From assembly GCF_011694815.1 (NCBI RefSeq), contig NZ_CP050177.1:2097001-2161000 (forward strand): 64,000 bases of DNA, given 5' to 3'. Position 1 is the first letter of the stretch, and every line of letters begins with the position of its first letter. Origin of the DNA: Streptomyces liangshanensis (GTDB lineage: Bacteria; Actinomycetota; Actinomycetes; Streptomycetales; Streptomycetaceae). Shown here piece after piece: positions 1-64,000 of the stretch. The notes under the pieces are model-generated. The model did not search any database. It was not told the DNA's origin and was given only the letters and a program-made list of their open reading frames with translations. The position numbers and the translations under genes were made by a program.

Positions 1-1
1 C

Positions 2-565
2 CTGATCCAGACCCGGTCCGACGGTACGGTCCTGCGCGCGCTCTCGCCCGGCCACGGCGTGGGGTCCGGGGCCCTGTCCGGCGCGGTGCTCAACGACTAC
101 ATCAACCGGGTCTGGACGAAGTACGCGTCCTCGACCCTGACCGTGACCCCGTTCACGGACCAGCCGAGCATCAAGTACTTCGGGCGGGTCTCGGGCAACG
201 TCATGAACTTCACCAACAGCGCGGGGGCGGTCGTCACGTCCTTCCAGAAGCCGGACTCCGACAGCGTCTTCGGCTGCTACAAGCTGCTGGACGCGCCCAA
301 CGACCTTGTACGCGGGCCGATCTCACGCACCCTGTGCGCCGGCTTCAACCGCTCCACGCTCCTGACGAACCCCAACCAGCCGGACGCGAGCGCGGCGAAC
401 TTCTACCAGGACGGGGTGACCAACCACTACGCGCGGCTGCTCCACGACCGGATGGCCGACGGCAAGGCGTACGCCTTCGCCTTCGACGACGTCGGCGCGC
501 ACGAGTCGCTGGTGAACGACGGCAACCCGCAGCAGGCGTACATCACGCTCGACCCGTTCAACTAG
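2..565 (+). CDS. Glycoside hydrolase family 64 beta-1,3-glucanase, C-terminal part (5' end outside window)
   Basis: The reading frame is open from the first bases of the window, so the start lies to the left; 187 residues remain. The segments NHYARLLHDRMADGKAYAF and FDDVGAHESLV, followed by a C-terminus ending ITLDPFN, are what I know from GH64 laminaripentaose-producing beta-1,3-glucanases. These are secreted enzymes that cut beta-1,3-glucans such as fungal wall laminarin. The signal peptide and most of the catalytic domain are not visible, so secretion and activity are inferred from the family. The gene converges on the acyl-CoA dehydrogenase, with a strong hairpin between them. A GTG at 59 exists in frame but is internal, because the coding pattern continues upstream of it. 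Confidence 0.8.
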   Translation: MIQTRSDGTVLRALSPGHGVGSGALSGAVLNDYINRVWTKYASSTLTVTPFTDQPSIKYFGRVSGNVMNFTNSAGAVVTSFQKPDSDSVFGCYKLLDAPNDLVRGPISRTLCAGFNRSTLLTNPNQPDASAANFYQDGVTNHYARLLHDRMADGKAYAFAFDDVGAHESLVNDGNPQQAYITLDPFN

Positions 566-600
566 GGCGTGTCCGGCGGGACTTCCCAGGGCGTACGACA

Positions 601-631
601 GGGCCGCGTCCCTCCTTCGCGGACGCGGCCC
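601..631. terminator. Bidirectional hairpin terminator between convergent genes
   Basis: A perfect 11-bp stem (601-611 with 621-631, arm GGGCCGCGTCC) closes a 9-base loop in the 91-base gap between the GH64 gene and the acyl-CoA dehydrogenase gene. There is no clear T-run, as is usual for Streptomyces. It can serve both genes. Confidence 0.75.
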
Positions 632-656
632 CGTCGTCGGCACCGACCTCGCCGGG

Positions 657-2630
657 TCAGCCGATCCTGCGGTGGACGTTCTCCCGCCCGGACGGGCCCG
701 GTGTCGCGTCCGCGATCCAGGGGCCGTCCCCGCTGGGGTCGACGATGCCCTCCTCCAGCCAGGTGTACGTGCCGGACATGACGCCGTCCACGACCTTGCG
801 GTCGATCTCGTCCGTGTTGGACCAGAGCCGCGTGAACAGCTCCTCGACCCGGATCCTGGCCTGGCGGCAGAAGACGTCGGCCAGTTGGTACGCCTCGCGG
901 CCGTGGTCCCCGCCCGCGCGCAGCATCTCGGCCCGTACGCAGGCCGCGCTCATCGCGAAGATCTCCGCGCCGATGTCCACGATCCGCCCGAGGAAGCCCT
1001 GCTTGGTCTCCATGCGGCCCTGCCAGCGGGACATCGCGTAGAACGTGGACCGGGCCAGCTTGCGCGAGGTCCGCTCGACGTACCGCAGGTGGACCGACAG
1101 GTCGGCGTGGCCGCTGGGGTGGAACTCCGCGTACGAGCCGGGGAGTTGGCCGGTCCCGGCGACCAGCTTCGGCAGCCAGCGGGCGTAGAACCTGCCCGCC
1201 TGCGCGCCCGCCCTCGCCTTGTCCGCGAGGGACTTGTCCGGGTCGATGATGTCGCCGGCCACCGCGAGGTGGGCGTCGACGGCCTCGCGGGCGATCAGCA
1301 GGTGCATGATCTCCGTCGAGCCCTCGAAGATGCGGTTGATGCGCATGTCCCTGAGCATCTGCTCGGCGGGCACGGCCCGTTCACCGCGCGCCGCCAGCGA
1401 CTCGGCCGTCTCGAAACCGCGGCCGCCGCGGATCTGGACCAGCTCGTCGGCCATGCGCCAGCCCATCTCGGAGCCGTACAGCTTGGCGAGCGCGGCCTCG
1501 ATCCGGATGTCGTTGCGGTCCTCGTCGGCCATCTGCGAGGAGAGGTCGACCACCGCCTCCAGCGCGAACGTGGTGGCCGCGATGAAGGAGATCTTCTCGC
1601 CCACGGCCTCGTGGCGGGCGACCGGCCTGCCCCACTGCTCGCGGGCCCCCGACCACTCGCGGGCGATCTTGAGGCACCACTTGCCCGCGCCCACGCACAT
1701 GGCGGGCAGGGAGAGGCGCCCGGTGTTCAGGGTGGTGAGCGCGATCCTGAGCCCCGCGCCCTCCTCGCCGATGCGGTTCGCCGCCGGGACGCGGACCTGG
1801 TGGAAGCGGGTCACGCCGTTCTCCAGGCCGCGCAGGCCCATGAAGGCGTTGCGATGCTCGACCGTGATGCCCGGGGAGTCGGCCTCGACGACGAACGCCG
1901 TGATGCCGCCCTTGCGGCCGTCGGCCTTCGGCACCCGGGCCATCACCACGAGGAGGTCGGCGACCACGCCGTTGGTGGTCCACAGCTTCACGCCGTCGAG
2001 CACGTACTCGTCGCCGTCCGGGACGGCCGAGGTGGCCAGCCGGGCGGGGTCGGAGCCCACGTCGGGCTCGGTGAGGAGGAAGGCGGAGATGTCCGTACGG
2101 GCCAGGCGCGGCAGGAAGGTGTCCTTCTGCTCCTGGGTGCCGAACATCTTGAGCGGCTGCGGTACGCCGATCGACTGATGGGCGGAGAGCAGCGCGCCGA
2201 CGGCGGGGTTCGCGGACCCGATGAGCGAGAGCGCCTTGTTGTAGTACACCTGGGTGAGGCCGAGGCCGCCGTACTTGACATCGATCTTCATGCCGAGCAC
2301 GCCGAGCTCCTTGAGGCCGGCGATCACCTCGTCGGGGATCCTGGCCTCGCGCTCGATCAGGGCGCCGTCCAGCTTCTCGTCGCAGAACGCGCGCACCTTC
2401 GCCAGGAACGCCTCGCCCCGCCGGACGTCGTCGGGGGCGGGCACGGGGTGCGGGTGGATGAGGTCGAGACGGAAGCGGCCGAGGAACATCTCCTTGGCGA
2501 AGCTGGGCTTGCGCCAGCCCTGCTCACGGGCGTCCTCGGCGACCTGCCTGGCCTCCCGTTCGGAGACCGTGGGCCTGCCCTGCGGGTCCTTCGACGCTGA
2601 TGCTTCTGAGGGTACGGATGGGGCGGACAT
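657..2630 (-). CDS. Acyl-CoA dehydrogenase, long (VLCAD/FadE-like)
   Basis: FAD-dependent acyl-CoA dehydrogenase of 657 residues, longer than the usual ~380-400 because of a C-terminal extension of about 200 residues, as in very-long-chain enzymes. It should form the trans-2,3 double bond in the first step of fatty acid beta-oxidation. Visible family signatures are FLLTEPDVGSDPARLATSAV (flavin and substrate loop), WTTNGVVADLLVVMARV, and RIFEGSTEIMHLLIAREAV near the catalytic glutamate region. The ATG at 2630 is preceded by a GAGG ribosome site about 9 bases upstream. It stands alone between two hairpin terminators. Chain-length preference cannot be read from the sequence. Confidence 0.85.
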   Translation of the reverse strand: MSAPSVPSEASASKDPQGRPTVSEREARQVAEDAREQGWRKPSFAKEMFLGRFRLDLIHPHPVPAPDDVRRGEAFLAKVRAFCDEKLDGALIEREARIPDEVIAGLKELGVLGMKIDVKYGGLGLTQVYYNKALSLIGSANPAVGALLSAHQSIGVPQPLKMFGTQEQKDTFLPRLARTDISAFLLTEPDVGSDPARLATSAVPDGDEYVLDGVKLWTTNGVVADLLVVMARVPKADGRKGGITAFVVEADSPGITVEHRNAFMGLRGLENGVTRFHQVRVPAANRIGEEGAGLRIALTTLNTGRLSLPAMCVGAGKWCLKIAREWSGAREQWGRPVARHEAVGEKISFIAATTFALEAVVDLSSQMADEDRNDIRIEAALAKLYGSEMGWRMADELVQIRGGRGFETAESLAARGERAVPAEQMLRDMRINRIFEGSTEIMHLLIAREAVDAHLAVAGDIIDPDKSLADKARAGAQAGRFYARWLPKLVAGTGQLPGSYAEFHPSGHADLSVHLRYVERTSRKLARSTFYAMSRWQGRMETKQGFLGRIVDIGAEIFAMSAACVRAEMLRAGGDHGREAYQLADVFCRQARIRVEELFTRLWSNTDEIDRKVVDGVMSGTYTWLEEGIVDPSGDGPWIADATPGPSGRENVHRRIG

Positions 2631-2724
2631 CAGGAACTCACCTCGCCGCGAGGTCGGGAGCGGGTGGACGTGTACCGGCCGGTTCTACTCGTCCGTATCT
2701 ACCCGATATCCGACACGCGCACCA

Positions 2725-2757
2725 GTGGTGGGCCGACCAATCGGTCCGGCCCACCAC
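2725..2757. terminator. Hairpin terminator downstream of the aldehyde dehydrogenase
   Basis: Arms GTGGTGGGCC (2725-2734) and GGCCCACCAC (2748-2757) pair perfectly. An inner GACC/GGTC stem extends the helix past one bulged base. It lies 17 bases beyond the stop of the minus-strand aldehyde dehydrogenase. Confidence 0.7.
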
Positions 2758-2773
2758 GGACCGCGGGCGTGCG

Positions 2774-4222
2774 TCAGAGGGCGAGGCCCGTCAGGACCAT
2801 CACGCGCTCGTAGGTGTAGTCCTCCATCGCGAACCGCACGCCCTCGCGGCCGACGCCGGACTGCTTGACGCCGCCGTACGGCATCTGGTCGGCGCGGTAC
2901 GACGGGACGTCGCCGATGATCACGCCGCCGACCTCCAGGGCGCGGTGGGCGCGGAAGGCGGCCTGGAGGTCATGGGTGAACACCCCTGCCTGGAGGCCGT
3001 ACGCGGACTCGTTGACGGCCTCGAAGGCGGCGCTCTCGCCCGTCACGCTCCGGACGGTGAGGACGGGCCCGAAGACCTCCTCGCGGGCGAGGGTGACGTC
3101 CTCGGGGACGTCGGCGAGGACGGTGGGCGCGTACGAGGAGCCGTCGCGCTTGCCGCCGGTGAGGAGCCGGGCGCCCGCCTGCACGGCCTCGTCGACCCAC
3201 GACTCGACGCGCCGGGCGGCCTCCTCGCTGACCAGCGGGCCGACGTCGGTGGAGTCGTCGGCCGGGTCGCCGGTGACCTGGGCCTCGACGGCGGCGACGA
3301 CGCGGGGCACGAGCCGCTCGTACACCGCCGCGTCCGCGATCACGCGCTGCACGGAGATGCAGGACTGGCCGCCCTGGTAGTTCGAGAAGGTGGCGATACG
3401 GGTCGCCGCGTGATCGAGGTCCGCGTCGCTCGCGAAGTCGGCGAGGACGACGGCGGCGCCGTTGCCGCCGAGTTCGAGCGTGCAGTGCTTGCGGGGGACG
3501 GAGTCCATGATCGCGTAGCCGACCTTGTCGGAACCGGTGAACGAGATCACCGGGAGCCGGTCGTCCTGGACGAGCGCGGGCATCCGGTCGTTCGGCACCG
3601 GCAGGACGGACCAGGCGCCGGCCGGCAGGTCGGTCTCGGCCAGCAGTTCGCCCAGGAGCAGGGCGGACAGGGGGGTGGCCGGGGCCGGCTTGAGGATGAT
3701 CGGGGTGCCGACGGCGAGGGCGGGGGCGACCTTGTGGGCGCAGAGGTTGAGCGGGAAGTTGAACGGCGCGATCCCGAGGACGACGCCCTTCGGGAAACGC
3801 CGCGTCAGCGCGAGGCGGCCGGCACCGCCCGCGTCGGTGTCGAGGCGCTGCGCCTCGCCGCCGTTGAACCGCCTGGCTTCCTCGGCGGCGAACCGGAACA
3901 CGGACACGGCGCGGCCGGCCTCGCCCCGGGCCCACTTGAGGGGTTTGCCGTTCTCGGCGGAGATGAGGCGGGCGATCTCCTCGGCGCGCTCGGCGAGGCG
4001 GCGCGACACGTGGTCGAGAGCGGTGGCCCGCTGGTGCGCGGGGGTCGCGGCGAACTCGGCGCGCACGGCGTACGCGGCCGCGACGGCCTCCTCGACCTGT
4101 GCCTCGGTCGGCACGGCGACGGTACCGACGTGCCGGCCGTCCCAGGGGGAGGTCACGTCGAGGGTGTCCTCGCCGGAGGTGGCCTGGCGGCCGGCGAGCC
4201 AGAAGGGGGTGGTGGAAGTCAT
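2774..4222 (-). CDS. NAD(P)-dependent aldehyde dehydrogenase, possibly succinate-semialdehyde type
   Basis: A full aldehyde dehydrogenase of 482 residues. The general-base glutamate sits in TLELGGNGA (E250) and the nucleophile in GGQSCIS (C288); a Rossmann signature FTGSDKVG is present. The ATG at 4222 (MTSTTPFW) is preferred to an in-frame GTG at 4264, because alignment to the family begins there. Upstream on the same strand lies a PucR regulator, and a GABA transaminase is about 5 kb away, so oxidation of succinate semialdehyde or a related omega-aldehyde is a fair guess. The KPAPATPLSALLL segment is more like lactaldehyde or phosphonoacetaldehyde-type enzymes, so the substrate stays open. 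Expression may be controlled by PucR. Confidence 0.75.
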   Translation of the reverse strand: MTSTTPFWLAGRQATSGEDTLDVTSPWDGRHVGTVAVPTEAQVEEAVAAAYAVRAEFAATPAHQRATALDHVSRRLAERAEEIARLISAENGKPLKWARGEAGRAVSVFRFAAEEARRFNGGEAQRLDTDAGGAGRLALTRRFPKGVVLGIAPFNFPLNLCAHKVAPALAVGTPIILKPAPATPLSALLLGELLAETDLPAGAWSVLPVPNDRMPALVQDDRLPVISFTGSDKVGYAIMDSVPRKHCTLELGGNGAAVVLADFASDADLDHAATRIATFSNYQGGQSCISVQRVIADAAVYERLVPRVVAAVEAQVTGDPADDSTDVGPLVSEEAARRVESWVDEAVQAGARLLTGGKRDGSSYAPTVLADVPEDVTLAREEVFGPVLTVRSVTGESAAFEAVNESAYGLQAGVFTHDLQAAFRAHRALEVGGVIIGDVPSYRADQMPYGGVKQSGVGREGVRFAMEDYTYERVMVLTGLAL

Positions 4223-4329
4223 GGGTCCACGGTAGGTGGGGGGCTGTCGTGCGGGGTTGGCCACGATGGAGTGGTGCCTGCTTCGGGGGCGCCGCTTTGG
4301 CGGGGGGGGGTCCGCGCGCCGGGCCTTTT

Positions 4330-4717
4330 GTCCTCAATCGCCGGACGGGCTTGATTGTGCCCCCTGCGGCCCGGATCCGACCCTCGGCTCGTCGCCGGGG
4401 GTCGGCCAGGGGCCATGTCCTGCACTGCATGTTTTACGTCGCGCTCACCAACCTGTCCTGATTAACCCCCGTCACGCGACACAAAACACGCTCTACGTTC
4501 CGGACACGACCCCTGCCCGCCCCCCTTCCAGGCGCACGCCAAAACAACCCGGCCCGCCCCGGGCTTGTTTTCAGCCCGTCCGGCGCTTGAGGACATCTTT
4601 GACCGCAACGGTCACGATCGGACCGCAACCCCTCTCAAGCCCGTCCGGCGATTGAGGACATCTTTGACCCGCACGGGCAGGCCCGAGCCACACCCAGCCC
4701 GTCCGGCGCTTGAGGAC
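4330..4717. repeat. Composite inverted-repeat island 1
   Basis: One forward copy of the ~23-bp unit TCCTCAATCGCCGGACGGGC lies at 4330-4352. Three inverted copies follow at 4573-4594, 4637-4659 and 4696-4717, spaced 59-64 bases apart; two have GCGCTTGAGG in place of GCGATTGAGG. The core between them holds a G-rich stretch (4391-4409) and TGCACTGCATGTTTTACG within 4416-4444, which recurs exactly in island 3. Most of the 531-base gap between the aldehyde dehydrogenase start and the PucR stop is this element. A run of nine G lies just to its left (4302-4310). No gene is supported here: the open frames only translate the repeat. Confidence 0.9.
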
Positions 4718-4753
4718 ATCCGTGAGCCGCGCCCGCGCAACGGGCGGACGGTG

Positions 4754-6295
4754 TTAGCGGTCGCTCGTCTTCAGGGAGAGCCACAGCTCCATGCGGACGT
4801 CCGGGTCGTCCAGGGAGCGTCCCAGGATCTCCTCCACCCGGCGCATCCGGTAACGGAGCGTGTGGCGGTGGACGCCCAGGTCCGCGGCCGCGGCGTCCCA
4901 CTGCCCGTGCCGCGACAGCCACGCCCGCAAGGACGCCACCAGGTCACCGCGCCCCTTCGCGTCGTGCTCGTACAGCGCCCGCAGCAACCCATCCGCGAAC
5001 GCCCGCACCGCGTCGTCCGCGAGGAGGGGCAGGATCGAGCCCGCCGCCAGCTCCTCGTGCTCGACCAGCACCCGCCCCCGCCGCCGCGCCACCGACAGCG
5101 CCGCCTCGGCCTGTTTGTACGCCCCGCCCACCGCGATGGGCCCCGTGGGCGCCGAGAGCCCGATCACCACGTCGTCCGGCGCGGCCGCCGACAAGGACGC
5201 CACCACCGCGCCCCCGTCCACCGCGAGCACCGCGAGCCGCTCCCCGTCGGGGACCGCGAGCACCGCCTCCCCCGCCCGCGCCCCCGCCGCCTCCAGCGCG
5301 TCGGAGAGGGCCTCCAGCGTGCCGGGCTCGGTGCTGTCGGACTCCGGTTCGGCGATCAGCAGGCGGAAGGGCGCGTCCAGCAGCCCGCCGTACAGCTCGC
5401 CCGCCACCGACCGCGCGTGGTCGGGCTGCCCCGACAGCAGCATCGTCAGGACCGCCGCGCCGAGCCGCTGCTCGGCCTCCTGGAGGGCCCGCGACCGCGC
5501 GGTCGTGAGCGTGAGGAGCGCGACCGCCGAGTGCACGGCGTACCGCTCGGCGGTGCCCAGCGCCGCGCCCGTACCCACCGCCAGCGCCCCGCCGACCCGC
5601 CGCCCCGTCCCCAGGGACTGGAGCTCGACCCGGTCCTCCGCCCCCTCGCCGTGGCCCGTGTGCCCGACGACCACGCTCGCCGGCGCCGGCCGCTCCCGCA
5701 GCCGGTCCACGTCCGCCGTCAGCCGGGCCGCGCGCCGCGCCGCCCACTCGGGCGCGGCGGCGACCACCGCGCCGGTCGCGTCGTACAGCGCCGCCCAGCC
5801 GTCCACGTACGCGGCGAGCCGGGTGAGCAGCACGGCGGGCCCGTCGGCGAGCGCGGCGCGGGTCAGTTCGCGCTGGGCCTCGAAGCCCGCTGTCACCGCC
5901 CGGTACTGGTCCGCCGAGATCGCCGCGGAGACGGCCTTGCTGATCGCCAGGAAGGGCGTGCGCCGGGGCACTTCGAGCAGAGGCAGCCCTTCGACGCGCG
6001 CCGCCGTGAGGAGCGCCTCGGGGACGTCGTCGTAGTTCACGCCCACCGCGAAGCCGAGTCCCGCGACCCCCGCGCCGACGAGCCGTCGTACGTACGTGGT
6101 CATGGCCTGCGGGTCCTCGGCGTCGAGGGTGGTGGCGGTGACGAGGAGCAGCTCGCCGCCCTCCATGTACGGCACCGGGTCGGCGAGCTCGCTGGCGTGG
6201 GCCCAGCGCACGGGCGTGCGCAGCCGGTCCTCGCCCGCGCGGACGGTGAGGTGGAGGGCCGAGTGCTGCACGAGCGAGGCGAGCGTGGGCGGCAT
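4754..6295 (-). CDS. PucR-family transcriptional regulator
   Basis: A 513-residue regulator. The N-terminus (to about residue 125) has the PucR sensory pattern, with RWAHASELADPVPYMEGGEL. The C-terminal ~60 residues contain the PucR helix-turn-helix, with LGVHRHTLRYRMRRVEEILG. PucR proteins in Bacillus and actinobacteria respond to nitrogen metabolites such as allantoin, GABA or polyamines and usually activate a nearby catabolic operon. The likely targets here are the aldehyde dehydrogenase downstream on the same strand and perhaps gabT. The start is the ATG at 6295. Repeat island 1 lies between this gene and the dehydrogenase, so the two may not be cotranscribed. Confidence 0.88.
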   Translation of the reverse strand: MPPTLASLVQHSALHLTVRAGEDRLRTPVRWAHASELADPVPYMEGGELLLVTATTLDAEDPQAMTTYVRRLVGAGVAGLGFAVGVNYDDVPEALLTAARVEGLPLLEVPRRTPFLAISKAVSAAISADQYRAVTAGFEAQRELTRAALADGPAVLLTRLAAYVDGWAALYDATGAVVAAAPEWAARRAARLTADVDRLRERPAPASVVVGHTGHGEGAEDRVELQSLGTGRRVGGALAVGTGAALGTAERYAVHSAVALLTLTTARSRALQEAEQRLGAAVLTMLLSGQPDHARSVAGELYGGLLDAPFRLLIAEPESDSTEPGTLEALSDALEAAGARAGEAVLAVPDGERLAVLAVDGGAVVASLSAAAPDDVVIGLSAPTGPIAVGGAYKQAEAALSVARRRGRVLVEHEELAAGSILPLLADDAVRAFADGLLRALYEHDAKGRGDLVASLRAWLSRHGQWDAAAADLGVHRHTLRYRMRRVEEILGRSLDDPDVRMELWLSLKTSDR

Positions 6296-6418
6296 GGCGG
6301 GACCGTAGGCCTTTGTCTGGGAACGTCGGGGACGTCCGGGAAACCGGCGGGCGAGTACGCCGTCCCGTACGAACGGCGTTCCCCAATCCTGCCAGCTTGT
6401 ACGAACCCCGTACCCGGC

Positions 6419-8632
6419 TCAGCCGCCCAGATCCACCAGCAGCGGCGGCGCGTGCTCGCCGCCCACCGTGCGCAGCGACAGCACGGCGTGGCCGGCGGGG
6501 ACCGCGTGGGCGAGGTCGGAGGCGGACCAGCGTTCGCGTTCGACCTGGCGTACGGTCACCGCGTCCGTCGTCACGGCCTTGCCGGTGACCAGCTTGCGGA
6601 AGGCGTGGATGGCCCGGGTCAGGGGCTGGTCGGCGAAGACCGTGCGCTGGGTGACGTCCCGGGTCTCGACCCATTCGGTGCCCCACGCCTCGGCGAACCG
6701 CTTGCCGTCCCAGGTCGTGATCCCGGAGAACGCCATCCGGCATCCGACGGCCCCGAGCAGGGAGGTGTGCAGTGCTTCCGGTACGTCGTCGAGCGTACGG
6801 AGGGTGAGCACGGCGCCCGCGTTGGCGGACCGCAGGCGCTGTACGCCGCGCAGTGTCTCGGCGGTGAGGGTACGGGTGGCGTCGTCCAGGACGAGGCAGG
6901 CGAAGAGCGAGCGGTCGGCGCGGACGGCGGCGTTGGCGGTGAACTGGGCGAGGATGAGCCGCGCCAGCATCCGGGAGGCCTCGGCGTGGCCGCGCTCGGG
7001 GAGGTCGATGCGGACCCGCAGCGGGTGCTCCAGGGTGCGCAGGGAGAAGGGCCTGGTCCGGCCGCTGGTGTCGAAGAACCCGGCGAAGGCGGGGCGGTCG
7101 AGCAGGGCGATCCGGTCGGCGAGCGCGGGCCCGGGGTCGCCGGGGGTGCCCGACTGCCGTTCCCTGGTGTCGAGTTCGCGGCGCATGCCGTACTGGCCCT
7201 TGGTGTCGAGCGCTTCGCGCAGGGCGGCCAGGGCGGTGGGTTCGCCGTCGAGCAGTTCGCGCAGTTCCGGTACGGACGGCAGGCGGTCGTGGGCGGCGCG
7301 GAAGGGGCCGAGGAGCTGCGCGAGGGCGGTGGTGGCGCGCCGGCCGTCGGTGTCGGCGAGGTCGCCGACCAGGCCTTCGGCCAGGAGGGTCGCAGCCTCG
7401 TCGGGGTCGTTGGTGCCGCCGTAGAGGTCGAGGTCGTACACGGAGGCGGGGTCGCCGAGGCCGACGACGACGTCGTACGCCTCGTCGGGGCCGAGGCGGG
7501 TGCCGGTGGCGCAGACGGCGATGACGGCGGCGCGTCCGGCGAGGGCCTGGAGGGCGAGGGACTCGACGACGGGGCGGACGACGGCGCGGGTCTTGCCCGC
7601 GCCGGGCGGGCCGACGGCCAGCAGCGAGGTCCCGAGGAGGTCGGGGTCGAGGGCCAGTCCGGTGCCGCGGCGGGCGTACGGGTTGCGCTGCCCGTCCTGG
7701 ACCGTGCCGAGGAGGACCTGACGCCCCAGCAGGTCGTGGCGGGCGGCGCGGACGGGGAGGTCGCGGGCGTGGGAGGGGTGGACGCAGGCGGCGGCGCCGT
7801 GGGCGCGGACCTCGTCGGTGAAGGCGGTGAGGCGGGAGGGGTCGGCGCGTACGGACTGCCAGGCGCGGCGGATGCGGGTGTAGTCGACGTCGTTCATCCG
7901 CCCGTCGCGCACCTCGGCGGCGAGCCGCGCGGCGGTCTCGCCCTGCCCGGCGGCACGCAGCTCGGGCCACTCGGCGAGATCGTCCTCGGGACCGGGCGGA
8001 ACGGGGACGGGAACGCCCGCCCCGGGCCGCGGCCCGAAAGCGCGCCGGGCCAGCTCGGCCCAGCGACCGAGGCGGCCGAAGACGACGGCCATCACGATGA
8101 TCATCAGTGCGTAGTAGACCTTGAGCGAGGTCTCGCCCGTGGTCGTTCCCGGCCAGGAGTCGGGGGTGAACGCGAGGAGCGGCCACACCCAGATGCTGCC
8201 GAGATAGCCGTTGTAGATCAGCGACCAGAGCAGCACTCCCGCCAGGAGCGAGATGAGGGCGCCGCTGACCAGCTGGCGCAGGGGGGCTTTCTCCGGTTCC
8301 CGCTCCGCCCGTACGACGTGTCCGTACGCCCAGGTCCCCGGACCCGCGTCGACGCGCGGGACATGCAGCCAGTCACGCAAGGTGGGGCCGATGACGGGCC
8401 GGTGTTCGGGGGCGGGCGGCGGCTCCACGGGCCCGGGCCGGGGGCCGGCGGCGGCCGAGGGGGCCACCGGCGGGGGCGCGGAGGGCGGCAGGGGCGGTGG
8501 CGGCCCCGCCGGGCGCGGCACGGAGTGGGCACGGGGACCGTCGGAGTTGTCCCACCCGTCTCCCGGTGAACCGGCCCGCCCCGTTGAACCGGCCCGCGCA
8601 TCCCGTGCGTCGTACGTGCCGTCGGTGTCCAT
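6419..8632 (-). CDS. Membrane-anchored Tra/VirD4-like ATP-binding protein
   Basis: A 737-residue protein. A Pro-rich, disordered N-terminus (about residues 30-75) is followed by two membrane segments, around ISLLAGVLLWSLIYNGYLG and YYALMIIVMAVVFG. A cytoplasmic ATPase domain with Walker [11 protein letters not shown] follows. The architecture resembles DNA-translocating coupling proteins (TraD/VirD4/TraB) but no relaxase or transfer genes are nearby, so it is probably a chromosomal domesticated member of unknown role. An AGGAG site lies 3 bases before the ATG at 8632. A perfect 34-bp hairpin lies 50 bases upstream and may be its operator. Streptomyces genomes usually call this family ATP/GTP-binding protein. 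Confidence 0.65.
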   Translation of the reverse strand: MDTDGTYDARDARAGSTGRAGSPGDGWDNSDGPRAHSVPRPAGPPPPLPPSAPPPVAPSAAAGPRPGPVEPPPAPEHRPVIGPTLRDWLHVPRVDAGPGTWAYGHVVRAEREPEKAPLRQLVSGALISLLAGVLLWSLIYNGYLGSIWVWPLLAFTPDSWPGTTTGETSLKVYYALMIIVMAVVFGRLGRWAELARRAFGPRPGAGVPVPVPPGPEDDLAEWPELRAAGQGETAARLAAEVRDGRMNDVDYTRIRRAWQSVRADPSRLTAFTDEVRAHGAAACVHPSHARDLPVRAARHDLLGRQVLLGTVQDGQRNPYARRGTGLALDPDLLGTSLLAVGPPGAGKTRAVVRPVVESLALQALAGRAAVIAVCATGTRLGPDEAYDVVVGLGDPASVYDLDLYGGTNDPDEAATLLAEGLVGDLADTDGRRATTALAQLLGPFRAAHDRLPSVPELRELLDGEPTALAALREALDTKGQYGMRRELDTRERQSGTPGDPGPALADRIALLDRPAFAGFFDTSGRTRPFSLRTLEHPLRVRIDLPERGHAEASRMLARLILAQFTANAAVRADRSLFACLVLDDATRTLTAETLRGVQRLRSANAGAVLTLRTLDDVPEALHTSLLGAVGCRMAFSGITTWDGKRFAEAWGTEWVETRDVTQRTVFADQPLTRAIHAFRKLVTGKAVTTDAVTVRQVERERWSASDLAHAVPAGHAVLSLRTVGGEHAPPLLVDLGG

Positions 8633-8949
8633 GAGCTCCTGCCCCCTGACCAGCCAGGACCGATCCGCGTGTGCGCCGTCTCGTCTCGACGTATTGCAAC
8701 CGCAATACGTCGAGACACAGTATGGCGACTACCCGGCGTCAGCGCGTGGTTGACCGGTCCGCGCCCGCCCGGGTGTCGCCCCCTCCCCGCCCCTAACCAC
8801 CCCCCTATGTCCGTCGCGGACAAACGACACGGGTGGATCCCTACCGAACGGCGCATGCCCGGGGCGGCCCGGCGCGCCTAGCCTGCGGGAGAGCGCCGCG
8901 TCCACGTCCGCGTCCCGAGCACCGCCGGAACACCCCCCAGGAGCCCCTC
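8633..8949. other. Divergent intergenic region of 317 bases
   Basis: This separates the Tra-like ATPase (minus) from gabT (plus). It holds the 34-bp palindrome at 8683-8716. TTGCAA at 8694-8699 and CAGTAT at 8718-8723, 18 bases apart, could be the -35 and -10 of a plus-strand promoter overlapping the palindrome. No other gene is supported. Confidence 0.5.
8683..8716. promoter_or_regulatory. Perfect 15-bp inverted repeat, probable operator
   Basis: Arms GTCTCGACGTATTGC (8683-8697) and GCAATACGTCGAGAC (8702-8716) are exact reverse complements around the 4-base centre AACC. The centre region is less GC-rich than its surroundings, as operators often are. It lies 50 bases upstream of the ATPase start and 233 bases upstream of gabT. 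It is more likely a dimeric repressor site than a terminator, since it sits between divergent starts. Confidence 0.7.
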
Positions 8950-10296
8950 ATGACCGCCATCCCGCAGGAGCGCCGTCTTGTCACCGCCGTCCCAGGACCC
9001 CGGTCGCTGGAGTTGCAGGCCCGGCGCGAGGCCGTGGTCGCCGCCGGGGTGGCGTCCACGCTGCCCGTGTTCGCCGCGCGGGCCGGGGGCGGGATCCTGG
9101 AGGACGTGGACGGGAACCGGCTGATCGACTTCGGTTCCGGGATCGCGGTCACCACCGTCGGCGCCAGCGCCGAGGCCGTCGTGCGCCGGGCCACCGCGCA
9201 GCTCGCGGACTTCACCCACACCTGTTTCATGGTCACGCCGTACGAGGGGTACGTCGAGGTCTGCGAGAAGCTCGCCGAGCTGACCCCCGGCGACCACGCG
9301 AAGAAGTCCGCGCTGTTCAACTCGGGCGCCGAGGCCGTCGAGAACGCCGTGAAGATCGCGCGCAGTTGGACGAAGCGCCAGGCGGTGGTGGTGTTCGACC
9401 ACGCGTACCACGGCCGTACGAACCTCACGATGGCGCTGACCGCGAAGAACATGCCGTACAAGAACGGCTTCGGGCCGTTCGCCCCGGAGATCTACCGGGT
9501 GCCCGTCGCCTACGGCTACCGCTGGCCGACCGGCCCCGAGAACTGCGGCGCCGAGGCGTCCGCGCAGGCCATCGACCAGATCACCAAGCAGATCGGCGCC
9601 GAGAACGTCGCCGCGATCATCATCGAGCCGGTCCTCGGCGAGGGCGGTTTCATCGAGCCGGCGAAGGGGTTCCTGCCCGCGCTGGCGCGGTTCGCGAAGG
9701 ACCACGGCATCGTGTTCGTGGCGGACGAGATCCAGTCCGGCTTCTGCCGTACGGGCCAGTGGTTCGCGTCCGAGGACGAGGGCCTGGTGCCCGACCTGGT
9801 CACCACGGCGAAGGGCATCGCGGGCGGCCTGCCGCTCGCCGCCGTGACCGGCCGCGCGGAGATCATGGACGCGGCGCACGCGAGCGGGCTGGGCGGTACG
9901 TACGGCGGGAACCCGGTGGCCTGCGCCGCCGCGCTCGGAGCGATCGAGACGATGAGGGAGCTGGACCTCGTCGCGAGGGCCCGGCGCATCGAGGAGATCA
10001 TGAAGGGCCGGCTCTCCGCGATGAGCGAGAAGTACGACGTGATCGGGGACGTCCGGGGCCGCGGCGCGATGATCGCGATCGAGCTGGTGAAGGACCGGGG
10101 CACGAAGGAGCCCGACCCGGCGACGACCGGCGCGCTGGCGAAGGCGTGCCACGCGGAGGGGCTGTTGGTCCTCACCTGCGGGACGTACGGCAACGTGCTG
10201 CGCTTCCTGCCGCCGCTGGTGATCGGCGAGGACCTGCTGAACGAGGGCCTGGACGTCCTGGAGTCGGCGCTCGCCGCGCTCCCGGGCGCGTCCTAG
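8950..10296 (+). CDS. gabT: 4-aminobutyrate-2-oxoglutarate transaminase
   Basis: Class III PLP aminotransferase of 448 residues. It moves the amino group of GABA to 2-oxoglutarate, giving succinate semialdehyde and glutamate. Lys288 in VTTAKGIAGG is the expected PLP lysine and Asp259 in ADEIQSG binds the pyridine nitrogen; LFNSGAEAVENAVK is the PLP phosphate region typical of GabT. The ATG at 8950 has an AGGAG site 6 bases upstream, so I prefer it to an in-frame start at 8833. It is divergent from the Tra-like gene and is the last step before succinate semialdehyde in the putative polyamine route of this window. Confidence 0.92.
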   Translation: MTAIPQERRLVTAVPGPRSLELQARREAVVAAGVASTLPVFAARAGGGILEDVDGNRLIDFGSGIAVTTVGASAEAVVRRATAQLADFTHTCFMVTPYEGYVEVCEKLAELTPGDHAKKSALFNSGAEAVENAVKIARSWTKRQAVVVFDHAYHGRTNLTMALTAKNMPYKNGFGPFAPEIYRVPVAYGYRWPTGPENCGAEASAQAIDQITKQIGAENVAAIIIEPVLGEGGFIEPAKGFLPALARFAKDHGIVFVADEIQSGFCRTGQWFASEDEGLVPDLVTTAKGIAGGLPLAAVTGRAEIMDAAHASGLGGTYGGNPVACAAALGAIETMRELDLVARARRIEEIMKGRLSAMSEKYDVIGDVRGRGAMIAIELVKDRGTKEPDPATTGALAKACHAEGLLVLTCGTYGNVLRFLPPLVIGEDLLNEGLDVLESALAALPGAS

Positions 10297-10433
10297 GACG
10301 GGCCCTAGGGGCGCGGAACGACACTCATGGTCGGTAACCGCTGGTCAGAGCCTGTGAAGAAGGTGTGCGGGGGCCATGGGGGCCGCGCTTTCCCGCTGTC
10401 CGTCCTCCCCGCCCTGACGTACGGTTTGTGCAG

Positions 10434-11393
10434 ATGAGAGAAACACCCCGCTCGCAGGGGACTGCGGGCGACACCGGATCGGGGCGTCCCCAGCACCGTT
10501 CCGGCCGTGCCTTCGCGCACACCACCGGGGCTTCTGGCTCCGGGTCTCCTCATGGATCGGACGGCCGCACGGCCCAAACCCCCCGGGGCGTGCGGCACAC
10601 CGGTCCCGTCGGCCGCCCTGGAACCACCCCCCCTGTTCCAGGGCGGCCGCTTTCTCTCCTCTTCTCCGCGGTCCGCTCCGGCTTCCGGTCGGGCCTCTCC
10701 GCCTTCGTCTCCGTCTTCTCCGTCCCGCGCCGCCCGTGGCGTTCCCGGCGTACGTGGGGCTTCGCTCTGTGCGCGGTCCTCTTCGCCCTGGTCACCTGGC
10801 GGGCCGCCACCGACGGGCCCGTCCGCCGGGCCGACGAGCGGCTGGAACTGTCCCTCGCCGGTCACGGGCCCCGGCCGCTGACCGAGTTCTTCGCGGATCT
10901 CGGAAGCGTCGTGGTGGCCGTGCCCGTCCTGGCCCTGGCGCTCGGGTACGTGGTGTGGCGGGGGCGGCGCGACCGCGCGCTCGCGGCGGCCCTCACGATG
11001 GTGGCCGTGCCCCTGCTGGTCGTCCCGCTCAAGTTCGGGATCGACCGGCGGGGGCCGCTGACCGACGCCACCGGGTACTACCCGTCGGGCCACACGGCGA
11101 CGGCGATGGTCGCGTACGGCGCGGCGGCGCTGCTCCTCGCCCCGTACGCGGGCCGGAGACGTACGGTGCCCGTCGCCGTCCTGCTCACCCTGGCGACGGG
11201 CACCGGTCTTCTCCTGCGGGGCTACCACTGGCCGTTGGACGTCCTCGGCAGCCTGGCGCTCGGCGGGATACTGCTGCTCCTGCTGGACCGGGCGCTGCGG
11301 GGAGCGGACTCCCGGCGCGCCCGGCGGTCGGCGGGTGTCGGGCCGGTCAGGGGAAGTACGCGTCGAAGTTCCGCGAGAACTCCTGGCCGTTGA
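10434..11393 (+). CDS. PAP2-family membrane phosphatase
   Basis: A 319-residue membrane protein. About 100 residues of low-complexity N-terminus precede several hydrophobic segments. PAP2 phosphatase motifs are visible: a first motif around LKFGIDRRGP, the second YYPSGHTAT with its catalytic-type histidine, and the third RGYHWPLDVLGS. Family members remove phosphate from phosphatidic acid or undecaprenyl pyrophosphate at the membrane. Start choice is difficult: the ATG at 10434 lacks a ribosome site, but a -10-like TACGGT is a few bases upstream, so a leaderless transcript is possible. The last 47 bases overlap the convergent chitinase gene. Confidence 0.75.
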   Translation: MRETPRSQGTAGDTGSGRPQHRSGRAFAHTTGASGSGSPHGSDGRTAQTPRGVRHTGPVGRPGTTPPVPGRPLSLLFSAVRSGFRSGLSAFVSVFSVPRRPWRSRRTWGFALCAVLFALVTWRAATDGPVRRADERLELSLAGHGPRPLTEFFADLGSVVVAVPVLALALGYVVWRGRRDRALAAALTMVAVPLLVVPLKFGIDRRGPLTDATGYYPSGHTATAMVAYGAAALLLAPYAGRRRTVPVAVLLTLATGTGLLLRGYHWPLDVLGSLALGGILLLLLDRALRGADSRRARRSAGVGPVRGSTRRSSARTPGR

Positions 11394-13170
11394 AGCGGTC
11401 CCAGTTGATCGACCAGGTCATCAGGCCGCGCAGCGCGGGCCAGGTGCCGTGGGTCTGGTAGGAACCGCAGTCGGTCTTCTTCGTGAGGCAGTTCAGCGCC
11501 TTGTTGACCTCGGCCGGGGTGGTGTAGCCGTTGCCCGCCTGGGTCGAGGCCGGGAGGCCGATGGCGACCTGGTCGGGGCGCAGCGCCGGGAAGACCCGGG
11601 AGGTGTCGCCGGCCACCGGGAAGCCGGTGAGCAGCATGTCGGTCATGGCGATGTGGAAGTCGGCGCCGCCCATGGAGTGGTACTGGTTGTCGAGGCCCAT
11701 GATCGGGCCCGAGTTGTAGTCCTGGACGTGCAGCAGGGTGAGGTCGTCGCGCAGGGCGTGGATGACCGGCAGGTAGGCGCCGGCGCGCGGGTCCTGGCCG
11801 CCCCAGGGGCCCGAGCCGTAGAACTGGTAGCCGAGCTGGACGAAGAACGTCTCGGGGGCCATGGTCAGGACGAAGCCCGCGCCGTACTTGGCCTTGAGGG
11901 TCTTGAGCGCGGAGATCAGGTTGACGACGACGGGGGTGGTGGGGTTGCGGAAGTCGTTGTCGCCGGTGTTGAGGGACAGGGAGTGGCCCTCGAAGTCGAT
12001 GTCGAGGCCGTTCAGCCCGTACTCGTCGATGATCTTCGAGACGGACGAGACGAAGGTGTCGCGGGCGGCGGTCGTGGCCAGCTGGACCTGGCCGTTGGCG
12101 CCGCCGATGGAGATCAGCACCTTCTTGCCGGCGGCCTGCTTGGCCTTGATGGCGGCCTTGAAGTCGGCGGCGGACTCGACGTTCGGGCACTCGGTGACGG
12201 GGCAGAGGTTGAACCGGATGTCACCGGAGGTCACCGAGGTGGGCTCGCCGAAGGACAGGTTGATGACGTCCCACGAGGCGGGCACGTCGGCCATGCGGGT
12301 GTAGCCGGAGCCGTTGGCGAAGCTGGAGTGCAGGTAGCCGACGAGGGCGTGCGCGGGCAGGGTCGTACCGCCGCCTCCGCCGCCCGAGGCGCTGGTGGTG
12401 GCCGAGACAGCGGAGGAGAGCGCCGAGGCGCCGCCCGAGTTGGTCGCGGCGACCTGGAAGCTGTACGCGGTGGACGCGTTGAGCCCCGAGACGGTCGCGG
12501 AGGTGCCGGTGACGTCGAGGGCCTTGGTGCCGCCCCGGTAGACGCTGTAGCCGGTGGCGCCGGTGACGGCCGTCCAGGAGAGGCTGACCGAGGACGAGGT
12601 CACGCCGGTGGACCTGAGGCCGGTGGGGACGGCCGGGGGCTGGACGGGGGTGCCGCCGGGGCCGACGAGCGTGAGGTCGTCGGCGTAGTAGGCGGGGGTG
12701 CCGTACCAGCCGTTGAGGTAGATCGTCACGGACCGGGTGGAGGGGCCCGAGCGGAAGGTGGTGGTGAGCTTCTGCCAGTCGGGCGCGGACTGCGTCCAGG
12801 TGGAGACGTCGGTGGTGCCGGTGCCGGAGGCGCCGAGGTAGACGTAACTGCCGCGGACCCAGGAGCTCAGCGTGTACGTCGAGTCGGGCTGGACCGTGAC
12901 GGTCTGGGAGCACTTGGCGTTGTCGTTGCCCGCGGGCGTGCCGCGCAGGGCGCCCGAGCCGGCGTGCACCGGGGTGGTGACGGCCGCGCCGCTGCCGGCC
13001 GTACAACTCCAGCCGCTCAGGCCGGACTCGAAGCCGCCGTTGGCGGCGACGTCCACGTCGGCGGCCTGCGCGGTCTGGGCGGTGGCGACGAGGCCGCCCG
13101 CGGTGAGAAGGGCGGCCGCGAAGGCTGCCACCAGTCTGGGGTACCGGCCACGGCGTCTGGTGCGTTCCAC
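11347..13170 (-). CDS. Secreted GH18 chitinase with carbohydrate-binding and fibronectin III domains
   Basis: A 607-residue secreted enzyme. A twin-Arg-like basic start and hydrophobic core (about residues 1-36) end at AQAADV. A jelly-roll type binding domain follows (about 37-180), then a fibronectin type III repeat (about 187-270), a Gly-rich linker, and the GH18 barrel. The catalytic DxxDxDxE motif is read as NGLDIDFEG, with the glutamate as acid/base. It should split chitin for use as carbon and nitrogen. The GTG at 13170 follows GGAGG by 5 bases, which is why I prefer it to the open frame at 13230. A DasR-type operator sits 46 bases upstream. It overlaps the PAP2 gene tail to tail. Confidence 0.92.
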   Translation of the reverse strand: MERTRRRGRYPRLVAAFAAALLTAGGLVATAQTAQAADVDVAANGGFESGLSGWSCTAGSGAAVTTPVHAGSGALRGTPAGNDNAKCSQTVTVQPDSTYTLSSWVRGSYVYLGASGTGTTDVSTWTQSAPDWQKLTTTFRSGPSTRSVTIYLNGWYGTPAYYADDLTLVGPGGTPVQPPAVPTGLRSTGVTSSSVSLSWTAVTGATGYSVYRGGTKALDVTGTSATVSGLNASTAYSFQVAATNSGGASALSSAVSATTSASGGGGGGTTLPAHALVGYLHSSFANGSGYTRMADVPASWDVINLSFGEPTSVTSGDIRFNLCPVTECPNVESAADFKAAIKAKQAAGKKVLISIGGANGQVQLATTAARDTFVSSVSKIIDEYGLNGLDIDFEGHSLSLNTGDNDFRNPTTPVVVNLISALKTLKAKYGAGFVLTMAPETFFVQLGYQFYGSGPWGGQDPRAGAYLPVIHALRDDLTLLHVQDYNSGPIMGLDNQYHSMGGADFHIAMTDMLLTGFPVAGDTSRVFPALRPDQVAIGLPASTQAGNGYTTPAEVNKALNCLTKKTDCGSYQTHGTWPALRGLMTWSINWDRFNGQEFSRNFDAYFP

Positions 13171-13215
13171 AACTGCCTCCGGGCATGGGGGAAAAGAGGG
13201 GGCGGGTGGCGACAG

Positions 13216-13231
13216 CATGGTCCAGACCAAT
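13216..13231. promoter_or_regulatory. DasR-responsive element upstream of the chitinase
   Basis: CATGGTCCAGACCAAT matches the DasR dre consensus ACTGGTCTAGACCACT at 12 of 16 positions and is palindromic at its centre (TGGTC-CA-GACCA). A second TGGTCA half-site follows at 13237-13242. DasR is the GntR-family repressor of chitin genes released by glucosamine-6-phosphate, and such sites are known before Streptomyces chitinases. Confidence 0.8.
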
Positions 13232-13266
13232 TGATGTGGTCAATACCTCTGGTGGCATCGATCGCG

Positions 13267-13734
13267 CTACGCGCCGTTCTCCCGCACGCCACCCCCCTGA
13301 CCTGCCGCGGCCTCGTGCATGGCCAGTTCCAGCAGCGCCGGATCGGTCAGGGTGCCCGAGCCGTCCGGCGGGATCAGCCAGCGCACCCCGCCGCGGGCAC
13401 GCCCCGGGTACGGCACGACGATCCAGGTGCCGTCGCCCGCGCCGCGCACCCCCGTACCGAGCCAGCGGGTCGCCGTGCCCGGGGGCACGAAGAACCCCAT
13501 GCGGGCGTCGCCGAAGTCGGCGAGGACCGGTCCCGGCCGGTCGACGAGCCGGGTGAGCACGTCGAGCGTCGGATAGCCCAGCTCCCCCGGCAGGATCAGT
13601 ACGTCCCAGCGCCTGCCGGCCGGCAGCAGCGCCACCCCCAGCGGGTTGCGCTCCCACTCCCACCGGCAGGCGTCGGGATCCGGTGCCACCGAAACCAGCC
13701 ACTCCACCGCGCTCTTGGCCGCCGAGCCAGTCAT
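13267..13734 (-). CDS. Conserved Streptomyces hypothetical protein, possible primase/polymerase-like fold
   Basis: A 155-residue soluble protein, from the ATG at 13734 with GGGGAGG about 8 bases before it. Trp-rich start (SAVEWLVSVA, CRWEWERNPLG), then WDVLILPGELGYPT, and a loop RWLGTGVRGAGDGTWIVVPY. I recall similar Streptomyces proteins next to chitinase genes being called hypothetical or bifunctional primase-polymerase-like, but no catalytic acidic cluster can be pinned here. It lies between the chitinase control region and the PuuB-like oxidase, on the same strand as both. Function unknown. Confidence 0.6.
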   Translation of the reverse strand: MTGSAAKSAVEWLVSVAPDPDACRWEWERNPLGVALLPAGRRWDVLILPGELGYPTLDVLTRLVDRPGPVLADFGDARMGFFVPPGTATRWLGTGVRGAGDGTWIVVPYPGRARGGVRWLIPPDGSGTLTDPALLELAMHEAAAGQGGGVRENGA

Positions 13735-13873
13735 CTGTCCGGCCTCCCCTCCGTGTTGTTGGACAGTACGTCCATACGGGGAGAGACACGGGTGGCGCCG
13801 GATGATGACGCGGGTTCGGGCGGGCAATCGGGAGAAGCGGCCCAACGGGCTCTCGGTGGGGGCGGATCGCGGG

Positions 13874-15289
13874 TCAGCTGTCGAAGCCGAGTCCCAGCCG
13901 GTCCATCGTCCGCAGCCACAGGTTGCGCCGCCCGCCGTGCGCGTCGGCGCGTGCCAGCGACCACTTGGTGAGGCCGATCCCGGCCCAGGCGGCGGGTTCC
14001 GGCGGGAACGGCAGCGGTTTGGTGCGCACCATCTCCAGTTCGGTGCGTACGGTCCGCTCCCCCGCCAGCAGGTCGAGCATCACCTCCCCGCCGAAGCGCG
14101 TCGCGCCGACCCCGAGGCCGGTGTAGCCGGCGGCGTACGCGACCCTCCCGTCGTACGCCGTGCCGAAGAAGGCCGAGAAGCGCGAGCAGGTGTCGATGGC
14201 CCCGCCCCAGGCGTGGCTGAAGCGGATCCCCTCCAACTGCGGGAAGCAGCGGAAGAAGTGGGAGGCGAGTGTCAGGTACGTCTCCGGGCGCTGGTCCAGG
14301 TCGGCGTCGAGCCGCCCTCCGTACGGGTAGACCGCGTCGTAACCGCCCCACAGGATCCGGTGGTCGGCGGTGAGCCGGAAGTAGTGGAACCGGTTCGCGC
14401 TGTCGCCGAGCCCCTGGCGGTTGCGCCAGCCCACGGAGGCGAGTTGGGCCTCCGTCAGCGGCTCGGTCGTCAGGGCGTAGTCGTACACCGGCACCGTGTA
14501 CGGCCGCACCCGCTTGACCAGCGAGGGGAAGACGTTGGTGCCGAGGGCGACCCGGCGGGCGAAGACCCGGCCGTACGGGGTGCGGACGGCCATGCCGGTG
14601 GCCGTGCGGGCCAGTTCCAGGCCGCGGGTGTTCTCGTAGATCCGCACGCCCAGGGCGGTGACGGCCCGTTTCAGCCCCCAGACCAGCTTCGCCGGGTGCA
14701 GCATGGCCACCCCGCGGGGGTCGTGCAGGCCGCCCAGGAACGTCGGCGAGTCGACCTCGGCCCTCACCGCGTCCCGGTCGAGCAGTTCCAGCCCGGTGAC
14801 ACCCGCCTTCACCGCCGCCTCGTACGTCTCGCGCAGGTCCGCCAGTTGGTACGGCTCGGTCGCCACGTCGATCTCGCCGCTGCGCTCGAAGTCGCAGTCC
14901 AGCGAGTAGCGGGCGACGGCCGCCTCGATGGCGTCGAGGTTGCGCGCGCCCAGCTCTTCGAGGACGTCCAGCTCGCCGGGCCAGCGGGCGAGGCCGTTGC
15001 TGAACCCGTGGGTGAGCGAGGCGGCGCAGAAGCCGCCGTTGCGGCCCGAGGCGGCCCAGCCCGCCTCGTGGCCCTCGATCAGCACGACGTCACGGTCCGG
15101 GTCGCGCTCCTTGGCGAGGAGCGCGGTCCACAGCCCGCTGTACCCGCCGCCGACGACCAGCAGGTCGCAGCGCTCGTCGCCGGTGAGGGCGGGCAGGGCG
15201 CCGGGGCGGCCGGGGTCGTCCAGCCAGTACGAGAGGGGTCGCGCGTCGGACAGTGAGGCGGCGGCGGTACGCATGGCACGTGGGGCCAT
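13874..15289 (-). CDS. FAD-dependent amine oxidase, gamma-glutamylputrescine oxidase (PuuB)-like
   Basis: A 471-residue DAO-family flavoenzyme. The dinucleotide-binding loop is LLVVGGGYSGLWTALLA (about residues 43-59), followed by GWAASGRNGGF, a pattern shared with PuuB and OrdL oxidases. These oxidise gamma-glutamylputrescine or similar amines to an aldehyde and H2O2. It is the last gene of a minus-strand run behind potD-potA-potB-potC, which fits polyamine catabolism. The ATG at 15289 has a GAGGGAG site about 9 bases upstream; a TTG at 15298 would add three residues. The 39-base gap to potC supports cotranscription. Confidence 0.8.
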   Translation of the reverse strand: MAPRAMRTAAASLSDARPLSYWLDDPGRPGALPALTGDERCDLLVVGGGYSGLWTALLAKERDPDRDVVLIEGHEAGWAASGRNGGFCAASLTHGFSNGLARWPGELDVLEELGARNLDAIEAAVARYSLDCDFERSGEIDVATEPYQLADLRETYEAAVKAGVTGLELLDRDAVRAEVDSPTFLGGLHDPRGVAMLHPAKLVWGLKRAVTALGVRIYENTRGLELARTATGMAVRTPYGRVFARRVALGTNVFPSLVKRVRPYTVPVYDYALTTEPLTEAQLASVGWRNRQGLGDSANRFHYFRLTADHRILWGGYDAVYPYGGRLDADLDQRPETYLTLASHFFRCFPQLEGIRFSHAWGGAIDTCSRFSAFFGTAYDGRVAYAAGYTGLGVGATRFGGEVMLDLLAGERTVRTELEMVRTKPLPFPPEPAAWAGIGLTKWSLARADAHGGRRNLWLRTMDRLGLGFDS

Positions 15290-15328
15290 GACTTCCAACT
15301 CCCTCGGAGCTCTCGGGTGGCGGGGTTC

Positions 15329-16135
15329 TCAGGTGGTGGCGGCACTCTTCCGCCGGCGGTTGCCGATCAGCTGGCCGGCGCCCACCAGCGCCACGGCGAT
15401 GACGAACATGGCCGTGCCGATGACGTTGATCTGCACCGGCGTGCCGCGCTGCGCCGATCCCCAGACGAACATGGGGAAGGTGACGGTCTGGCCGGCGTTG
15501 AAGTTGGTGATGATGAAGTCGTCGAACGACAGCGCGAACGCGAGCAGCGCGCCCGCCGCGATGCCGGGGGCGGCGATCGGCAGGGTGACCCGTACGAACG
15601 TCTGCACCGGCCCCGCGTAGAGGTCGCGGGCCGCCTCTTCGAGCCGGGGGTCCATGGACAGGACCCGCGCCTTGACCGCCGTCACCACGAAGCTGAGGCA
15701 GAACATGACGTGGGCGATGAGGATGGTGGTGAAGCCCAGCTGGGCGCCCAGGTTGAGGAAGAGCGTGAGCAGCGAGGCCGCCATGACCACCTCGGGCATC
15801 GCCATCGGCAGGAAGATCAGCGAGTTGATCGCGCCGCGCGCCCGGAACCGGTAGCGGACGAGCGCGAAGGCGATCATCGTGCCGAGGACGGTCGCGCCGA
15901 TCGTGGCGAAGGTCGCGAGCCGCAGCGAGAGGCTCAGCGAACCGCACAGGTCGGCGACCCCGCAGGGATCCTTCCAGGCGTCCAGGGAGAAGGTCTGCCA
16001 GGAGTAGTTGAAGCGTCCCTGGGGCTTGTTGAACGAGAAGACCATCACGACGACGTTCGGGACGATCATGTACGCGAGCGTCAGCAGGCCCGCGAGGACG
16101 ACCAGGTTCCGCCTGATCCAGCGAACGGCACCCAT
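15329..16135 (-). CDS. potC: Polyamine ABC transporter permease (PotC-like)
   Basis: A 268-residue inner-membrane permease with about six hydrophobic segments, starting LVVLAGLLTLAYMIVPN. The permease EAA loop is read as EEAARDLYAGPVQTF. It imports polyamines with PotA, PotB and PotD. The ATG at 16135 shares one base with the TGA of the upstream permease gene (TGATG), so translation is coupled. A single Cys pair in DPCGVADLC lies in the first outside loop. Confidence 0.85.
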   Translation of the reverse strand: MGAVRWIRRNLVVLAGLLTLAYMIVPNVVVMVFSFNKPQGRFNYSWQTFSLDAWKDPCGVADLCGSLSLSLRLATFATIGATVLGTMIAFALVRYRFRARGAINSLIFLPMAMPEVVMAASLLTLFLNLGAQLGFTTILIAHVMFCLSFVVTAVKARVLSMDPRLEEAARDLYAGPVQTFVRVTLPIAAPGIAAGALLAFALSFDDFIITNFNAGQTVTFPMFVWGSAQRGTPVQINVIGTAMFVIAVALVGAGQLIGNRRRKSAATT

Positions 16136-17088
16136 CAGAGCAGTTCCTCCGTCCCCGCGCGGCGGATGTAGAAGGTGACCATCAGCAGGACGACGGCCAT
16201 CAGGATGAAGGACAGCGCGGCGGCCGTCGGGTAGTCGAGGACCCGCAGGAACTGCGTCTGGATGACGCTGCCGATCATCTTGGTGTCGGTGGAGCCGAGC
16301 AGTTCCGCGTTGACGTAGTCGCCGCTCGCCGGGATGAAGGTGAGCAGCGTGCCGGAGACGACGCCCGGCAGGGAGAGCGGGAAGGTCACCTTGCGGAAGG
16401 TGGTCAGGGGCCGGGCGTAGAGGTCGCCGGCGGCCTCGTGGAGCCGGCCGTCGATCCGTTCCAGCGAGGTGTAGAGCGGCAGGATCATGAACGGCAGGAA
16501 GTTGTACGTCAGGCCGCAGACGACGGCCATCGGCGTGGCGAGGACGCGGTCGCCCTCGGTCCAGCCGAGCCAGCCGGTGACGTCCAGGACGTGCAGCGAG
16601 TTGAGGACGCCGACGACCGGGCCGCCGTCGCTGAGGATCGTCTTCCAGGCGAGGGTGCGGATCAGGAAGCTGGTGAAGAACGGCGCGATGACCAGCACCA
16701 GCACCAGGTTGCGCCAGCGGCCGGCCTTGAAGGCGATGAGGTACGCGAGCGGGTAGCCGAGCAGCAGGCACAGGATCGTCGCCGTGCCCGCGTACAGCAG
16801 GGAGCGCACGAACTGCGGGTAGTACTCCTGGAGGGCGTCCCAGTACGTCTGGAAGTGCCAGGTGACCTCGAAGCCCGCTTCGAGGGAGCCGGTCTGGACG
16901 GACGTCGAGGCCTGGTAGACGAGCGGCAGGGCGAAGAAGACCAGCAGCCAGAGGATGCCGGGCAGGAGCAGCCAGTACGGGACGAGCCGCTTGCGCCGCG
17001 AGACCTTGTGCAGCGGGATCTCTGCGGGTCCGGCGGCCGGCGGGGTGGGCGGTCCCGGGGGCGCGGGCGGTGCTTCGGTGGCGGTCAC
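16135..17088 (-). CDS. potB: Polyamine ABC transporter permease (PotB-like)
   Basis: A 317-residue permease. A Pro-rich N-terminal tail of about 30 residues is cytoplasmic; the first membrane segment is LLLPGILWLLVFFALPL. The EAA loop is HEAAGDLYARPLTTF. The GTG at 17088 overlaps the TGA of potA by four bases (GTGA), and its own TGA overlaps the potC ATG. Both junctions point to one operon and fixed subunit ratios. Confidence 0.87.
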   Translation of the reverse strand: MTATEAPPAPPGPPTPPAAGPAEIPLHKVSRRKRLVPYWLLLPGILWLLVFFALPLVYQASTSVQTGSLEAGFEVTWHFQTYWDALQEYYPQFVRSLLYAGTATILCLLLGYPLAYLIAFKAGRWRNLVLVLVIAPFFTSFLIRTLAWKTILSDGGPVVGVLNSLHVLDVTGWLGWTEGDRVLATPMAVVCGLTYNFLPFMILPLYTSLERIDGRLHEAAGDLYARPLTTFRKVTFPLSLPGVVSGTLLTFIPASGDYVNAELLGSTDTKMIGSVIQTQFLRVLDYPTAAALSFILMAVVLLMVTFYIRRAGTEELL

Positions 17089-18269
17089 GAGGCGTCCCCG
17101 TCCGCCGTCTCCGTACCCCCGGCGCCCGTGGTCCCGGCGCGGAGGGACTGCGCGGCGTCCAGGCCGAAGGTGTGGGCGGGGTTCCAGTGCAGGACGACCT
17201 CCGCGCCGGGCACCAGGCGGGTGTCGCGCTCGATGTTCTGCGCGTACACCTCCAGCGCGGTGCCGGCCGGGCTGTCGACGACGTACTGGGTGGAGACGCC
17301 GATGAAGCTGGAGTCCACGATCCGGCCGGGGACGCGGTTGCGGCCGTCGGGGACGCTTCCCGCGTCGTCCGCGTGCGCCAGGGAGATCTTCTCGGGGCGT
17401 ATGCCGACGAGGAGCGTCCCCCCGCTCGTCGTCGGCGCGGAACAGCGGGCCGCCGGGAGCACGAGCTTGGCGCCGCCGACCGTGACCACGACGTCCCCGC
17501 CGTTCTTCCCGGCGACCTCGGCCTCGATGAGGTTGGAGGTGCCGAGGAAGTTGGCGACGAAGGTGGTGTTCGGGTTCTCGTACAGGTCGGCGGGGCTGCC
17601 CAGTTGCTCGACCACGCCGCCGTTCATCACCGCGACCGTGTCGGCCATCGTCATGGCCTCCTCCTGGTCGTGGGTGACGTGGATGAAGGTGATGCCGACC
17701 TCGGTCTGGATCCGCTTGAGCTCCAGCTGCATCGTGCGGCGCAGCTTGAGGTCGAGGGCGCCGAGCGGCTCGTCGAGCAGCAGGACCTGCGGGTGGTTGA
17801 TGAGGGCGCGGGCGACGGCGACGCGCTGCTGCTGGCCGCCGGAGAGCTGGTGGGGCTTGCGCCGGGCGAAGTCGCCGAGCTGGACGAGGTCGAGCATGTC
17901 GCCGACCTGCTTGCGTACGGACTTCACGCCGCGGCGGCGCAGGCCGAAGGCGACGTTCTCGTAGATGTCCAGGTGCGGGAAGAGCGCGTAGCTCTGGAAG
18001 ACGGTGTTGACCGGGCGCTTGTACGGCGGCAGGTCGGTGACGTCCTTGTCGCCGAGGAACACCGAGCCGGTGGTCGGTTCCTCCAGGCCGGCGATCATCC
18101 GCAGGGTGGTGGTCTTGCCGCACCCGGAGGCGCCGAGGAGCGCGAAGAACGAGCCCTGCGGCACGGTGAGGTCGAGCGGCTTGACGGCGTGGAAGGAGCC
18201 GTACGTCTTGCTGATCCCGGTGAGGCGGACGTCGTCGCCGCCGTGGCCGGTGGGTGCGGTCTCTGTCAT
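17085..18269 (-). CDS. potA: Polyamine ABC transporter ATP-binding protein (PotA-like)
   Basis: A 394-residue ATPase. Walker A is GASGCGKT (residues 46-53), the signature is LSGGQQQRVAVARAL, Walker B is VLLLDEPLGALD, and the switch histidine is in HVTHDQEEA. The C-terminal ~150 residues form a TOBE-type regulatory domain (LVGIRPEKISL). It energises import of spermidine or putrescine through the two permeases encoded after it. The gene is preceded by potD with a 55-base gap. Confidence 0.88.
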   Translation of the reverse strand: MTETAPTGHGGDDVRLTGISKTYGSFHAVKPLDLTVPQGSFFALLGASGCGKTTTLRMIAGLEEPTTGSVFLGDKDVTDLPPYKRPVNTVFQSYALFPHLDIYENVAFGLRRRGVKSVRKQVGDMLDLVQLGDFARRKPHQLSGGQQQRVAVARALINHPQVLLLDEPLGALDLKLRRTMQLELKRIQTEVGITFIHVTHDQEEAMTMADTVAVMNGGVVEQLGSPADLYENPNTTFVANFLGTSNLIEAEVAGKNGGDVVVTVGGAKLVLPAARCSAPTTSGGTLLVGIRPEKISLAHADDAGSVPDGRNRVPGRIVDSSFIGVSTQYVVDSPAGTALEVYAQNIERDTRLVPGAEVVLHWNPAHTFGLDAAQSLRAGTTGAGGTETADGDAS

Positions 18270-18324
18270 GGGTCACGATCCCGGGGGCTGGGAGGGAGGG
18301 GTCGGGGTTCGGGGGCCTCGGGGC

Positions 18325-19572
18325 TCAGGCGCCGATGAGCTTGGCGAACTTCCCCTCGTACGCCGTCTCTTCCTTGCTGCTGAGCGAACGGAAGGCGTGC
18401 GAGGCGGCCGCCATGGCCGCGTCCGGGAGGATCAGCGTGTTGTCCGCCATCGCCTTGTCGATCTTCGCCAGCTCCGGGCGTACCCCGTCCACCGGACAGA
18501 CGTAGTTGATGTACGCGGCGAGCTGCGCGGCGATCGGCGGCCGGTAGTAGTGGTCGATGAGCTTCTCGGCGTTGGTCTTGTGCCGCGCCTTGGCCGGGAC
18601 CAGCAGGTTGTCGCTGGAGATGATGTAGCCGCTCTCCGGGATGGCGAACTTGATGTCCGGGTTGTCGGCCTGGAGCTGGACGATGTCCCCGGCCCAGGCG
18701 ACACACGCGGCGATGTCGCCCTTGTCGAGGTCGGCGGTGTAGTCGTTGCCGGTGAAGCGGCGGATCTGCTGGTTGTCGACGCCCTTCTGGAGCCGGGCGA
18801 TCGCCGCGTCGAAGTCGTCGTCCGTGAACGAGCCGGGGTCCTTGCCGAGGTCGAGGAGGGTCATCCCGACGGAGTCGCGCATCTCGGAGAGGAAGGCGAC
18901 CCGCCCCTTGAGCGCCGGGTCGTCGAGCAGCTGGCCGACCGACTCGACCTTGCGGCCCTTGGTCGCCTTGGCGTTGTAGGCGATGACGGTCGGGATGCCG
19001 GTCCAGGGGTAAGAGTAGGCCCGGCCCGGGTCCCAGTCGGGCATCCGGAACTGCTCGGCGAGGTTCGCGAACGCGTGCGGGAGGTTCGAGGGGTCGAGCT
19101 TCTGCGCGTACCCGAGCCTGATCATGCGGGCGGCCAGCCAGTCGGTGACACATATGAGGTCGCGGCCGGTGTCCTGGCCGGCCGCCAGCTGCGGCTGGAT
19201 CTTGCCGAAGAACTCGACGTTGTCGTTGATGTCCGCCGTGTACTTCACCGTGATCCCGGTGCGCCGGGTGAAGGCCTCCAGCGTCGGGTAGTGCTTCTCG
19301 TCCTCGCTGGTGTCCATGTACTCGGTCCAGTTGGAGAAGACGACCCGCTTCTCCTTCGCCGAGTGGTCGGTGGACGCCGGACCGTCCTCGTCCCGTTTGG
19401 CGGGCGGGATGCCGCAGGCGCTCAGACCGGCGAGGCCGCCGATCGTGAGCGCGCCCACGCCGGTGGCGCGCAGCACCGAGCGGCGGGTGAGGGCGCCCCT
19501 GCCACGGGCCAGGGTGCGCCGCATCGCGGCCAGTTGGGCGGCCGACGGACGGTCGGGCTCGTACTGCTCCAT
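18325..19572 (-). CDS. potD: Polyamine-binding lipoprotein (PotD-like)
   Basis: A 415-residue extracytoplasmic binding protein. Residues 30-53 carry a twin-arginine-like start (TRRSVLRATG) and a lipobox GLSAC, with Cys53 as the lipidation site, so Tat export followed by anchoring is likely. The mature part begins RVVFSNWTEYM, the usual PotD/PotF start. The Trp and Asp residues in VTDWLAARM and YSYPWTGIPT fit polyamine-binding sites of the family. It is the first gene of the potDABC run; the aldehyde dehydrogenase gene ends 45 bases upstream, so all six genes may be one transcript from about 21.2 kb. Confidence 0.88.
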   Translation of the reverse strand: MEQYEPDRPSAAQLAAMRRTLARGRGALTRRSVLRATGVGALTIGGLAGLSACGIPPAKRDEDGPASTDHSAKEKRVVFSNWTEYMDTSEDEKHYPTLEAFTRRTGITVKYTADINDNVEFFGKIQPQLAAGQDTGRDLICVTDWLAARMIRLGYAQKLDPSNLPHAFANLAEQFRMPDWDPGRAYSYPWTGIPTVIAYNAKATKGRKVESVGQLLDDPALKGRVAFLSEMRDSVGMTLLDLGKDPGSFTDDDFDAAIARLQKGVDNQQIRRFTGNDYTADLDKGDIAACVAWAGDIVQLQADNPDIKFAIPESGYIISSDNLLVPAKARHKTNAEKLIDHYYRPPIAAQLAAYINYVCPVDGVRPELAKIDKAMADNTLILPDAAMAAASHAFRSLSSKEETAYEGKFAKLIGA

Positions 19573-19617
19573 GCGCTGTGCCCTTTCGGGTGGTGGTGAC
19601 GGCCGGATCCGCGCGGG

Positions 19618-21135
19618 CTAGGGGCGGTCCCCGAAGATCGTGCGGTGCCAGTCCTTCCGTGCGACCGCGGTGTTGTCGAACATCACATGCTTGATCTGCG
19701 TGTATTCCTCGAACGAGTACGCGGACATGTCCTTGCCGTAGCCGCTGGCCTTGTAGCCGCCGTGCGGCATCTCGCTGATGATCGGGATGTGGTCGTTGAC
19801 CCAGACGCAGCCGGCCCTGATCGCGCGGGTGGCGCGGCCCGCGCGGTAGACGTCGCGGGTCCAGACGGAGGCGGCGAGTCCGTACGGGGTGTCGTTCGCG
19901 AGGGCGAGGCCTTCGTCGTCGGTGTCGAAGGGCAGGACGACCAGGACAGGGCCGAAGATCTCGGCCTGGACGGCCTCGCTGTCCTGCGGCGCGTCGGCGA
20001 TCAGCGTGGGCCGGTAGTACGCGCCGTCCTCGAACGCGCCGCCCGGCGCCTCGCCGCCGGTGACGACACGCGCGTAGCCGCGGGCCCGGTCGACGACGGC
20101 CGCGACGCGGTCGCGGTGGGCGTGCGTGATCAGCGGGCCGAGGTCGGTGGCCGGGTCGGCGGGGTCGCCGAGGCGGACGGTCCCCATGAGTGCGGCGACC
20201 CCGTCGACGAACGCCTCGTACAGGGGGCGTTGCACGTACGCGCGGGTGGCGGCGGTGCAGTCCTGGCCGCCGTTGATGAGCGCCCCGGCGACGGCGCCGT
20301 GGATCGCGGCCTCCAGGTCGGCGTCGTCGTGGACCAGGAAGGGGGCCTTGCCGCCGAGTTCGAGGTGGAGGCGGGTGACGGTGGCGGCGGCGATCTCGGC
20401 GACGCGCTTGCCGACGGGCGTGGAGCCGGTGAAGGAGGTCATCACGACGTCGGGGTGGGCGACCAGCCGCTCCCCCGCGTCGGGTCCCGCGCCGGAGACG
20501 ATGTTGATCACCCCGTCGGGCAGTCCGGCCCGCTGGGCGGCCTGGGCGAACATCAGCGCGGTGAACGGGGTGATCTCGGCGGGCTTCAGCACGATGGTGT
20601 TGCCCGCCGCGACGGCCGGGAGGATCTTCCACGCGGCCATCTGGAGCGGGTAGTTCCAAGGGGCGATGGAGCCGATGACACCGAGCGCCTCACGGCGTAC
20701 GTAGGAGGTGTGGTCGGCGCTGTACTCGCCGGCCGAGACGCCGTCGAGGTGGCGGGCGGCGCCCGCGAAGAACGCGGTGTTGTCGATCGTGCCCGGTACG
20801 TCGAACTCGGTGGCGAGCCTGACCGGTTTGCCGCACTGGAGCGATTCGGCGTACGCGAGCTCCCCGGCCTGTTCGGTGAGGACGGCGGCGAGGCGGTGCA
20901 GGGCGTCGGAGCGCTCGCCGGGGGTGGCGGCCGACCAGGAGGGGAAGGCGGCCTTCGCGGCGGCGACGGCGTCGTCCACGTCGGCGGCGCCCGCCAGTTC
21001 GTACGTGTAGACCTCTTCGCCGGTGGCCGGGTCGACGACCGCCTGCGTGCGCCCCGAGGTACCGGCGCGCAGGCGGCCCCCGACGAACTGCGCGCCGGCC
21101 GCGAAGCGGTCCCGTACCTGGAAGCGGTTGCCCAT
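19618..21135 (-). CDS. Gamma-aminobutyraldehyde-type dehydrogenase (first gene of the polyamine run)
   Basis: A 505-residue aldehyde dehydrogenase. Catalytic Cys293 is in GGQDCTAATR and Glu259 in LELGGKAPF; the motif DHIPIISEMPHGGYKASGYG near the C-terminus resembles PatD/PuuC-type enzymes. It should oxidise 4-aminobutanal (or its glutamyl form) to GABA. The ATG at 21135 follows CGGAGAG by four bases. An open frame reaches 21267 but that part is not protein-like. It shares plan and sequence motifs with the dehydrogenase at 28983-30422, probably a paralogue with a different amine substrate or inducer. Confidence 0.82.
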   Translation of the reverse strand: MGNRFQVRDRFAAGAQFVGGRLRAGTSGRTQAVVDPATGEEVYTYELAGAADVDDAVAAAKAAFPSWSAATPGERSDALHRLAAVLTEQAGELAYAESLQCGKPVRLATEFDVPGTIDNTAFFAGAARHLDGVSAGEYSADHTSYVRREALGVIGSIAPWNYPLQMAAWKILPAVAAGNTIVLKPAEITPFTALMFAQAAQRAGLPDGVINIVSGAGPDAGERLVAHPDVVMTSFTGSTPVGKRVAEIAAATVTRLHLELGGKAPFLVHDDADLEAAIHGAVAGALINGGQDCTAATRAYVQRPLYEAFVDGVAALMGTVRLGDPADPATDLGPLITHAHRDRVAAVVDRARGYARVVTGGEAPGGAFEDGAYYRPTLIADAPQDSEAVQAEIFGPVLVVLPFDTDDEGLALANDTPYGLAASVWTRDVYRAGRATRAIRAGCVWVNDHIPIISEMPHGGYKASGYGKDMSAYSFEEYTQIKHVMFDNTAVARKDWHRTIFGDRP

Positions 21136-21269
21136 GACGCTCTCCGATGTCCCGGCCGGCGTTCCGGCGGTGCCCCGTACCGGCGGTACCGCACGCCGGC
21201 CGTGGTTCCCGTCGTTGTCCGGCTGTAATTGAGTGCCGATCCTGACAGAGCACGTCCACCTCAACAAGG

Positions 21270-21305
21270 GATTCCGTTGTTGCCTTTTGGTTACGCGACG
21301 GAATC
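21270..21305. promoter_or_regulatory. Inverted repeat upstream of the polyamine operon
   Basis: GATTCCGT (21270-21277) and ACGGAATC (21298-21305) are exact reverse complements 20 bases apart, in an AT-richer stretch. On the minus strand the right-hand arm is also part of CAACAACGGAATCCC, followed by TTGTTG. This lies 135 bases before the aldehyde dehydrogenase start and 64 bases before the NADAR start, a fitting place for an operator. Confidence 0.45.
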
Positions 21306-21368
21306 GGTGGACCGTGTGTCGTGTCAGGGGGCTGATCGCCGTACGGACGCACGGGAACGGGGACAGGC

Positions 21369-21956
21369 ATGGGAACGGGCAAGGACATGGGCGGGCACAC
21401 GGGCGGCACGATCCGGACCGCCGACGAGCTGGTCAGCCACGTCGGGCGCGGCGAGACGGTGAAGTACCTGCGCTTCTGGGGGCACACCCCGAGGGCGGAC
21501 GGCGCGCTGGGCGCGGGCTGTCTCAGCCAGTGGTGGCCGTCGCCGTTCACGGTGGACGGGGTGGAGTACGCGACGGCCGAACACTGGATGATGGCGGCCA
21601 AGGCCCGGCTCTTCGAGGACCCGGAGGCCGAGCGGCAGGCCGTGGCGGCGGCGAGTCCGGCGCTGGCGAAGAAGGCGGGGCGCCTGGTGCGCGGCTTCGA
21701 CCAGGGGGTGTGGGAGCGCGAGCGGTTCGGTGTCGTGGTGGCGGGCAGCGTGCACAAGTTCGGGCAGGATCCCGCGCTGCGGGAGTTCCTGCTGAACACG
21801 GGCGCGCGGGTGCTCGTCGAGGCCAGCCCCAGGGACCGGATCTGGGGCATCGGGCTGTCGGCCCAGGACGAGCGCGCGGAGGACCCCGCCCGGTGGCGGG
21901 GTCTGAACCTGCTGGGCTTCGCGCTGATGGAGGCGCGGGAGCGGCTCCGGGCCTGA
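21369..21956 (+). CDS. NADAR family (YbiA-like, DUF1768) protein
   Basis: A 195-residue protein with the NADAR hallmarks: SQWWPSPFTVDG, ATAEHWMMAAKARLF and RDRIWGIGLS. Members are N-glycosidases; YbiA and plant relatives remove damaged riboflavin precursors, and others strip ADP-ribose from guanine in DNA. The gene stands alone, with no DarT-like ADP-ribosyltransferase next to it, so housekeeping repair is likelier than a toxin-antitoxin role. It diverges from the polyamine run. The ATG at 21369 fits, although a ribosome site is weak. Confidence 0.85.
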   Translation: MGTGKDMGGHTGGTIRTADELVSHVGRGETVKYLRFWGHTPRADGALGAGCLSQWWPSPFTVDGVEYATAEHWMMAAKARLFEDPEAERQAVAAASPALAKKAGRLVRGFDQGVWERERFGVVVAGSVHKFGQDPALREFLLNTGARVLVEASPRDRIWGIGLSAQDERAEDPARWRGLNLLGFALMEARERLRA

Positions 21957-21990
21957 GGGTCACGGGTTCAAGGGACGGGTCACGGGTTCA
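21957..21990. repeat. 14-bp direct repeat between convergent genes
   Basis: GGGTCACGGGTTCA occurs at 21957-21970 and again at 21977-21990, a 20-base period. The second copy overlaps the stop codon of the DUF4190 gene. Meaning unknown; no hairpin is evident. Confidence 0.6.
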
Positions 21991-22743
21991 CGGGGTCACG
22001 AGCACCACGGACGAGGTGGAGAACGGGTCCTCCTCGGAGTCGAACGTGCTGTCGTCGGTGGTGACCACCCAGATGAACAGGGCGAGGAAGAGCGCGCCGA
22101 GCACGGTCGCGACCGAGCCCAGGATGATCCCCGCCAGCGCCACACCGCCGTTGTTCGCCTCGCCCCTGCGGGCCCGGCGGCGGCCGACGATGCCGAAGAT
22201 CAGCGCGAGGACGCCGAGGATGATCCCGATGCCCCAGATGCACCCGATGACCAGCGCGACGATGCCGAGCACGAGCGCGGCCACACCCATCCCGTTCGCG
22301 GGAGGCTGCTGCCAGGCGCCGTTCCCGTACCCGGGGTAGCCGGGGTACGGGGCGGTGTTGCCCACGCCGGTGGCGTAGCCCGGGGGGTATCCGGCGTGGG
22401 TCCCCGCGGCGGGCGCCGCCGCCGGGTAGCCGTAGCCGGCCCCGGTGGCGGTGTCGTAGGTGCCTCCCGTACCGGTGGCGTACGGAGAGCCGTACGCCGG
22501 GCCGGCCTGCGGCGGGACCGCGGCGCCGGGGTAGCCGTACGGTCCCGGCGCCCCCGCGCCGGGGCCGCCGGGCGCGGGCGGCGGCGGGGGTACGGCGGCG
22601 GGCGGACCGCCGATCACGGTCGGCTGGTCGTGCACCGACCCGGCCGCGGGCGCCTGCTTGTCGAGCGGTACGCGCCGCTCGGGCGGAGCCCAGGGATCGT
22701 CGTCCGCGAAGCCGCCCGACGGCTGGTCATTCTGGTCCGGCAT
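21988..22743 (-). CDS. Proline- and glycine-rich DUF4190 membrane protein
   Basis: A 251-residue protein. Residues 1-150 are Pro/Gly/Tyr/Ala-rich and disordered. Two membrane segments follow (GVAALVLGIVALVIG and GIILGSVATVLGALFLALF) on either side of a basic loop [14 protein letters not shown]; this pair is the DUF4190 pattern, common in Streptomyces and of unknown function. The short tail ends in an acidic, probably external, segment. It diverges from the deaminase gene over a 163-base gap. Confidence 0.8.
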   Translation of the reverse strand: MPDQNDQPSGGFADDDPWAPPERRVPLDKQAPAAGSVHDQPTVIGGPPAAVPPPPPAPGGPGAGAPGPYGYPGAAVPPQAGPAYGSPYATGTGGTYDTATGAGYGYPAAAPAAGTHAGYPPGYATGVGNTAPYPGYPGYGNGAWQQPPANGMGVAALVLGIVALVIGCIWGIGIILGVLALIFGIVGRRRARRGEANNGGVALAGIILGSVATVLGALFLALFIWVVTTDDSTFDSEEDPFSTSSVVLVTP

Positions 22744-22906
22744 GGTTCCCCCCTACGTTGTCCCGTCATGGTAGGGCCTGCCCCGGGGCCCGGGAGGGCC
22801 CGGCCTACGATGTTCCCCGACCCGGTCGGCCCCCGGCAGAGGGCGGACACCCCGCCGCCGCGGCGCCGTCCGCCGCCGTACCCGCGCCACCTCCGGAGGT
22901 TCCACG

Positions 22907-23932
22907 ATGACCGATCTGCACCCCTTCGTCGCGGGGCTGCCCAAGGCCGAGCTCCACGTCCACCACGTGGGCTCCGCCTCGCCGCGCATCGTGGCCGAAC
23001 TGGCCGCCCGCCACCCCGACTCCGCGGTGCCCACCGACCCCGAGGCACTCGTCGACTACTTCACGTTCACCGACTTCGCGCACTTCATCGAGGTGTACCT
23101 CTCCGTCGTGGACCTGATCCGTACGCCGGAGGACGTCCGGCTGCTGACCTACGAGGTCGCCCGGGACATGGCGCGGCAGAACATCCGGTACGCGGAGCTG
23201 ACGGTCACGCCGTACAGCTCGACCCGCCGGGGCATCCACGAGGTGGCCTTCATGGAGGCGATCGAGGACGCCAGGAAGGCGGCGGAGGCGGAGTTGGGCG
23301 TCGTACTGCGCTGGAGCTTCGACATCCCCGGCGAGGCCGGGCTCCAGGCGGCCGAGGAGACCGCGCGGCTCGCGGTGGACCTGCGCCCCGAGGGCCTGGT
23401 CTCGTTCGGGCTGGGCGGCCCCGAGATCGGCGTGCCCCGGCCGCAGTTCAAGCCCTACTTCGACCGGGCGATCGCCGCGGGCCTGCACTCCGTGCCGCAC
23501 GCCGGGGAGACCACCGGGCCGGGGACCGTCTGGGACGCGCTGCGCGACCTGCGCGCCGAGCGCATCGGGCACGGCACCAGCTCCGTCCAGGACCCGGCGC
23601 TCCTCGCGCACCTGGCCGAGCACCGCATCCCGCTGGAGGTGTGCCCGACGTCCAACATCGCGACGCGCGCCGTCGCCGACCTCGACGAGCACCCGGTCAA
23701 GGAGATGGTCGCGGCCGGTGTGCTGGTGACGATCAACAGCGACGACCCGCCGATGTTCGGCACGGACCTCAACCAGGAGTACGGGGTGGCCGCGCGGCTG
23801 CTCGGCCTGGACGAGCGCGGGCTCGCCGACCTGGCGAAGAACGGTGTGGAGGCGTCGTTCCTCGACACGGACGGCAAGAAGCGGCTGATCGCGGAGATCG
23901 ACACGTACACCTCCGCCTGGCTGGCGCGCTGA
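22907..23932 (+). CDS. Adenosine deaminase family; probably aminodeoxyfutalosine deaminase
   Basis: A 341-residue amidohydrolase. Metal ligands are HVH in PKAELHVHHVGSA (residues 17 and 19), the His in PHAGE, and the Asp in INSDDPPM; the proton-transfer Glu is in HAGE. True adenosine deaminases have HxHLDG, whereas this one has HVHHVGS, so the sugar-side contacts differ. I recall that the syntenic S. coelicolor protein (Sco5662) was reported to deaminate 6-aminodeoxyfutalosine in the menaquinone pathway; this is from memory. GGAGG lies 7 bases upstream of the ATG. No other futalosine genes are near. Adenosine deamination remains the alternative. Confidence 0.75.
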   Translation: MTDLHPFVAGLPKAELHVHHVGSASPRIVAELAARHPDSAVPTDPEALVDYFTFTDFAHFIEVYLSVVDLIRTPEDVRLLTYEVARDMARQNIRYAELTVTPYSSTRRGIHEVAFMEAIEDARKAAEAELGVVLRWSFDIPGEAGLQAAEETARLAVDLRPEGLVSFGLGGPEIGVPRPQFKPYFDRAIAAGLHSVPHAGETTGPGTVWDALRDLRAERIGHGTSSVQDPALLAHLAEHRIPLEVCPTSNIATRAVADLDEHPVKEMVAAGVLVTINSDDPPMFGTDLNQEYGVAARLLGLDERGLADLAKNGVEASFLDTDGKKRLIAEIDTYTSAWLAR

Positions 23933-23959
23933 GCGCCGCCTGAGGCCACAATTGCTCCC

Positions 23960-24808
23960 ATGCGCACGAAGCGGGACGAGCGACACGAGCGGGCCGGACG
24001 GGCCGGGCACGTACGACGGGCAGGACGGGACGCCGAAGGCCCGCGGGACGACGGCGAAGGCGGGCCGGGCACGCGCGAAGGCGGGCGGCCCGTCGTCGCC
24101 GTGGGGCACCGGGGTGATCCGTACCGGATCAGGGAGAACACCCTCCCCTCGCTGCGTTCCGCCCTCGCGCGCGGCGCGGACGCCGTCGAGTTCGACGTAC
24201 GGCTGACCCGCGACGGGGTGCCCGTCCTGCTGCACGACGCGACGCTGGAGCGGCTCTGGGAGGACGAGCGGCGGCTGGCCGACCTGACCCTCGCCGAGGT
24301 GCGCGAGCACACGCGCGGCGGGGTGCCGACCCTCGCGGAGGCGCTGGCCGCCCTGCCCGGCGCGCGGCTGATGATCGATCTCCCGGGGGCCTTGGCGGCG
24401 GCGGTCCGTACCGTCGTCGGGACGGTACGGGACGGCGGCGCCGCCGACCGGGTGTACTACTGCGCATCCCCCACCGCGATGCTCGCCGTCCGGGCGGCGG
24501 ACGCGGGCGCGGAGATCGCGATGACGTGGACCACGGTCGCCCCGCCCCGCCCCACCCTCCTCGACGCCGTGCGGCCGCGCTGGCTCAACTACCGCTTCGG
24601 CCTGGTCAGCGCGGAGCTGGCCGAGCGCAACCACCGCGACGGCCTGCTGGTCTCGGCCTGGACCGTCGACACGGCGCGCTCCATGCGGCGGCTGGTCGCC
24701 CGGGGCGTCGACTCGATCACCACCAACCGGATCGACGTCCTCGCCGCCCTCCTCGGCCCCGCCGCCCGCCCTGTCTCTCCCCCGACCCCTCACCTGGAGC
24801 AGTCGTGA
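23960..24808 (+). CDS. Glycerophosphodiester phosphodiesterase
   Basis: A 282-residue GDPD-family enzyme. About 45 basic and acidic residues precede the catalytic domain, which begins VAVGHRGDPYRIRENT (metal and catalytic His) and continues VEFDVRLTRDGVPVLLHD (the conserved E-x-D and second His). It would release glycerol-3-phosphate from deacylated phospholipid. No signal peptide is evident, so cytosolic. The long charged N-terminus suggests that the true start may be internal, for example near residue 40. Its stop overlaps the next gene by four bases (GTGA). Confidence 0.85.
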   Translation: MRTKRDERHERAGRAGHVRRAGRDAEGPRDDGEGGPGTREGGRPVVAVGHRGDPYRIRENTLPSLRSALARGADAVEFDVRLTRDGVPVLLHDATLERLWEDERRLADLTLAEVREHTRGGVPTLAEALAALPGARLMIDLPGALAAAVRTVVGTVRDGGAADRVYYCASPTAMLAVRAADAGAEIAMTWTTVAPPRPTLLDAVRPRWLNYRFGLVSAELAERNHRDGLLVSAWTVDTARSMRRLVARGVDSITTNRIDVLAALLGPAARPVSPPTPHLEQS

Positions 24809-25608
24809 CCGACCAGGACCTCCCGGAAGGCGTGCGTTCCGACGTCGCGCAGAACGCCCGTGTCTGGAACTACTGGCTGGGCGGCACGGACAACTATCCG
24901 GTCGACCGTACGGTGGGCGACCAGATCACCAGCATGTACCCGTCCATCGGCGAGGTCGCCCGCGCCGACCGGGCGTTCCTCGGCCGCGCCGTCACGCACC
25001 TGACCCGCGACCTGGGCGTACGGCAGTTCCTGGACCTCGGCACCGGGCTGCCCACCGCCGACCACACCCACCAGGTCGCGCAGCGGATCGCCCCCGAGTC
25101 GCGGGTCGTGTACGTCGACAACGACCCGACCGTGCTGGCCCTGGCCCGGGTGCTGCTGACCAGCACCCCCGAGGGCGCCACCACGTACCTCGACGCGGAC
25201 GTCCACCAGCCCGAGCAGATCCTCGCGGGGGTCGAACCGACCCTGGACCTGGGCAAACCGGTCGCGGTGATGATGCTGGGCATCCTGAACTTCGTGATGG
25301 ACACGGTGGAGGCGCATTCGATCGTGGGCCGGATGATGGACGCCGTACCGTCCGGCAGCTACCTGGTCCTGACGCACCCGACGCTGGAGCTGGGCGGCGG
25401 CGGCAACGCGGAGGCCATGCGGTTCTGGAACGAGCACGCGTCGCCGCGGATCGTGGCCCGCGGCCGCGCGAAGATCCTGGCGCTGCTGAGCGGCCTGGAA
25501 CTGCTGCCGCCCGGCCTCGTCTCCTGCTCGCGCTGGCGCCCGGAGCCCACGGCCGAGGACGGCGTCGGCGAGGTGGCGCAGTTCGGCGTGGTGGGACGCA
25601 AGCCCTGA
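24805..25608 (+). CDS. SAM-dependent methyltransferase, Streptomyces DUF574/PF04672 type
   Basis: A 267-residue protein with the start signature ARVWNYWLGGTDNYPVDR and a SAM loop FLDLGTGLPT, both typical of the large actinobacterial PF04672 family. Substrate unknown. The GTG at 24805 overlaps the GDPD stop (GTGA), so the two are translationally coupled. Acidic residue Asp in VVYVDNDPTV is the expected ribose contact. Confidence 0.87.
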   Translation: MTDQDLPEGVRSDVAQNARVWNYWLGGTDNYPVDRTVGDQITSMYPSIGEVARADRAFLGRAVTHLTRDLGVRQFLDLGTGLPTADHTHQVAQRIAPESRVVYVDNDPTVLALARVLLTSTPEGATTYLDADVHQPEQILAGVEPTLDLGKPVAVMMLGILNFVMDTVEAHSIVGRMMDAVPSGSYLVLTHPTLELGGGGNAEAMRFWNEHASPRIVARGRAKILALLSGLELLPPGLVSCSRWRPEPTAEDGVGEVAQFGVVGRKP

Positions 25609-25658
25609 ACGCCCTGGCGGGCCCGCGTGCCCGGGCCGGCGGGACCCGGTGGGCGGGG

Positions 25659-26852
25659 GTGGCCGCCCGGCTGAGCGGCCGGGCGGGCCCCTGGGGCGTG
25701 GACGTCGGGGTCGCGCTGCTCGTCCAGGCCGCGGTGACCATCCCGTTCGCGGTCCCGCGCGCCGCCTCGCTGCCACCGGCCGACTGGCCCTCGTACGGTC
25801 TGACGACCCTCGGCGTCCTGCCGCTGGTGTGGCGGCGGCGCGCCCCGGTGACCGTCCTGCTGGCCGTGCTGGCGGCGCAGGCCCTGTACGGGCTGGCCTG
25901 GAACGGCCCCGGCCAGACCCTCCCGTACACGGCACTGCTGGCGGTCTACACGGTCGCCGCGCTGTCGCCCGCGCGCAGGCGCCTGCCGGCGGCCGCCCTG
26001 ACCCTGGTGCTCATCTTCCCGTCCGTCGCGTTCAACTCCGGTGAGGCGAGGGAGCTGTTGTTCTCGCTGCTCGTCTTCGGCGCGGCGTACGCCTTCGGCC
26101 GGCTGAGCCGGATCCGGCGGGACTACACGGCTGCGGTCGAGGACCGGGCGGCCCAGTTGGAGCGGGCGAACCGGATCGAGGCCGAGCAGGCGACTGCGCG
26201 CGAACGGGCCCGTATCGCGCGGGAGATGCACGACATCCTCTCGCACGCCGTCAGTATCATGATCGTCCAGGCGGAGGCGGGTCCGGTGGCGGTACGGACG
26301 GCGCCGGAGCGGGCCGAGGCGGCGTTCGACGCGATCTCGGAGACGGGCCGCGACGCGATGGTGCAACTGCGCCGGATGCTGGGCGTGCTCCGCGAGGACG
26401 GGTCGGGCGGCGGCCGGGCGGCGGCGGAGCCCGCGCCGCCGCTGCACCCCCAGCCGACCCTGGCGGAGCTGCCCGGGCTGGTGGAGCGGGTGGCCGCGGG
26501 CGGGGTCGAGATCGGGTGCGTGACGGCGGGCCGGCCGCCGGCGCCGCTGTCGCTCGACACGCAGGCCACGGTCTACCGGGTGGTCCAGGAGGCGCTGACC
26601 AACGTGGTCCGGCACGCCGCCGCCGGCTCCGTCCTGATCCGGCTGGAGTACGGCCCCGACACCCTGGAGGTCACGGTCACCGACGACGGGCGCGGCCCCG
26701 GCGACTCCACGGGGCACGGGCTGGTCGGGGTCCGCGAACGGGTGGCCGCGCACGGCGGCACGGTCACGGCGGGCCCGGGTCCCGGGGGCCGGGGATTCCG
26801 GCTGGCGGTACGGCTGCCGCTCGTAGACTCCCGTACGGAGGTGGGGCGTTGA
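25659..26852 (+). CDS. Two-component sensor histidine kinase (NarL/DesK-type)
   Basis: A 397-residue kinase. The first ~145 residues hold four to five membrane segments. A HisKA_3 dimerisation helix follows, with the phospho-acceptor His191 in IAREMHDILSH, then an HATPase domain with DDGRGPGDSTGHGL. The external part is small, so it may sense a membrane or intramembrane cue. It forms an operon with the response regulator, overlapping by four bases. The GTG at 25659 is uncertain; an ATG is not available near it. Confidence 0.85.
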   Translation: MAARLSGRAGPWGVDVGVALLVQAAVTIPFAVPRAASLPPADWPSYGLTTLGVLPLVWRRRAPVTVLLAVLAAQALYGLAWNGPGQTLPYTALLAVYTVAALSPARRRLPAAALTLVLIFPSVAFNSGEARELLFSLLVFGAAYAFGRLSRIRRDYTAAVEDRAAQLERANRIEAEQATARERARIAREMHDILSHAVSIMIVQAEAGPVAVRTAPERAEAAFDAISETGRDAMVQLRRMLGVLREDGSGGGRAAAEPAPPLHPQPTLAELPGLVERVAAGGVEIGCVTAGRPPAPLSLDTQATVYRVVQEALTNVVRHAAAGSVLIRLEYGPDTLEVTVTDDGRGPGDSTGHGLVGVRERVAAHGGTVTAGPGPGGRGFRLAVRLPLVDSRTEVGR

Positions 26853-27565
26853 CGATCCGGGTGGTGGTCGCGGACGACCAGGAGCTGGTACGGAGCGGGT
26901 TCGCGATGATCCTGGACGCGCAGCCCGACATCGAGGTGGTGGCGGAGGCGGGCGACGGCGCGGCGGCGGTCCGGGCCGTGCGGCGCCACCGCCCCGAGGT
27001 GGCGCTGCTGGACATCCGGATGCCGGGGACGGACGGGATCGAGGCGTGCCGGGCCATCACCTCGGCGGGCGGCTGCCGGACGGTCATGCTCACCACCTTC
27101 GACTCCGACGCGTACGTGTACGAGGCGCTGCACGCGGGCGCGTGCGGGTTCCTGCTCAAGGACGTCCGGCGGGACGATCTGGTGCACGCGGTACGGGTGG
27201 TGGCGGCGGGCGACTCGCTGCTGGCGCCGTCGGTGGCGCGGCGGTTGGTCGAGGAGTACGTACGGCGTTCCCCGGCGCCCTCGGCCGTGGCGGCTGCTTC
27301 CGCCCGGCCCGACGTCCTGACCGCGCGCGAGCACGAGACGCTGCTGCACCTGGCGCGGGGGCGGTCGAACGCGGAGATCGCGGCGGCGCTGACGCTCAGC
27401 GAGCACACGGTCAAGACCCATGTCGGCAACGTGCTGGCGAAGTTGGGGCTCCGGGACCGGATCCAGGCGGTGATCCACGCGTACGAGACCGGGCTGATCG
27501 CGGCCGGGCATCCCTCGGCCGGGGGAGAGCGGGCCGCCGACTCCCCCGTACCGGCGAGGGATTGA
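26849..27565 (+). CDS. LuxR-family response regulator
   Basis: A 238-residue regulator. The receiver domain (1-120) has acidic residues D9 and D10 and the phospho-acceptor D55 in ALLDIRMP, with K107-type signature FLLKDVRRDD. The LuxR helix-turn-helix is at about 170-220 (LTAREHETLLHLARG, LSEHTVKTHVGNVLAKLG). The TTG start at 26849 overlaps the kinase TGA (TTGA). It is the partner of the upstream kinase. A secreted serine hydrolase gene lies 98 bases downstream and could be a target. Confidence 0.88.
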   Translation: MTIRVVVADDQELVRSGFAMILDAQPDIEVVAEAGDGAAAVRAVRRHRPEVALLDIRMPGTDGIEACRAITSAGGCRTVMLTTFDSDAYVYEALHAGACGFLLKDVRRDDLVHAVRVVAAGDSLLAPSVARRLVEEYVRRSPAPSAVAAASARPDVLTAREHETLLHLARGRSNAEIAAALTLSEHTVKTHVGNVLAKLGLRDRIQAVIHAYETGLIAAGHPSAGGERAADSPVPARD

Positions 27566-27662
27566 GGCGCCGGGACCGCTCGCCCGGGCGATCCGCCGGG
27601 GCGCCGTGGTCCGCAGGATGAGGAGGGCCGGCCAGTCGGCCCCGTCACCTGGAGACCACGCC

Positions 27663-28910
27663 ATGAACACCCGTACCCGCACCACCCGCATCCGCACCGC
27701 CCGTATCCGCACCACCCGCATCCGCACCACCCGCATCCACGTCACCCTGGCCGCCGCCCTGGTCCTGGGGATCACGGCGGGATCCCCGGCCCCGGCCGCG
27801 CTCGCCGCACCGGACACCGCGCGGCACGCGCCCGGCGCCACCGCCGCCCCCGACGCCCGGGCCCTGCGCGCCGCCCTGGCCGGGCTGCCCGACGCCGACG
27901 CCACCGCCGCGCTCGTCCGGGTCGGCGGCACGGACGGCGTCTGGCGCGGCAGCGCGGGCATGCACGACCTGGCCTCGGGCGCGCCCGCCGACCCGCACGC
28001 CCGCTTCCGGGCCGGTTCGGTGACCAAGGTGTTCACGGCGGCGGTGGTGCTCCAACTGGCCGCCGAGCACCGGGTCGACCTGGGCCGGACGGTCCGCTCC
28101 TACCTGCCGGACCTGGTCCCCGCCGCGTACGGGCGGGTGACCGTACGGCAGTTGCTGAACCACACCAGCGGGATCCCGGCCGCCGACCTGCCGGGCACCA
28201 CCCCCGAGGAGCGGTACGCGCACCGCTTCGACGTCCACGACCCCGCCGAGATGGCCGCCTCGGCCCTGGCGGAGGAGCCGGAGTTCGCGCCGGGCGAGCA
28301 GCAGCACTACCTGAACATCAACTACACCCTGCTGGGCCTGCTGACCGAGAAGGTCACGGGCCGCCCGTACGCCGACGAGGTGGCCCGCCGCGTGCTGCGC
28401 CCGCTCGGGCTGCGCGACACGTACGTCCCCGGCGCCGATCCCCGGATCAGCGGCCCGCACAACCACGGCTACCAGACGTTCGACCTCCCCGGCGGGGGCA
28501 CGGAGCTGCGCGACGTGACGGTGTGGAACGCGACCGAGTCCTGGGCGGCCGGTGACCTCATCTCCAGTACGGCGGATCTGGAACGCTTCGTCCAGGCGCT
28601 GTTCCGGGGGCGGGTCGTCCCGCGTCCGCAGCTGGCGGAGATGTTCACGCTGCCCGCCGGGTCCGTGCGCCAGTACGGCTCGGGCGACCCGGCCGCGTAC
28701 AGCGCGGGCCTGTCGGTCGTCACGCTCGGGGGCCGTCAGGTGTGGGGCAAGACCGGGAGCCGCTGGGGCTACACGACGGCGATCGGGGCGACCCGCGACC
28801 TCTCGCGCACGCTGGTCTACAGCGTCAACGCGACGGACGCGAAGGGCGAGGGGATGAACCCGAGGGCGCTGTCGCTGATGGTGGCGGCGTTCGGGGAGCC
28901 GTCCGCGTAA
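27663..28910 (+). CDS. Secreted serine hydrolase (beta-lactamase/D-Ala-D-Ala carboxypeptidase class C type)
   Basis: A 415-residue enzyme. The N-terminus is unusual: four tandem copies of RTTRI-like pentads (residues 6-25) make a very basic n-region before the hydrophobic core VTLAAALVLGITAGS and a cleavage site near ALAAPD. The SxxK motif is AGSVTKVFTA, with Ser as nucleophile; NTSGIPAAD and the KTG-like GKTGSRWGY fit class C esterase and carboxypeptidase families. It probably acts outside the cell on peptidoglycan stem peptides or small esters. The ATG at 27663 follows a GGAG site (27650-27653) by nine bases. It follows a kinase and regulator pair. Confidence 0.85.
   Translation: MNTRTRTTRIRTARIRTTRIRTTRIHVTLAAALVLGITAGSPAPAALAAPDTARHAPGATAAPDARALRAALAGLPDADATAALVRVGGTDGVWRGSAGMHDLASGAPADPHARFRAGSVTKVFTAAVVLQLAAEHRVDLGRTVRSYLPDLVPAAYGRVTVRQLLNHTSGIPAADLPGTTPEERYAHRFDVHDPAEMAASALAEEPEFAPGEQQHYLNINYTLLGLLTEKVTGRPYADEVARRVLRPLGLRDTYVPGADPRISGPHNHGYQTFDLPGGGTELRDVTVWNATESWAAGDLISSTADLERFVQALFRGRVVPRPQLAEMFTLPAGSVRQYGSGDPAAYSAGLSVVTLGGRQVWGKTGSRWGYTTAIGATRDLSRTLVYSVNATDAKGEGMNPRALSLMVAAFGEPSA
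27678..27737 (+). repeat. Tandem 15-bp repeat inside the signal peptide region
   Basis: Four consecutive 15-base units (CGCACCACCCGCATC, with one variant ACCGCCCGTATC) encode Arg-Thr-Thr-Arg-Ile. Being a multiple of three, copy number changes keep the frame and only alter the length of the positively charged start. Confidence 0.85.
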
Positions 28911-28925
28911 GGGGCAGGGCACGGA

Positions 28926-28960
28926 GGGAGCGCCCGGCCGCCGCGCGGCCGGGCGCTCCC
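28926..28960. terminator. Bidirectional hairpin terminator
   Basis: A perfect 16-bp stem (28926-28941 with 28945-28960, arm GGGAGCGCCCGGCCGC) closes a 3-base loop CGC. It lies between the convergent serine hydrolase and aldehyde dehydrogenase genes. Confidence 0.85.
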
Positions 28961-28982
28961 CGTCCCACCTGTCCCAGGCGTC

Positions 28983-30422
28983 TCAGCTGTCGAGCGACGT
29001 CATGACGTGCTTGATACGGGTGTAGTCGTCGAAGCCGTACCCGGAGAGGTCCTTGCCGTACCCGGACTGCTTGAAGCCGCCGTGCGGCATCTCGGCGACC
29101 AGCGGGATGTGGGTGTTGATCCACACGCAGCCGAAGTCCAGGGCCTTCGACATGCGCATCGCGCGGCCGTGGTCCTTCGTCCACACGGAGGACGCGAGGG
29201 CGAAGTCGACGCCGTTCGCGTACTCGACGGCCTGCTCCTCGTCCGTGAAGGACTGGACGGTGATGACGGGGCCGAAGACCTCCTGCTGGACGATCTCGTC
29301 GTCCTGCCGGAGCCCGGAGACGACGGTCGCGGCGTAGAAGTACCCCTGGTCACCGACGCGGTGGCCGCCGGCCTGGACCTTGGCGTGCGCGGGCAGCCGC
29401 TCGATGAAGCCCGAGACGTGCGCGAGCTGGTTCGCGTTGTTGAGCGGCCCGTAGAGCACGTCCTCGTCGTCCGCCGCGCCCGTCTTGGTGTCGGCGGCGG
29501 CCTTGGCGAGGGCCGTCACGAACTCGTCGTGGATCGACTCGTGGACGAGGACCCGGCAAGCGGCCGTACAGTCCTGTCCCGCGTTGAAGTACCCCGCCAC
29601 CGCGATGTCCTCGACGGCCTTCGCGATGTCGACGTCCTCGAACACGACGACCGGCGCCTTGCCGCCCAGCTCCAGGTGGACGCGCTTGACGTCCTTGGCC
29701 GCCGACGCGGCGACCTGGGCGCCGGCCCGTACCGAACCGGTGATGGACGCCATCGCGGGCGTCGGGTGCTCGACCATCAGCCGCCCGGTGTCCCGGTCGC
29801 CGCACAGGACGTTGAAGACGCCCTGGGGGACGATCGCGCCGATGATCTCGGCGAGGAGGAGCGTCGAGGCGGGGGTGGTGTCGGACGGCTTGAGGACCAC
29901 CGTGTTGCCGGCCGCGAGCGCGGGCGCGAACTTCCACACGGCCATCATCATCGGGTAGTTCCAGGGCGCGACCTGGGCGCAGACGCCGAGCGGCTCGCGC
30001 CGTACGAACGAGGTCAGCCCCTCCATGTACTCGCCGGCCGAGCGGCCTTCGAGCATCCGGGCGGCCCCCGCGAAGAAGCGGATCTGGTCCACCATGGGCG
30101 GGATCTCTTCGGTACGGGTCATTTCCAGCGGCTTGCCGGTGTTCTCCGACTCGGTCGCGATCAGCTCCTCCGCCCGCTCCTCGACGGCGTCCGCGATCCT
30201 GAGCAGGACCTTCTGGCGCTCGGCGGGCGTGGCGTCGCGCCAGGCCGGGAAGGCGGCCGCGGCGGCCTCCATGGCGGCGTCGACGTCGGCCTGACCCGAG
30301 AGCGGCGACGTGGCGTACACCTGGCCCGTGGCCGGGTCGACCACGTCGATCGTCCGCCCGTCGGCGGCGTCCCGGAACTCCCCGTTGATGTAGTTACGCA
30401 GACGGCGCGGTTCGGTGGTCAC
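28983..30422 (-). CDS. Gamma-aminobutyraldehyde dehydrogenase
   Basis: A 479-residue aldehyde dehydrogenase. Catalytic Cys285 is in AGQDCTAACR and Glu251 in LELGGKAP; the NTHIPLVAEMPHGGFKQSG segment resembles aminobutyraldehyde dehydrogenases of the PatD type. It should produce GABA from 4-aminobutanal. The GTG at 30422 (MTTEPRRL) sits six bases after AGGAGG, so I place the start there and not at the open frame beginning at 30695. It diverges from the Lrp-type regulator over 175 bases, which is the classical arrangement of an Lrp regulator and its target. Confidence 0.88.
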   Translation of the reverse strand: MTTEPRRLRNYINGEFRDAADGRTIDVVDPATGQVYATSPLSGQADVDAAMEAAAAAFPAWRDATPAERQKVLLRIADAVEERAEELIATESENTGKPLEMTRTEEIPPMVDQIRFFAGAARMLEGRSAGEYMEGLTSFVRREPLGVCAQVAPWNYPMMMAVWKFAPALAAGNTVVLKPSDTTPASTLLLAEIIGAIVPQGVFNVLCGDRDTGRLMVEHPTPAMASITGSVRAGAQVAASAAKDVKRVHLELGGKAPVVVFEDVDIAKAVEDIAVAGYFNAGQDCTAACRVLVHESIHDEFVTALAKAAADTKTGAADDEDVLYGPLNNANQLAHVSGFIERLPAHAKVQAGGHRVGDQGYFYAATVVSGLRQDDEIVQQEVFGPVITVQSFTDEEQAVEYANGVDFALASSVWTKDHGRAMRMSKALDFGCVWINTHIPLVAEMPHGGFKQSGYGKDLSGYGFDDYTRIKHVMTSLDS

Positions 30423-30544
30423 TGCCACCCTCCTGTCAGGTGTCCGGTGTCCGGTGGGTGAGACACCCAGCCTAATGGCTCGGTCGACGCTTTCGACAGG
30501 CCCGGCCCCCACGAACTTCGGATTCGGTTCCCCAGAGGTCCCGT

Positions 30545-30555
30545 AACAACGAATT
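30545..30555. promoter_or_regulatory. Candidate Lrp operator core
   Basis: AACAACGAATT lies between the divergent dehydrogenase and Lrp-type genes. Its flanks form a weak palindrome (GTAACAACG and CATCGCTAC). A near-identical AACAACGGAATC occurs on the minus strand at 21270-21281, before the other aldehyde dehydrogenase. Confidence 0.35.
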
Positions 30556-30597
30556 TCATCGCTACAGGGTTGCGGGACGGTCGAGTCGCAGTGCACA

Positions 30598-31110
30598 GTG
30601 AGCTGCGTGGCCAGTCGCAGCGCAGATCCCAGACCGGAGTCCAGGAGCGGGAACGGATCCTCCCCCTCCATCGATGCCGTGTCCCTCGCCATCATCGAAC
30701 AGCTCCAGGAGGACGGCCGGCGCTCCTACGCGGCGATCGGCAAGGCCGTCGGGCTCTCCGAGGCGGCCGTGCGCCAGCGGGTGCAGAAGCTGCTCGACCA
30801 GGGCGTGATGCAGATCGTCGCCGTCACCGACCCGCTCACCGTCGGCTTCCGGCGCCAGGCGATGGTCGGCATCAACGTCGAGGGCGACATGGACGCCGTG
30901 GCCGACGCGCTGGCGGCGATGGACGAGTGCGAGTACGTGGTGATGACCGCGGGCTCCTTCGACCTGATGGTGGAGATCGTCTGCGAGGACGACGAACACC
31001 TGCTGGAAGTGATCAACAAAAGGATCCGCGCGCTCCCCGGCGTGCGCTCCACCGAGAGCTTCATCTACCTCAAGTTGAAGAAGCAGACCTACATGTGGGG
31101 AACCCGATAG
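30598..31110 (+). CDS. Lrp/AsnC-family transcriptional regulator of amine catabolism
   Basis: A 170-residue regulator. The helix-turn-helix (about residues 24-75) includes SIDAVSLAIIEQLQEDGRR and LSEAAVRQRVQKLLDQG; the RAM ligand domain follows, with GINVEGDMDAV and VVMTAGSFDLMVEI. The GTG at 30598 is chosen with doubt, as a GTG at 30607 would drop three residues. It probably represses the divergent dehydrogenase and the aminotransferase that follows two bases after its stop. I recall that the S. coelicolor orthologue region encodes EpuRI, a polyamine-responsive regulator; that is memory, not checked. Binding of a polyamine or GABA as ligand is inferred. Confidence 0.8.
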   Translation: MSCVASRSADPRPESRSGNGSSPSIDAVSLAIIEQLQEDGRRSYAAIGKAVGLSEAAVRQRVQKLLDQGVMQIVAVTDPLTVGFRRQAMVGINVEGDMDAVADALAAMDECEYVVMTAGSFDLMVEIVCEDDEHLLEVINKRIRALPGVRSTESFIYLKLKKQTYMWGTR

Positions 31111-31112
31111 TC

Positions 31113-32474
31113 GTGAGCCAGGACCTCTCCAAGACCGCGTACGACCACCTGTGGATGCACTTCACCCGCATGTCGTCGTACAAAGACGCACCCGTGCCCA
31201 CCATCGTGCGTGGCGAGGGCACCTACATCTACGACGACACGGGCAAGCGCTACCTCGACGGCCTCTCCGGCCTGTTCGTGGTCAACGCCGGCCACGGCCG
31301 TCACGAACTGGCCGAGACCGCCTACAAGCAGGCGCAGGAGCTGGCCTTCTTCCCGATCTGGTCGTACGCCCACCCCAACGCGGTCGAGCTGGCCGAGCGG
31401 CTGGCCCACTACGCGCCCGGCGACCTCAACAAGGTCTTCTTCACCACGGGCGGCGGTGAGGCCGTCGAGACCGCCTGGAAGCTCGCCAAGCAGTACTTCA
31501 AACTGACCGGCAAGCCGACCAAGTACAAGGTCATCTCCCGCGCGGTGGCCTACCACGGCACCCCGCAGGGCGCCCTCTCCATCACCGGACTGCCCTCGCT
31601 CAAGGCGCCCTTCGAGCCGCTGGTCCCCGGCGCGCACAAGGTCGTCAACACCAACATCTACCGCGCCCCCATATTCGGGGACGACCCCGAGGCGTACGGG
31701 CGCTGGTGCGCCGACCAGATCGAGCAGGAGATCCTCTTCGAGGGCCCCGACACGGTCGCGGCGGTCTTCCTGGAGCCGGTGCAGAACGCGGGCGGCTGCT
31801 TCCCGCCGCCGCCCGGGTACTTCCGGCGGGTCCGCGAGATCTGCGACCAGTACGACGTGCTGCTCGTCTCCGACGAGGTCATCTGCGCGTTCGGCCGGCT
31901 CGGCACGATGTTCGCGTGCGACAAGTTCGACTACGTACCGGACATGATCACCTGCGCGAAGGGCATGACGTCGGGCTACTCCCCGATCGGCGCGTGCATC
32001 ATCTCCGACCGCCTCGCCGAGCCGTTCTACGAGGGGGACAACACCTTCCTGCACGGCTACACCTTCGGCGGCCACCCGGTCTCGGCCGCGGTGGGCCTCG
32101 CCAACCTCGACATCTTCGAGCGCGAGGGCCTCAACCAGCACGTCCTGGACAACGAGGGCGCGTTCTTCGACACCCTCAAGAAGCTCCACGACCTGCCGAT
32201 CGTCGGCGACGTCCGCGGCAACGGGTTCTTCTACGGCATCGAGCTGGTGAAGGACAAGGCGACGAAGGAGACGTTCACCGACGAGGAGACCGAGCGGGTC
32301 CTGTACGGGTTCCTCTCCAAGGAGCTGTTCGACCGCGGCCTGTACTGCCGCGCGGACGACCGGGGGGACCCGGTGGTCCAGCTGGCCCCGCCGCTGATCT
32401 CCGACCAGGCGACCTTCGACGAGATCGAGGGGATCCTGCGGTCGGTCCTGACGGAGGCGTGGACGAAGCTCTGA
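31113..32474 (+). CDS. Omega-aminotransferase (putrescine/beta-alanine:pyruvate type)
   Basis: A 453-residue class III PLP aminotransferase. The PLP lysine is K283 in CAKGMTSGYSP; D254 in VSDEVICAFGRLG binds the ring nitrogen. The sequence from residue 1 (SQDLSKTAYDHLWMHF) is typical of the omega-amino acid:pyruvate group, so putrescine, cadaverine or beta-alanine is more likely than GABA. The GTG at 31113 begins two bases after the regulator stop, so the two are cotranscribed. A product aldehyde would feed the divergent dehydrogenase. A hairpin terminator follows. Confidence 0.85.
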   Translation: MSQDLSKTAYDHLWMHFTRMSSYKDAPVPTIVRGEGTYIYDDTGKRYLDGLSGLFVVNAGHGRHELAETAYKQAQELAFFPIWSYAHPNAVELAERLAHYAPGDLNKVFFTTGGGEAVETAWKLAKQYFKLTGKPTKYKVISRAVAYHGTPQGALSITGLPSLKAPFEPLVPGAHKVVNTNIYRAPIFGDDPEAYGRWCADQIEQEILFEGPDTVAAVFLEPVQNAGGCFPPPPGYFRRVREICDQYDVLLVSDEVICAFGRLGTMFACDKFDYVPDMITCAKGMTSGYSPIGACIISDRLAEPFYEGDNTFLHGYTFGGHPVSAAVGLANLDIFEREGLNQHVLDNEGAFFDTLKKLHDLPIVGDVRGNGFFYGIELVKDKATKETFTDEETERVLYGFLSKELFDRGLYCRADDRGDPVVQLAPPLISDQATFDEIEGILRSVLTEAWTKL

Positions 32475-32506
32475 CCGCCGGAGCGCTGATCACCTGATCG
32501 TATCGA

Positions 32507-32552
32507 CGGCCCGGGTGCCCCCTTTCGAGTGAGAAGGGTGGCATCCGGGCCG
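32507..32552. terminator. Hairpin terminator downstream of the aminotransferase
   Basis: CGGCCCGGGTGCC (32507-32519) can pair with GGCATCCGGGCCG (32540-32552) with one mismatch, and inner C- and G-rich segments add further pairs. It lies 33 bases past the stop. The following ABC gene may start from its own promoter in the remaining 75 bases. Confidence 0.65.
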
Positions 32553-32627
32553 TGTGCTGTGCGCGCACCCGGCCCGGGTTACCTACCGTGCCGAGAGACC
32601 GATCCGACCGAGGTGGAGGTGTGCGCC

Positions 32628-33356
32628 ATGGTGGCCCCGCCGGACAACGACGTGCTCTGGGCTCGTTCCCTGCACTACTCCCACAACGGCTCGCCCGCCC
32701 TCACCGGTGTCTCGCTGGGCGTGCGCGAGGGCGACATCCTCGCCGTGAACGGCCCGCGCGGCAGCGGCAAGTCGACGCTGCTGCGCTGCCTGTCCGGCCA
32801 ACTGGTGCCGGACCAGGGCGAGGTGTGGTTCAACAGCTCGCCCGTCCACACCATGAACGCGGTGCTGCGCGAACGCCTGCGCCGCGACCGTTTCAGCTGG
32901 ATCGACCCGGAGCCGTGCCTCGTCCCCGAGCTGAGCGCCTGGGAGAACGCCGCGCTGCCGCTGCTGATGCGGGGCGCCGGGCACCGCGCGTCCAAGACCG
33001 CCGCCATGGAGTGGCTGGAGCGCCTCGACATCGGCGCGTGCGCCCGTAAGCGCCCGCACGCCCTGCTCCAGAGCCAGCGCCAGCGGGTCGCCGTCGCCCG
33101 GGCCCTGGTCACCAAGCCGTCCGTGCTCTTCGCCGACGAACCGACCGCGCCCCTGCACCAGGCCGACCGGGCCCAGGTGCTCCGTACCCTGACCACCGCC
33201 GCCCGCTCGCACCGCATCACCGTGGTGCTGGCGACGCTGGACCCGGAGGTGGCGACCCTCGCCGACCGTACGGTCTCGCTGCTCGACGGCCGCCGGGTGG
33301 GCTCCCTCCAGCCGTCCGAGGCGGAAGGCCAGGACGCGTGCTCTCTCTCCGTCTGA
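32628..33356 (+). CDS. ABC transporter ATP-binding protein with a degenerate signature motif
   Basis: A 242-residue nucleotide-binding domain. Walker A is GPRGSGKST (normal) and Walker B is VLFADEPTA. The ABC signature, normally LSGGQ, is replaced by ALLQSQRQR, and the D-loop reads APLHQAD in place of a typical ALD. Such changes suggest weakened ATP turnover or a dimer in which only one site is active. The ATG at 32628 has GGAGG 9-13 bases upstream. It overlaps the membrane protein gene by 19 bases, with which it probably forms an exporter of the MacB/LolD kind. Substrate unknown. Confidence 0.8.
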   Translation: MVAPPDNDVLWARSLHYSHNGSPALTGVSLGVREGDILAVNGPRGSGKSTLLRCLSGQLVPDQGEVWFNSSPVHTMNAVLRERLRRDRFSWIDPEPCLVPELSAWENAALPLLMRGAGHRASKTAAMEWLERLDIGACARKRPHALLQSQRQRVAVARALVTKPSVLFADEPTAPLHQADRAQVLRTLTTAARSHRITVVLATLDPEVATLADRTVSLLDGRRVGSLQPSEAEGQDACSLSV

Positions 33357-34558
33357 CCCGCGGCACCCACCCGCTGGTCCTGCTGCGCCGGCTGCTGGTC
33401 GCCGCGGCATCCGCCGGGGTCGGATTCCTGCTGCTGTGCACCCTCGGCTGGGCGCTCGGCCACCCGGCCGGGTCGTACCTGCGGCTGCTGTGGTGCCTGG
33501 TGCCGCTGGCCGCCACCGTCCAGTTCGCGGTGGCGGTCGCCAGGACCGACCCGAGCACCCGGCCGCGCCGCGGACTGTCCGCGGTCGGCCTCGGCCCGGC
33601 CCGCCTCACGATGCTCGCCGTCGTGTCGACGGCCGTGGCCACCACCCTCGGCAGCGCGGTGGCGCTGCTGGTCTTCCTGCACCTGCGCGGCGACCTGACG
33701 GGCATGCCGTTCGACGGCGACGCGGCCGACCTGCTCTCCGCGGACCGGCCGCTGCCGATGGGCGCGGCGCTGACCCTGCTCGCGGCGGCGCCGGTTCTGG
33801 CGACGCTCGCCGCGGGCTTCGCGCTGCGCCCGCGCCCCACCGCCCCCGTGGCCGAGCGCTCCGAGGCCGGTACGGGTGCCGGGGCGGGTACCGGTACGGC
33901 GGAGGCCGGCGAGGCGAAGCCGCGGCGGCCGGACGCGTTCGCCCCGTCGTCCGCGCCGAGCGGGCTGCCGTGGGGGGTCGCGCTCACGGCGGCGGGCCTC
34001 GCGGTGGAGACGTACGCGAGCCGGAACGGCAACGCCGGCGCGCTGCCCCTGCCCGGCCGCTTCGACAGCGGCTCGGCGGGCGTGCTGGCCGGCTGGGCCC
34101 TGACCGCGGTCGGCCTCGCGCTGGCCGGCCCCGGCATCACCCACCTGTGCGGCTGGCTGCTCCAGACCCTGCGCCCCGGCGCGGTCCGGCTGCTGGCGGG
34201 GCGCACGCTGATGAGCGAGGCGAGGCGCATCGGGCGTCCGCTGGGCGTGCTGTGCGCGGTGATCTCCGGCGCGTTCGCGGCGGCGAGTCTGTACGGGCCC
34301 GGCGACGAACGGCCCTTCGGCCCGCTGACCGGGCTGGGCGCGGGGCTGGTCATCGGCTGCACGGCGGCGTCCCTGCTGACGGCGGCGCTGGAGTCGCGTC
34401 AGGCGCGGGCGACCACGACGGAGGAGCTGGTACGGCTGGGCGCCCCGGCGGCGATGCTCCGCACGGCGGCGGCGGTACGGGCGGCCACCCTGGTCGCCGT
34501 GTTCGTCCCGCTGACCTGGGCGGTCGCGTCGCTGGCCGCGGTGCCGCTGACGGCCTGA
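33338..34558 (+). CDS. Integral membrane partner of the ABC protein
   Basis: A 406-residue protein with about eight to ten hydrophobic segments and a charged, disordered loop around residues 175-210 (ERSEAGTGAGAGTGTAEAGE). I see no full FtsX-like domain. The C-terminal ATTTEELVRLGAPAAMLR resembles the cytoplasmic coupling region of permease proteins. The GTG at 33338 lies within the last codons of the ABC gene, so translation is coupled. Export of a lipid, peptide or drug is conceivable but nothing in the sequence decides it. Confidence 0.7.
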   Translation: MLSLRLTRGTHPLVLLRRLLVAAASAGVGFLLLCTLGWALGHPAGSYLRLLWCLVPLAATVQFAVAVARTDPSTRPRRGLSAVGLGPARLTMLAVVSTAVATTLGSAVALLVFLHLRGDLTGMPFDGDAADLLSADRPLPMGAALTLLAAAPVLATLAAGFALRPRPTAPVAERSEAGTGAGAGTGTAEAGEAKPRRPDAFAPSSAPSGLPWGVALTAAGLAVETYASRNGNAGALPLPGRFDSGSAGVLAGWALTAVGLALAGPGITHLCGWLLQTLRPGAVRLLAGRTLMSEARRIGRPLGVLCAVISGAFAAASLYGPGDERPFGPLTGLGAGLVIGCTAASLLTAALESRQARATTTEELVRLGAPAAMLRTAAAVRAATLVAVFVPLTWAVASLAAVPLTA

Positions 34559-34729
34559 GGCTTCCGCGGGGCGAACGGCCGCGCGGTCGGTGCCGAGGAC
34601 ACCGGTGATCGGCCGTCGCGAGGCGGACACGGGAATCTTCGTGGCGGGCGGGGGCCGGTGGGCGCGGGCGGGGTGCGCTGGGCGCGGGCGGGGCGGACGG
34701 TGAAGAGGACCGGCCGCTATCGTGACGCC

Positions 34730-35851
34730 ATGGTGAATGGCGATGACCTCCAACCGCAGCCGACGGACCGGGAGATAGAGACCCTCGACGAGTTCGACCT
34801 CAGGATCGTCGAAACCGGCGGGAAGCTCGACGGCTTCCGCCTCCAGTCCGTGGACCTGACCAGCCGTACGGACACCCTGATCGCCACCGACACCTCCGGC
34901 GCCGTGTTCCTCGGCTGCCCCATGGAGACCGACGCGCTGGCCAAGGTCCGCGCCGACGGGGCCCTGGTGTTCCCGCCCGTACCGAACCTGCCCTTCGACC
35001 CGTACCGGGGCCTCCTGTACTCCCCCGACCAGCTCTTCGACGGGCTCGCGGACCACGGGTACGACGCCACGCCGGACGCCCGGGCCTACGCGTGGTTCCA
35101 GCGCACCCGGTCGGACGGCGACGTGTTCGCCTCCATGCTGCGCTCGGTGCACGACGACGCGATCTCGGACGCCCTCGACGAACTGCTCGTCGGGGCGCGG
35201 GTGGTGGGTGTGATGGGCGGCCACGCGATGGCCCGCGGCACGGACGCGTACGCGGGGGCGGCGCGCCTCGGCCGCGCGCTGACCCGTACCGGGCTGACCG
35301 TCGCGACCGGGGGCGGGCCGGGCGCGATGGAGGCCGCGAACCTCGGCGCGTACGCCGCGCCCCACCCCGACGACATGCTGGACGAGGCGCTCGAACTCCT
35401 CGCCGAGACGCCGTCGTTCGTGCCCTCCGTCTCCGACTGGGCGCAGGCCGCCTTCGACGTGCGGGCGCGGTGGCCGAAGGGCGACGAGTCGGTGGGGGTC
35501 CCGACGTGGTTCTACGGCCACGAGCCGCCGAACGCGTTCGCCGCGCACATCGCGAAGTACTTCGCCAACGCGACCCGCGAGGACGGGTTGCTGGCGCGGT
35601 GCAACGCGGGCGTGATCTTCCTGCCGGGCGCGGCGGGGACGGTCCAGGAGATCTTCGACAACGCGACCCCGAACTACTACGAGTCGCGGGGCGAGCCGAC
35701 GCCGATGGTGCTGGTGGACCGGGAGCACTGGACGGAGACGCTGCCGACGTGGCCGCTGCTCTCGTCGCTGGCGCGACGGAGACCGATGGAGGCTCGGATA
35801 GCACTGGTCGACTCGGTAGACGACGCCCCGGCAGCGCTGGCCGCCCTGTAA
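34730..35851 (+). CDS. LOG-family (lysine decarboxylase-like) nucleotide-binding protein
   Basis: A 373-residue protein. About 130 residues of unrecognised N-terminus precede a Rossmann domain with GVMGGHAMARG, TGGGPGAMEAANLG and LPGAAGTVQEI. LOG family members hydrolyse nucleoside monophosphates (for example PpnN). The usual PGGxGTxxE motif has its second Gly replaced by Ala here; the catalytic Glu and Arg-type region remain. The ATG at 34730 (MVNGDD) is preferred. Expect a cytosolic nucleotide hydrolase; substrate open. It converges on the thiamine transporter genes across repeat island 2. Confidence 0.75.
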   Translation: MVNGDDLQPQPTDREIETLDEFDLRIVETGGKLDGFRLQSVDLTSRTDTLIATDTSGAVFLGCPMETDALAKVRADGALVFPPVPNLPFDPYRGLLYSPDQLFDGLADHGYDATPDARAYAWFQRTRSDGDVFASMLRSVHDDAISDALDELLVGARVVGVMGGHAMARGTDAYAGAARLGRALTRTGLTVATGGGPGAMEAANLGAYAAPHPDDMLDEALELLAETPSFVPSVSDWAQAAFDVRARWPKGDESVGVPTWFYGHEPPNAFAAHIAKYFANATREDGLLARCNAGVIFLPGAAGTVQEIFDNATPNYYESRGEPTPMVLVDREHWTETLPTWPLLSSLARRRPMEARIALVDSVDDAPAALAAL

Positions 35852-35880
35852 AGCCCGGCCCCGGCGCGGGTCACCGCTTT

Positions 35881-36122
35881 GTCCTCAATCGCCGGACGGG
35901 CTTGGGGGCCGGTGGGCCGCGCGGGTCACTGATTGTCCTCAATCGCCGGACGGGCTTGATGGTGCCCACTGCGGGCCGGTGGTCCCGGTGCGGCTTGTCG
36001 CCGGGGGCCGGGCCCAAACAGCCCGGCCCCGGCATTTCAAGCCCGTCCGGCGTTTGAGGACGTCTTTGACCCGCAGGGGCAACGGGCCCGAGCCCCCTCA
36101 AGCCCGTCCGGCGTTTGAGGAC
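35881..36122. repeat. Composite inverted-repeat island 2
   Basis: Two forward units (35881-35903 and 35935-35957) are followed, after a 81-base core, by two inverted units (36039-36061 and 36100-36122). The inverted units carry GCGTTTGAGG. The core contains GGTGCCCACTGCGGG and a G-rich stretch. It lies between the stops of the convergent LOG gene and the thiamine transporter ATPase gene. The spacer between its two forward units is almost identical to that of island 3. Confidence 0.92.
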
Positions 36123-36142
36123 GAAGCCCGCGAGCGCGGCGC

Positions 36143-37192
36143 TCAGCGCGACGGCGGAAGCACCACCACCTCGTCCTCCGCGAACGTCACCCCCACCACC
36201 TCCCCCTCCCGAGGCGCACCCCCCACCTCGCACTCCGCCTCCAACAAAGCCTCCCCCGCGCGGAGCGACACCCCCACCCGGCTCCCCCGGAACGTCCTCG
36301 CGGCGACAACACAACGCAACGCACCCGGCTCCCCGGACCCCGCGGACACCCGCACCCCGCCCGGCCGCACCAACAACGTCACCGCCCCCTGCGACGACCC
36401 CGCCGGCACCGGCACCCTCCCCCACGGCGTATCCGCGACGGACCCGGCGACCGTCGCCGGGACCACGTTCTCGAAGCCGAGGAAGCGCGCCACGAAGGCG
36501 GAGGCCGGCCGCTGCCACACCTCCAACGGCGTCCCGCTCTGCGCCACCCGCCCGTCCCGCATCACCACCACCCGGTCCGCGAGCGCGAACGCCTCGCCCT
36601 GGTCGTGCGTGACGGCCAGCACCGTCGTCCCCAACCGCCCGAAGAGGCCGCGCAGTTCGGCGACGAGCCGCTCCCGCAGGCTCCGGTCGAGCTGGCCCAG
36701 CGGCTCGTCGAGCATCAGCAGCCGGGGACGAGGCGCGAGCGCCCGCGCCAGCGCCACCCGCTGCTGCTCACCGCCCGAGAGCGCGGAGACGGCACGGCGC
36801 CCGGCCCCGGGCAGCCCGACGAGGTCGAGCAACTCCTCGACACGACGCGCCTGTTCGTCCCGCGAAACCCCCCGCATCCGCAGCCCGAAGGCGACGTTCC
36901 CGCCGACGTCACGCTGCGGGAACAGCTGGTGGTCCTGGAACATCAGCCCCACCCCCCGCCGGTGCACCGGCACCCCCGCCTGGTCCGCGCCGTCGAGCAG
37001 CACCCGTCCCCCGGAGAGCTCCTGGAGCCCGGCCACCACCCGCAGCAGCGTCGACTTGCCGCTCCCGCTCGGCCCCAGCACACACACGATCTCGTGCTCG
37101 GCGACCTCCAGGTCGACCGCGTCGAGCGCCGTCCTCGGGGCCTTGCGGTCGCCGAACCGTACCGTCACCCCCGCGAGACTGAGCAGCGTCAT
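36143..37192 (-). CDS. thiQ: Thiamine ABC transporter ATP-binding protein
   Basis: A 349-residue ATPase. Walker A is GPSGSGKST (near residue 40), signature LSGGEQQRVALARAL, Walker B LLMLDEPLGQLD, switch HDQGEA. About 110 residues of C-terminal domain follow, with VTLLVRPGGVRV, as in iron and thiamine importers. It powers uptake with ThiP and ThiB. Its ATG shares one base with the stop of the permease gene (TGATG). Assignment to thiamine, and not iron, rests on the ThiB gene and TPP riboswitch of the same operon. Confidence 0.87.
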   Translation of the reverse strand: MTLLSLAGVTVRFGDRKAPRTALDAVDLEVAEHEIVCVLGPSGSGKSTLLRVVAGLQELSGGRVLLDGADQAGVPVHRRGVGLMFQDHQLFPQRDVGGNVAFGLRMRGVSRDEQARRVEELLDLVGLPGAGRRAVSALSGGEQQRVALARALAPRPRLLMLDEPLGQLDRSLRERLVAELRGLFGRLGTTVLAVTHDQGEAFALADRVVVMRDGRVAQSGTPLEVWQRPASAFVARFLGFENVVPATVAGSVADTPWGRVPVPAGSSQGAVTLLVRPGGVRVSAGSGEPGALRCVVAARTFRGSRVGVSLRAGEALLEAECEVGGAPREGEVVGVTFAEDEVVVLPPSR

Positions 37193-38892
37193 CAGAATTC
37201 TCCCGAGCGGTCGGTACGGATACGTTCGAGCACGAGCAGCGACACCGCGCACACCACCATCAGCACGGTGCTCAAGGCCATCGCCTGCCCGTAGTTGAGC
37301 TCCCCGGGCCGGCCCAGCAGCCGCGCCACGGCCACCGGCAGCGTCGGCCGGTCGGGCCGCGCGATGAAGACCGTCGCGCCGAACTCGCCGAGCGAGACCG
37401 CGAAGGCGAACCCGGCCGCGACGAGCAATGCCCGCCGTACCAAGGGGAGATCGACCTCGCGCCAGGCCCGCAGCGGCGACGCGCCGAGCACCGCCGCCGC
37501 CTCGCGCAGCCGTCCGTCCACCGCCCGGAGCACGGGGAGCATGGTGCGTACGACAAAGGGCACCCCGACCAGCGCCTGGGCGAGCGGCACCAGGATCCAG
37601 GAGGCCCGCAGGTCCAGCGGCGGCTTGTCGAGGGTGATCAGGAAGCCGAAGCCGACGGTCACCGCCGAGACGCCCAGCGGCAGCATCAGCAGGGCGTCGA
37701 ACCCGCGCACGAGCCGCCCCGCCCGCCGGGTCAGCGCCGCGGCGGCCGACCCGCCCACGGCCAGGGCGATGGCCGTGGCGACCACCGCGTACTCCAGCGA
37801 GGTCCGCACCGCGTCCAGCGGCGGGACCAGGAAGGTACCGCTCGTCCCCACGGAGGTGAGCGCCCGGTAGAAGGTGAGGCCGTACCCGCCGGGGCCGTCG
37901 AAGGAGCGCTCGACCAGCACCCCGAGCGGCAGCAGGATCAGGAGGAGCACCACCGTGAGGACAACGCCGAGCAGCGTCCACTGTCCCGGCCCCTTCGGGC
38001 GGCGCGCCGTCAGCGCGGGGTCGACCAGGCGCAGCGCGGTCTCCCGCCGCCGTACGGTCCAGGCGTGCAGCGCCAGGATCGCGCCGACGGCGGCGAACTG
38101 CACGAGGGTCAGCACGGCGGCGGTCGGCAGGTCGAGCAGTTGCGCGGTCTGCCGGTAGATCTCCACCTCCAGCGTGGAGTAGGCGGGACCGCCCAGGATC
38201 TGGACGACGCCGAAGGAGGTGAAGGTGAAGAGGAAGACCATGAGGGCGGCGGCCGCGACGGCGGGGCCGAGGGCGGGCAGCGTCACCCGCCACCAGGCGG
38301 CGAGGCGGCTCGCGCCGAGGACCCGGGCGGCTTCCTCCTGGCGCGGGTCGAGCTGTGACCACAGGCCGCCGACGGTCCGTACGACCACCGCGTAGTTGAA
38401 GAAGACGTGCGCGAGGAGGATCGCCCAGACCGTCGTGTCCAGGCGCACACCCCACAGTTCGTCGAGGAGTCCGCCGCGTCCGAGGAGGGCGAGGAAGGCG
38501 GTGCCGACGACGACGGTGGGCAGGACGAACGGCACGGTGACGACGGCCCGGAGCAGGTGTCTGCCGGGGAAGTCGAAGCGGGCGAAGACGTACGCGCCGG
38601 GCAGGGCGACGACGAGGGTGAGCGCCGTGGAGGCGAGGGCCTGCCAGGTGGTGAACCAGAGGACGTCGAGGATGTCGGGGCGGCTCAGTACGTCCCCGAC
38701 GCGGCCGAACTGCCAGACGCCGTCGCTCCGCAGCCCGCGGCCGACGATCGCGGTCACGGGGTACGCGAAGAAGACCGCGAAGAACAGGACGGGCACGGCC
38801 ATGAGGCCGAGCCGTACGGCGTGTGCCCGTACGGCCCGGCGGTCCGGCTCGCGGACTACTTCACTACGAGTGAGGTCCACGTCTGGATCCAC
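37192..38892 (-). CDS. thiP: Thiamine ABC transporter permease
   Basis: A 566-residue fused double permease with about 12 membrane segments, each half with its own EAA loop (EEAARVLGASRLAAW and REAAAVLGASPLRAW). This double layout is typical of ThiP and of FbpB. The GTG at 38892 gives a 37-base overlap with the end of thiB in another frame. A second GTG at 38880 would shorten it by four residues. One operon with thiB and thiQ. Confidence 0.87.
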   Translation of the reverse strand: MDPDVDLTRSEVVREPDRRAVRAHAVRLGLMAVPVLFFAVFFAYPVTAIVGRGLRSDGVWQFGRVGDVLSRPDILDVLWFTTWQALASTALTLVVALPGAYVFARFDFPGRHLLRAVVTVPFVLPTVVVGTAFLALLGRGGLLDELWGVRLDTTVWAILLAHVFFNYAVVVRTVGGLWSQLDPRQEEAARVLGASRLAAWWRVTLPALGPAVAAAALMVFLFTFTSFGVVQILGGPAYSTLEVEIYRQTAQLLDLPTAAVLTLVQFAAVGAILALHAWTVRRRETALRLVDPALTARRPKGPGQWTLLGVVLTVVLLLILLPLGVLVERSFDGPGGYGLTFYRALTSVGTSGTFLVPPLDAVRTSLEYAVVATAIALAVGGSAAAALTRRAGRLVRGFDALLMLPLGVSAVTVGFGFLITLDKPPLDLRASWILVPLAQALVGVPFVVRTMLPVLRAVDGRLREAAAVLGASPLRAWREVDLPLVRRALLVAAGFAFAVSLGEFGATVFIARPDRPTLPVAVARLLGRPGELNYGQAMALSTVLMVVCAVSLLVLERIRTDRSGEF

Positions 38893-39965
38893 TGCTCCCG
38901 GTTGGCGGCGATCTTGTCGGGCGCCACCGTCTCCGGCTGGTCGACGGTCGCGCCGAACTCGGTGAACAGCGGCGGCAGGGGTACGGACGCGACCACGGGG
39001 TTCACGAACATGTTCAGCGGCATGTCCGCCTGGAACCGGTCGCTGATCAGGAAGTCCAGCAGCGCCTTGCCGCCGGCCTCGTTCTTGGCCCCGCCGAGCA
39101 GGCCGGCGAACTCGATCTGCCGGAAGCAGGTGCCGGTGGCGACGCCGGTGGGCGCGACCTTGGGCTGGGGCTCGGAGTACAGGACTTCGGCGGGCGGGCT
39201 GGAGGCGTACGAGACGACGAGCGGGCGGTCGCCGTGCGCCTTCCTGCCGCCGGAGGAACCGGAGAAGTTCTCGTTGTAGGCCTGCTCCCAGCTGTCGACC
39301 ACCTGGACGCCGTTGGCCTTGAGCTTCTTCCAGTAGTCCTGCCAGCCGGAGTCGCCGGAGTGCGCGACCGTACCGAGCAGGAAGCCGAGGCCGGGCGAGG
39401 ACGTGGCGACGTTCTCGGTGACGAGGAGGTTCTTGTACTGGGGCTTGACCAGGTCGTCGAAGGTCTGCGGCGGGGCGAGCTTCTTGTCCGCGAAGTATTT
39501 CTTGTCGTAGTTGACGCAGATGTCGCCGGTGTCGATCGGGGTGACCCGGTTCTTCGCCGCGTCGAGCTGGGAGTCGGCGCTGACCCGGTCGAGGCCCTTC
39601 GCCTTGTACGGGGTGAACAGGCCGTTGTCGAGGGCGCGGGAGAGCAGGGTGTTGTCCACGCCGAAGAAGACGTCACCCTGCGGGGAGCCCTTGGTGAGGA
39701 TCTCCTTGTTGAGCGCCTCGCCGGCGTCGCCGCTCTTGAGCACCTTGACGGTGTAGCCCGTCTCCTTGGTGAACGCCTTGAGCACGGCGGGAGAGGCGTT
39801 GAACGAGTCGTGGCTGACGAGCGTGACGGTCTTCGACTTCGTCCCGCTCCCGCCGCTGCCCGACGATGCCGGGCTGTCGGACCCGCCGCACGCGGCGAGG
39901 GTCGACACCCCGAGCGCGGCGACGAGCGCGAGGCCTGCTGCTGTTCTGGCGTGCTTGTTGCCCAC
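38856..39965 (-). CDS. thiB: Thiamine-binding lipoprotein
   Basis: A 369-residue substrate-binding protein. Lipobox LAAC with Cys26 after a short hydrophobic start; a Ser/Gly linker follows. The mature domain begins TVTLVSHDSFNAS and continues GDVFFGVDNTLLSRALDNG, both strong signs of ThiB. It captures thiamine or TPP outside the cell. The GTG at 39965 has AGGAGG nine bases upstream, and that ribosome site is in a hairpin (39974-39992). The leader carries a TPP riboswitch, so high TPP should switch the operon off. Confidence 0.92.
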   Translation of the reverse strand: MGNKHARTAAGLALVAALGVSTLAACGGSDSPASSGSGGSGTKSKTVTLVSHDSFNASPAVLKAFTKETGYTVKVLKSGDAGEALNKEILTKGSPQGDVFFGVDNTLLSRALDNGLFTPYKAKGLDRVSADSQLDAAKNRVTPIDTGDICVNYDKKYFADKKLAPPQTFDDLVKPQYKNLLVTENVATSSPGLGFLLGTVAHSGDSGWQDYWKKLKANGVQVVDSWEQAYNENFSGSSGGRKAHGDRPLVVSYASSPPAEVLYSEPQPKVAPTGVATGTCFRQIEFAGLLGGAKNEAGGKALLDFLISDRFQADMPLNMFVNPVVASVPLPPLFTEFGATVDQPETVAPDKIAANREQWIQTWTSLVVK

Positions 39966-39973
39966 TGGTTTTC

Positions 39974-39992
39974 CTCCTGGGAACTCCAGGAG
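39974..39992 (-). promoter_or_regulatory. Hairpin that encloses the thiB ribosome-binding site
   Basis: CTCCTGG and CCAGGAG pair perfectly (7 bp, 5-base loop). On the transcript the right arm contains most of the AGGAGG that serves the GTG at 39965. It could hide the site when the riboswitch is bound. Confidence 0.65.
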
Positions 39993-40000
39993 AAGACGCG

Positions 40001-40052
40001 GCCCTGCCCGGCGCCCGCCCGCGACGGACGCGGGCCGGGCGCCGGGCAGGGC
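40001..40052 (-). terminator. Very long GC hairpin in the thiB leader
   Basis: Arms GCCCTGCCCGGCGCCC (40001-40016) and its exact complement (40037-40052) pair; an inner 7-bp stem (40017-40023 with 40029-40035) extends the helix to 23 bp around a 5-base loop with one bulged base. It lies between the TPP aptamer and the ribosome site. No T-run follows. It may act as a terminator or attenuator. Confidence 0.7.
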
Positions 40053-40073
40053 GCAACAGCTTGAGTGATGTCC

Positions 40074-40180
40074 GAACTTCCTACCCAGAATGACCTGGGC
40101 AAGGTTCAGAGGGTCTGCGACCGGTGTCCGCTCGTGGAGCGGGATCCGTATCGCACTCTCAGCGCTGTGGCGCTCCCCTG
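40074..40180 (-). promoter_or_regulatory. TPP riboswitch (THI element) upstream of thiBPQ
   Basis: Read on the minus strand, the leader contains GGGGAGC, then GCGCTGAGAG, then ACCCTCTGAACCT, then GGTCATTCTGGGTAGGAAG, in the order and spacing of the TPP-binding aptamer (consensus CTGAGA, ACCC..TGAACCTG, and the closing GG.TA.T.CCGG-like part). Aptamers of this class bind thiamine pyrophosphate and turn off thiamine genes. It lies about 110 bases upstream of thiB. Confidence 0.92.
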
Positions 40181-40238
40181 TCGGAATATGTGTCGTACGG
40201 GAAATCTGTTGTTCAGAGCCAGATTACACAGATTCGCC

Positions 40239-41351
40239 TCAGCGTTCGGAAGCGGCCAGCTGCCCGCACGCTCCGTCGATCTCCTGGCCCCGGGTGTCGC
40301 GTACGGTCACCGGCACGCCGTGGCGCGCGATCGCCTCGACGAACGCCTTCTCGTCCTCGGGGCGCGAGGCCGTCCACTTCGAGCCCGGGGTCGGGTTGAG
40401 GGGGATCAGGTTGACGTGAACCCGCTTGCCCTTGAGCAGCCGGCCCAGCCGGTCGCCCCGCCACGCCTGGTCGTTGATGTCCCGGATCATGGCGTACTCG
40501 ATGGAGATCCGGCGGCCGGACTTCGCCGCGTACTCCCATGCGGCGTCGAGCACCTCCGGCACCTTCCAGCGGGTGTTGACCGGTACGAGGGTGTCGCGCA
40601 GCTCGTCGTCGGGCGCGTGGAGCGACACCGCGAGGCGGCACTTGAAGCCCTCGTCGGCGAACCGCAGCATCGCCGGGACCAGGCCGACCGTCGAGACGGT
40701 GATCCCGCGCTGCGAGATGCCGAGGCCGTCGGGCTCGGGGTCGGTGAGCCGGCGGATCGCGCCGATGACCCGGTTGTAGTTGGCGAGCGGCTCGCCCATG
40801 CCCATGAAGACGATGTTGGAAAGCCGTGCGGGACCGCCGGGCACCTCGCCGTCGCGCAGGGCGCGCATGCCGTCGACGATCTGGTGCACGATCTCGGCGG
40901 TCGACAGGTTGCGGTCGAGGCCGGCCTGGCCGGTGGCGCAGAACGGGCAGTTCATCCCGCACCCGGCCTGGGACGAGATGCACATGGTGACCCGGTCCGG
41001 GTAGCGCATGAGGACGGACTCGACCAGCGTGCCGTCGTGGAGGCGCCACAGGGTCTTGCGGGTGGTGTCGTCGTCGCAGGAGATGTGCCGTACGACGGAC
41101 ATCAGGTCGGGCAGCAGCTCCGACGCGAGCTTCTGCCGCGCCCCGGCGGGGATGTCGGTCCACTGCTCGGGGTCGTGCGCGTAGCGGGCGAAGTAGTGCT
41201 GGGAGAGCTGCTTGGCGCGGAACGGCTTCTCGCCGATGGCCGCGACGGCGTCACGGCGCTCGGCGGGCGTGAGGTCGGCGAGGTGCCGCGGCGGCTTCTT
41301 GGCTCCGCGGGGCGCGACGAAAGTGAGTTCTCCGGGGGTCGGCGGGGCCAT
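40239..41351 (-). CDS. rlmN: 23S rRNA (adenine2503-C2)-methyltransferase
   Basis: A 370-residue radical-SAM enzyme. The cluster motif CGMNCPFC gives Cys131, Cys135 and Cys138. [10 protein letters not shown] is the SAM-binding GxGE motif; [14 protein letters not shown] and [10 protein letters not shown] follow in family order. The C-terminal cysteine that carries the methyl group is in GACGQ. RlmN methylates A2503 of 23S rRNA and A37 of some tRNAs. The gene stands alone between the thiamine leader and a terminator that ends the rpsB-cdsA run. Confidence 0.93.
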
Positions 41352-41470
41352 GAACGCAAGTCTCCTCGGTGCGGCGAGGCCCGATCCCCGGTGCCACGGG
41401 GAAGAGCGGCACCACGTTGCCGGTGCCGGGAGACCTCACGGGATCAGCCCCGCGCGGGCGCGGGGACCAA

Positions 41471-41502
41471 AAGGGCTCGCCACCGGTGAGTGGCGAGCCC
41501 TT
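41471..41502. terminator. Hairpin terminator after cdsA
   Basis: A perfect 13-bp stem (41471-41483 with 41490-41502, arm AAGGGCTCGCCAC) with a 6-base loop. On the minus strand it is followed by TTGG. It lies 19 bases after the cdsA stop. Confidence 0.85.
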
Positions 41503-41520
41503 CAAGAGTACCGGTGCGGT

Positions 41521-42591
41521 TCACCCCGAGCCGACGAAGATCACCAACAGCAGCCAGACCACCGGCGCGGTGGGCAGCAGCGAGTCGAGCCGGTCCATGA
41601 TGCCGCCGTGGCCGGGCAGCAGCGTCCCCATGTCCTTGATGCCCAGATCGCGCTTGATCATGGATTCGCCCAGGTCACCGAGGGTGGCGCTGGCGGCGAC
41701 CGCGATGCCGAGCAGCAGGCCCTGCCACCAGACGCCGTCGTTGATCAGGAACTGCATGCAGAGCGCGCCCGCGACCATCGCGAAGACGACCGCGCCGAGC
41801 AGCCCTTCCCTGGTCTTGCCGGGGCTGATGCGCGGCGCGAGCTTGTGGGTGCCGAAGCGCCAGCCGACGGCGTACGCGCCGGTGTCGCTGACCACCGTCA
41901 GCAGCAGGAACATCAGCACGCGCCGGGCGCCGTCGTCGGCGGTGAGCATCAGCGCGACGAAGGTGGCCAGGAACGGTACGTAGAACGCGGCGAACACACC
42001 GGCCGTGACGTCCCGCAGATACCCCTCGGGCTGCTCGGTCATCCGCCACACCAGGACGGCGAGGGCCGTCAGGGCCATGGCGACCCAGGCGCCCTCGACC
42101 CCGCGCACGTATCCGGCGACGACCATCGCGGCGCCACCGACGGCCAGCGGTACGAGCGGGGCCTTGATGCCCTTCTTCTCGTCGAGGCGGGAGGTCAGCT
42201 CCCACAGCCCGACCACGACGGCGACCGCGACGACCCCGACGAAGGCCGCCTTCACGATGAAGAGCGAGGCCACGACCACCACACCGAGCCCGACGCCGAC
42301 CCCTATGGCGGCGCGCAGGTCACGGCCCGCCCGCTTCTTCTGCGGGGGTGGCGGGGGCGCGGGCATGGGCTCCTGGGCGATCTCGTCGCGGAACACGGGG
42401 CCGCCCGCCCGGGCCGCCCCCCGGTCGTCGTCCTGGCCCCCGCCGCGGGCGGGTCCGTCGGGCACGATGGGCATGGGCCGAGTCTGCTGTGCGGCAGGCT
42501 CATCGTAGGCGGGACCCGCCGGGCCGGCCCCCTGGTCGGGCTGTCCCCAGAGGTCGGCGGTCGGCGGGGAACCCCAGGAAGAGTCGTTCAT
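41521..42591 (-). CDS. cdsA: Phosphatidate cytidylyltransferase
   Basis: A 356-residue membrane enzyme that makes CDP-diacylglycerol from phosphatidate and CTP. About 95 residues of Pro-rich, disordered N-terminus are followed by eight or so hydrophobic segments. The signature is at the C-terminal end (SPGKTREGLLGA, and GHGGIMDRLDSL). The ATG at 42591 shares one base with the frr stop (TGATG). Located behind frr as in many actinobacteria. The long cytoplasmic N-terminus is common in Streptomyces. Confidence 0.92.
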   Translation of the reverse strand: MNDSSWGSPPTADLWGQPDQGAGPAGPAYDEPAAQQTRPMPIVPDGPARGGGQDDDRGAARAGGPVFRDEIAQEPMPAPPPPPQKKRAGRDLRAAIGVGVGLGVVVVASLFIVKAAFVGVVAVAVVVGLWELTSRLDEKKGIKAPLVPLAVGGAAMVVAGYVRGVEGAWVAMALTALAVLVWRMTEQPEGYLRDVTAGVFAAFYVPFLATFVALMLTADDGARRVLMFLLLTVVSDTGAYAVGWRFGTHKLAPRISPGKTREGLLGAVVFAMVAGALCMQFLINDGVWWQGLLLGIAVAASATLGDLGESMIKRDLGIKDMGTLLPGHGGIMDRLDSLLPTAPVVWLLLVIFVGSG

Positions 42592-43148
42592 CAGACTTCG
42601 AGCAGCTCGGCTTCCTTGTGCTTGAGCAGCTCGTCCACCTGTGCCACGTACTTCGCGGTGGTGTCGTCGAGCTCCTTCTCGGCGCGGCGGCCCTCGTCCT
42701 CGCCGACCTCGCCGTCCTTGACCAGCTTGTCGATGGTCTCCTTGGCCTTGCGGCGGACCGCGCGGATCGAGATCTTCGAGTCCTCGGCCTTGGACTTCGC
42801 GACCTTGATGAACTCCTTGCGGCGGTCCTGGGTCAGCTCCGGGAACACCACCCGGATGATGTTGCCGTCGTTGCTCGGGTTGACCCCGAGGTCGGAGTCG
42901 CGGATCGCCTGCTCGATGTTGCGCAGCGCGCTCTTGTCGAACGGGGCCACCACGGCCATCCGCGGTTCGGGCACCGAGAACGACGCCAGCTGGTTGATCG
43001 GCGTCGCCGCCCCGTAGTAGTCCGCCACGATCTTGTTGAACATCGCCGGGTGCGCCCGCCCTGTGCGGATCGCGGCGAAGTCGTCTTTGGCGACCAGGAC
43101 GGCCTTCTCCATCTTCTCCTCGGCCTCGAGGAGGGTCTCTTCGATCAC
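42591..43148 (-). CDS. frr: Ribosome recycling factor
   Basis: A 185-residue protein that, with EF-G, splits post-termination ribosomes. The family core is intact ([42 protein letters not shown]). Two adjacent GTG codons are possible (43151 and 43148); the second is six bases after AGGAG and gives the usual [12 protein letters not shown] start, so I choose it. Its stop overlaps the cdsA start by one base. The gap to pyrH is 157 bases. Confidence 0.94.
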
Positions 43149-43305
43149 CACTTGCTCCTGCGTGTCTTGAGTGGGCCGGGCCTGCTACCGGTCCTGGCGG
43201 ATCCTGCGTCGCGTCCTGCCCTGCACGGTGTCCGACCGTCAGGGCTTTGTCCATCCCCGTGCGGGGCCGTACGGATCAAGTGTCCCGCGGTGTGTCCCGC
43301 GCGAC

Positions 43306-44103
43306 TCAGCTCCGGGTGCCCTGGTCGCTCACGAGCGTGCCGATCTTCTCACCCTTGACCGCGCGCGCGATATTGCCCTCGGTCAGCAATTCGAAGACGA
43401 GAATCGGCAGCTTGTTGTCCTGGCACAGCGTGATCGCGGTCATGTCGGCGACCCGCAGGTCGCGGGCGATGACCTCGCTGTACTCCAGCGCGTCGAACTT
43501 GACCGCGCCCGGGTGGGTCTTGGGGTCGGAGTCGTAGACCCCGTCCACACCGTTCTTGCCCATCAGCAGCGCCTCGGCGTCGATCTCCAGGGCGCGCTGG
43601 GCGGCGGTGGTGTCGGTGGAGAAGTACGGCATGCCCATGCCCGCGCCGAAGATGACGACGCGGCCCTTCTCCAGGTGCCGTACGGCGCGCAGCGGGATGT
43701 ACGGCTCCGCGACCTGGCCCATCGTGATGGCCGTCTGGACGCGGGAGTCGATGCCCTCCTTCTCCAGGAAGTCCTGGAGGGCCAGGCAGTTCATGACCGT
43801 ACCGAGCATGCCCATGTAGTCGGAGCGCGCCCGGTCCATGCCGCGCTGCTGGAGTTCGGCGCCGCGGAAGAAGTTGCCGCCGCCGAGGACGATGGCGATC
43901 TGGGCGCCGTCCCGTACGACGGCCGCGATCTCACGGGCGATGGCGTGTACGACGTCGGGGTCGACGCCGAGCCCTCCCCCGCCGGCGAACGCCTCACCGG
44001 ACAGCTTCAGCATGAAGCGGCCGGCGCCCTTGGCCGGGTCGCTGCGACCCACGGTGTTGTCCTTGCCGTCGGCAGACTGGGTGGCGTCCGCGCCCTTGTT
44101 CAT
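43306..44103 (-). CDS. pyrH: UMP kinase
   Basis: A 265-residue amino-acid-kinase-fold enzyme that phosphorylates UMP. Motifs [17 protein letters not shown] and DGVYDSDP are intact. A Gly/Asp-rich tail of about 25 residues precedes the core. GAGGAG sits six bases before the ATG at 44103, so the longer frame to 44166 is not used. It follows the tsf terminator and precedes frr, the common actinobacterial order. Confidence 0.93.
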
Positions 44104-44130
44104 GGGGATCTCCTCGTGCACATACGACGA

Positions 44131-44172
44131 AGGCCATTGCCGGTGGGTGTGTGTCCCGTGCGGCAATGGCCT
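44131..44172. terminator. Hairpin between tsf and pyrH
   Basis: AGGCCATTGCC (44131-44141) pairs with GGCAATGGCCT (44162-44172) around a 20-base loop. Flanking bases (GACGA and TCGTC) add pairs past a bulge. It lies about 90 bases past the tsf stop. Confidence 0.7.
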
Positions 44173-44260
44173 CCTCGTCAGATCTGCGGTCGTCCGTCGC
44201 GTTCGCGTGTGACGACTCCGTAAGACCCTAGCGGGGTCCTGCGTCGAACGCTGTACGGAC

Positions 44261-45115
44261 TCAGATGCCGACCTTGATGCGCGAGAAGCGCTTCAGGGTG
44301 ACACCGGCCTCGTCCAGGACCTTCTGGACCGACTTCTTGTTGTCCTTCGCGAACGCCTGCTCCAGGACGACGACGTCCTTGAAGAAGCCGTTGACGCGAC
44401 CCTCGACGATCTTCGGCAGGGCGGCCTCGGGCTTGCCCTCCTCGCGGGAGGTGGCCTCGGCGACGCGGCGCTCGTTCTCGACGACGTCGGCGGGGACCTC
44501 GTCACGCGTGAGGTACTTCGGCGCGAAGGCGGCGATGTGCTGGGCCACGTCCTTGGCGGCCGTGGCGGCCGTCTCGTCCGAGGCGGAGCCCTTGTCCAGC
44601 TCGACCAGGACGCCCACCTGCGGCGGGAGGTCGGGCATGGTGCGGTGCATGTACGCGGCCACGTAACCGCCGGTGAACTGCGCGAAGCGGTCCAGGACGA
44701 TCTTCTCGCCGAGGTTGGCGTTGGCCTCGTCGACGTACGCCTGGACGGTCTTGCCGGCCTCGATCTCGGAGGCGAGCAGGACACCCAGGTCGGCCGGGTT
44801 GGACGAGGCGACGAACGCGGCGAGCGTGTTGGCGACGGTGATGAACTTGTCGCTCTTGGCGACGAAGTCCGTCTCGCACTTCAGCTCGACGAGCACGCCG
44901 GACGTCTTGTCCTCGGAGATGAGGGAGACGACGGCGCCGTTCTCGGCCGAACGGCCTTCGCGCTTGGCGACGCCCTTCTGGCCCTTCACGCGGAGCAGCT
45001 CGACGGCCTTGTCCACGTTGCCGTCGGCCTCGTCCAGGGCCTTCTTGCAGTCCATCATGCCGGCGCCGGTGAGCTCGCGGAGCTTCTTGACGTCAGCGGC
45101 GGTGTAGTTCGCCAT
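44261..45115 (-). CDS. tsf: Translation elongation factor Ts
   Basis: A 284-residue guanine nucleotide exchange factor for EF-Tu. It begins [19 protein letters not shown] and contains [10 protein letters not shown] and the second core with [12 protein letters not shown]. The ATG at 45115 is clear. Second gene of the rpsB-tsf pair, separated by 105 bases with an internal hairpin. High basal expression is expected. Confidence 0.95.
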
Positions 45116-45162
45116 GTCTGTGAATCTCTCTCGGAAGTCGAAGATCTACGGGTGGACGGCGG

Positions 45163-45193
45163 GGAGCCGGCGCCGGGGTACGGCACCAGCTCC
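45163..45193 (-). other. Stem-loop in the rpsB-tsf spacer
   Basis: On the transcript GGAGCTGGTGCC pairs with GGCGCCGGCTCC (12 bp, two G-U pairs, 7-base loop). It may be an attenuator or a processing site that sets the S2 to EF-Ts ratio. No T-run. Confidence 0.55.
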
Positions 45194-45220
45194 CGCAGTC
45201 AGCAACCGAACCGGTGAAGG

Positions 45221-46168
45221 TCAGGCCTGCTCGTTGTCCGCAGCCGGGGCGGCAGCCTCGGTCTCGGCCGGGGCGGCGGCCTCGTCGACCTGCTCGGCGT
45301 CGGCGACCTTCTCCGTCTCGGCGGAGGTCTGGACGTCGGCCTCGGCGGCGACGGCGGCGTCGTCGGCGGGCTTCTCGGCGTCGTCCTTCTTCTCGCCCTC
45401 GAGGAGGTCGCGCTCCCACTCGGCGAGGGGCTCGCCGACGGCCTTCTCGCCCGGCTTGGAGTCACCGGTGGCGACGCCGGAACGGGCGATGAGGCCCTCG
45501 GCGACGGCGTCGGCGATCACGCGGGTGAGCAGCGTGACGGAGCGGATCGCGTCGTCGTTGCCGGGGATCTTGTAGTCGACCTCGTCGGGGTCGCAGTTGG
45601 TGTCGAGGATCGCGACGACCGGGATGTGGAGCTTGCGCGCCTCACCGACCGCGATGTGCTCCTTCTTGGTGTCCACGATCCAGACGGCGCTGGGCACCTT
45701 CTGCATCTCGCGGATACCGCCGAGGGTCTTCTCCAGCTTGGCCTTCTCGCGGGAGAGGACGAGCAGCTCCTTCTTCGTGAGGCCCGAGGCCGCCACGTCG
45801 TCGAAGTCGATCTGCTCGAGCTCCTTGAGGCGCTGGAGACGCTTGTAGACGGTGGAGAAGTTGGTCAGCATGCCGCCGAGCCAGCGCTGGTTGACGTAGG
45901 GCATGCCCACGCGCGTCGCCTGCTCGGCGATCGCTTCCTGCGCCTGCTTCTTGGTGCCGACGAACATGACGGAGCCGCCGTGGGCGACCGTCTCCTTGAC
46001 GAACTCGTAGGCGCGGTCGATGTACGACAGCGACTGGAGCAGGTCGATGATGTAGATGCCGTTGCGCTCCGTGAAGATGAATCGCTTCATCTTCGGGTTC
46101 CAACGACGGGTCTGGTGACCGAAGTGGACGCCGCTTTCCAGCAGCTCCCGCATCGTGACGACGGCCAT
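45221..46168 (-). CDS. rpsB: 30S ribosomal protein S2
   Basis: A 315-residue S2 protein. The core (to about residue 240) has the family blocks [27 protein letters not shown] and [14 protein letters not shown]. About 70 Ala/Glu-rich residues follow, an extension common in actinobacteria. The ATG at 46168 has AGGAGT six bases before it. First gene of the rpsB-tsf pair. A likely promoter (-10 TACACT) is 165 bases upstream, and the leader carries a hairpin. Confidence 0.96.
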
Positions 46169-46196
46169 GGCCGTACTCCTAGAGGCTCTCGGTTGT

Positions 46197-46220
46197 CGCA
46201 CCCGCCGGACGGCGGATGCG
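46197..46220 (-). other. Hairpin in the rpsB leader
   Basis: On the transcript CGCATCCGCC pairs with GGCGGGTGCG (10 bp, one G-U pair, 4-base loop GTCC). It lies about 30 bases before the S2 start. S2 represses its own synthesis in E. coli, so a leader target is possible. Confidence 0.45.
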
Positions 46221-46332
46221 CCTGACGCCCCGACGCGCTGTGCCACGGAGGACCGAGTAGCGCGGCCGGCGGCTCGAAGAGGCCGCTGGCGGGGCGTGCG
46301 AAGTCGACCCGGTGACCCGGATCGCCACATGA

Positions 46333-46338
46333 AGTGTA
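46333..46338 (-). promoter_or_regulatory. Probable rpsB promoter -10 box
   Basis: TACACT on the minus strand matches the primary-sigma -10 well. No strong -35 box was identified upstream. A start there would give a leader of about 155 bases. Confidence 0.45.
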
Positions 46339-46445
46339 CGGGACCCGCGCACCCCCGAGTGACGGCGATATCCACAACCGGGGCGCTGTCCACAGATCCG
46401 GGGTGTGATCGGCGGGGGTGGGGTGGTGGGGGCGAGCCTGTACGC

Positions 46446-46991
46446 ATGCGCACCGCTCTCCTCCTGACCCTGACCCTGCTCACCCCCTCCCCGCTCACGC
46501 CCTCGGCCGCCCCCACCCCTGCCACCCCTCCCGCCGTCTGGCCCGTGACCCCGGCCTCGGTCGTACGGGCATGGGATCCGCCCGCCTCCCCGTACGGCCC
46601 CGGCCACCGGGGGATCGACCTGGCCGCGCCCCCGGGCACCCCGGTACGGGCCGCGGCGGCGGGGCGGGTGCTGTACGCGGGGCAGGTGGCGGGGCGCGGC
46701 GTCCTGTCGATCACGCTCACGAGCCCGCCCACGAAGCCGGGCGCCCCACCCCTCCGCATCACCTACGAACCGGTGGACGCCCTGGTCACCCGAGGCACGG
46801 AGGTCGAGGCGGGCGAGCTGGTGGCGAGGCGCTCACTGTCCGCGTCCCACTGCGCGACGGAGTGCCTGCACTGGGGCCTACGCAGCGGCGACACGTACCT
46901 GAACCCGGTGTCCCTACTCTCCCACTCCGAACTGACCCGCCCCCCACCCCGCCTACTCCCCACGCTCAGCGTCCCCCTCCCCAAGCAATGA
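46446..46991 (+). CDS. Secreted M23-like peptidase domain protein
   Basis: A 181-residue protein. A signal peptide ([14 protein letters not shown], cleavage near residue 22) is followed by a LytM fold with [21 protein letters not shown]. The first zinc ligands (HRGID) are present. The terminal HxH reads CLHWG, with Cys replacing the first His. This variant occurs, as I recall, in a Streptomyces group; activity is uncertain. It may cut or bind peptidoglycan. It diverges from rpsB. The Cys pair in SHCATEC could form a disulphide outside the cell. Confidence 0.8.
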
Positions 46992-47352
46992 CAGCCTCAC
47001 CAATCGTCCTCAATCGCCGGACGGGCTGGGGGGCCGGTGGGCCGCGCGGGTCACCGCTTTGTCCTCAATCGCCGGACGGGCTTGATGGTGCCCGCTGCGG
47101 GCGGGTTTCGATCCGCGGGCCGGTTGCCGGGGGTCGGGCAGGGGTCGTGTCCTGCACTGCATGTTTTACGTCGCGCGCAACCCCTCTCAAGCCCGTCCGG
47201 CGATTGAGGACATCCTTGACCCGCACGGGCAACGGACCGGAGCCAAAATCAGCCCGTCCGGCGATTGAGGACATCGGTGAGCCGCGCACGCGCACCGGGC
47301 CGACGCACAACCAAGCCCGTCCGGCGATTGAGGACGCGTGGGGCTGGGCCGA
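46992..47352. other. Intergenic gap of 361 bases filled by repeat island 3
   Basis: Between the stops of the convergent M23-like and TetR genes. Apart from the repeat island (47006-47335) only a few flanking bases remain. No gene or promoter is seen. Confidence 0.8.
47006..47335. repeat. Composite inverted-repeat island 3
   Basis: Two forward units (47006-47027 and 47061-47083), a core, and three inverted units (47189-47211, 47251-47272, 47313-47335) with an exact 62-base period. The core has GGTGCCCGCTGCGGGCGG, a G-rich stretch, and a 29-base block (47148-47176) identical to island 1. This is the most complete of the four islands. Confidence 0.93.
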
Positions 47353-47934
47353 CTACGGGTGGACGCCTCGTAGGACCATGGCCACCGTCGTTTCCGCGAC
47401 CTCCGTCGGGGTTTCGGCGGCGCCCAGCTCGATACGACGGACCGCCGCGTCCACCATCCCCTGCACCAGCATCGCCGCCAACCGCGGCCTCTCGTGTCCC
47501 AGGTCCGCGAGCGCTTCGACGATCATCGCGATCAACCCCCCGTGCGCCGCCCGGATCTGTTCCCGCGCGCCCGCGTCCAGTTCGCTCGCCGAGATCGCGA
47601 CCACCGCGCGGTGGTGGCGGTCGCCGACCAGCGCGAGCTGCGTCCGTACGTACGCCTCGACCTTCGCCTCCGGCGCCCCCACCCCCGCCATCGCCGCCTC
47701 GACCTCCGCCGCCCAGACCGGGAAGTCGACGGTGCACAGCTCCTCGACCACGGCCGCGCGCGAACGGAAGTACTCGTAGACCGACGACCTGGCGAGCCCC
47801 GTGCGCTCGGCGAGGGCCGGGAAGGTCAGCGCGTCCGTACCGCCTTCCGACAGAAGGGAGCGTGCGGCGTCCAGCAGGGCGCCTCGCTGCATCGTCCGGT
47901 GCTCGGCCACGGAGGCCGCTCGAATCCTGGGCAC
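47353..47934 (-). CDS. TetR-family transcriptional regulator
   Basis: A 193-residue regulator. The N-terminal helix-turn-helix spans about residues 18-62 (LSEGGTDALTFPALAERTG, LARSSVYEYF). The C-terminal ligand domain is not one I can assign. The GTG at 47934 begins 37 bases downstream of the whiG stop, so the gene may be read with whiG. Its neighbours give no obvious target besides itself. Confidence 0.85.
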   Translation of the reverse strand: MPRIRAASVAEHRTMQRGALLDAARSLLSEGGTDALTFPALAERTGLARSSVYEYFRSRAAVVEELCTVDFPVWAAEVEAAMAGVGAPEAKVEAYVRTQLALVGDRHHRAVVAISASELDAGAREQIRAAHGGLIAMIVEALADLGHERPRLAAMLVQGMVDAAVRRIELGAAETPTEVAETTVAMVLRGVHP

Positions 47935-47971
47935 GGTTCCACTCTACGGATGCCGACGCGCCCCTCCCCCG

Positions 47972-48808
47972 TCAGCGGCCGACGTCGGCCAGCTTCGCCC
48001 GCAGTTGCAGCACGGACTTGGTGTGGATCTGGCTGACCCGGCTCTCCGTGACACCCAGGACGTTCCCGATCTCGGCGAGCGTGAGCCCCTCGTAGTAGTA
48101 GAGCGTGACCACCGTCTTCTCCCGGTCGGGGAGCGTGTTGATCGCGCGGGCGAGCAACCGCCGCAGCTCCCGCCCCTCGGCGACCTCCACCGGGTTGTCG
48201 GCGGCGGTGTCCTCCAGGGTGTCCATCAGGCTGAGCCGGTCGCCGCCCTCGCCGCCGACATGCAGCAGCTCCTCCAGCGCCACCACGTTCGCCAACGACA
48301 ACTGGCTGAAAACGGCGTGCAGTTCCTCCAGCGCGATCCCCATCTCGGCGGCGACCTCGCTCTCGGAGGGCGTGCGGCGCAGCTGCGCCTCCAGGGTGGC
48401 GTAGGCGCGCTCGACGGCCCGTGCCTTCTGTCGTACGGAGCGGGGGATCCAGTCCAGGGCGCGGAGTTCGTCGATCATCGCGCCGCGGATGCGGGTGATC
48501 GCGTAGGTCTCGAACTTGATCGACCGCTCGATGTCGAACTTCTCGATCGCGTCGATCAGGCCGAAGACGCCGGAGGAGACGAAGTCGGCTTGCTCGACGT
48601 TGGACGGCAGCCCCACGCTCACCCGGCCCGCGACGTACTTCACCAGCGGTGAGTAGTGCAGGATCAACTGCTCCCGCAGCCGGCCGTCGCCCGTGGTCTT
48701 GTACGACCGCCACAGCTCGTCGAGAGACGTGGGCGCGGGGGGCCGCACGGCGCCCCGGGCAGCGGGGGGCGCCGCCGCGCGGTCAGACCCGGAGGTGTGC
48801 TGGGGCAT
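47972..48808 (-). CDS. whiG: Sporulation RNA polymerase sigma factor WhiG
   Basis: A 278-residue sigma factor of the flagellar/FliA type, close to the ~280 of WhiG. Region 2 has [18 protein letters not shown] and [17 protein letters not shown]; region 3 has [16 protein letters not shown]; region 4 has [18 protein letters not shown] and [14 protein letters not shown]. In Streptomyces it commits aerial hyphae to sporulation, switching on whiH and whiI, and is held by the anti-sigma RsiG with c-di-GMP. The ATG at 48808 (MPQHTSG) is chosen. The long frame upstream is not coding. A 188-base gap separates it from dprA. Confidence 0.94.
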
Positions 48809-48996
48809 GCGTTGCCTTGAGCCGTTCTGCTGTGACGTGCGGGGGGACATCTTTCTGGGCCGGAATCCAGGTGAGCGTAGCGTGACTGGGAAGTAGCGGT
48901 GCGCGAGGAACGGGCGACGCCGGCGCCGGCCCCTCGGGCGCCGCGAACAGATCGGGGAGCGGCGCCGCTCACACCTTTTCACCCGAATGCCCCAGG

Positions 48997-50178
48997 TCAA
49001 GTACCGCCTCGCCGCGCCGCGCCCGCCGGTGTCGGGCGCCGGGCCAACTGCCAGCCGTCGCCGTGCCGTTCGACGAAGCCCAACGAGTGGAGTTCGTAGA
49101 GCCTGCCGAGCGCCTCGTCGGTGGTCGTGCCGGCCCCCCGGGCGATCTCCCGTCCGTCGGCGGCCCCCTGGGCGGGCAGCGCCTCCAGCACCCGCGCGCT
49201 GTCGGGGTGCAGCAGGTCCCTGGGCACGACGGGGCCGCGCCGTTTCGGTGCGAGATCGCCGATGTCGCCGACGAGCTCGGCGACTTCGGCGGCGTCCGTG
49301 ACCAGCACTCCTTCGCCGCGGAGCAGTTCGTGCACCCCGGCCGAGAGGCCGCTCGTGGCGGGCCCCGGGACGCCCATCGTGAAGCGGCCGAGCCGCTGCG
49401 CGCAGCGGGCGGTGACGAGCGATCCGCTGCGGTACTCCGCCTCCACGACGACGGTGCCCCGGGTGAGCGCGGCGATCACACGGTTGCGCAGGACGAACCT
49501 GCTGCGGGTGGGGTGGGCGCCGGGTGGCAATTCGCCGACGACCAGTCCCTGTTCGGCGATGCGTCCGATCAACTCGGCGTGACCCCGGGGGTAGACGACG
49601 TCGACGCCGCAGGCCAGGACGGCGACGGTCGCCCCGCCCGCCGACAGGGCGCCCCGGTGGGCCGCGCCGTCCACGCCGAACGCCGCGCCGGACGTGACGA
49701 CCCAGCCGCGCTCGGCGAGTCCGGAGCCCAGCACGGCCGCCATATGTGCCCCGTACGGAGTACACGCCCGGGCGCCGACCAGGGCGACGGAGCGCAGCGA
49801 CCAGAGCCGCAGATCCGGCCTTCCCCGCACCCAGAGCCCGACCGGCCGCCCCTCGCCGAGGTCGTCGAGCTGGCTGGGCCACTCCGGGTCGCCGGGGCAG
49901 ACGAAGCGCCCGCCGAGCGCGTGCACGGCCGCGAGGTCCCGCTCGGGCCTGGCGGCGGCGGCCCGGGCCCGGCAGCCCGCCAGCCGTTGGTCGCCGACGC
50001 CCGTCAGCTCGTCGCGTCCGTCGTCCCCGGAGGTGAGGCGGGCGAGGAGCCCGACGGCCCCGAACTCCGCCAGCCACCTGCCCCCGTGCTCGTCCCCCGG
50101 CTCCAGCACCCGCGTGAGCGCCGCCCGCGCCAGCCGCTCGCGCGGCGTGACCCCGCCGCCCACCTCGTCGCCCGTCAT
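48997..50178 (-). CDS. dprA: DNA-processing protein DprA
   Basis: A 393-residue single-stranded DNA-binding protein that loads RecA on incoming DNA. The Rossmann core has [45 protein letters not shown] and [14 protein letters not shown]. The C-terminal winged-helix type domain follows. Its ATG at 50178 overlaps the comM stop by four bases (ATGA). Streptomyces is not known to be naturally competent, so its cellular role is open. Confidence 0.92.
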
Positions 50179-51836
50179 ACCGGCCCCCCGCCCGCGACCC
50201 GGGTGTCCGCGCCCGCCGACTCCCCCACGACCCCGGCGCCCCGGGCGATCCCGGTCCGCAGCTCCAGGGCCAGGTCGACGTCCCGCGCGTCGGGGCAGGC
50301 GTGCCCGGCCAGGTCCGCGACCGTCCAGGCCACCCGCAGCACCCGGTCCAGGCCCCGCGCCGTCAGCAGACCCCGCTCCAGGTCGCGCTCCGCCGTCTCC
50401 AGCGCTCCCGGCGCCACCGGCCAGCGGGTCCGCAGCTCGTGCCCCGGAACCTCGCTGTTGACGGCCCAGGGCGTGCCCGCCAGCCGCACCGCCGCCCGGG
50501 CCCTGGCCTCCCTGACCCGGGCGGCGACCACCGCCGTGGACTCCCCGCGCCCGCCCTGTCCCACCAGGTCGGCGCGGTGGACGGGCTGCACCTCGACCCG
50601 CAGGTCCACCCGGTCGAGCAGCGGGCCCGACAGCCGTGCCTGGTAGCGCCGGATCGCCGAGGGCGGGCAGTCGCACCCGGCCCCGTGGAGCGTGTGGCGC
50701 CCGCAGGGGCACGGGTTGGCGGCCAGGACCATCAGGAAGCGGGCGGGCAGCCGTACCACCCCCGCCGCGCGCGCCACCACCACATGGCCCGACTCCAGGG
50801 GCTGGCGCAGCGCGTCCAGGGCCCGCCCGGAGAATTCCGGGGCCTCGTCCAGGAAGAGGATGCCGCGGTGCGCCAACGACACCGCTCCCGGTCTCGGCAT
50901 CCCGTTGCCGCCGCCCACCAGGGACTGCATCGTCGCCGAGTGGTGCGGCGCGCAGTAAGGGGCCGAACGGACGAGCGGTTCGCCGGGCGGCAGCATGCCC
51001 GCCACCGAGTGCACGGCCGTGACCTCCAGGGATTCCTGCTCGGTCAGGGGTGGCAGCACCCCGGCCAGCCGCTCCGCGAGCATCGTCTTGCCCGCGCCGG
51101 GCGGCCCGTGCAGCAGCAGGTGGTGCCCGCCCGCCGCGGCCACCTCCAGCGCCGTGCGCGCCGCGGTCTGGCCCGCCACGTCGGCCAGGTCGGGCCGGTG
51201 CCCGTCCCGCTCCCCCAGCCTCGAGGCCAGGCCCGTGCCGACCCCGGCGCCGGGCACCATCAGCCCCGCCAGGAGGGGGTCGGGGCGGCCCTCGCCCGTC
51301 TCGGCCGGTTCGTCGGGCACCGGCTCGTCGCTCAGGATCGCGATGAGCTGGCGCAGCGTCCGGACCCCCAGGACCGAGACGCCCGGGACCAGCGAGGCCT
51401 CCCCGGCGGTCCGCTCCGGGACGACCACCTGCCGGTACCCGGCCTCGGCCGCGGCGAGCACCGCGGGCAGCACCCCCCGCACCGGCCTGACGCGCCCGTC
51501 GAGCCCCAGCTCCCCGATGAGCACCAGGTCCGCGATGGCCCGGGGGTCGAGGCGCTCCGCCGCCCCGAGGATGGCGACGGCGACGGCCAGATCGAAGCCT
51601 GAACCGCTCTTGGGCACCGAGGCCGGGCTCAGCCCGACCGTGAGCTTCTTCTGCGGCCACTCGCCCCCGGAGTTGACCACGGCGGCCCGCACCCGGTCCC
51701 TGCTCTCGACGAGGCTCTTGTCCGGCAGCCCCACCAGGGTGAACGCCGCGACCCCGGGCTCCAGGTCCGCCTGCACCTCCACCACCACGCCCTCGACGCC
51801 CACCAGCGCCACCGAGCAGGCCCGCGCGAACCCCAT
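50175..51836 (-). CDS. comM: YifB/ComM-family Mg-chelatase-like AAA ATPase
   Basis: A 553-residue ATPase. The N-terminal Lon-substrate-like domain begins [15 protein letters not shown]. Walker A is [10 protein letters not shown] and Walker [29 protein letters not shown] is the Cys-rich family block. ComM is a helicase that aids branch migration in recombination of taken-up DNA. The ATG at 51836 shares one base with the yraN stop. The usual actinobacterial order yraN-comM-dprA is seen. Confidence 0.92.
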
Positions 51837-52213
51837 CAGGCCACCCCCCGCGCGTGCTCGACCACGGCCGCGCCCCGCCGGGGCAGGACCACCCCGATCA
51901 GGTCGATGCGGACCCCACCGGGCGGCGGGCCGCCGCACCGCTCCAGCCAGCAGGCCGCCAGCCGTCTCAGCCGGTCCGCCTTGACCGGGGTGACCGCGGC
52001 CATCGGATGGACGAACGAATCCTCCCTGCGGGTCTTCACCTCGCAGACGACCAGCACCTCACCGCCCCCGGCGTCCTCGTCCCGGGCCACGATGTCGATC
52101 TCGCCCGTCCTGCCGCACCGCCAGTTCCTCGCCAGCACGGTCATCCCGGCCTCGGCCAGCCGCCGCACGGCCAGCTCCTCGCCGTAGCGTCCCAACGCCC
52201 CCGTCGCGTTCAT
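51836..52213 (-). CDS. yraN: YraN family (UPF0102) endonuclease-like protein
   Basis: A 125-residue protein of the PD-(D/E)XK fold. The catalytic set is in GEIDIVARD and [13 protein letters not shown]0102 members sit beside comM and dprA in many genomes and are taken as Holliday-junction-type nucleases without clear proof. Start ATG 52213. First gene of the yraN-comM-dprA run. Confidence 0.9.
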
Positions 52214-52335
52214 CTCGGCACCACCTCCGGCACCGACTCTGCCGCGTCCGCCCGAAGCGAGTGGATCTTGGTGGACAACTCAGGCGTTGTGGAAAACTCG
52301 CTCACCCGTGCGAGTGACGCGAGCCGTACGACGAA

Positions 52336-52373
52336 CGGGCGTGCCCCGGGGGATCAGCCCCGGGACACGCCCG
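52336..52373. terminator. Hairpin terminator between DUF2469 gene and yraN
   Basis: CGGGCGTGCCCCGGGG (52336-52351) pairs with CCCCGGGACACGCCCG (52358-52373) with one mismatch, 6-base loop. It lies 45 bases past the stop of the DUF2469 gene. Confidence 0.8.
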
Positions 52374-52417
52374 CCTGTCGTCCGGTCGCGCGTTCCGTCA
52401 CGCGCCGGTCATGCTCT

Positions 52418-52726
52418 TCAGCCTCCGGGCAGTTCGAGATCGCTCTTGTTCAGCTCCTCGATGTTCACGTCCTTGAACGTGAGCACCCGTACCTGCTTGA
52501 CGAACCGGGCAGGTCTGTACATGTCCCAGACCCACGCGTCCGCCATCGTCACCTCGAAGAAGACCTCTCCCTGTACGGAATGCACCTGCATCTCGTAGTC
52601 ATTGGTGAGGTAGAAGCGACGCTCGGTCTCGATCACATATTTGAACAGACCGACGACATCGCGGTACTCCCGGTAGAGCTTCAGCTCCATCTCGGTCTCG
52701 TACTTCTCGAGGTCCTCGGCGCTCAT
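52418..52726 (-). CDS. DUF2469 domain-containing protein
   Basis: A 102-residue acidic, soluble protein, MSAEDLEKYETEMELKLYRE at the start. DUF2469 is conserved across actinobacteria next to the signal peptidase and yraN genes; I know no function. Aromatic-rich strands (VIETERRFYLTNDYEMQ, AWVWDMYRPARF) suggest a compact beta fold. No frameshift or truncation is seen. It begins 56 bases after the NUDIX stop, so they may share a transcript. Confidence 0.9.
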   Translation of the reverse strand: MSAEDLEKYETEMELKLYREYRDVVGLFKYVIETERRFYLTNDYEMQVHSVQGEVFFEVTMADAWVWDMYRPARFVKQVRVLTFKDVNIEELNKSDLELPGG

Positions 52727-52782
52727 GGCAATGTTCCCCTTCAGCCGTACGTCCCCCTATTGTGCTCCGGTCCCCCGCGCCC

Positions 52783-53355
52783 CTAGACGATTTCGGGGGC
52801 GAGGACCACCGGTTCATCCGGGGGACCCTCGTCGAGCAGCGTGCGAAGCAGCTCGGCGAGCCTGGTCGGATACACCGTCTCACGTGCCGCCAGCAGTTCG
52901 GCGGAGGTCCACCACCTCAGCCCCGCGACACTGCGCCGCTCCAGCTCGGTCAGGCCGCCGGGGGCCGTCACGGTCTGCGTCGTACGCGCCAGGAAGTACC
53001 ACTCGTCCTGGTCCCAGCGCCGCCCGTCGAACGGGAACGAGCACTGCCGGTGCCACAGCACGGGACCCAGCTCGACCTGTGTGATCCCTGTCTCTTCCAC
53101 GAGCTCCCGCAGCGCGGCCTCCTCGCGGCTCTCGTCGCCCTCCAGGCCCCCGCCGGGCGTGAACCACCAGGTGTCGGCCGGATCGTCCGGCTCGTAGCCG
53201 TGCAGCAGCAGGATCCGGTCCTCCGGATCGAGCAGCACCACCCGGGCCACCTTCCGCAGCGGCCCCTCACCGAACCCGAACCCCGCGCCGGCCCCGGATC
53301 CGGACTCCAATCCAGACCCCAACCCCGACCCCGACCCGCCCTCAGACTCCGCCAC
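52783..53355 (-). CDS. NUDIX hydrolase
   Basis: A 190-residue hydrolase. The Nudix box GGLEGDESREEAALRELVEE is complete (residues ~69-88), with the metal-binding REEL-type glutamates. The first 30 residues are Gly/Ser repeats. Substrate open (nucleoside diphosphate derivatives). The start lies within the last codons of sipZ, so it is part of the sip operon. Confidence 0.87.
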   Translation of the reverse strand: MAESEGGSGSGLGSGLESGSGAGAGFGFGEGPLRKVARVVLLDPEDRILLLHGYEPDDPADTWWFTPGGGLEGDESREEAALRELVEETGITQVELGPVLWHRQCSFPFDGRRWDQDEWYFLARTTQTVTAPGGLTELERRSVAGLRWWTSAELLAARETVYPTRLAELLRTLLDEGPPDEPVVLAPEIV

Positions 53356-54145
53356 GCGCCGTCACCCTTCCCCCCGGCCGCCCCGCCCCGCTCCGCGCCC
53401 GCCGCCGTTTCGCCCGCCGCTCCGCGACCGGCCCGTACGCCGCACCAAGCATGATCAACACAGCCCCGAGAACCACCGCGCCCACCAGCACCCGGACCGG
53501 TCCCGCCTGCGACACCCCGCCCGGCAGCGCCGCGAACCCCGCCGGCCGCCCCAGGAAGCCGGGCGACGGCCAGATGACGGCGTCCACCCGCGCGTCCACG
53601 GCCGAACGCGGCACCGAGCCCTGGCCGGGGTCCTCCAGGTGCACCCGCGAGTCCAGCGAGACGTTCCGCTGGTCGCCCAGCAGGAACAGCTGCCCCGCCG
53701 GCACGGTCGCGTCGAAGTCGGCGCCGGACGCCCGCCCGCCGGGCAACCCGGCCGCGTACGGCTCCGCGATCGGCCGGCCGTTGACCGTCAGCCGGCCGCC
53801 CGGGTCGCAGCAGGCGACCTTGTCGCCGCCGACCCCGACGACCCGCTTCACCATCGGCGAGTCACCCCACTGCTTGTCCCGGAAGACCACCACGTCCCCG
53901 CGCCGCACCGCGTCACCCGATATCCGCTGGGCGAGCACCCGGTCCCCGGCCCGCACCGTGGGGGACATGGAGTCGGTCGGCACCGTGTACGGCCGGTACT
54001 CCACGGCCCCCCACACGAACCCGCCGAGGAAGAGCGCACAGCCGACGGCCACGACCAGCCCCGACAGCACGCTGCCGAGGCGGCCGTGGCCGCCGTTCCC
54101 AGGTCCCGTACGTCCTGTTCCGCCCGTACGTCCCGTTCCGCTCAC
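53342..54145 (-). CDS. sipZ: Type I signal peptidase (fourth of the array)
   Basis: A 267-residue membrane protease that cuts signal peptides of exported proteins. One N-terminal membrane segment (about 25-48) and a second near the C-terminus (ALIMLGAAYG). The catalytic Ser is in VPTDSMSPTV, and not the usual PSGSM, and the Lys in PMVKRVVGVGGD. The GTG at 54145 is taken. The N-terminus is a low-complexity Gly/Thr/Arg run. Its stop overlaps the NUDIX gene. The letter is assigned from operon order, not from sequence identity. Confidence 0.82.
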   Translation of the reverse strand: MSGTGRTGGTGRTGPGNGGHGRLGSVLSGLVVAVGCALFLGGFVWGAVEYRPYTVPTDSMSPTVRAGDRVLAQRISGDAVRRGDVVVFRDKQWGDSPMVKRVVGVGGDKVACCDPGGRLTVNGRPIAEPYAAGLPGGRASGADFDATVPAGQLFLLGDQRNVSLDSRVHLEDPGQGSVPRSAVDARVDAVIWPSPGFLGRPAGFAALPGGVSQAGPVRVLVGAVVLGAVLIMLGAAYGPVAERRAKRRRARSGAGRPGGRVTARGGV

Positions 54146-54190
54146 CCGAGCACCCCACCGTTCCGGAAATCGACGATCCGGGACGGCACC

Positions 54191-55345
54191 CTACCCGGCG
54201 GTACCGCCATCGACTCCGGTGCTGTCACCGGCTCCGGTGCTGTCACCGTCTCCAGCGCCACCGGCTCCCGCGCCGCCACCGGGCCCGGTGCTGTGCGCAC
54301 CCGATCCGTCCACCGGGCGCGACGTGAGCCGCTTCCTGCGCCACAGCACCAGCGGCACCGCACCGGCGAGGCCGAGCGCACCCGGAGCCGCGAGCGACGC
54401 CACCGCGCCGGCCGCCTGCGCCGGACCGGCCTTGTCGAAGGTGTCGGGCACCGGCAGCGTCGCCAGCCGGTCGAGCGGCCACGCGACCACCACGGCCCGG
54501 CCGACCACGTCCTTGACCGGGACGAATCCCCGGTCGGCGTTGTCCATGTGGTAGCGCGAGTCCTGCGAGTTCTGGCGGTGGTCGCCCATCACCCAGAGCC
54601 GGTCCTTGGGCACCTTGAACGGGCCGAAGGGCTGGTCGTCGCACGGCGTGTTGCCGGCGAAGATGAAGCCCTTCTCGTCCAGCGGGTGCCCGTTGACGAC
54701 CACCGGGCCGCCCTTCTTGCACTCCACCGTGTCGCCGCCGACCGCGATGACCCGCTTGATCAGGTCCTTCTCCTCCGCGGACGGCATCAGCCCGATGAAG
54801 CTCAGGAACTTCTGCGCGATGTTCGGGTCGGGGACGTCCGTCTCCGGCAGCCAGCCGCCCGGGTCGTGGAAGACGACCACCTCGCCGCGCTCCGGCTCCG
54901 ACCCGAACCACGGGGTCAGCTTGTCCACCAGGACCCGGTCACCCCGCTGGAGGGTGTTCTGCATCGAGTCCGAGGGGATCGAGAACGCCTGGACCAGGAA
55001 CGTCTTGATCACCAGCGCCAGGACCAACGCGATGACGATGAGGAGAGGCAGCTCCTTCCAGAAGGAACGCTGCTTCCTCTGCCCTTCGCCATCACCGTCC
55101 CCGGCACTGTCGACGTCGCCGTCCGAGGGACCGCTGCCCGCGGGACCACCGCCCAGGGGGTCACCGCCCGAGGGCCCGCCACCCAAGGGATCGCTGCCCG
55201 AGGGACCACCGCGCAAAGGATCTCTCCCGGGTTCTGTCGTGCTGTCCGTCGTCACGACCGCGGGCGACTCGGCAAGCTGCCCGTGTCCCTCCTCGGGATC
55301 ATCGTGACCGGAACGTGCGCCGACCGCCACATCCCCCACATCCAC
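54191..55345 (-). CDS. sipY: Type I signal peptidase (third of the array)
   Basis: A 384-residue protease, the longest of the four. Residues 42-71 are three tandem copies of a 10-residue Gly/Pro/Ser unit; the first membrane segment follows (ELPLLIVIALVLALVI). Ser is in IPSDSMQNTL and Lys in DLIKRVIAVGGD; the C-terminus has a second hydrophobic segment and basic tail. The GTG at 55345 is three bases after the sipX stop. A GTG at 55255 could be the real start, which would keep the repeat but remove 30 residues. It probably does most of the general secretion work in this group, as I recall for S. lividans. Confidence 0.83.
   Translation of the reverse strand: MDVGDVAVGARSGHDDPEEGHGQLAESPAVVTTDSTTEPGRDPLRGGPSGSDPLGGGPSGGDPLGGGPAGSGPSDGDVDSAGDGDGEGQRKQRSFWKELPLLIVIALVLALVIKTFLVQAFSIPSDSMQNTLQRGDRVLVDKLTPWFGSEPERGEVVVFHDPGGWLPETDVPDPNIAQKFLSFIGLMPSAEEKDLIKRVIAVGGDTVECKKGGPVVVNGHPLDEKGFIFAGNTPCDDQPFGPFKVPKDRLWVMGDHRQNSQDSRYHMDNADRGFVPVKDVVGRAVVVAWPLDRLATLPVPDTFDKAGPAQAAGAVASLAAPGALGLAGAVPLVLWRRKRLTSRPVDGSGAHSTGPGGGAGAGGAGDGDSTGAGDSTGVDGGTAG
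55133..55222 (-). repeat. Three tandem 30-bp units in sipY
   Basis: Each unit encodes DPLGGGPSGG or a close variant. Frame is kept by any copy change, so only the cytoplasmic linker length would vary. Confidence 0.8.
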
Positions 55346-55348
55346 TCC

Positions 55349-56323
55349 TCACTCCGTGCGATTCACTCCGTGCGGCCGCCTGCCCCGGAAGAGGGGCAGG
55401 CCCACCACTCCCATAACGAGCGGGAGTTCCGCAGGGCTCGGGAGCCGGACCAATCCATGTCGATCCCGCGGGAACACACTATTCGACTCACCTGTGGCCG
55501 ACGGCGGCGCGGGACGCCGGTCCGGGACCTTGCTGAACGGCTCCGAGTCGCCCAGCCGCCGCCAGTGACCGATCGGCCAGGCGATGACCACGGCCCGCCC
55601 CACCACCTCGTCCTCCGAGACCGTGCCCTGGTCCTTCTCGTCGAGGTGGAAGCGGGAATCGGCCGAGTTCTCCCGGTGGTCGCCCATCACGAAGATACGC
55701 CCCGCGGGGACCTTCACCTCGAAGGGGATCTCCGAAGGGGCGTTGTCAGGATGGAGATACGGCTCCTCCAGGGGCACACCGTTGACGGTAATTTTGCGCG
55801 ATGCGTCACAACACTTGACGGTGTCACCCCCGACCCCGATGACCCGCTTGATCAGATCCTGGTCGTCGGCGGACGGCAGCAGCCCGATGAAGGTCAGGCC
55901 TTCCTTGATCTGCTTGACGACGATCGGGGACGTGTCCGGTACGGGCTTCTCGTCCTGGAGCCAGTTCCCCGGGTCCTTGAAGACGACGACGTCGCCGCGC
56001 TCCGGCTGCCAGCCGAACCACGGGGTCAGCTTGTCCACCAGGACCCGGTCGCTGATCCTGATCGTCTGCTCCATCGACCCCGACGGGATCACGAAGGCCT
56101 GCACCAGGAACGTCTTGAGGACCAGCGCGATCAGCAGCGCCACCACGACGAGCACCGGGATCTCGGTCATGGCGGAGCGCCGCCTGCGGTTCTTGACCCG
56201 CCGGGCGAGCCTGCGCCGGTCGGCCCGCCCCGGCAGCGCCCGGCCCATGGTGGGCCGGCTGCCGGTCGGCAGCCGGGTGTCGTGCCCGTGGCTGGCGACG
56301 CGCCCGCGCTTACCCATGGCCAT
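55349..56323 (-). CDS. sipX: Type I signal peptidase (second of the array)
   Basis: A 324-residue protease. Basic N-terminus (ARRVKNRRRRS), then a membrane segment IPVLVVVALLIALVLKTF. Ser is in IPSGSMEQTI and Lys in DLIKRVIGVGGD. The C-terminus has a further hydrophobic segment (ELPLVMGVVGLPLF). The ATG at 56323 is seven bases after GGAGG and overlaps the sipW stop by 14 bases; another ATG at 56317 is possible. Part of the sip operon. Confidence 0.85.
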   Translation of the reverse strand: MAMGKRGRVASHGHDTRLPTGSRPTMGRALPGRADRRRLARRVKNRRRRSAMTEIPVLVVVALLIALVLKTFLVQAFVIPSGSMEQTIRISDRVLVDKLTPWFGWQPERGDVVVFKDPGNWLQDEKPVPDTSPIVVKQIKEGLTFIGLLPSADDQDLIKRVIGVGGDTVKCCDASRKITVNGVPLEEPYLHPDNAPSEIPFEVKVPAGRIFVMGDHRENSADSRFHLDEKDQGTVSEDEVVGRAVVIAWPIGHWRRLGDSEPFSKVPDRRPAPPSATGESNSVFPRDRHGLVRLPSPAELPLVMGVVGLPLFRGRRPHGVNRTE

Positions 56324-57107
56324 CGCCCCGCCTCCCCTGTCCCCCGCCGGGAGCCTGTACGGCACCGGCCGGGCTCCTCACCCCGTCGAAGACGTGCGTG
56401 GGTCTCAGCGCCGACCAGCGGCCCGGCGGAAAGGCGATCCACCTCACCCGTCCCACGACCCGCTCCACCGGCACCACGCCCCCGCCCGGCTCACCGAGGT
56501 GGTCCCGGGAGTCGCGGGAGTTGTCGCGGTGATCACCCATGACCCACAGCGTGTCCTCCGGGACGACGATGTCGAAGGGGACGCGGGACGGGGCGTCACC
56601 GGGATACACGTACGGTTCGTCCACCGCCCGGCCGTTCACCTCGATCCTGCCCCCTCGGTCGCAGCAGACCACGTGGTCGCCTCCCACCCCGATCACCCGC
56701 TTCACGAAGTCGGTCTCGGCCGGCTCGGCGAGCCCGACGGCGGCCGCGGCGCCGCGCAGGAGCCCCGTGACGGGATTCTCCCGGGGCGCCTCCTGGACGA
56801 AGGACCCCGTGCCGTCGAAGACGACGACGTCACCGCGGCGCGGTACGGACCCGGAACGGTACGCCAGCTTGTCGACCAGCACCCGGTCCCCGACCCGGAG
56901 GGTGGGTTCCATGGAGCCGCTCGGGATCAGGAAGGGCTGCGTCACGAAGTGGCTGACCAGCAGGACGACGGTGACACACACCACGGCGAGCACCACCGCC
57001 CCGCGCCAGGACCGGCGGGGGAAACGCGCGGAGCGCGACTCCTCCTCCGGCCCGGTGAGGGGCGGGGAGGAGGAGTCGCGCTCCGTGTGCTGTGCTTCGG
57101 TGTCCAT
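56310..57107 (-). CDS. sipW: Type I signal peptidase (first of the array)
   Basis: A 265-residue protease. A single N-terminal membrane segment (VVLAVVCVTVVLLVS) is evident; unlike its neighbours no clear C-terminal anchor is seen. Ser is in IPSGSMEPTL and Lys in DFVKRVIGVGGD; the Gly-rich tail is disordered. It is 57 bases upstream of the rplS stop in the map, so it could be read from the rplS transcript. Confidence 0.85.
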   Translation of the reverse strand: MDTEAQHTERDSSSPPLTGPEEESRSARFPRRSWRGAVVLAVVCVTVVLLVSHFVTQPFLIPSGSMEPTLRVGDRVLVDKLAYRSGSVPRRGDVVVFDGTGSFVQEAPRENPVTGLLRGAAAAVGLAEPAETDFVKRVIGVGGDHVVCCDRGGRIEVNGRAVDEPYVYPGDAPSRVPFDIVVPEDTLWVMGDHRDNSRDSRDHLGEPGGGVVPVERVVGRVRWIAFPPGRWSALRPTHVFDGVRSPAGAVQAPGGGQGRRGDGHG

Positions 57108-57164
57108 CGGGGCAGGAGCTTATCCGGCGGCCTGACGGACCCGATCGCGACGGTGAGCCGGGGC

Positions 57165-57515
57165 TCAGTTGTCGCGCTTCTCCTTGATCTTCGCCTTCTT
57201 GCCGCGCAGCTCGCGCAGGTAGTAGAGCTTGGCGCGACGGACGTCACCGCGGCTCACGAGCTCGATCTTCTCGAAGATCGGGCTGTGGACCGGGAAGGTC
57301 CGCTCGACGCCGACGGAGAAGGAGACCTTGCGGACCGTGAAGGACTCACGGACGCCGGAGCCCTGACGCCGGATGACCACGCCCTTGAACTGCTGGATAC
57401 GGGAGCGGTTTCCTTCGATGACCCGCACGTGGACGTTCACGGTGTCACCGGCGCGGAACTTGGGGAGGTCGCTGCGGAGCGACGACGCGTCTACGGCGTC
57501 GAGCAAGCTGGTCAT
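57165..57515 (-). CDS. rplS: 50S ribosomal protein L19
   Basis: A 116-residue L19 protein. The family core is intact ([54 protein letters not shown]). The ATG at 57515 is preferred over the open frame to 57548. It ends the rpsP-KH-rimM-trmD-rplS order and precedes the sip genes. Confidence 0.96.
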
Positions 57516-57644
57516 GGGATCTGCTTCCTCACTGATGCCACAGGTCATCAGCGGATGTCGGTACGAGAGTCTGGGGCGCCGTTCTCGTCGGGCGGGCGTC
57601 GTTCCCCCTGTGGCAGGGGCGCACGCCGGACGTACGGCAGCGGC

Positions 57645-58466
57645 CTATTCTTCCACGGCGGGGGGCCTGCGCCAAAATCGGCCGCCGGGCTCGGGGGCCC
57701 AGCCGAGGATGGAGAGGATCTCGCGGTCCTTCTTGTCGAAGGCCGAGGGGTCGCAACGCTCGATCAGGTCGGGGCGGTTGAGAGCGGTACGTTCGAACGC
57801 CTCGTCGCGCCGCCAGCGCGCGATCTTCCCGTGGTGGCCGCTGAGCAGCACGTCCGGGATGCCGCGCCCGCGCCACTCGGGGGGCTTGGTGTAGACGGGC
57901 CCCTCCAGCAGGTCGGCCATCGCGCCGGGCGCGAAGGAGTCGTCGCGGTGCGACTCGGCGTTGCCGAGTACACCGGGCAGCAGCCGGACCACGGCCTCGG
58001 TGATCACCAGCACCGCCGCCTCACCGCCGGCCAGGACGTAGTCGCCGATGGACACCTCGTGGACGGGCACGCGCGTGCGGTACTCGTCGACGACCCGGCG
58101 GTCGATGCCCTCGTACCGGGCCGGTGTGAAGATCAGCCAGGGGCGCTCGGAGAGCGCGACGGCGGTCTCCTGGGTGAAGGGCCGTCCGCTGGGGGTGGGC
58201 ACGACCAGTACGGGGTCGTGGGCGCCCGACTCGTACCCGCTCGCCAGCACGTCGTCCAGGGCGTCGCCCCACGGCTCGGTCTTCATGACCATGCCGGGTC
58301 CGCCGCCGTACGGGGTGTCGTCGACCGTGTTGTGCCGGTCGTACGTCCACTCCCGCAGGTCGTGCACGTGCACGCCGAGGCGCCCGCGCGCGCGGGCCTT
58401 GCCGACCAGCGAGACGTTCAGGGGGTCCAGGTACTCGGGGAAGATCGTGACGACGTCGAGCCGCAT
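57645..58466 (-). CDS. trmD: tRNA (guanine37-N1)-methyltransferase
   Basis: A 273-residue SPOUT enzyme. It starts [16 protein letters not shown] and has the trefoil knot region YVLAGGEAAVLVITEA and GGGPGMVMKTEPWG. It methylates G37 beside the anticodon, which prevents +1 frameshifts. Its ATG shares one base with the rimM stop (TGATG). Confidence 0.95.
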   Translation of the reverse strand: MRLDVVTIFPEYLDPLNVSLVGKARARGRLGVHVHDLREWTYDRHNTVDDTPYGGGPGMVMKTEPWGDALDDVLASGYESGAHDPVLVVPTPSGRPFTQETAVALSERPWLIFTPARYEGIDRRVVDEYRTRVPVHEVSIGDYVLAGGEAAVLVITEAVVRLLPGVLGNAESHRDDSFAPGAMADLLEGPVYTKPPEWRGRGIPDVLLSGHHGKIARWRRDEAFERTALNRPDLIERCDPSAFDKKDREILSILGWAPEPGGRFWRRPPAVEE

Positions 58467-59041
58467 CAGCGCTCGCCCTTGCCGGACGGGTCGGACGCCT
58501 CGGGCAGGTCCGTCTCTTCGAGCTCGTCGATGAGCTCGTCGATCAGACCCGGGGGCGGGTCGATGACGGCCCGCTGCTCCTCCAGGTCGATCTCGGTGAC
58601 GATCTCCTCCACGAAGGGGATCATCACCTCGCTGCCGTCGGGCCGTTCCACGATGAACAGGTCCTGCGACGGCAGGTGCGTGATCTCCGTGATCCGCCCG
58701 ATCTCCGTGCCGTCGGCGAGCACGACGTCGAGATCCATCAGCTGATGGTCGTAGAACTCGTCGGGGTCCTCGGGGAGTTCCTCGGGGTCGACCTCGGCGA
58801 TCAGCAGGATGTTACGGAGCGCCTCGGCGCCCCCGCGGTCGTGGACGCCCTCGAAGCGGAGTAGCAGCCTGCCGCTGTGCACCCGGCCCGTCGCGATGGT
58901 CAGCGGGCCGGCCGAGGCCGGTTCCGTGCCCAGTACGGCGCCGGGCCCGAGCCGCAGTTCGGGCTCGTCCGTACGCACCTCGACGGTGACCTCACCCTTG
59001 ATCCCATGGGCGCGACCGATCCGCGCAACCACCAACTGCAC
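58466..59041 (-). CDS. rimM: 16S rRNA processing protein RimM
   Basis: A 191-residue protein that assists maturation of the 30S head with S19. Begins [20 protein letters not shown] and contains the PRC-barrel part with [12 protein letters not shown]. Start ATG 59041. Coupled to trmD by a one-base overlap. Confidence 0.94.
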
Positions 59042-59139
59042 TGCTATACGCCCCTTTTACGGTCACACATGGAACAAACGGCAACGAGCCGGGGCGGACC
59101 ATACGGCCCGGCCCCGGCCCGTGCCGGTGTTGAACTCTG

Positions 59140-59379
59140 TCAGCGGACCTGGTCCACGTCGACGAGGTCGACGCGGATGCCGCGGCCGCCGATGGCACCC
59201 ACGACCGTACGCAGCGCGCGGGCGGTCCGGCCGTTACGGCCGATCACCTTGCCGAGGTCGTCGGGGTGGACCCTGACCTCCAGCACGCGGCCGCGGCGCA
59301 GGTTGCGCGAGGCGACCTGCACTTCGTCCGGGTTGTCGACGATGCCCTTCACGAGGTGCTCGAGAGCCTCCTCGAGCAT
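59140..59379 (-). CDS. khpA: KH-domain RNA-binding protein
   Basis: A 79-residue KH protein with the RNA-binding loop GKVIGRNGRTARALR. It pairs with KhpB in other bacteria and binds small RNAs and mRNAs. It starts two bases past the rpsP stop, the usual order rpsP-khpA-rimM. Confidence 0.93.
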   Translation of the reverse strand: MLEEALEHLVKGIVDNPDEVQVASRNLRRGRVLEVRVHPDDLGKVIGRNGRTARALRTVVGAIGGRGIRVDLVDVDQVR

Positions 59380-59381
59380 GC

Positions 59382-59828
59382 TCAGGCCTCGGTGGACTCG
59401 GCGGGCGCCGAGGACTCGGTCCCGGCTTCGTCCGCCTTCTTGTCGGCCTTCTTCGCCTTCGGGGTGATGGCCTCACCCTTGGGCTCGTCGCCGCCGTCCT
59501 TGGTGAGCGCCTCGAAGAGGGCCCGCTTGTCGGCCTTCGGCTCCGGCTGGAGCAGGGGCGCGGGGGCCGGGAGGCCCTTGTGCGCCTGCCAGTCACCGGT
59601 GAGCTTGAGGATCGCGAGGACCGGCTCGGTCGGCTGGGCGCCGACAGACAGCCAGTACCGCGCGCGGTCCGAGTCGACCTCGATGCGCGAGGGGTTCTGG
59701 ACCGGGTGGTAGATGCCGATCTCCTCGATCGCGCGGCCGTCACGGCGGACGCGGGAGTCGGCGACGATGATGCGGTAGTGAGGCGAACGGATCTTGCCCA
59801 GACGCTTCAGCTTGATCTTGACTGCCAC
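59382..59828 (-). CDS. rpsP: 30S ribosomal protein S16
   Basis: A 148-residue S16. The core is the first ~85 residues ([35 protein letters not shown]). The tail is Lys/Glu/Ala-rich. The GTG at 59828 lies nine bases after AGGAGAG. First gene of the khpA-rimM-trmD-rplS group; the leader begins in the gap to 60053. The tail is longer than in E. coli S16, as common in actinobacteria. Confidence 0.95.
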
Positions 59829-60021
59829 TGGAGTGGTCTCTCCTGGTCTTGACGTGGTTGGGCGAGGCGGGAGGCCGCGTGGGGTTGCGGTACCCGATCC
59901 GCCCGATGGACGCGTCAGCCGGAGGAGAGAGGGGTCCTGTGCGACTGTCGAGTACAGCTGGCCATTCTGCCACACACCTGCGGTGCGGCATGACGCGGCG
60001 GTGGTCGGGACGCCGGGCCCG

Positions 60022-60045
60022 GCCCACCGGCGTGCGCCGGTGGGC
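60022..60045. terminator. Hairpin terminator after the SprT-like gene
   Basis: GCCCACCGGC (60022-60031) and GCCGGTGGGC (60036-60045) pair perfectly with a 4-base loop GTGC. It lies nine bases after the stop at 60054, and so separates it from rpsP. Confidence 0.85.
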
Positions 60046-60053
60046 ACCGGGGC

Positions 60054-60728
60054 TCAGCTCGCGGCGGCGACCACTTCCGGGATACGGAACGGCTTGCCGC
60101 AGCCACCGCAGACGATGGGCGCCTGGGCCAGGACCGACGGGACCACGCGGACGTTGCGCCCGCAGTCGCAGACCGCCTTGACGCGCACGCCCCCGCCGGA
60201 CGAGCCGTGCCGGGCCGCGGGGCCGCGGAAACTCCGCTTGGTGTCGGCGGCCGTCGCGACCGTGTGCGCCTTGAGGGCCCGTTGCAGGCGCTCCATGGTG
60301 GGGCGGTAACGGCGCTTCGCCTCGGGGCTGAGCGAGACCAGCGAGAAGCCGCTGCTGGGATGCGGCTCCTCGGGGTGGTCGAGGCCCATCTCCTCGGCGA
60401 TCGCCAGGAATCGGCGGTTGTGATAGCGGCCCGCTCGCGAGGTGTCGCGGACACCTCTCGCCGCGGCGATGCCGTGGACCGCTTCGTGAAGCAGTCGTTC
60501 GAATGAGAGCTCCGCGCCGCAGGCGGACGAGGACTCTCCGATCAGGGACTCTGGCGCGGCAAGATCCGGCAGCTCGGGGTGGGACCGCTGAATATCGGCC
60601 CACGCCTGTGCCAGCTCTGCGGCGAGAACAGGTGGTGTCGTGCTCACGTCGTGAATAACGAGCTGGGACGCTCCGGGGTTCCATTCCGGGGCATCCCAAA
60701 TAATTTGCACGTACCCGTCAGTTGCCAT
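60054..60728 (-). CDS. SprT-like zinc metalloprotease candidate with C-terminal zinc ribbon
   Basis: A 224-residue protein. HEAVHG (around residue 81) is a HExxH zinc site, with a later HN and Arg-rich stretch RYHNRRFLAIAEEMG. The C-terminus has CDCG and CGGCG, a zinc ribbon. This layout recalls SprT/Spartan, which cuts DNA-protein crosslinks; similarity is at the motif level only. The ATG at 60728 is taken. It lies between ffh-side genes and rpsP, outside the usual ribosomal order. I have no direct evidence for substrate. Confidence 0.65.
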   Translation of the reverse strand: MATDGYVQIIWDAPEWNPGASQLVIHDVSTTPPVLAAELAQAWADIQRSHPELPDLAAPESLIGESSSACGAELSFERLLHEAVHGIAAARGVRDTSRAGRYHNRRFLAIAEEMGLDHPEEPHPSSGFSLVSLSPEAKRRYRPTMERLQRALKAHTVATAADTKRSFRGPAARHGSSGGGVRVKAVCDCGRNVRVVPSVLAQAPIVCGGCGKPFRIPEVVAAAS

Positions 60729-61354
60729 TGATGCGTCCTGACGAGGGCGGGTGCGTAGATCTGCGGAGAAGTCTCACAGCTCATACCAAGCTGGTACGTA
60801 GCGACTCGTACGCTTCGACGCGTAGACGATCTACGTACGGGGGCGCGGGCGCACAGAAGGCGCGGGCGGGCTGCGGGGCGGGCGCTCGACGGAGCGCGGG
60901 CCACAAGACCGACAGTACCCGCCGCATCGCCGGATTCCGGCACCGGGCCGTCGTGCGGCCGGGGGCGTACGCGCGGGGCGTACGCGGGCGCGGGATCGCG
61001 CCGCCCGTGCGCCACCACCCGTTCGGCCCAGTCCCCGGCGCGGTGCGGGTGAGGCGGTTGTCGGCCAGTTCGCGGACGGGGGGTGGACCCGGGCGCCCCA
61101 AGGGAAATCGGCTGTCCGAGCCGCCGGAACAGGGATGTTCGCCCGGCACCGGCCCGGGCGGCCGGGACGCCCCAGGACGGGAACCGGCCGCACACGCGGG
61201 GGCGTACCAGTGGTTCACCGACGCTTTGCCAATCGCCCACTGGACGCGGGCACGGATGCGGAGTTCCCTGGCATACGGGGGATGTAGACGCGCACGTACA
61301 CGGGGGATGTCATTCGGGGCAATACCGACCTCTCGGCGGATTGGGGCGCTATCC
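60729..61354. other. Intergenic region of 626 bases
   Basis: Between the divergent SprT-like and methyltransferase genes. It holds GTACGTAG and CTACGTAC as an inverted pair (60793-60800 and 60829-60836) and a direct repeat ACGGGGGATGT at 61275-61285 and 61300-61310. Open frames crossing it are Arg/Pro/Gly-rich without family pattern, so I see no gene. Promoters of both genes must lie here. Confidence 0.5.
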
Positions 61355-62227
61355 ATGACACGTACGCTCGTCCAGCACCATACGAACGCGGGGCCGCCCC
61401 CGGCGGTCGCCTCCGACACCTCCGTACGCGCCCGTGACTGGGCCGAGATCCAGGAACGCATGCTGGTGCCGCTGCACGAGGCGGTGTACGAGCGCCTGGA
61501 GGTCCGCGCGGGGACCCGGTTGCTCGGCCTGGGCTGCGGCTCGGGCCTGGCGCTCCTGATGGCGTCGGCGCGGGGCGCGCGGGTCACGGGGGTGGACTCC
61601 GACGACGAGCTGTTGGCGCTGGCCCGGACCCGGCTGGCCGCGGACGCGGAGCTGCCGGGCCGGGCATCCGGGTCCGGCGGGGCGCCCTCCGGGGCGGTGC
61701 TCCCCACGTCCCGGATGAGCGAGGCCGCGCTGCCGGGCGGGGTGCCGTACGACGTGATCACGGCGCTCCAGCCGATCGGCTGCGTGGCGGGCGACGCGAA
61801 GGGGCTCGGACCCGCGCTGGACGCGGCGATACCGCTGGCGGGCCGGGGTACCCCGGTGGTGCTGACGGGCTGGGGCCCGCCGGAGCGCTGTGCGACGGCG
61901 GGGGTCCTGCGGGTCGCGGGCCGGCTCGCCGACCGCCTGCGCAAGGGGGGTTGGCGCCCTGCGTACCGGGACGACCTGGAAGAGGTCGCCGCCCGGGCGG
62001 GACTCAAGCCGGACGGCTCAGGCCGGGTGTCGTGCCCGTTCGGCTACGCGGACACGGAGAGCGCGGTGCGCGGGCTGCTGTCCACGGGGGTGTTCGACGG
62101 GGCGGTGCGGGCGACGGACCGGCGGCAGGTGGAGAAGGAGATCGCGGAGGCCCTGCACCCGTACGTACGCAAGGACGGCACGGTCTGGATGCCGAACGTC
62201 TTCCGCTACCTGATCGCGCGCACGTAA
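61355..62227 (+). CDS. SAM-dependent methyltransferase
   Basis: A 290-residue Rossmann methyltransferase. SAM loop RLLGLGCGSGLALLMAS (about residues 52-68) and an acidic VTGVDSDDE. The substrate part is not one I can assign. The ATG at 61355 lacks a strong ribosome site; two direct repeats 45-80 bases upstream may be regulatory. The S. coelicolor equivalent near ffh is, as I recall, also called methyltransferase. It converges on ffh over repeat island 4. Confidence 0.8.
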   Translation: MTRTLVQHHTNAGPPPAVASDTSVRARDWAEIQERMLVPLHEAVYERLEVRAGTRLLGLGCGSGLALLMASARGARVTGVDSDDELLALARTRLAADAELPGRASGSGGAPSGAVLPTSRMSEAALPGGVPYDVITALQPIGCVAGDAKGLGPALDAAIPLAGRGTPVVLTGWGPPERCATAGVLRVAGRLADRLRKGGWRPAYRDDLEEVAARAGLKPDGSGRVSCPFGYADTESAVRGLLSTGVFDGAVRATDRRQVEKEIAEALHPYVRKDGTVWMPNVFRYLIART

Positions 62228-62249
62228 CCCCGGCGCCGCAACCACCACT

Positions 62250-62422
62250 GTCCTCAATCGCCGGACGGGCTTGGATCTGTCGCCACGTCCGTGTCCGGGC
62301 GCGGGTCACAGATGTCCTCAAACGCCGGACGGGCTGGATTGGCCCGCTGCGACCCGCCGCCTGGGCGGGGGTCGCCGCCGGGGCAAGGCCGGGATCAACA
62401 AGCCCGTCCGGCGATTGAGGAC
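62250..62422. repeat. Composite inverted-repeat island 4
   Basis: Two forward units (62250-62272 and 62314-62335, the second with CAAACG) are followed by a core containing GGCCCGCTGCGACCCG and a hairpin of GCGACCC and GGGTCGC, then one inverted unit (62400-62422). It fills the gap between the convergent methyltransferase and ffh stops. Smallest of the four. Confidence 0.9.
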
Positions 62423-62435
62423 AGTCTTTTCGGGG

Positions 62436-63995
62436 TCAGCCCATGAACTTCTTGAACTCGTCGGGGAGTTCGAAGTTCTTGTCGGGCTCGCCGGTCGGCA
62501 GGCCGAAGGCGTTGCCCGGGGACGACTCCCCCGACTCCCGCCGCGTCGCCGCCGCCTGCTCGTCCAGCTTGCGCTTCATCGGGTTGCCCGAGCGCTGCTT
62601 GCCCTTCGCGACCTTCTGCTTCTTCTTCGTACGGCCGGGACCGCCGCCCATCCCGGGAACGCCCGGCATCCCGGGCATCCCGCCGCCCTGCGCCATCTTC
62701 GACATCATCTTGCGCGCCTCGAAGAACCGCTCGACCAGGTTCTTGACCGCGCTGACCTCCACTCCGGAACCGCGCGCGATCCGCGCCCGGCGCGAGCCGT
62801 TGATGATGGTCGGCTCGTGACGCTCGCCCGGCGTCATCGACTTGATGATCGCGGCGGTACGGTCCACGTCCCGCTCGTCGATGTTGTTGATCTGGTCCTT
62901 GATCTGGCCCATGCCGGGGAGCATGCCGAGCAGCTTGGAGATGCTGCCCATCTTCCTGACCTGTTCCATCTGGGCGAGGAAGTCGTCCAGCGTGAAGTCC
63001 TTGCCGCCCTTGCTGCTCTGGAGCTTGGCGGCCATCTTCTCGGCCTCGGCCTGGCTGAACGTCTTCTCCGCCTGCTCGATCAGGGTGAGGAGGTCACCCA
63101 TGTCGAGGATGCGGGACGCCATCCGGTCCGGGTGGAACGCGTCGAACTCGTCGAGCTTCTCGCCGTTCGAGGCGAACATGATCTGCTTGCCGGTCACGTG
63201 CGCGATGGACAGCGCCGCACCACCGCGGGCGTCGCCGTCGAGCTTGGAGAGGACCACGCCGTCGAAGCCGACGCCGTCGCGGAACGCCTCGGCGGTGTTG
63301 ACCGCGTCCTGGCCGATCATCGCGTCGACGACGAAGAGCGTCTCGTCGGGGTTGACCGCGTCGCGGATGTCCGAGGCCTGCTTCATCAGCTCCTGGTCGA
63401 TGCCCAGGCGGCCGGCGGTGTCGACGACGACGATGTCGTACTGCCGCGAGCGGGCGTACTCGATCGAGTCCTTGGCGACCTTGACCGGGTCGCCGACCCC
63501 GTTGCCCGGCTCCGGGGCGTACACGGCGACGCCCGCGCGCTCGGCGACGACGGAGAGCTGGGTGACGGCGTTGGGGCGTTGGAGGTCACAGGCGACCAGC
63601 AGCGGGGAGTGGCCCTGGTTCTTGAGCCAGAGGCCGAGCTTTCCCGCGAGGGTGGTCTTACCGGCGCCCTGGAGGCCCGCGAGCATGATGACGGTGGGTG
63701 CCGTCTTGGCGAAGCGCAGCCGCCGGGTCTCACCGCCGAGGATGCCGACGAGCTCCTCGTTGACGATCTTGATGACCTGCTGGCTCGGGTTCAGCGCGCC
63801 CGAGACCTCGGCGCCGCTTGCCCGCTCCTTGACCTTGGCGATGAAGGCGCGCACGACGGGCAGGGCCACGTCGGCCTCGAGCAGCGCGATACGGATCTCG
63901 CGGGCCGTGGCGTCGATGTCCTCCGGGCTGAGGCGCCCTTTGCCCCGGAGGCTCTTGAATGTGGCTGCGAGGCGGTCGGAGAGAGTGTCGAACAC
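62436..63995 (-). CDS. ffh: Signal recognition particle protein Ffh
   Basis: A 519-residue SRP54 GTPase, complete from the GTG at 63995, five bases from the window end. N domain, then G domain with LAGLQGAGKTTLAGK, DTAGRLGIDQEL and SKLDGDARGGAALS; the M domain is Met/Gly-rich (GGGMPGMPGVPGMGGG). It guides membrane and secreted proteins to the Sec channel. The C-terminal tail with basic and acidic runs is usual in Streptomyces. Its upstream region lies outside the window, so regulation is not visible. Confidence 0.95.
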   Translation of the reverse strand: MFDTLSDRLAATFKSLRGKGRLSPEDIDATAREIRIALLEADVALPVVRAFIAKVKERASGAEVSGALNPSQQVIKIVNEELVGILGGETRRLRFAKTAPTVIMLAGLQGAGKTTLAGKLGLWLKNQGHSPLLVACDLQRPNAVTQLSVVAERAGVAVYAPEPGNGVGDPVKVAKDSIEYARSRQYDIVVVDTAGRLGIDQELMKQASDIRDAVNPDETLFVVDAMIGQDAVNTAEAFRDGVGFDGVVLSKLDGDARGGAALSIAHVTGKQIMFASNGEKLDEFDAFHPDRMASRILDMGDLLTLIEQAEKTFSQAEAEKMAAKLQSSKGGKDFTLDDFLAQMEQVRKMGSISKLLGMLPGMGQIKDQINNIDERDVDRTAAIIKSMTPGERHEPTIINGSRRARIARGSGVEVSAVKNLVERFFEARKMMSKMAQGGGMPGMPGVPGMGGGPGRTKKKQKVAKGKQRSGNPMKRKLDEQAAATRRESGESSPGNAFGLPTGEPDKNFELPDEFKKFMG

Positions 63996-64000
63996 GGTGG

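What the first reader, a model, noticed from the sequence alone, without database searches (positions are those of the whole stretch)
47006..47335. Family of intergenic repeat islands built from inverted copies of a ~23-bp unit
Four islands (4330-4717, 35881-36122, 47006-47335, 62250-62422) contain 16 copies of the unit TCCTCAATCGCCGGACGGGC. In every island forward copies lie left and reverse-complement copies lie right of a core, so a transcript crossing an island could fold left copies on right copies as 22-23-bp helices. Inverted copies recur every 59-64 bases. The plan is too ordered for drifted REP sequences. Short similar repeats occur, as I recall, in other Streptomyces genomes, but I know no name or function.
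Basis: partly seen in the sequence, partly recalled or inferred. Interest (0 to 1): 0.8.

Follow-up and report, generated by a model that had tools for sequence, protein, structure and literature searches.

The report
Nested hairpin repeats at gene ends
Streptomyces genomes carry up to hundreds of copies of a short repeat that sits just behind genes and pairs with inverted copies of itself to form hairpins, apparently in place of ordinary transcription stop signals, and the longest of these islands enclose a second, apparently undescribed hairpin whose shape is conserved across species.

Summary
In detail: all 16 copies are there (0.04 expected). The window's Streptomyces genome holds 251, and all 56 mixed-orientation islands examined run forward-then-reverse. 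Islands lie a median 22 nt behind stop codons, rarely between divergent genes, and fold far better than shuffles.

Relatives explain the plan. The unit occurs in 113 of 150 Streptomyces genomes. In G051 and G109 it forms simple, mostly compact hairpins; in G002 the reverse order prevails. Behind ffh, 56 of 72 other loci have a perfect stem of 10 bp or more; the window has the island instead.

I read the unit as a CGTC-tagged, REP-like repeat building BIME-like foldbacks that serve as two-way 3'-end elements. No Y1 (RAYT) transposase is present.

Long islands enclose a separate ~120-nt hairpin with a conserved internal loop and covarying stems (19 of 28 pairs, 31 sequences). It is in 51 of 295 genomes, also where the unit is absent, and matches no Rfam family. 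It is probably undescribed.

Termination, RNA stabilisation and mobility are inferred.

The parts
4330..4717 (.). Island I: units + 4330-4350; - 4574-4594, 4639-4659, 4697-4717; full core inside; 37 nt from the 3' end of a PucR-type gene (4754-6295 -)
   Evidence: (tandem)
4401..4518 (-). Full core hairpin of island I
   Evidence: covariance-model match in L040 14868-14985, 115 bits
35881..36122 (.). Island II: units + 35881-35901, 35935-35955; - 36041-36061, 36102-36122; short core; between convergent genes (34658-35851 +; ABC-transporter gene 36143-38455 -)
47006..47335 (.). Island III (flagged): units + 47006-47026, 47061-47081; - 47191-47211, 47252-47272, 47315-47335; between convergent genes (M23 peptidase 46155-46991 +; TetR regulator 47353-47934 -)
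47149..47175 (-). Half of a core (right arm only) left inside island III
   Evidence: right-arm motif of L042, 0 mismatches, without its left arm
62250..62422 (.). Island IV: units + 62250-62270, 62314-62334; - 62402-62422; short core; between a methyltransferase-like gene (60722-62227 +) and ffh (62436-63995 -), in the slot where other loci have a compact hairpin

Best explanation
The unit is one half-stem of a foldback hairpin belonging to a REP-like, [C/T]GTC-tagged repeat family of Streptomyces. In its simplest form (species G051, G109) a forward and a reverse copy a few to a few tens of nt apart make a perfect hairpin behind genes. In the window's species the hairpins have grown into nested, BIME-like mosaics: tandem repeats of about 61-65 bp on one or both arms and, in the longest islands, a second structured element (the core) in the loop. 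Shown: distribution, orientation order, position behind stop codons, fold potential, presence behind ffh where relatives have a compact hairpin, covariation in the core. Inferred: transcripts from either side fold into the hairpin, which ends or bounds the RNA 3' end (termination, possibly with Rho, and/or protection from 3' exonucleases), so one island can serve both convergent genes. Inferred: copies spread within genomes by an unidentified route that needs no resident Y1 (RAYT) transposase.
For: One orientation switch per island: 56 of 56 mixed islands in G000, 15 of 15 in the G002 list, 32 of 32 and 30 of 30 in the G051 and G109 lists. Unit edge to stop codon median 22 nt (IQR 12.5-41, n 111). 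40 convergent, 31 tandem, 3 divergent of 74 classed islands, against 96, 378 and 159 of 633 gaps of at least 60 bp. 46 of 47 islands fold at z below -4, controls 1 of 47. G051: the variable base is complementary in 26 of 32 pairs (17.3 expected, p 0.0001). Behind ffh 56 of 72 other loci have a stem of at least 10 bp, 24 of 216 random pieces do, the window's longest is 6 and its island fills the place. [C/T]GTC tag in 218 of 228 copies.
Against: No RNA data. No U-tract: 0.61 T in the 8 nt after 80 hairpin sides in G051/G109. In G000 the first 100 nt behind island-flanked convergent genes hold weaker local hairpins than other convergent ends (best 40-nt window, median -19.2 against -24.4 kcal/mol, p 4e-8; 80 and 184 ends), and the fold energy of 320 nt does not differ (p 0.64). 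In G000 the variable base is not complementary between innermost copies (17 of 50; 23.5 expected by shuffling). A single unit is a poor hairpin. The ffh slot is one locus. Mobility rests on copy-number variation and within-genome similarity, not on empty sites.
Confidence: 0.55

Rival explanations
1. Selfish mobile palindromes without host function: units and cores spread as folded single strands (REPIN- or IS200/IS605-like, or with another recombinase) and persist behind genes because insertion there does least harm.
For: Patchy copy number, 0 to 386 units per genome; core copies 85% identical within and 61% between genomes (non-G000 sites); core structure is strand-asymmetric yet its strand is not tied to the upstream gene (38 with, 31 against).
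Against: No Y1 transposase in G000, G002, G051, G109, G074, G173 or G225, though 6 of 15 genomes tested have one; no recurrent recombinase seen among the 25 largest of 163 protein clusters near cores; no target-site duplication or precise empty site shown. Does not by itself explain the missing compact hairpin behind ffh.
Confidence: 0.25
2. Binding sites for a DNA-binding or nucleoid protein (or gyrase): the near-invariant unit is the site, and inverted pairs are bound as duplex or cruciform.
For: 20 of 21 unit positions are nearly invariant over 228 copies, and the same unit recurs across the genus.
Against: Strong bias to gene 3' ends and near absence between divergent genes; perfect half-stem pairing with matched variable base in G051 points to folding. 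No binding data.
Confidence: 0.12
3. Conventional MITE: an IS-derived element with the units as terminal inverted repeats and the core as its remnant interior.
For: Units lie inverted around a core, in many copies.
Against: Several nested units per arm and loops of 3 to 245 nt; cores without units (G098: 0 units, 8 core motifs) and units without cores (G002: 386 units, no core); no linked transposase seen.
Confidence: 0.05

Closest known systems
CGTC-tagged REPs (Di Nocera et al. 2013, PMC3733652; abstract and passages seen)
   Same: CGTC tag with frequent TGTC variant, many extragenic copies, inverted dimers, position behind coding regions, no dedicated transposase.
   Different: Reported stems of 8-9 bp; here 7 possible pairs with a 2-nt bulge and a 5-nt loop, weakly kept. 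Reported from other phyla; the words Streptomyces and Actinobacteria do not occur in its main text.
BIMEs (mosaics of REPs and other motifs in E. coli; mentioned in passages of PMC1590033 and PMC6006769, details recalled)
   Same: Inverted repeats combined with other conserved motifs into islands behind genes; position-dependent unit subtypes.
   Different: One orientation switch per island instead of alternation (alternation in E. coli is recalled); a long structured core; no sequence relation tested.
REPIN/RAYT systems (PMC3116915, listing only; PMC6006769, passages)
   Same: Inverted pair of tagged units as the basic form, high copy number.
   Different: No Y1 transposase in the genome; tag is not GTAG.
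Streptomyces intrinsic terminators (PMC12207403, passages)
   Same: Position after stop codons, long stable hairpins, few Us; the island stands where such a hairpin stands behind ffh.
   Different: One sequence repeated over the genome and the genus; long-range nested foldbacks in G000.

Membership tests
REP, CGTC-tagged superfamily | CGTC (or TGTC) tag at one end | tested here: met
   TGTC 160 and CGTC 58 of 228 copies
REP, CGTC-tagged superfamily | Short imperfect palindrome with an 8-9 bp stem | tested here: inconclusive
   TCAA/TTGA plus GCC/GGC can pair, but T at the outer pairing position in 129 of 228 only and six units tested do not out-fold shuffles
REP, CGTC-tagged superfamily | Many extragenic copies, inverted dimers, behind coding regions | tested here: met
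REPIN/RAYT | Y1 (PF01797) transposase in the genome | tested here: not met
   0 in G000, control genomes ring; absent from 9 of 15 genomes
BIME | Mosaic of palindromic units and other conserved motifs | tested here: met
   units, recurrent spacers and core
BIME | Alternating orientation of units (recalled) | tested here: not met
   single switch in 56 of 56 islands
Intrinsic terminator | Compact hairpin just behind the gene | tested here: inconclusive
   present in G051 and G109, weaker than usual in G000
Intrinsic terminator | U-tract after the stem | tested here: not met
   mean 0.61 T in 8 nt over 80 sides of 40 hairpins in G051 and G109; not counted in G000
Intrinsic terminator | RNA 3' ends at the site | not testable with these tools
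   no transcript data
MITE | Target-site duplication and a parent transposon | not tested
   no systematic duplication test; flanks printed only; no parent met
Known Rfam RNA (for the core) | Match to one of 4227 models | tested here: not met
   window at gathering scores: only Scr5676 elsewhere; L050 (full core) and L042 up to E 5: nothing at islands; cores of other genomes not scanned

The most novel reading that the evidence does not exclude
The core is an undescribed class of small structured mobile element: a hairpin of about 120 nt with a conserved asymmetric internal loop (about CGTRRA opposite AG), conserved G-U pairs on one strand, a free terminal loop and species-specific outer stems that covary. 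It multiplies within Streptomyces genomes and settles at gene ends, in some species nested inside the unit hairpins, by an enzyme that is not a Y1 transposase and acts on one strand of folded DNA or RNA.
Probability: 0.3. Interest if true: 0.75.

Novelty: new variant of a known kind. Interest (0 to 1): 0.52.

Why it matters
It gives REP-type repeats an actinobacterial family found in most Streptomyces sampled, with visible stages from a simple hairpin to a nested mosaic, and a natural experiment behind ffh in which a repeat island stands where relatives have a terminator-like hairpin. How Streptomyces end transcripts with few U-tracts is open; islands present many times per genome offer a replicated test. 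The core, with strong covariation and no Rfam match, is a concrete new target: a new structured RNA or a new hairpin mobile element.

Tried and rejected
RAYT-driven REPINs: rejected as the present driver. PF01797 is absent from G000 and from 9 of 15 genomes tested, among them unit-rich G002, G051, G109 and core-rich G074, G173, G225; it is present in 6 (G085, G098, G165, G257, G258, G278), some of them core carriers.

Core as an mRNA-strand element: in G000 tandem islands 9 cores lie with the gene and 4 against, but over all genomes sampled it is 38 against 31 (p 0.47). Dropped.

Replication-strand bias of cores: looked at by eye in the position lists for G000, G074 and G098; no consistent direction; not computed.

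Transposase beside cores: 844 proteins of the non-G000 loci gave 163 clusters, of which the 25 largest were printed and judged by eye from 60 residues; no recurrent recombinase. One TnpB-like protein (name recalled from its sequence) lies 224 bp from a core in G085, its three homologues 920-3392 bp away. Taken as chance.

M23/TetR locus in relatives: none of 24 printed slices holds a unit, but slices of minus-strand matches fell elsewhere, so only the 9 plus-strand ones could show the place; not used as evidence.

Plasmids and phages: the flagged island has no phage match and partial matches in 3 plasmid records. A G074 core matches one Streptomyces plasmid well (85% over 79% of the query, between two tandem genes); six further records match only its flank. 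The G225 double core has no match.

Literature: the unit's letters are in no held paper; shorter pieces of unit and core hit only papers that look unrelated by title (PMC10771470, an actinomycete paper with 12 letters of the unit, was not opened; 20 of 88 papers were listed). Topic searches listed no description of these islands. The library holds open-licence PMC papers only, so absence from print is not shown. Passages only were read of PMC4681348, PMC8269248, PMC1590033, PMC12207403, PMC8914203, PMC3733652 (and its abstract), PMC6006769 and PMC3765725.

Full report
What was checked. The flagged island 47006-47335 and its three companions are as described: 16 copies with at most one mismatch each, forward copies left of reverse copies in all four. 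The window lies in a 7.72-Mb chromosome (G000) with 129 forward and 122 reverse copies at up to 2 mismatches and none for the pattern read backwards; its ffh protein is 85-90% identical to those of many Streptomyces. Position lists are capped at about 100 per search and not quite complete. From them, 65 islands below 6.12 Mb include 42 mixed ones, all forward-then-reverse. Directly in 57 fetched stretches of 20 kb, chosen because they hold copies, 77 islands include 56 mixed ones with no violation, log10 P -31.7 under random order.

Anatomy. Over 228 copies with at most 2 mismatches the unit reads [TC]GTCCTCAANCGCCGGACGGGCT[TG]GA. One base varies (T 134, G 52, A 41, C 1); the other 20 of the 21 scored positions are kept in at least 220 copies. 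Same-strand copies are 61-65 bases apart in 63 of 105 cases; spacers recur and reappear inverted on the other arm (read by eye). In 36 of 56 mixed islands one side has a single copy and the other at least two. The variable base depends on position: A in 23 of 51 innermost copies of multi-copy arms, 2 of 51 outermost, 2 of 55 single ones. Gaps between innermost copies run from 3 to 245 nt; 21 of 56 are 198-245, the size that holds a full core.

Place. With a simple codon-usage gene caller written here (not an annotation; a few calls overlap islands), 74 of 77 islands could be classed: 40 convergent, 31 tandem, 3 divergent. The 633 gene gaps of at least 60 bp in the same stretches, islands included, are 96, 378 and 159. 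The unit edge is a median 22 nt from a stop codon (n 111) and, in tandem cases, 99 nt from the next start (n 31). In the window, islands II, III and IV lie between convergent genes and island I behind a PucR-type gene.

Folding. The flagged island folds at -236.4 kcal/mol, z -9.94. Of 47 mixed islands of at least 100 nt, 46 have z below -4; of 47 control pieces 2-6 kb away, 1 does. Six single units tested are unremarkable. Against a plain terminator reading, the first 100 nt behind island-flanked convergent genes hold weaker local hairpins than other convergent ends (best 40-nt window -19.2 against -24.4 kcal/mol, p 4e-8), the longest perfect stem does not differ (7 against 8, p 0.21), nor does the energy of 320 nt (p 0.64).

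Relatives. The unit is in 113 of 150 Streptomyces genomes drawn, 0 to 386 copies, with 0 or 1 reversed-pattern hits per genome. In G051 (first 100 of 229 exact copies listed) all 32 mixed islands are a forward-reverse pair with gaps of 6-29 nt, 22 of them at most 12; in G109 (first 100 of 113) all 30 are, with gaps of 9-138 nt, 5 of them at most 12. I fetched 40 of these 62 pairs: 14 convergent, 25 tandem, 1 divergent, flanked by further recurrent hairpins, a median 82 nt from the stop codon, with 0.61 T in the 8 nt after the stem. The variable base is complementary in 26 of 32 G051 pairs (17.3 expected, p 0.0001); in G000 it is in 17 of 50 innermost pairs (23.5 expected) and 37 of 50 outermost (33.7; p 0.08). 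In G002 (first 100 of 222 exact copies listed) 4 mixed islands run forward-reverse and 11 reverse-forward, none alternates. The common rule is one orientation switch per island, which is what a foldback needs; the polarity is species-specific.

The ffh comparison. Island IV lies behind ffh. Of 80 fetched ffh loci I compared 72; left out were L141 (too little sequence), L151 and six of other families. None of the 72 has the unit (up to 4 mismatches) within 400 nt of the stop; 56 have a perfect stem of at least 10 bp within 160 nt, as 24 of 216 random pieces do; 60 have at least 8 bp, as 82 of 216 do. The window's longest compact stem is 6. Only Streptomyces sp. AcH 505, whose stretch is partly masked, has the core there. 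The island thus stands in the slot of a terminator-like hairpin.

The core. 22 full cores in the G000 stretches have nearly invariant arms (GTGTCCGGAACGTAGAGCGTGTTTTGTGTCGCG and CGCGACGTAAAACATGCAGTGCAGGAC; two copies have one mismatch, one copy diverges) around a variable loop. The left motif is in 8 of 150 genomes, among them G098, which has no unit. A covariance model from 22 sequences finds 51 of 295 genomes at E <= 0.001, at most 12 candidates scored per genome. One copy from each of 30 genomes plus AcH 505, aligned by sequence alone: 94.3% of cells pair (shuffled 83.8), 19 of 28 pairs change on both sides (shuffled 8.6, 0 of 500 as high; slid versions at most 10), covariation score 0.335 against 0.140. 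Two cautions: the copies were found with a structure model, and the structure was predicted from this alignment. Two inner pairs are G-U in 29 and 28 of 31. Outside G000, copies are 85% identical within and 61% between genomes. From the listed core hits I fetched 100, best-scoring first; with G000, 138 of 140 sites were classed: 62 convergent, 69 tandem, 7 divergent, against 139, 391 and 235 of 765 gaps; the core strand is with the upstream gene in 38 tandem cases and against it in 31. In G074 and G257 cores again lie between variants of the unit (by eye). The full core of L050 matches no Rfam family.

Reading. The nearest described class is the CGTC-tagged REPs (PMC3733652, abstract and passages): the tag and its TGTC variant, inverted dimers, place behind genes and lack of a dedicated transposase agree; the single-unit stem does not clearly. 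REPIN/RAYT membership fails for want of a Y1 transposase. Place, two-way symmetry, the foldback rule and the ffh slot favour a 3'-end element for both flanking transcripts; whether it terminates, stabilises, or recruits Rho or a nuclease is inference. Streptomyces terminators are reported as U-poor with long stable hairpins (PMC12207403, passages), and overlapping convergent transcripts as common (PMC3765725, passages), so such an element would have work to do.

Noticed in passing
window 10432-10561 +: Match to Rfam RF02832 (Scr5676, Streptomyces RNA 5676), 110.5 bits against a gathering score of 56.
   Followed up: no
L305, L306, L307, L308, L291, L294, L298, L299 (genome G225): Two cores in opposite orientation about 90 bp apart recur as one double element in at least these eight loci.
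   Followed up: partly
G051 and G109 loci L379-L418: Unit hairpins are flanked by further recurrent species-specific GC hairpins, making composite three-hairpin islands.
   Followed up: partly
NZ_CP108777.1 (Embleya sp. NBC_00896, 3.1-Mb replicon): Eleven places similar to part of the flagged island on a replicon of another genus.
   Followed up: no
NZ_CP108416.1 91053-91258 (Streptomyces sp. NBC_01298 plasmid): A core 85% identical to a G074 core on a linear plasmid, between two tandem genes.
   Followed up: partly
L274 (genome G085), about 3570-5116: A TnpB-like gene (name recalled) ends 224 bp from a core.
   Followed up: partly
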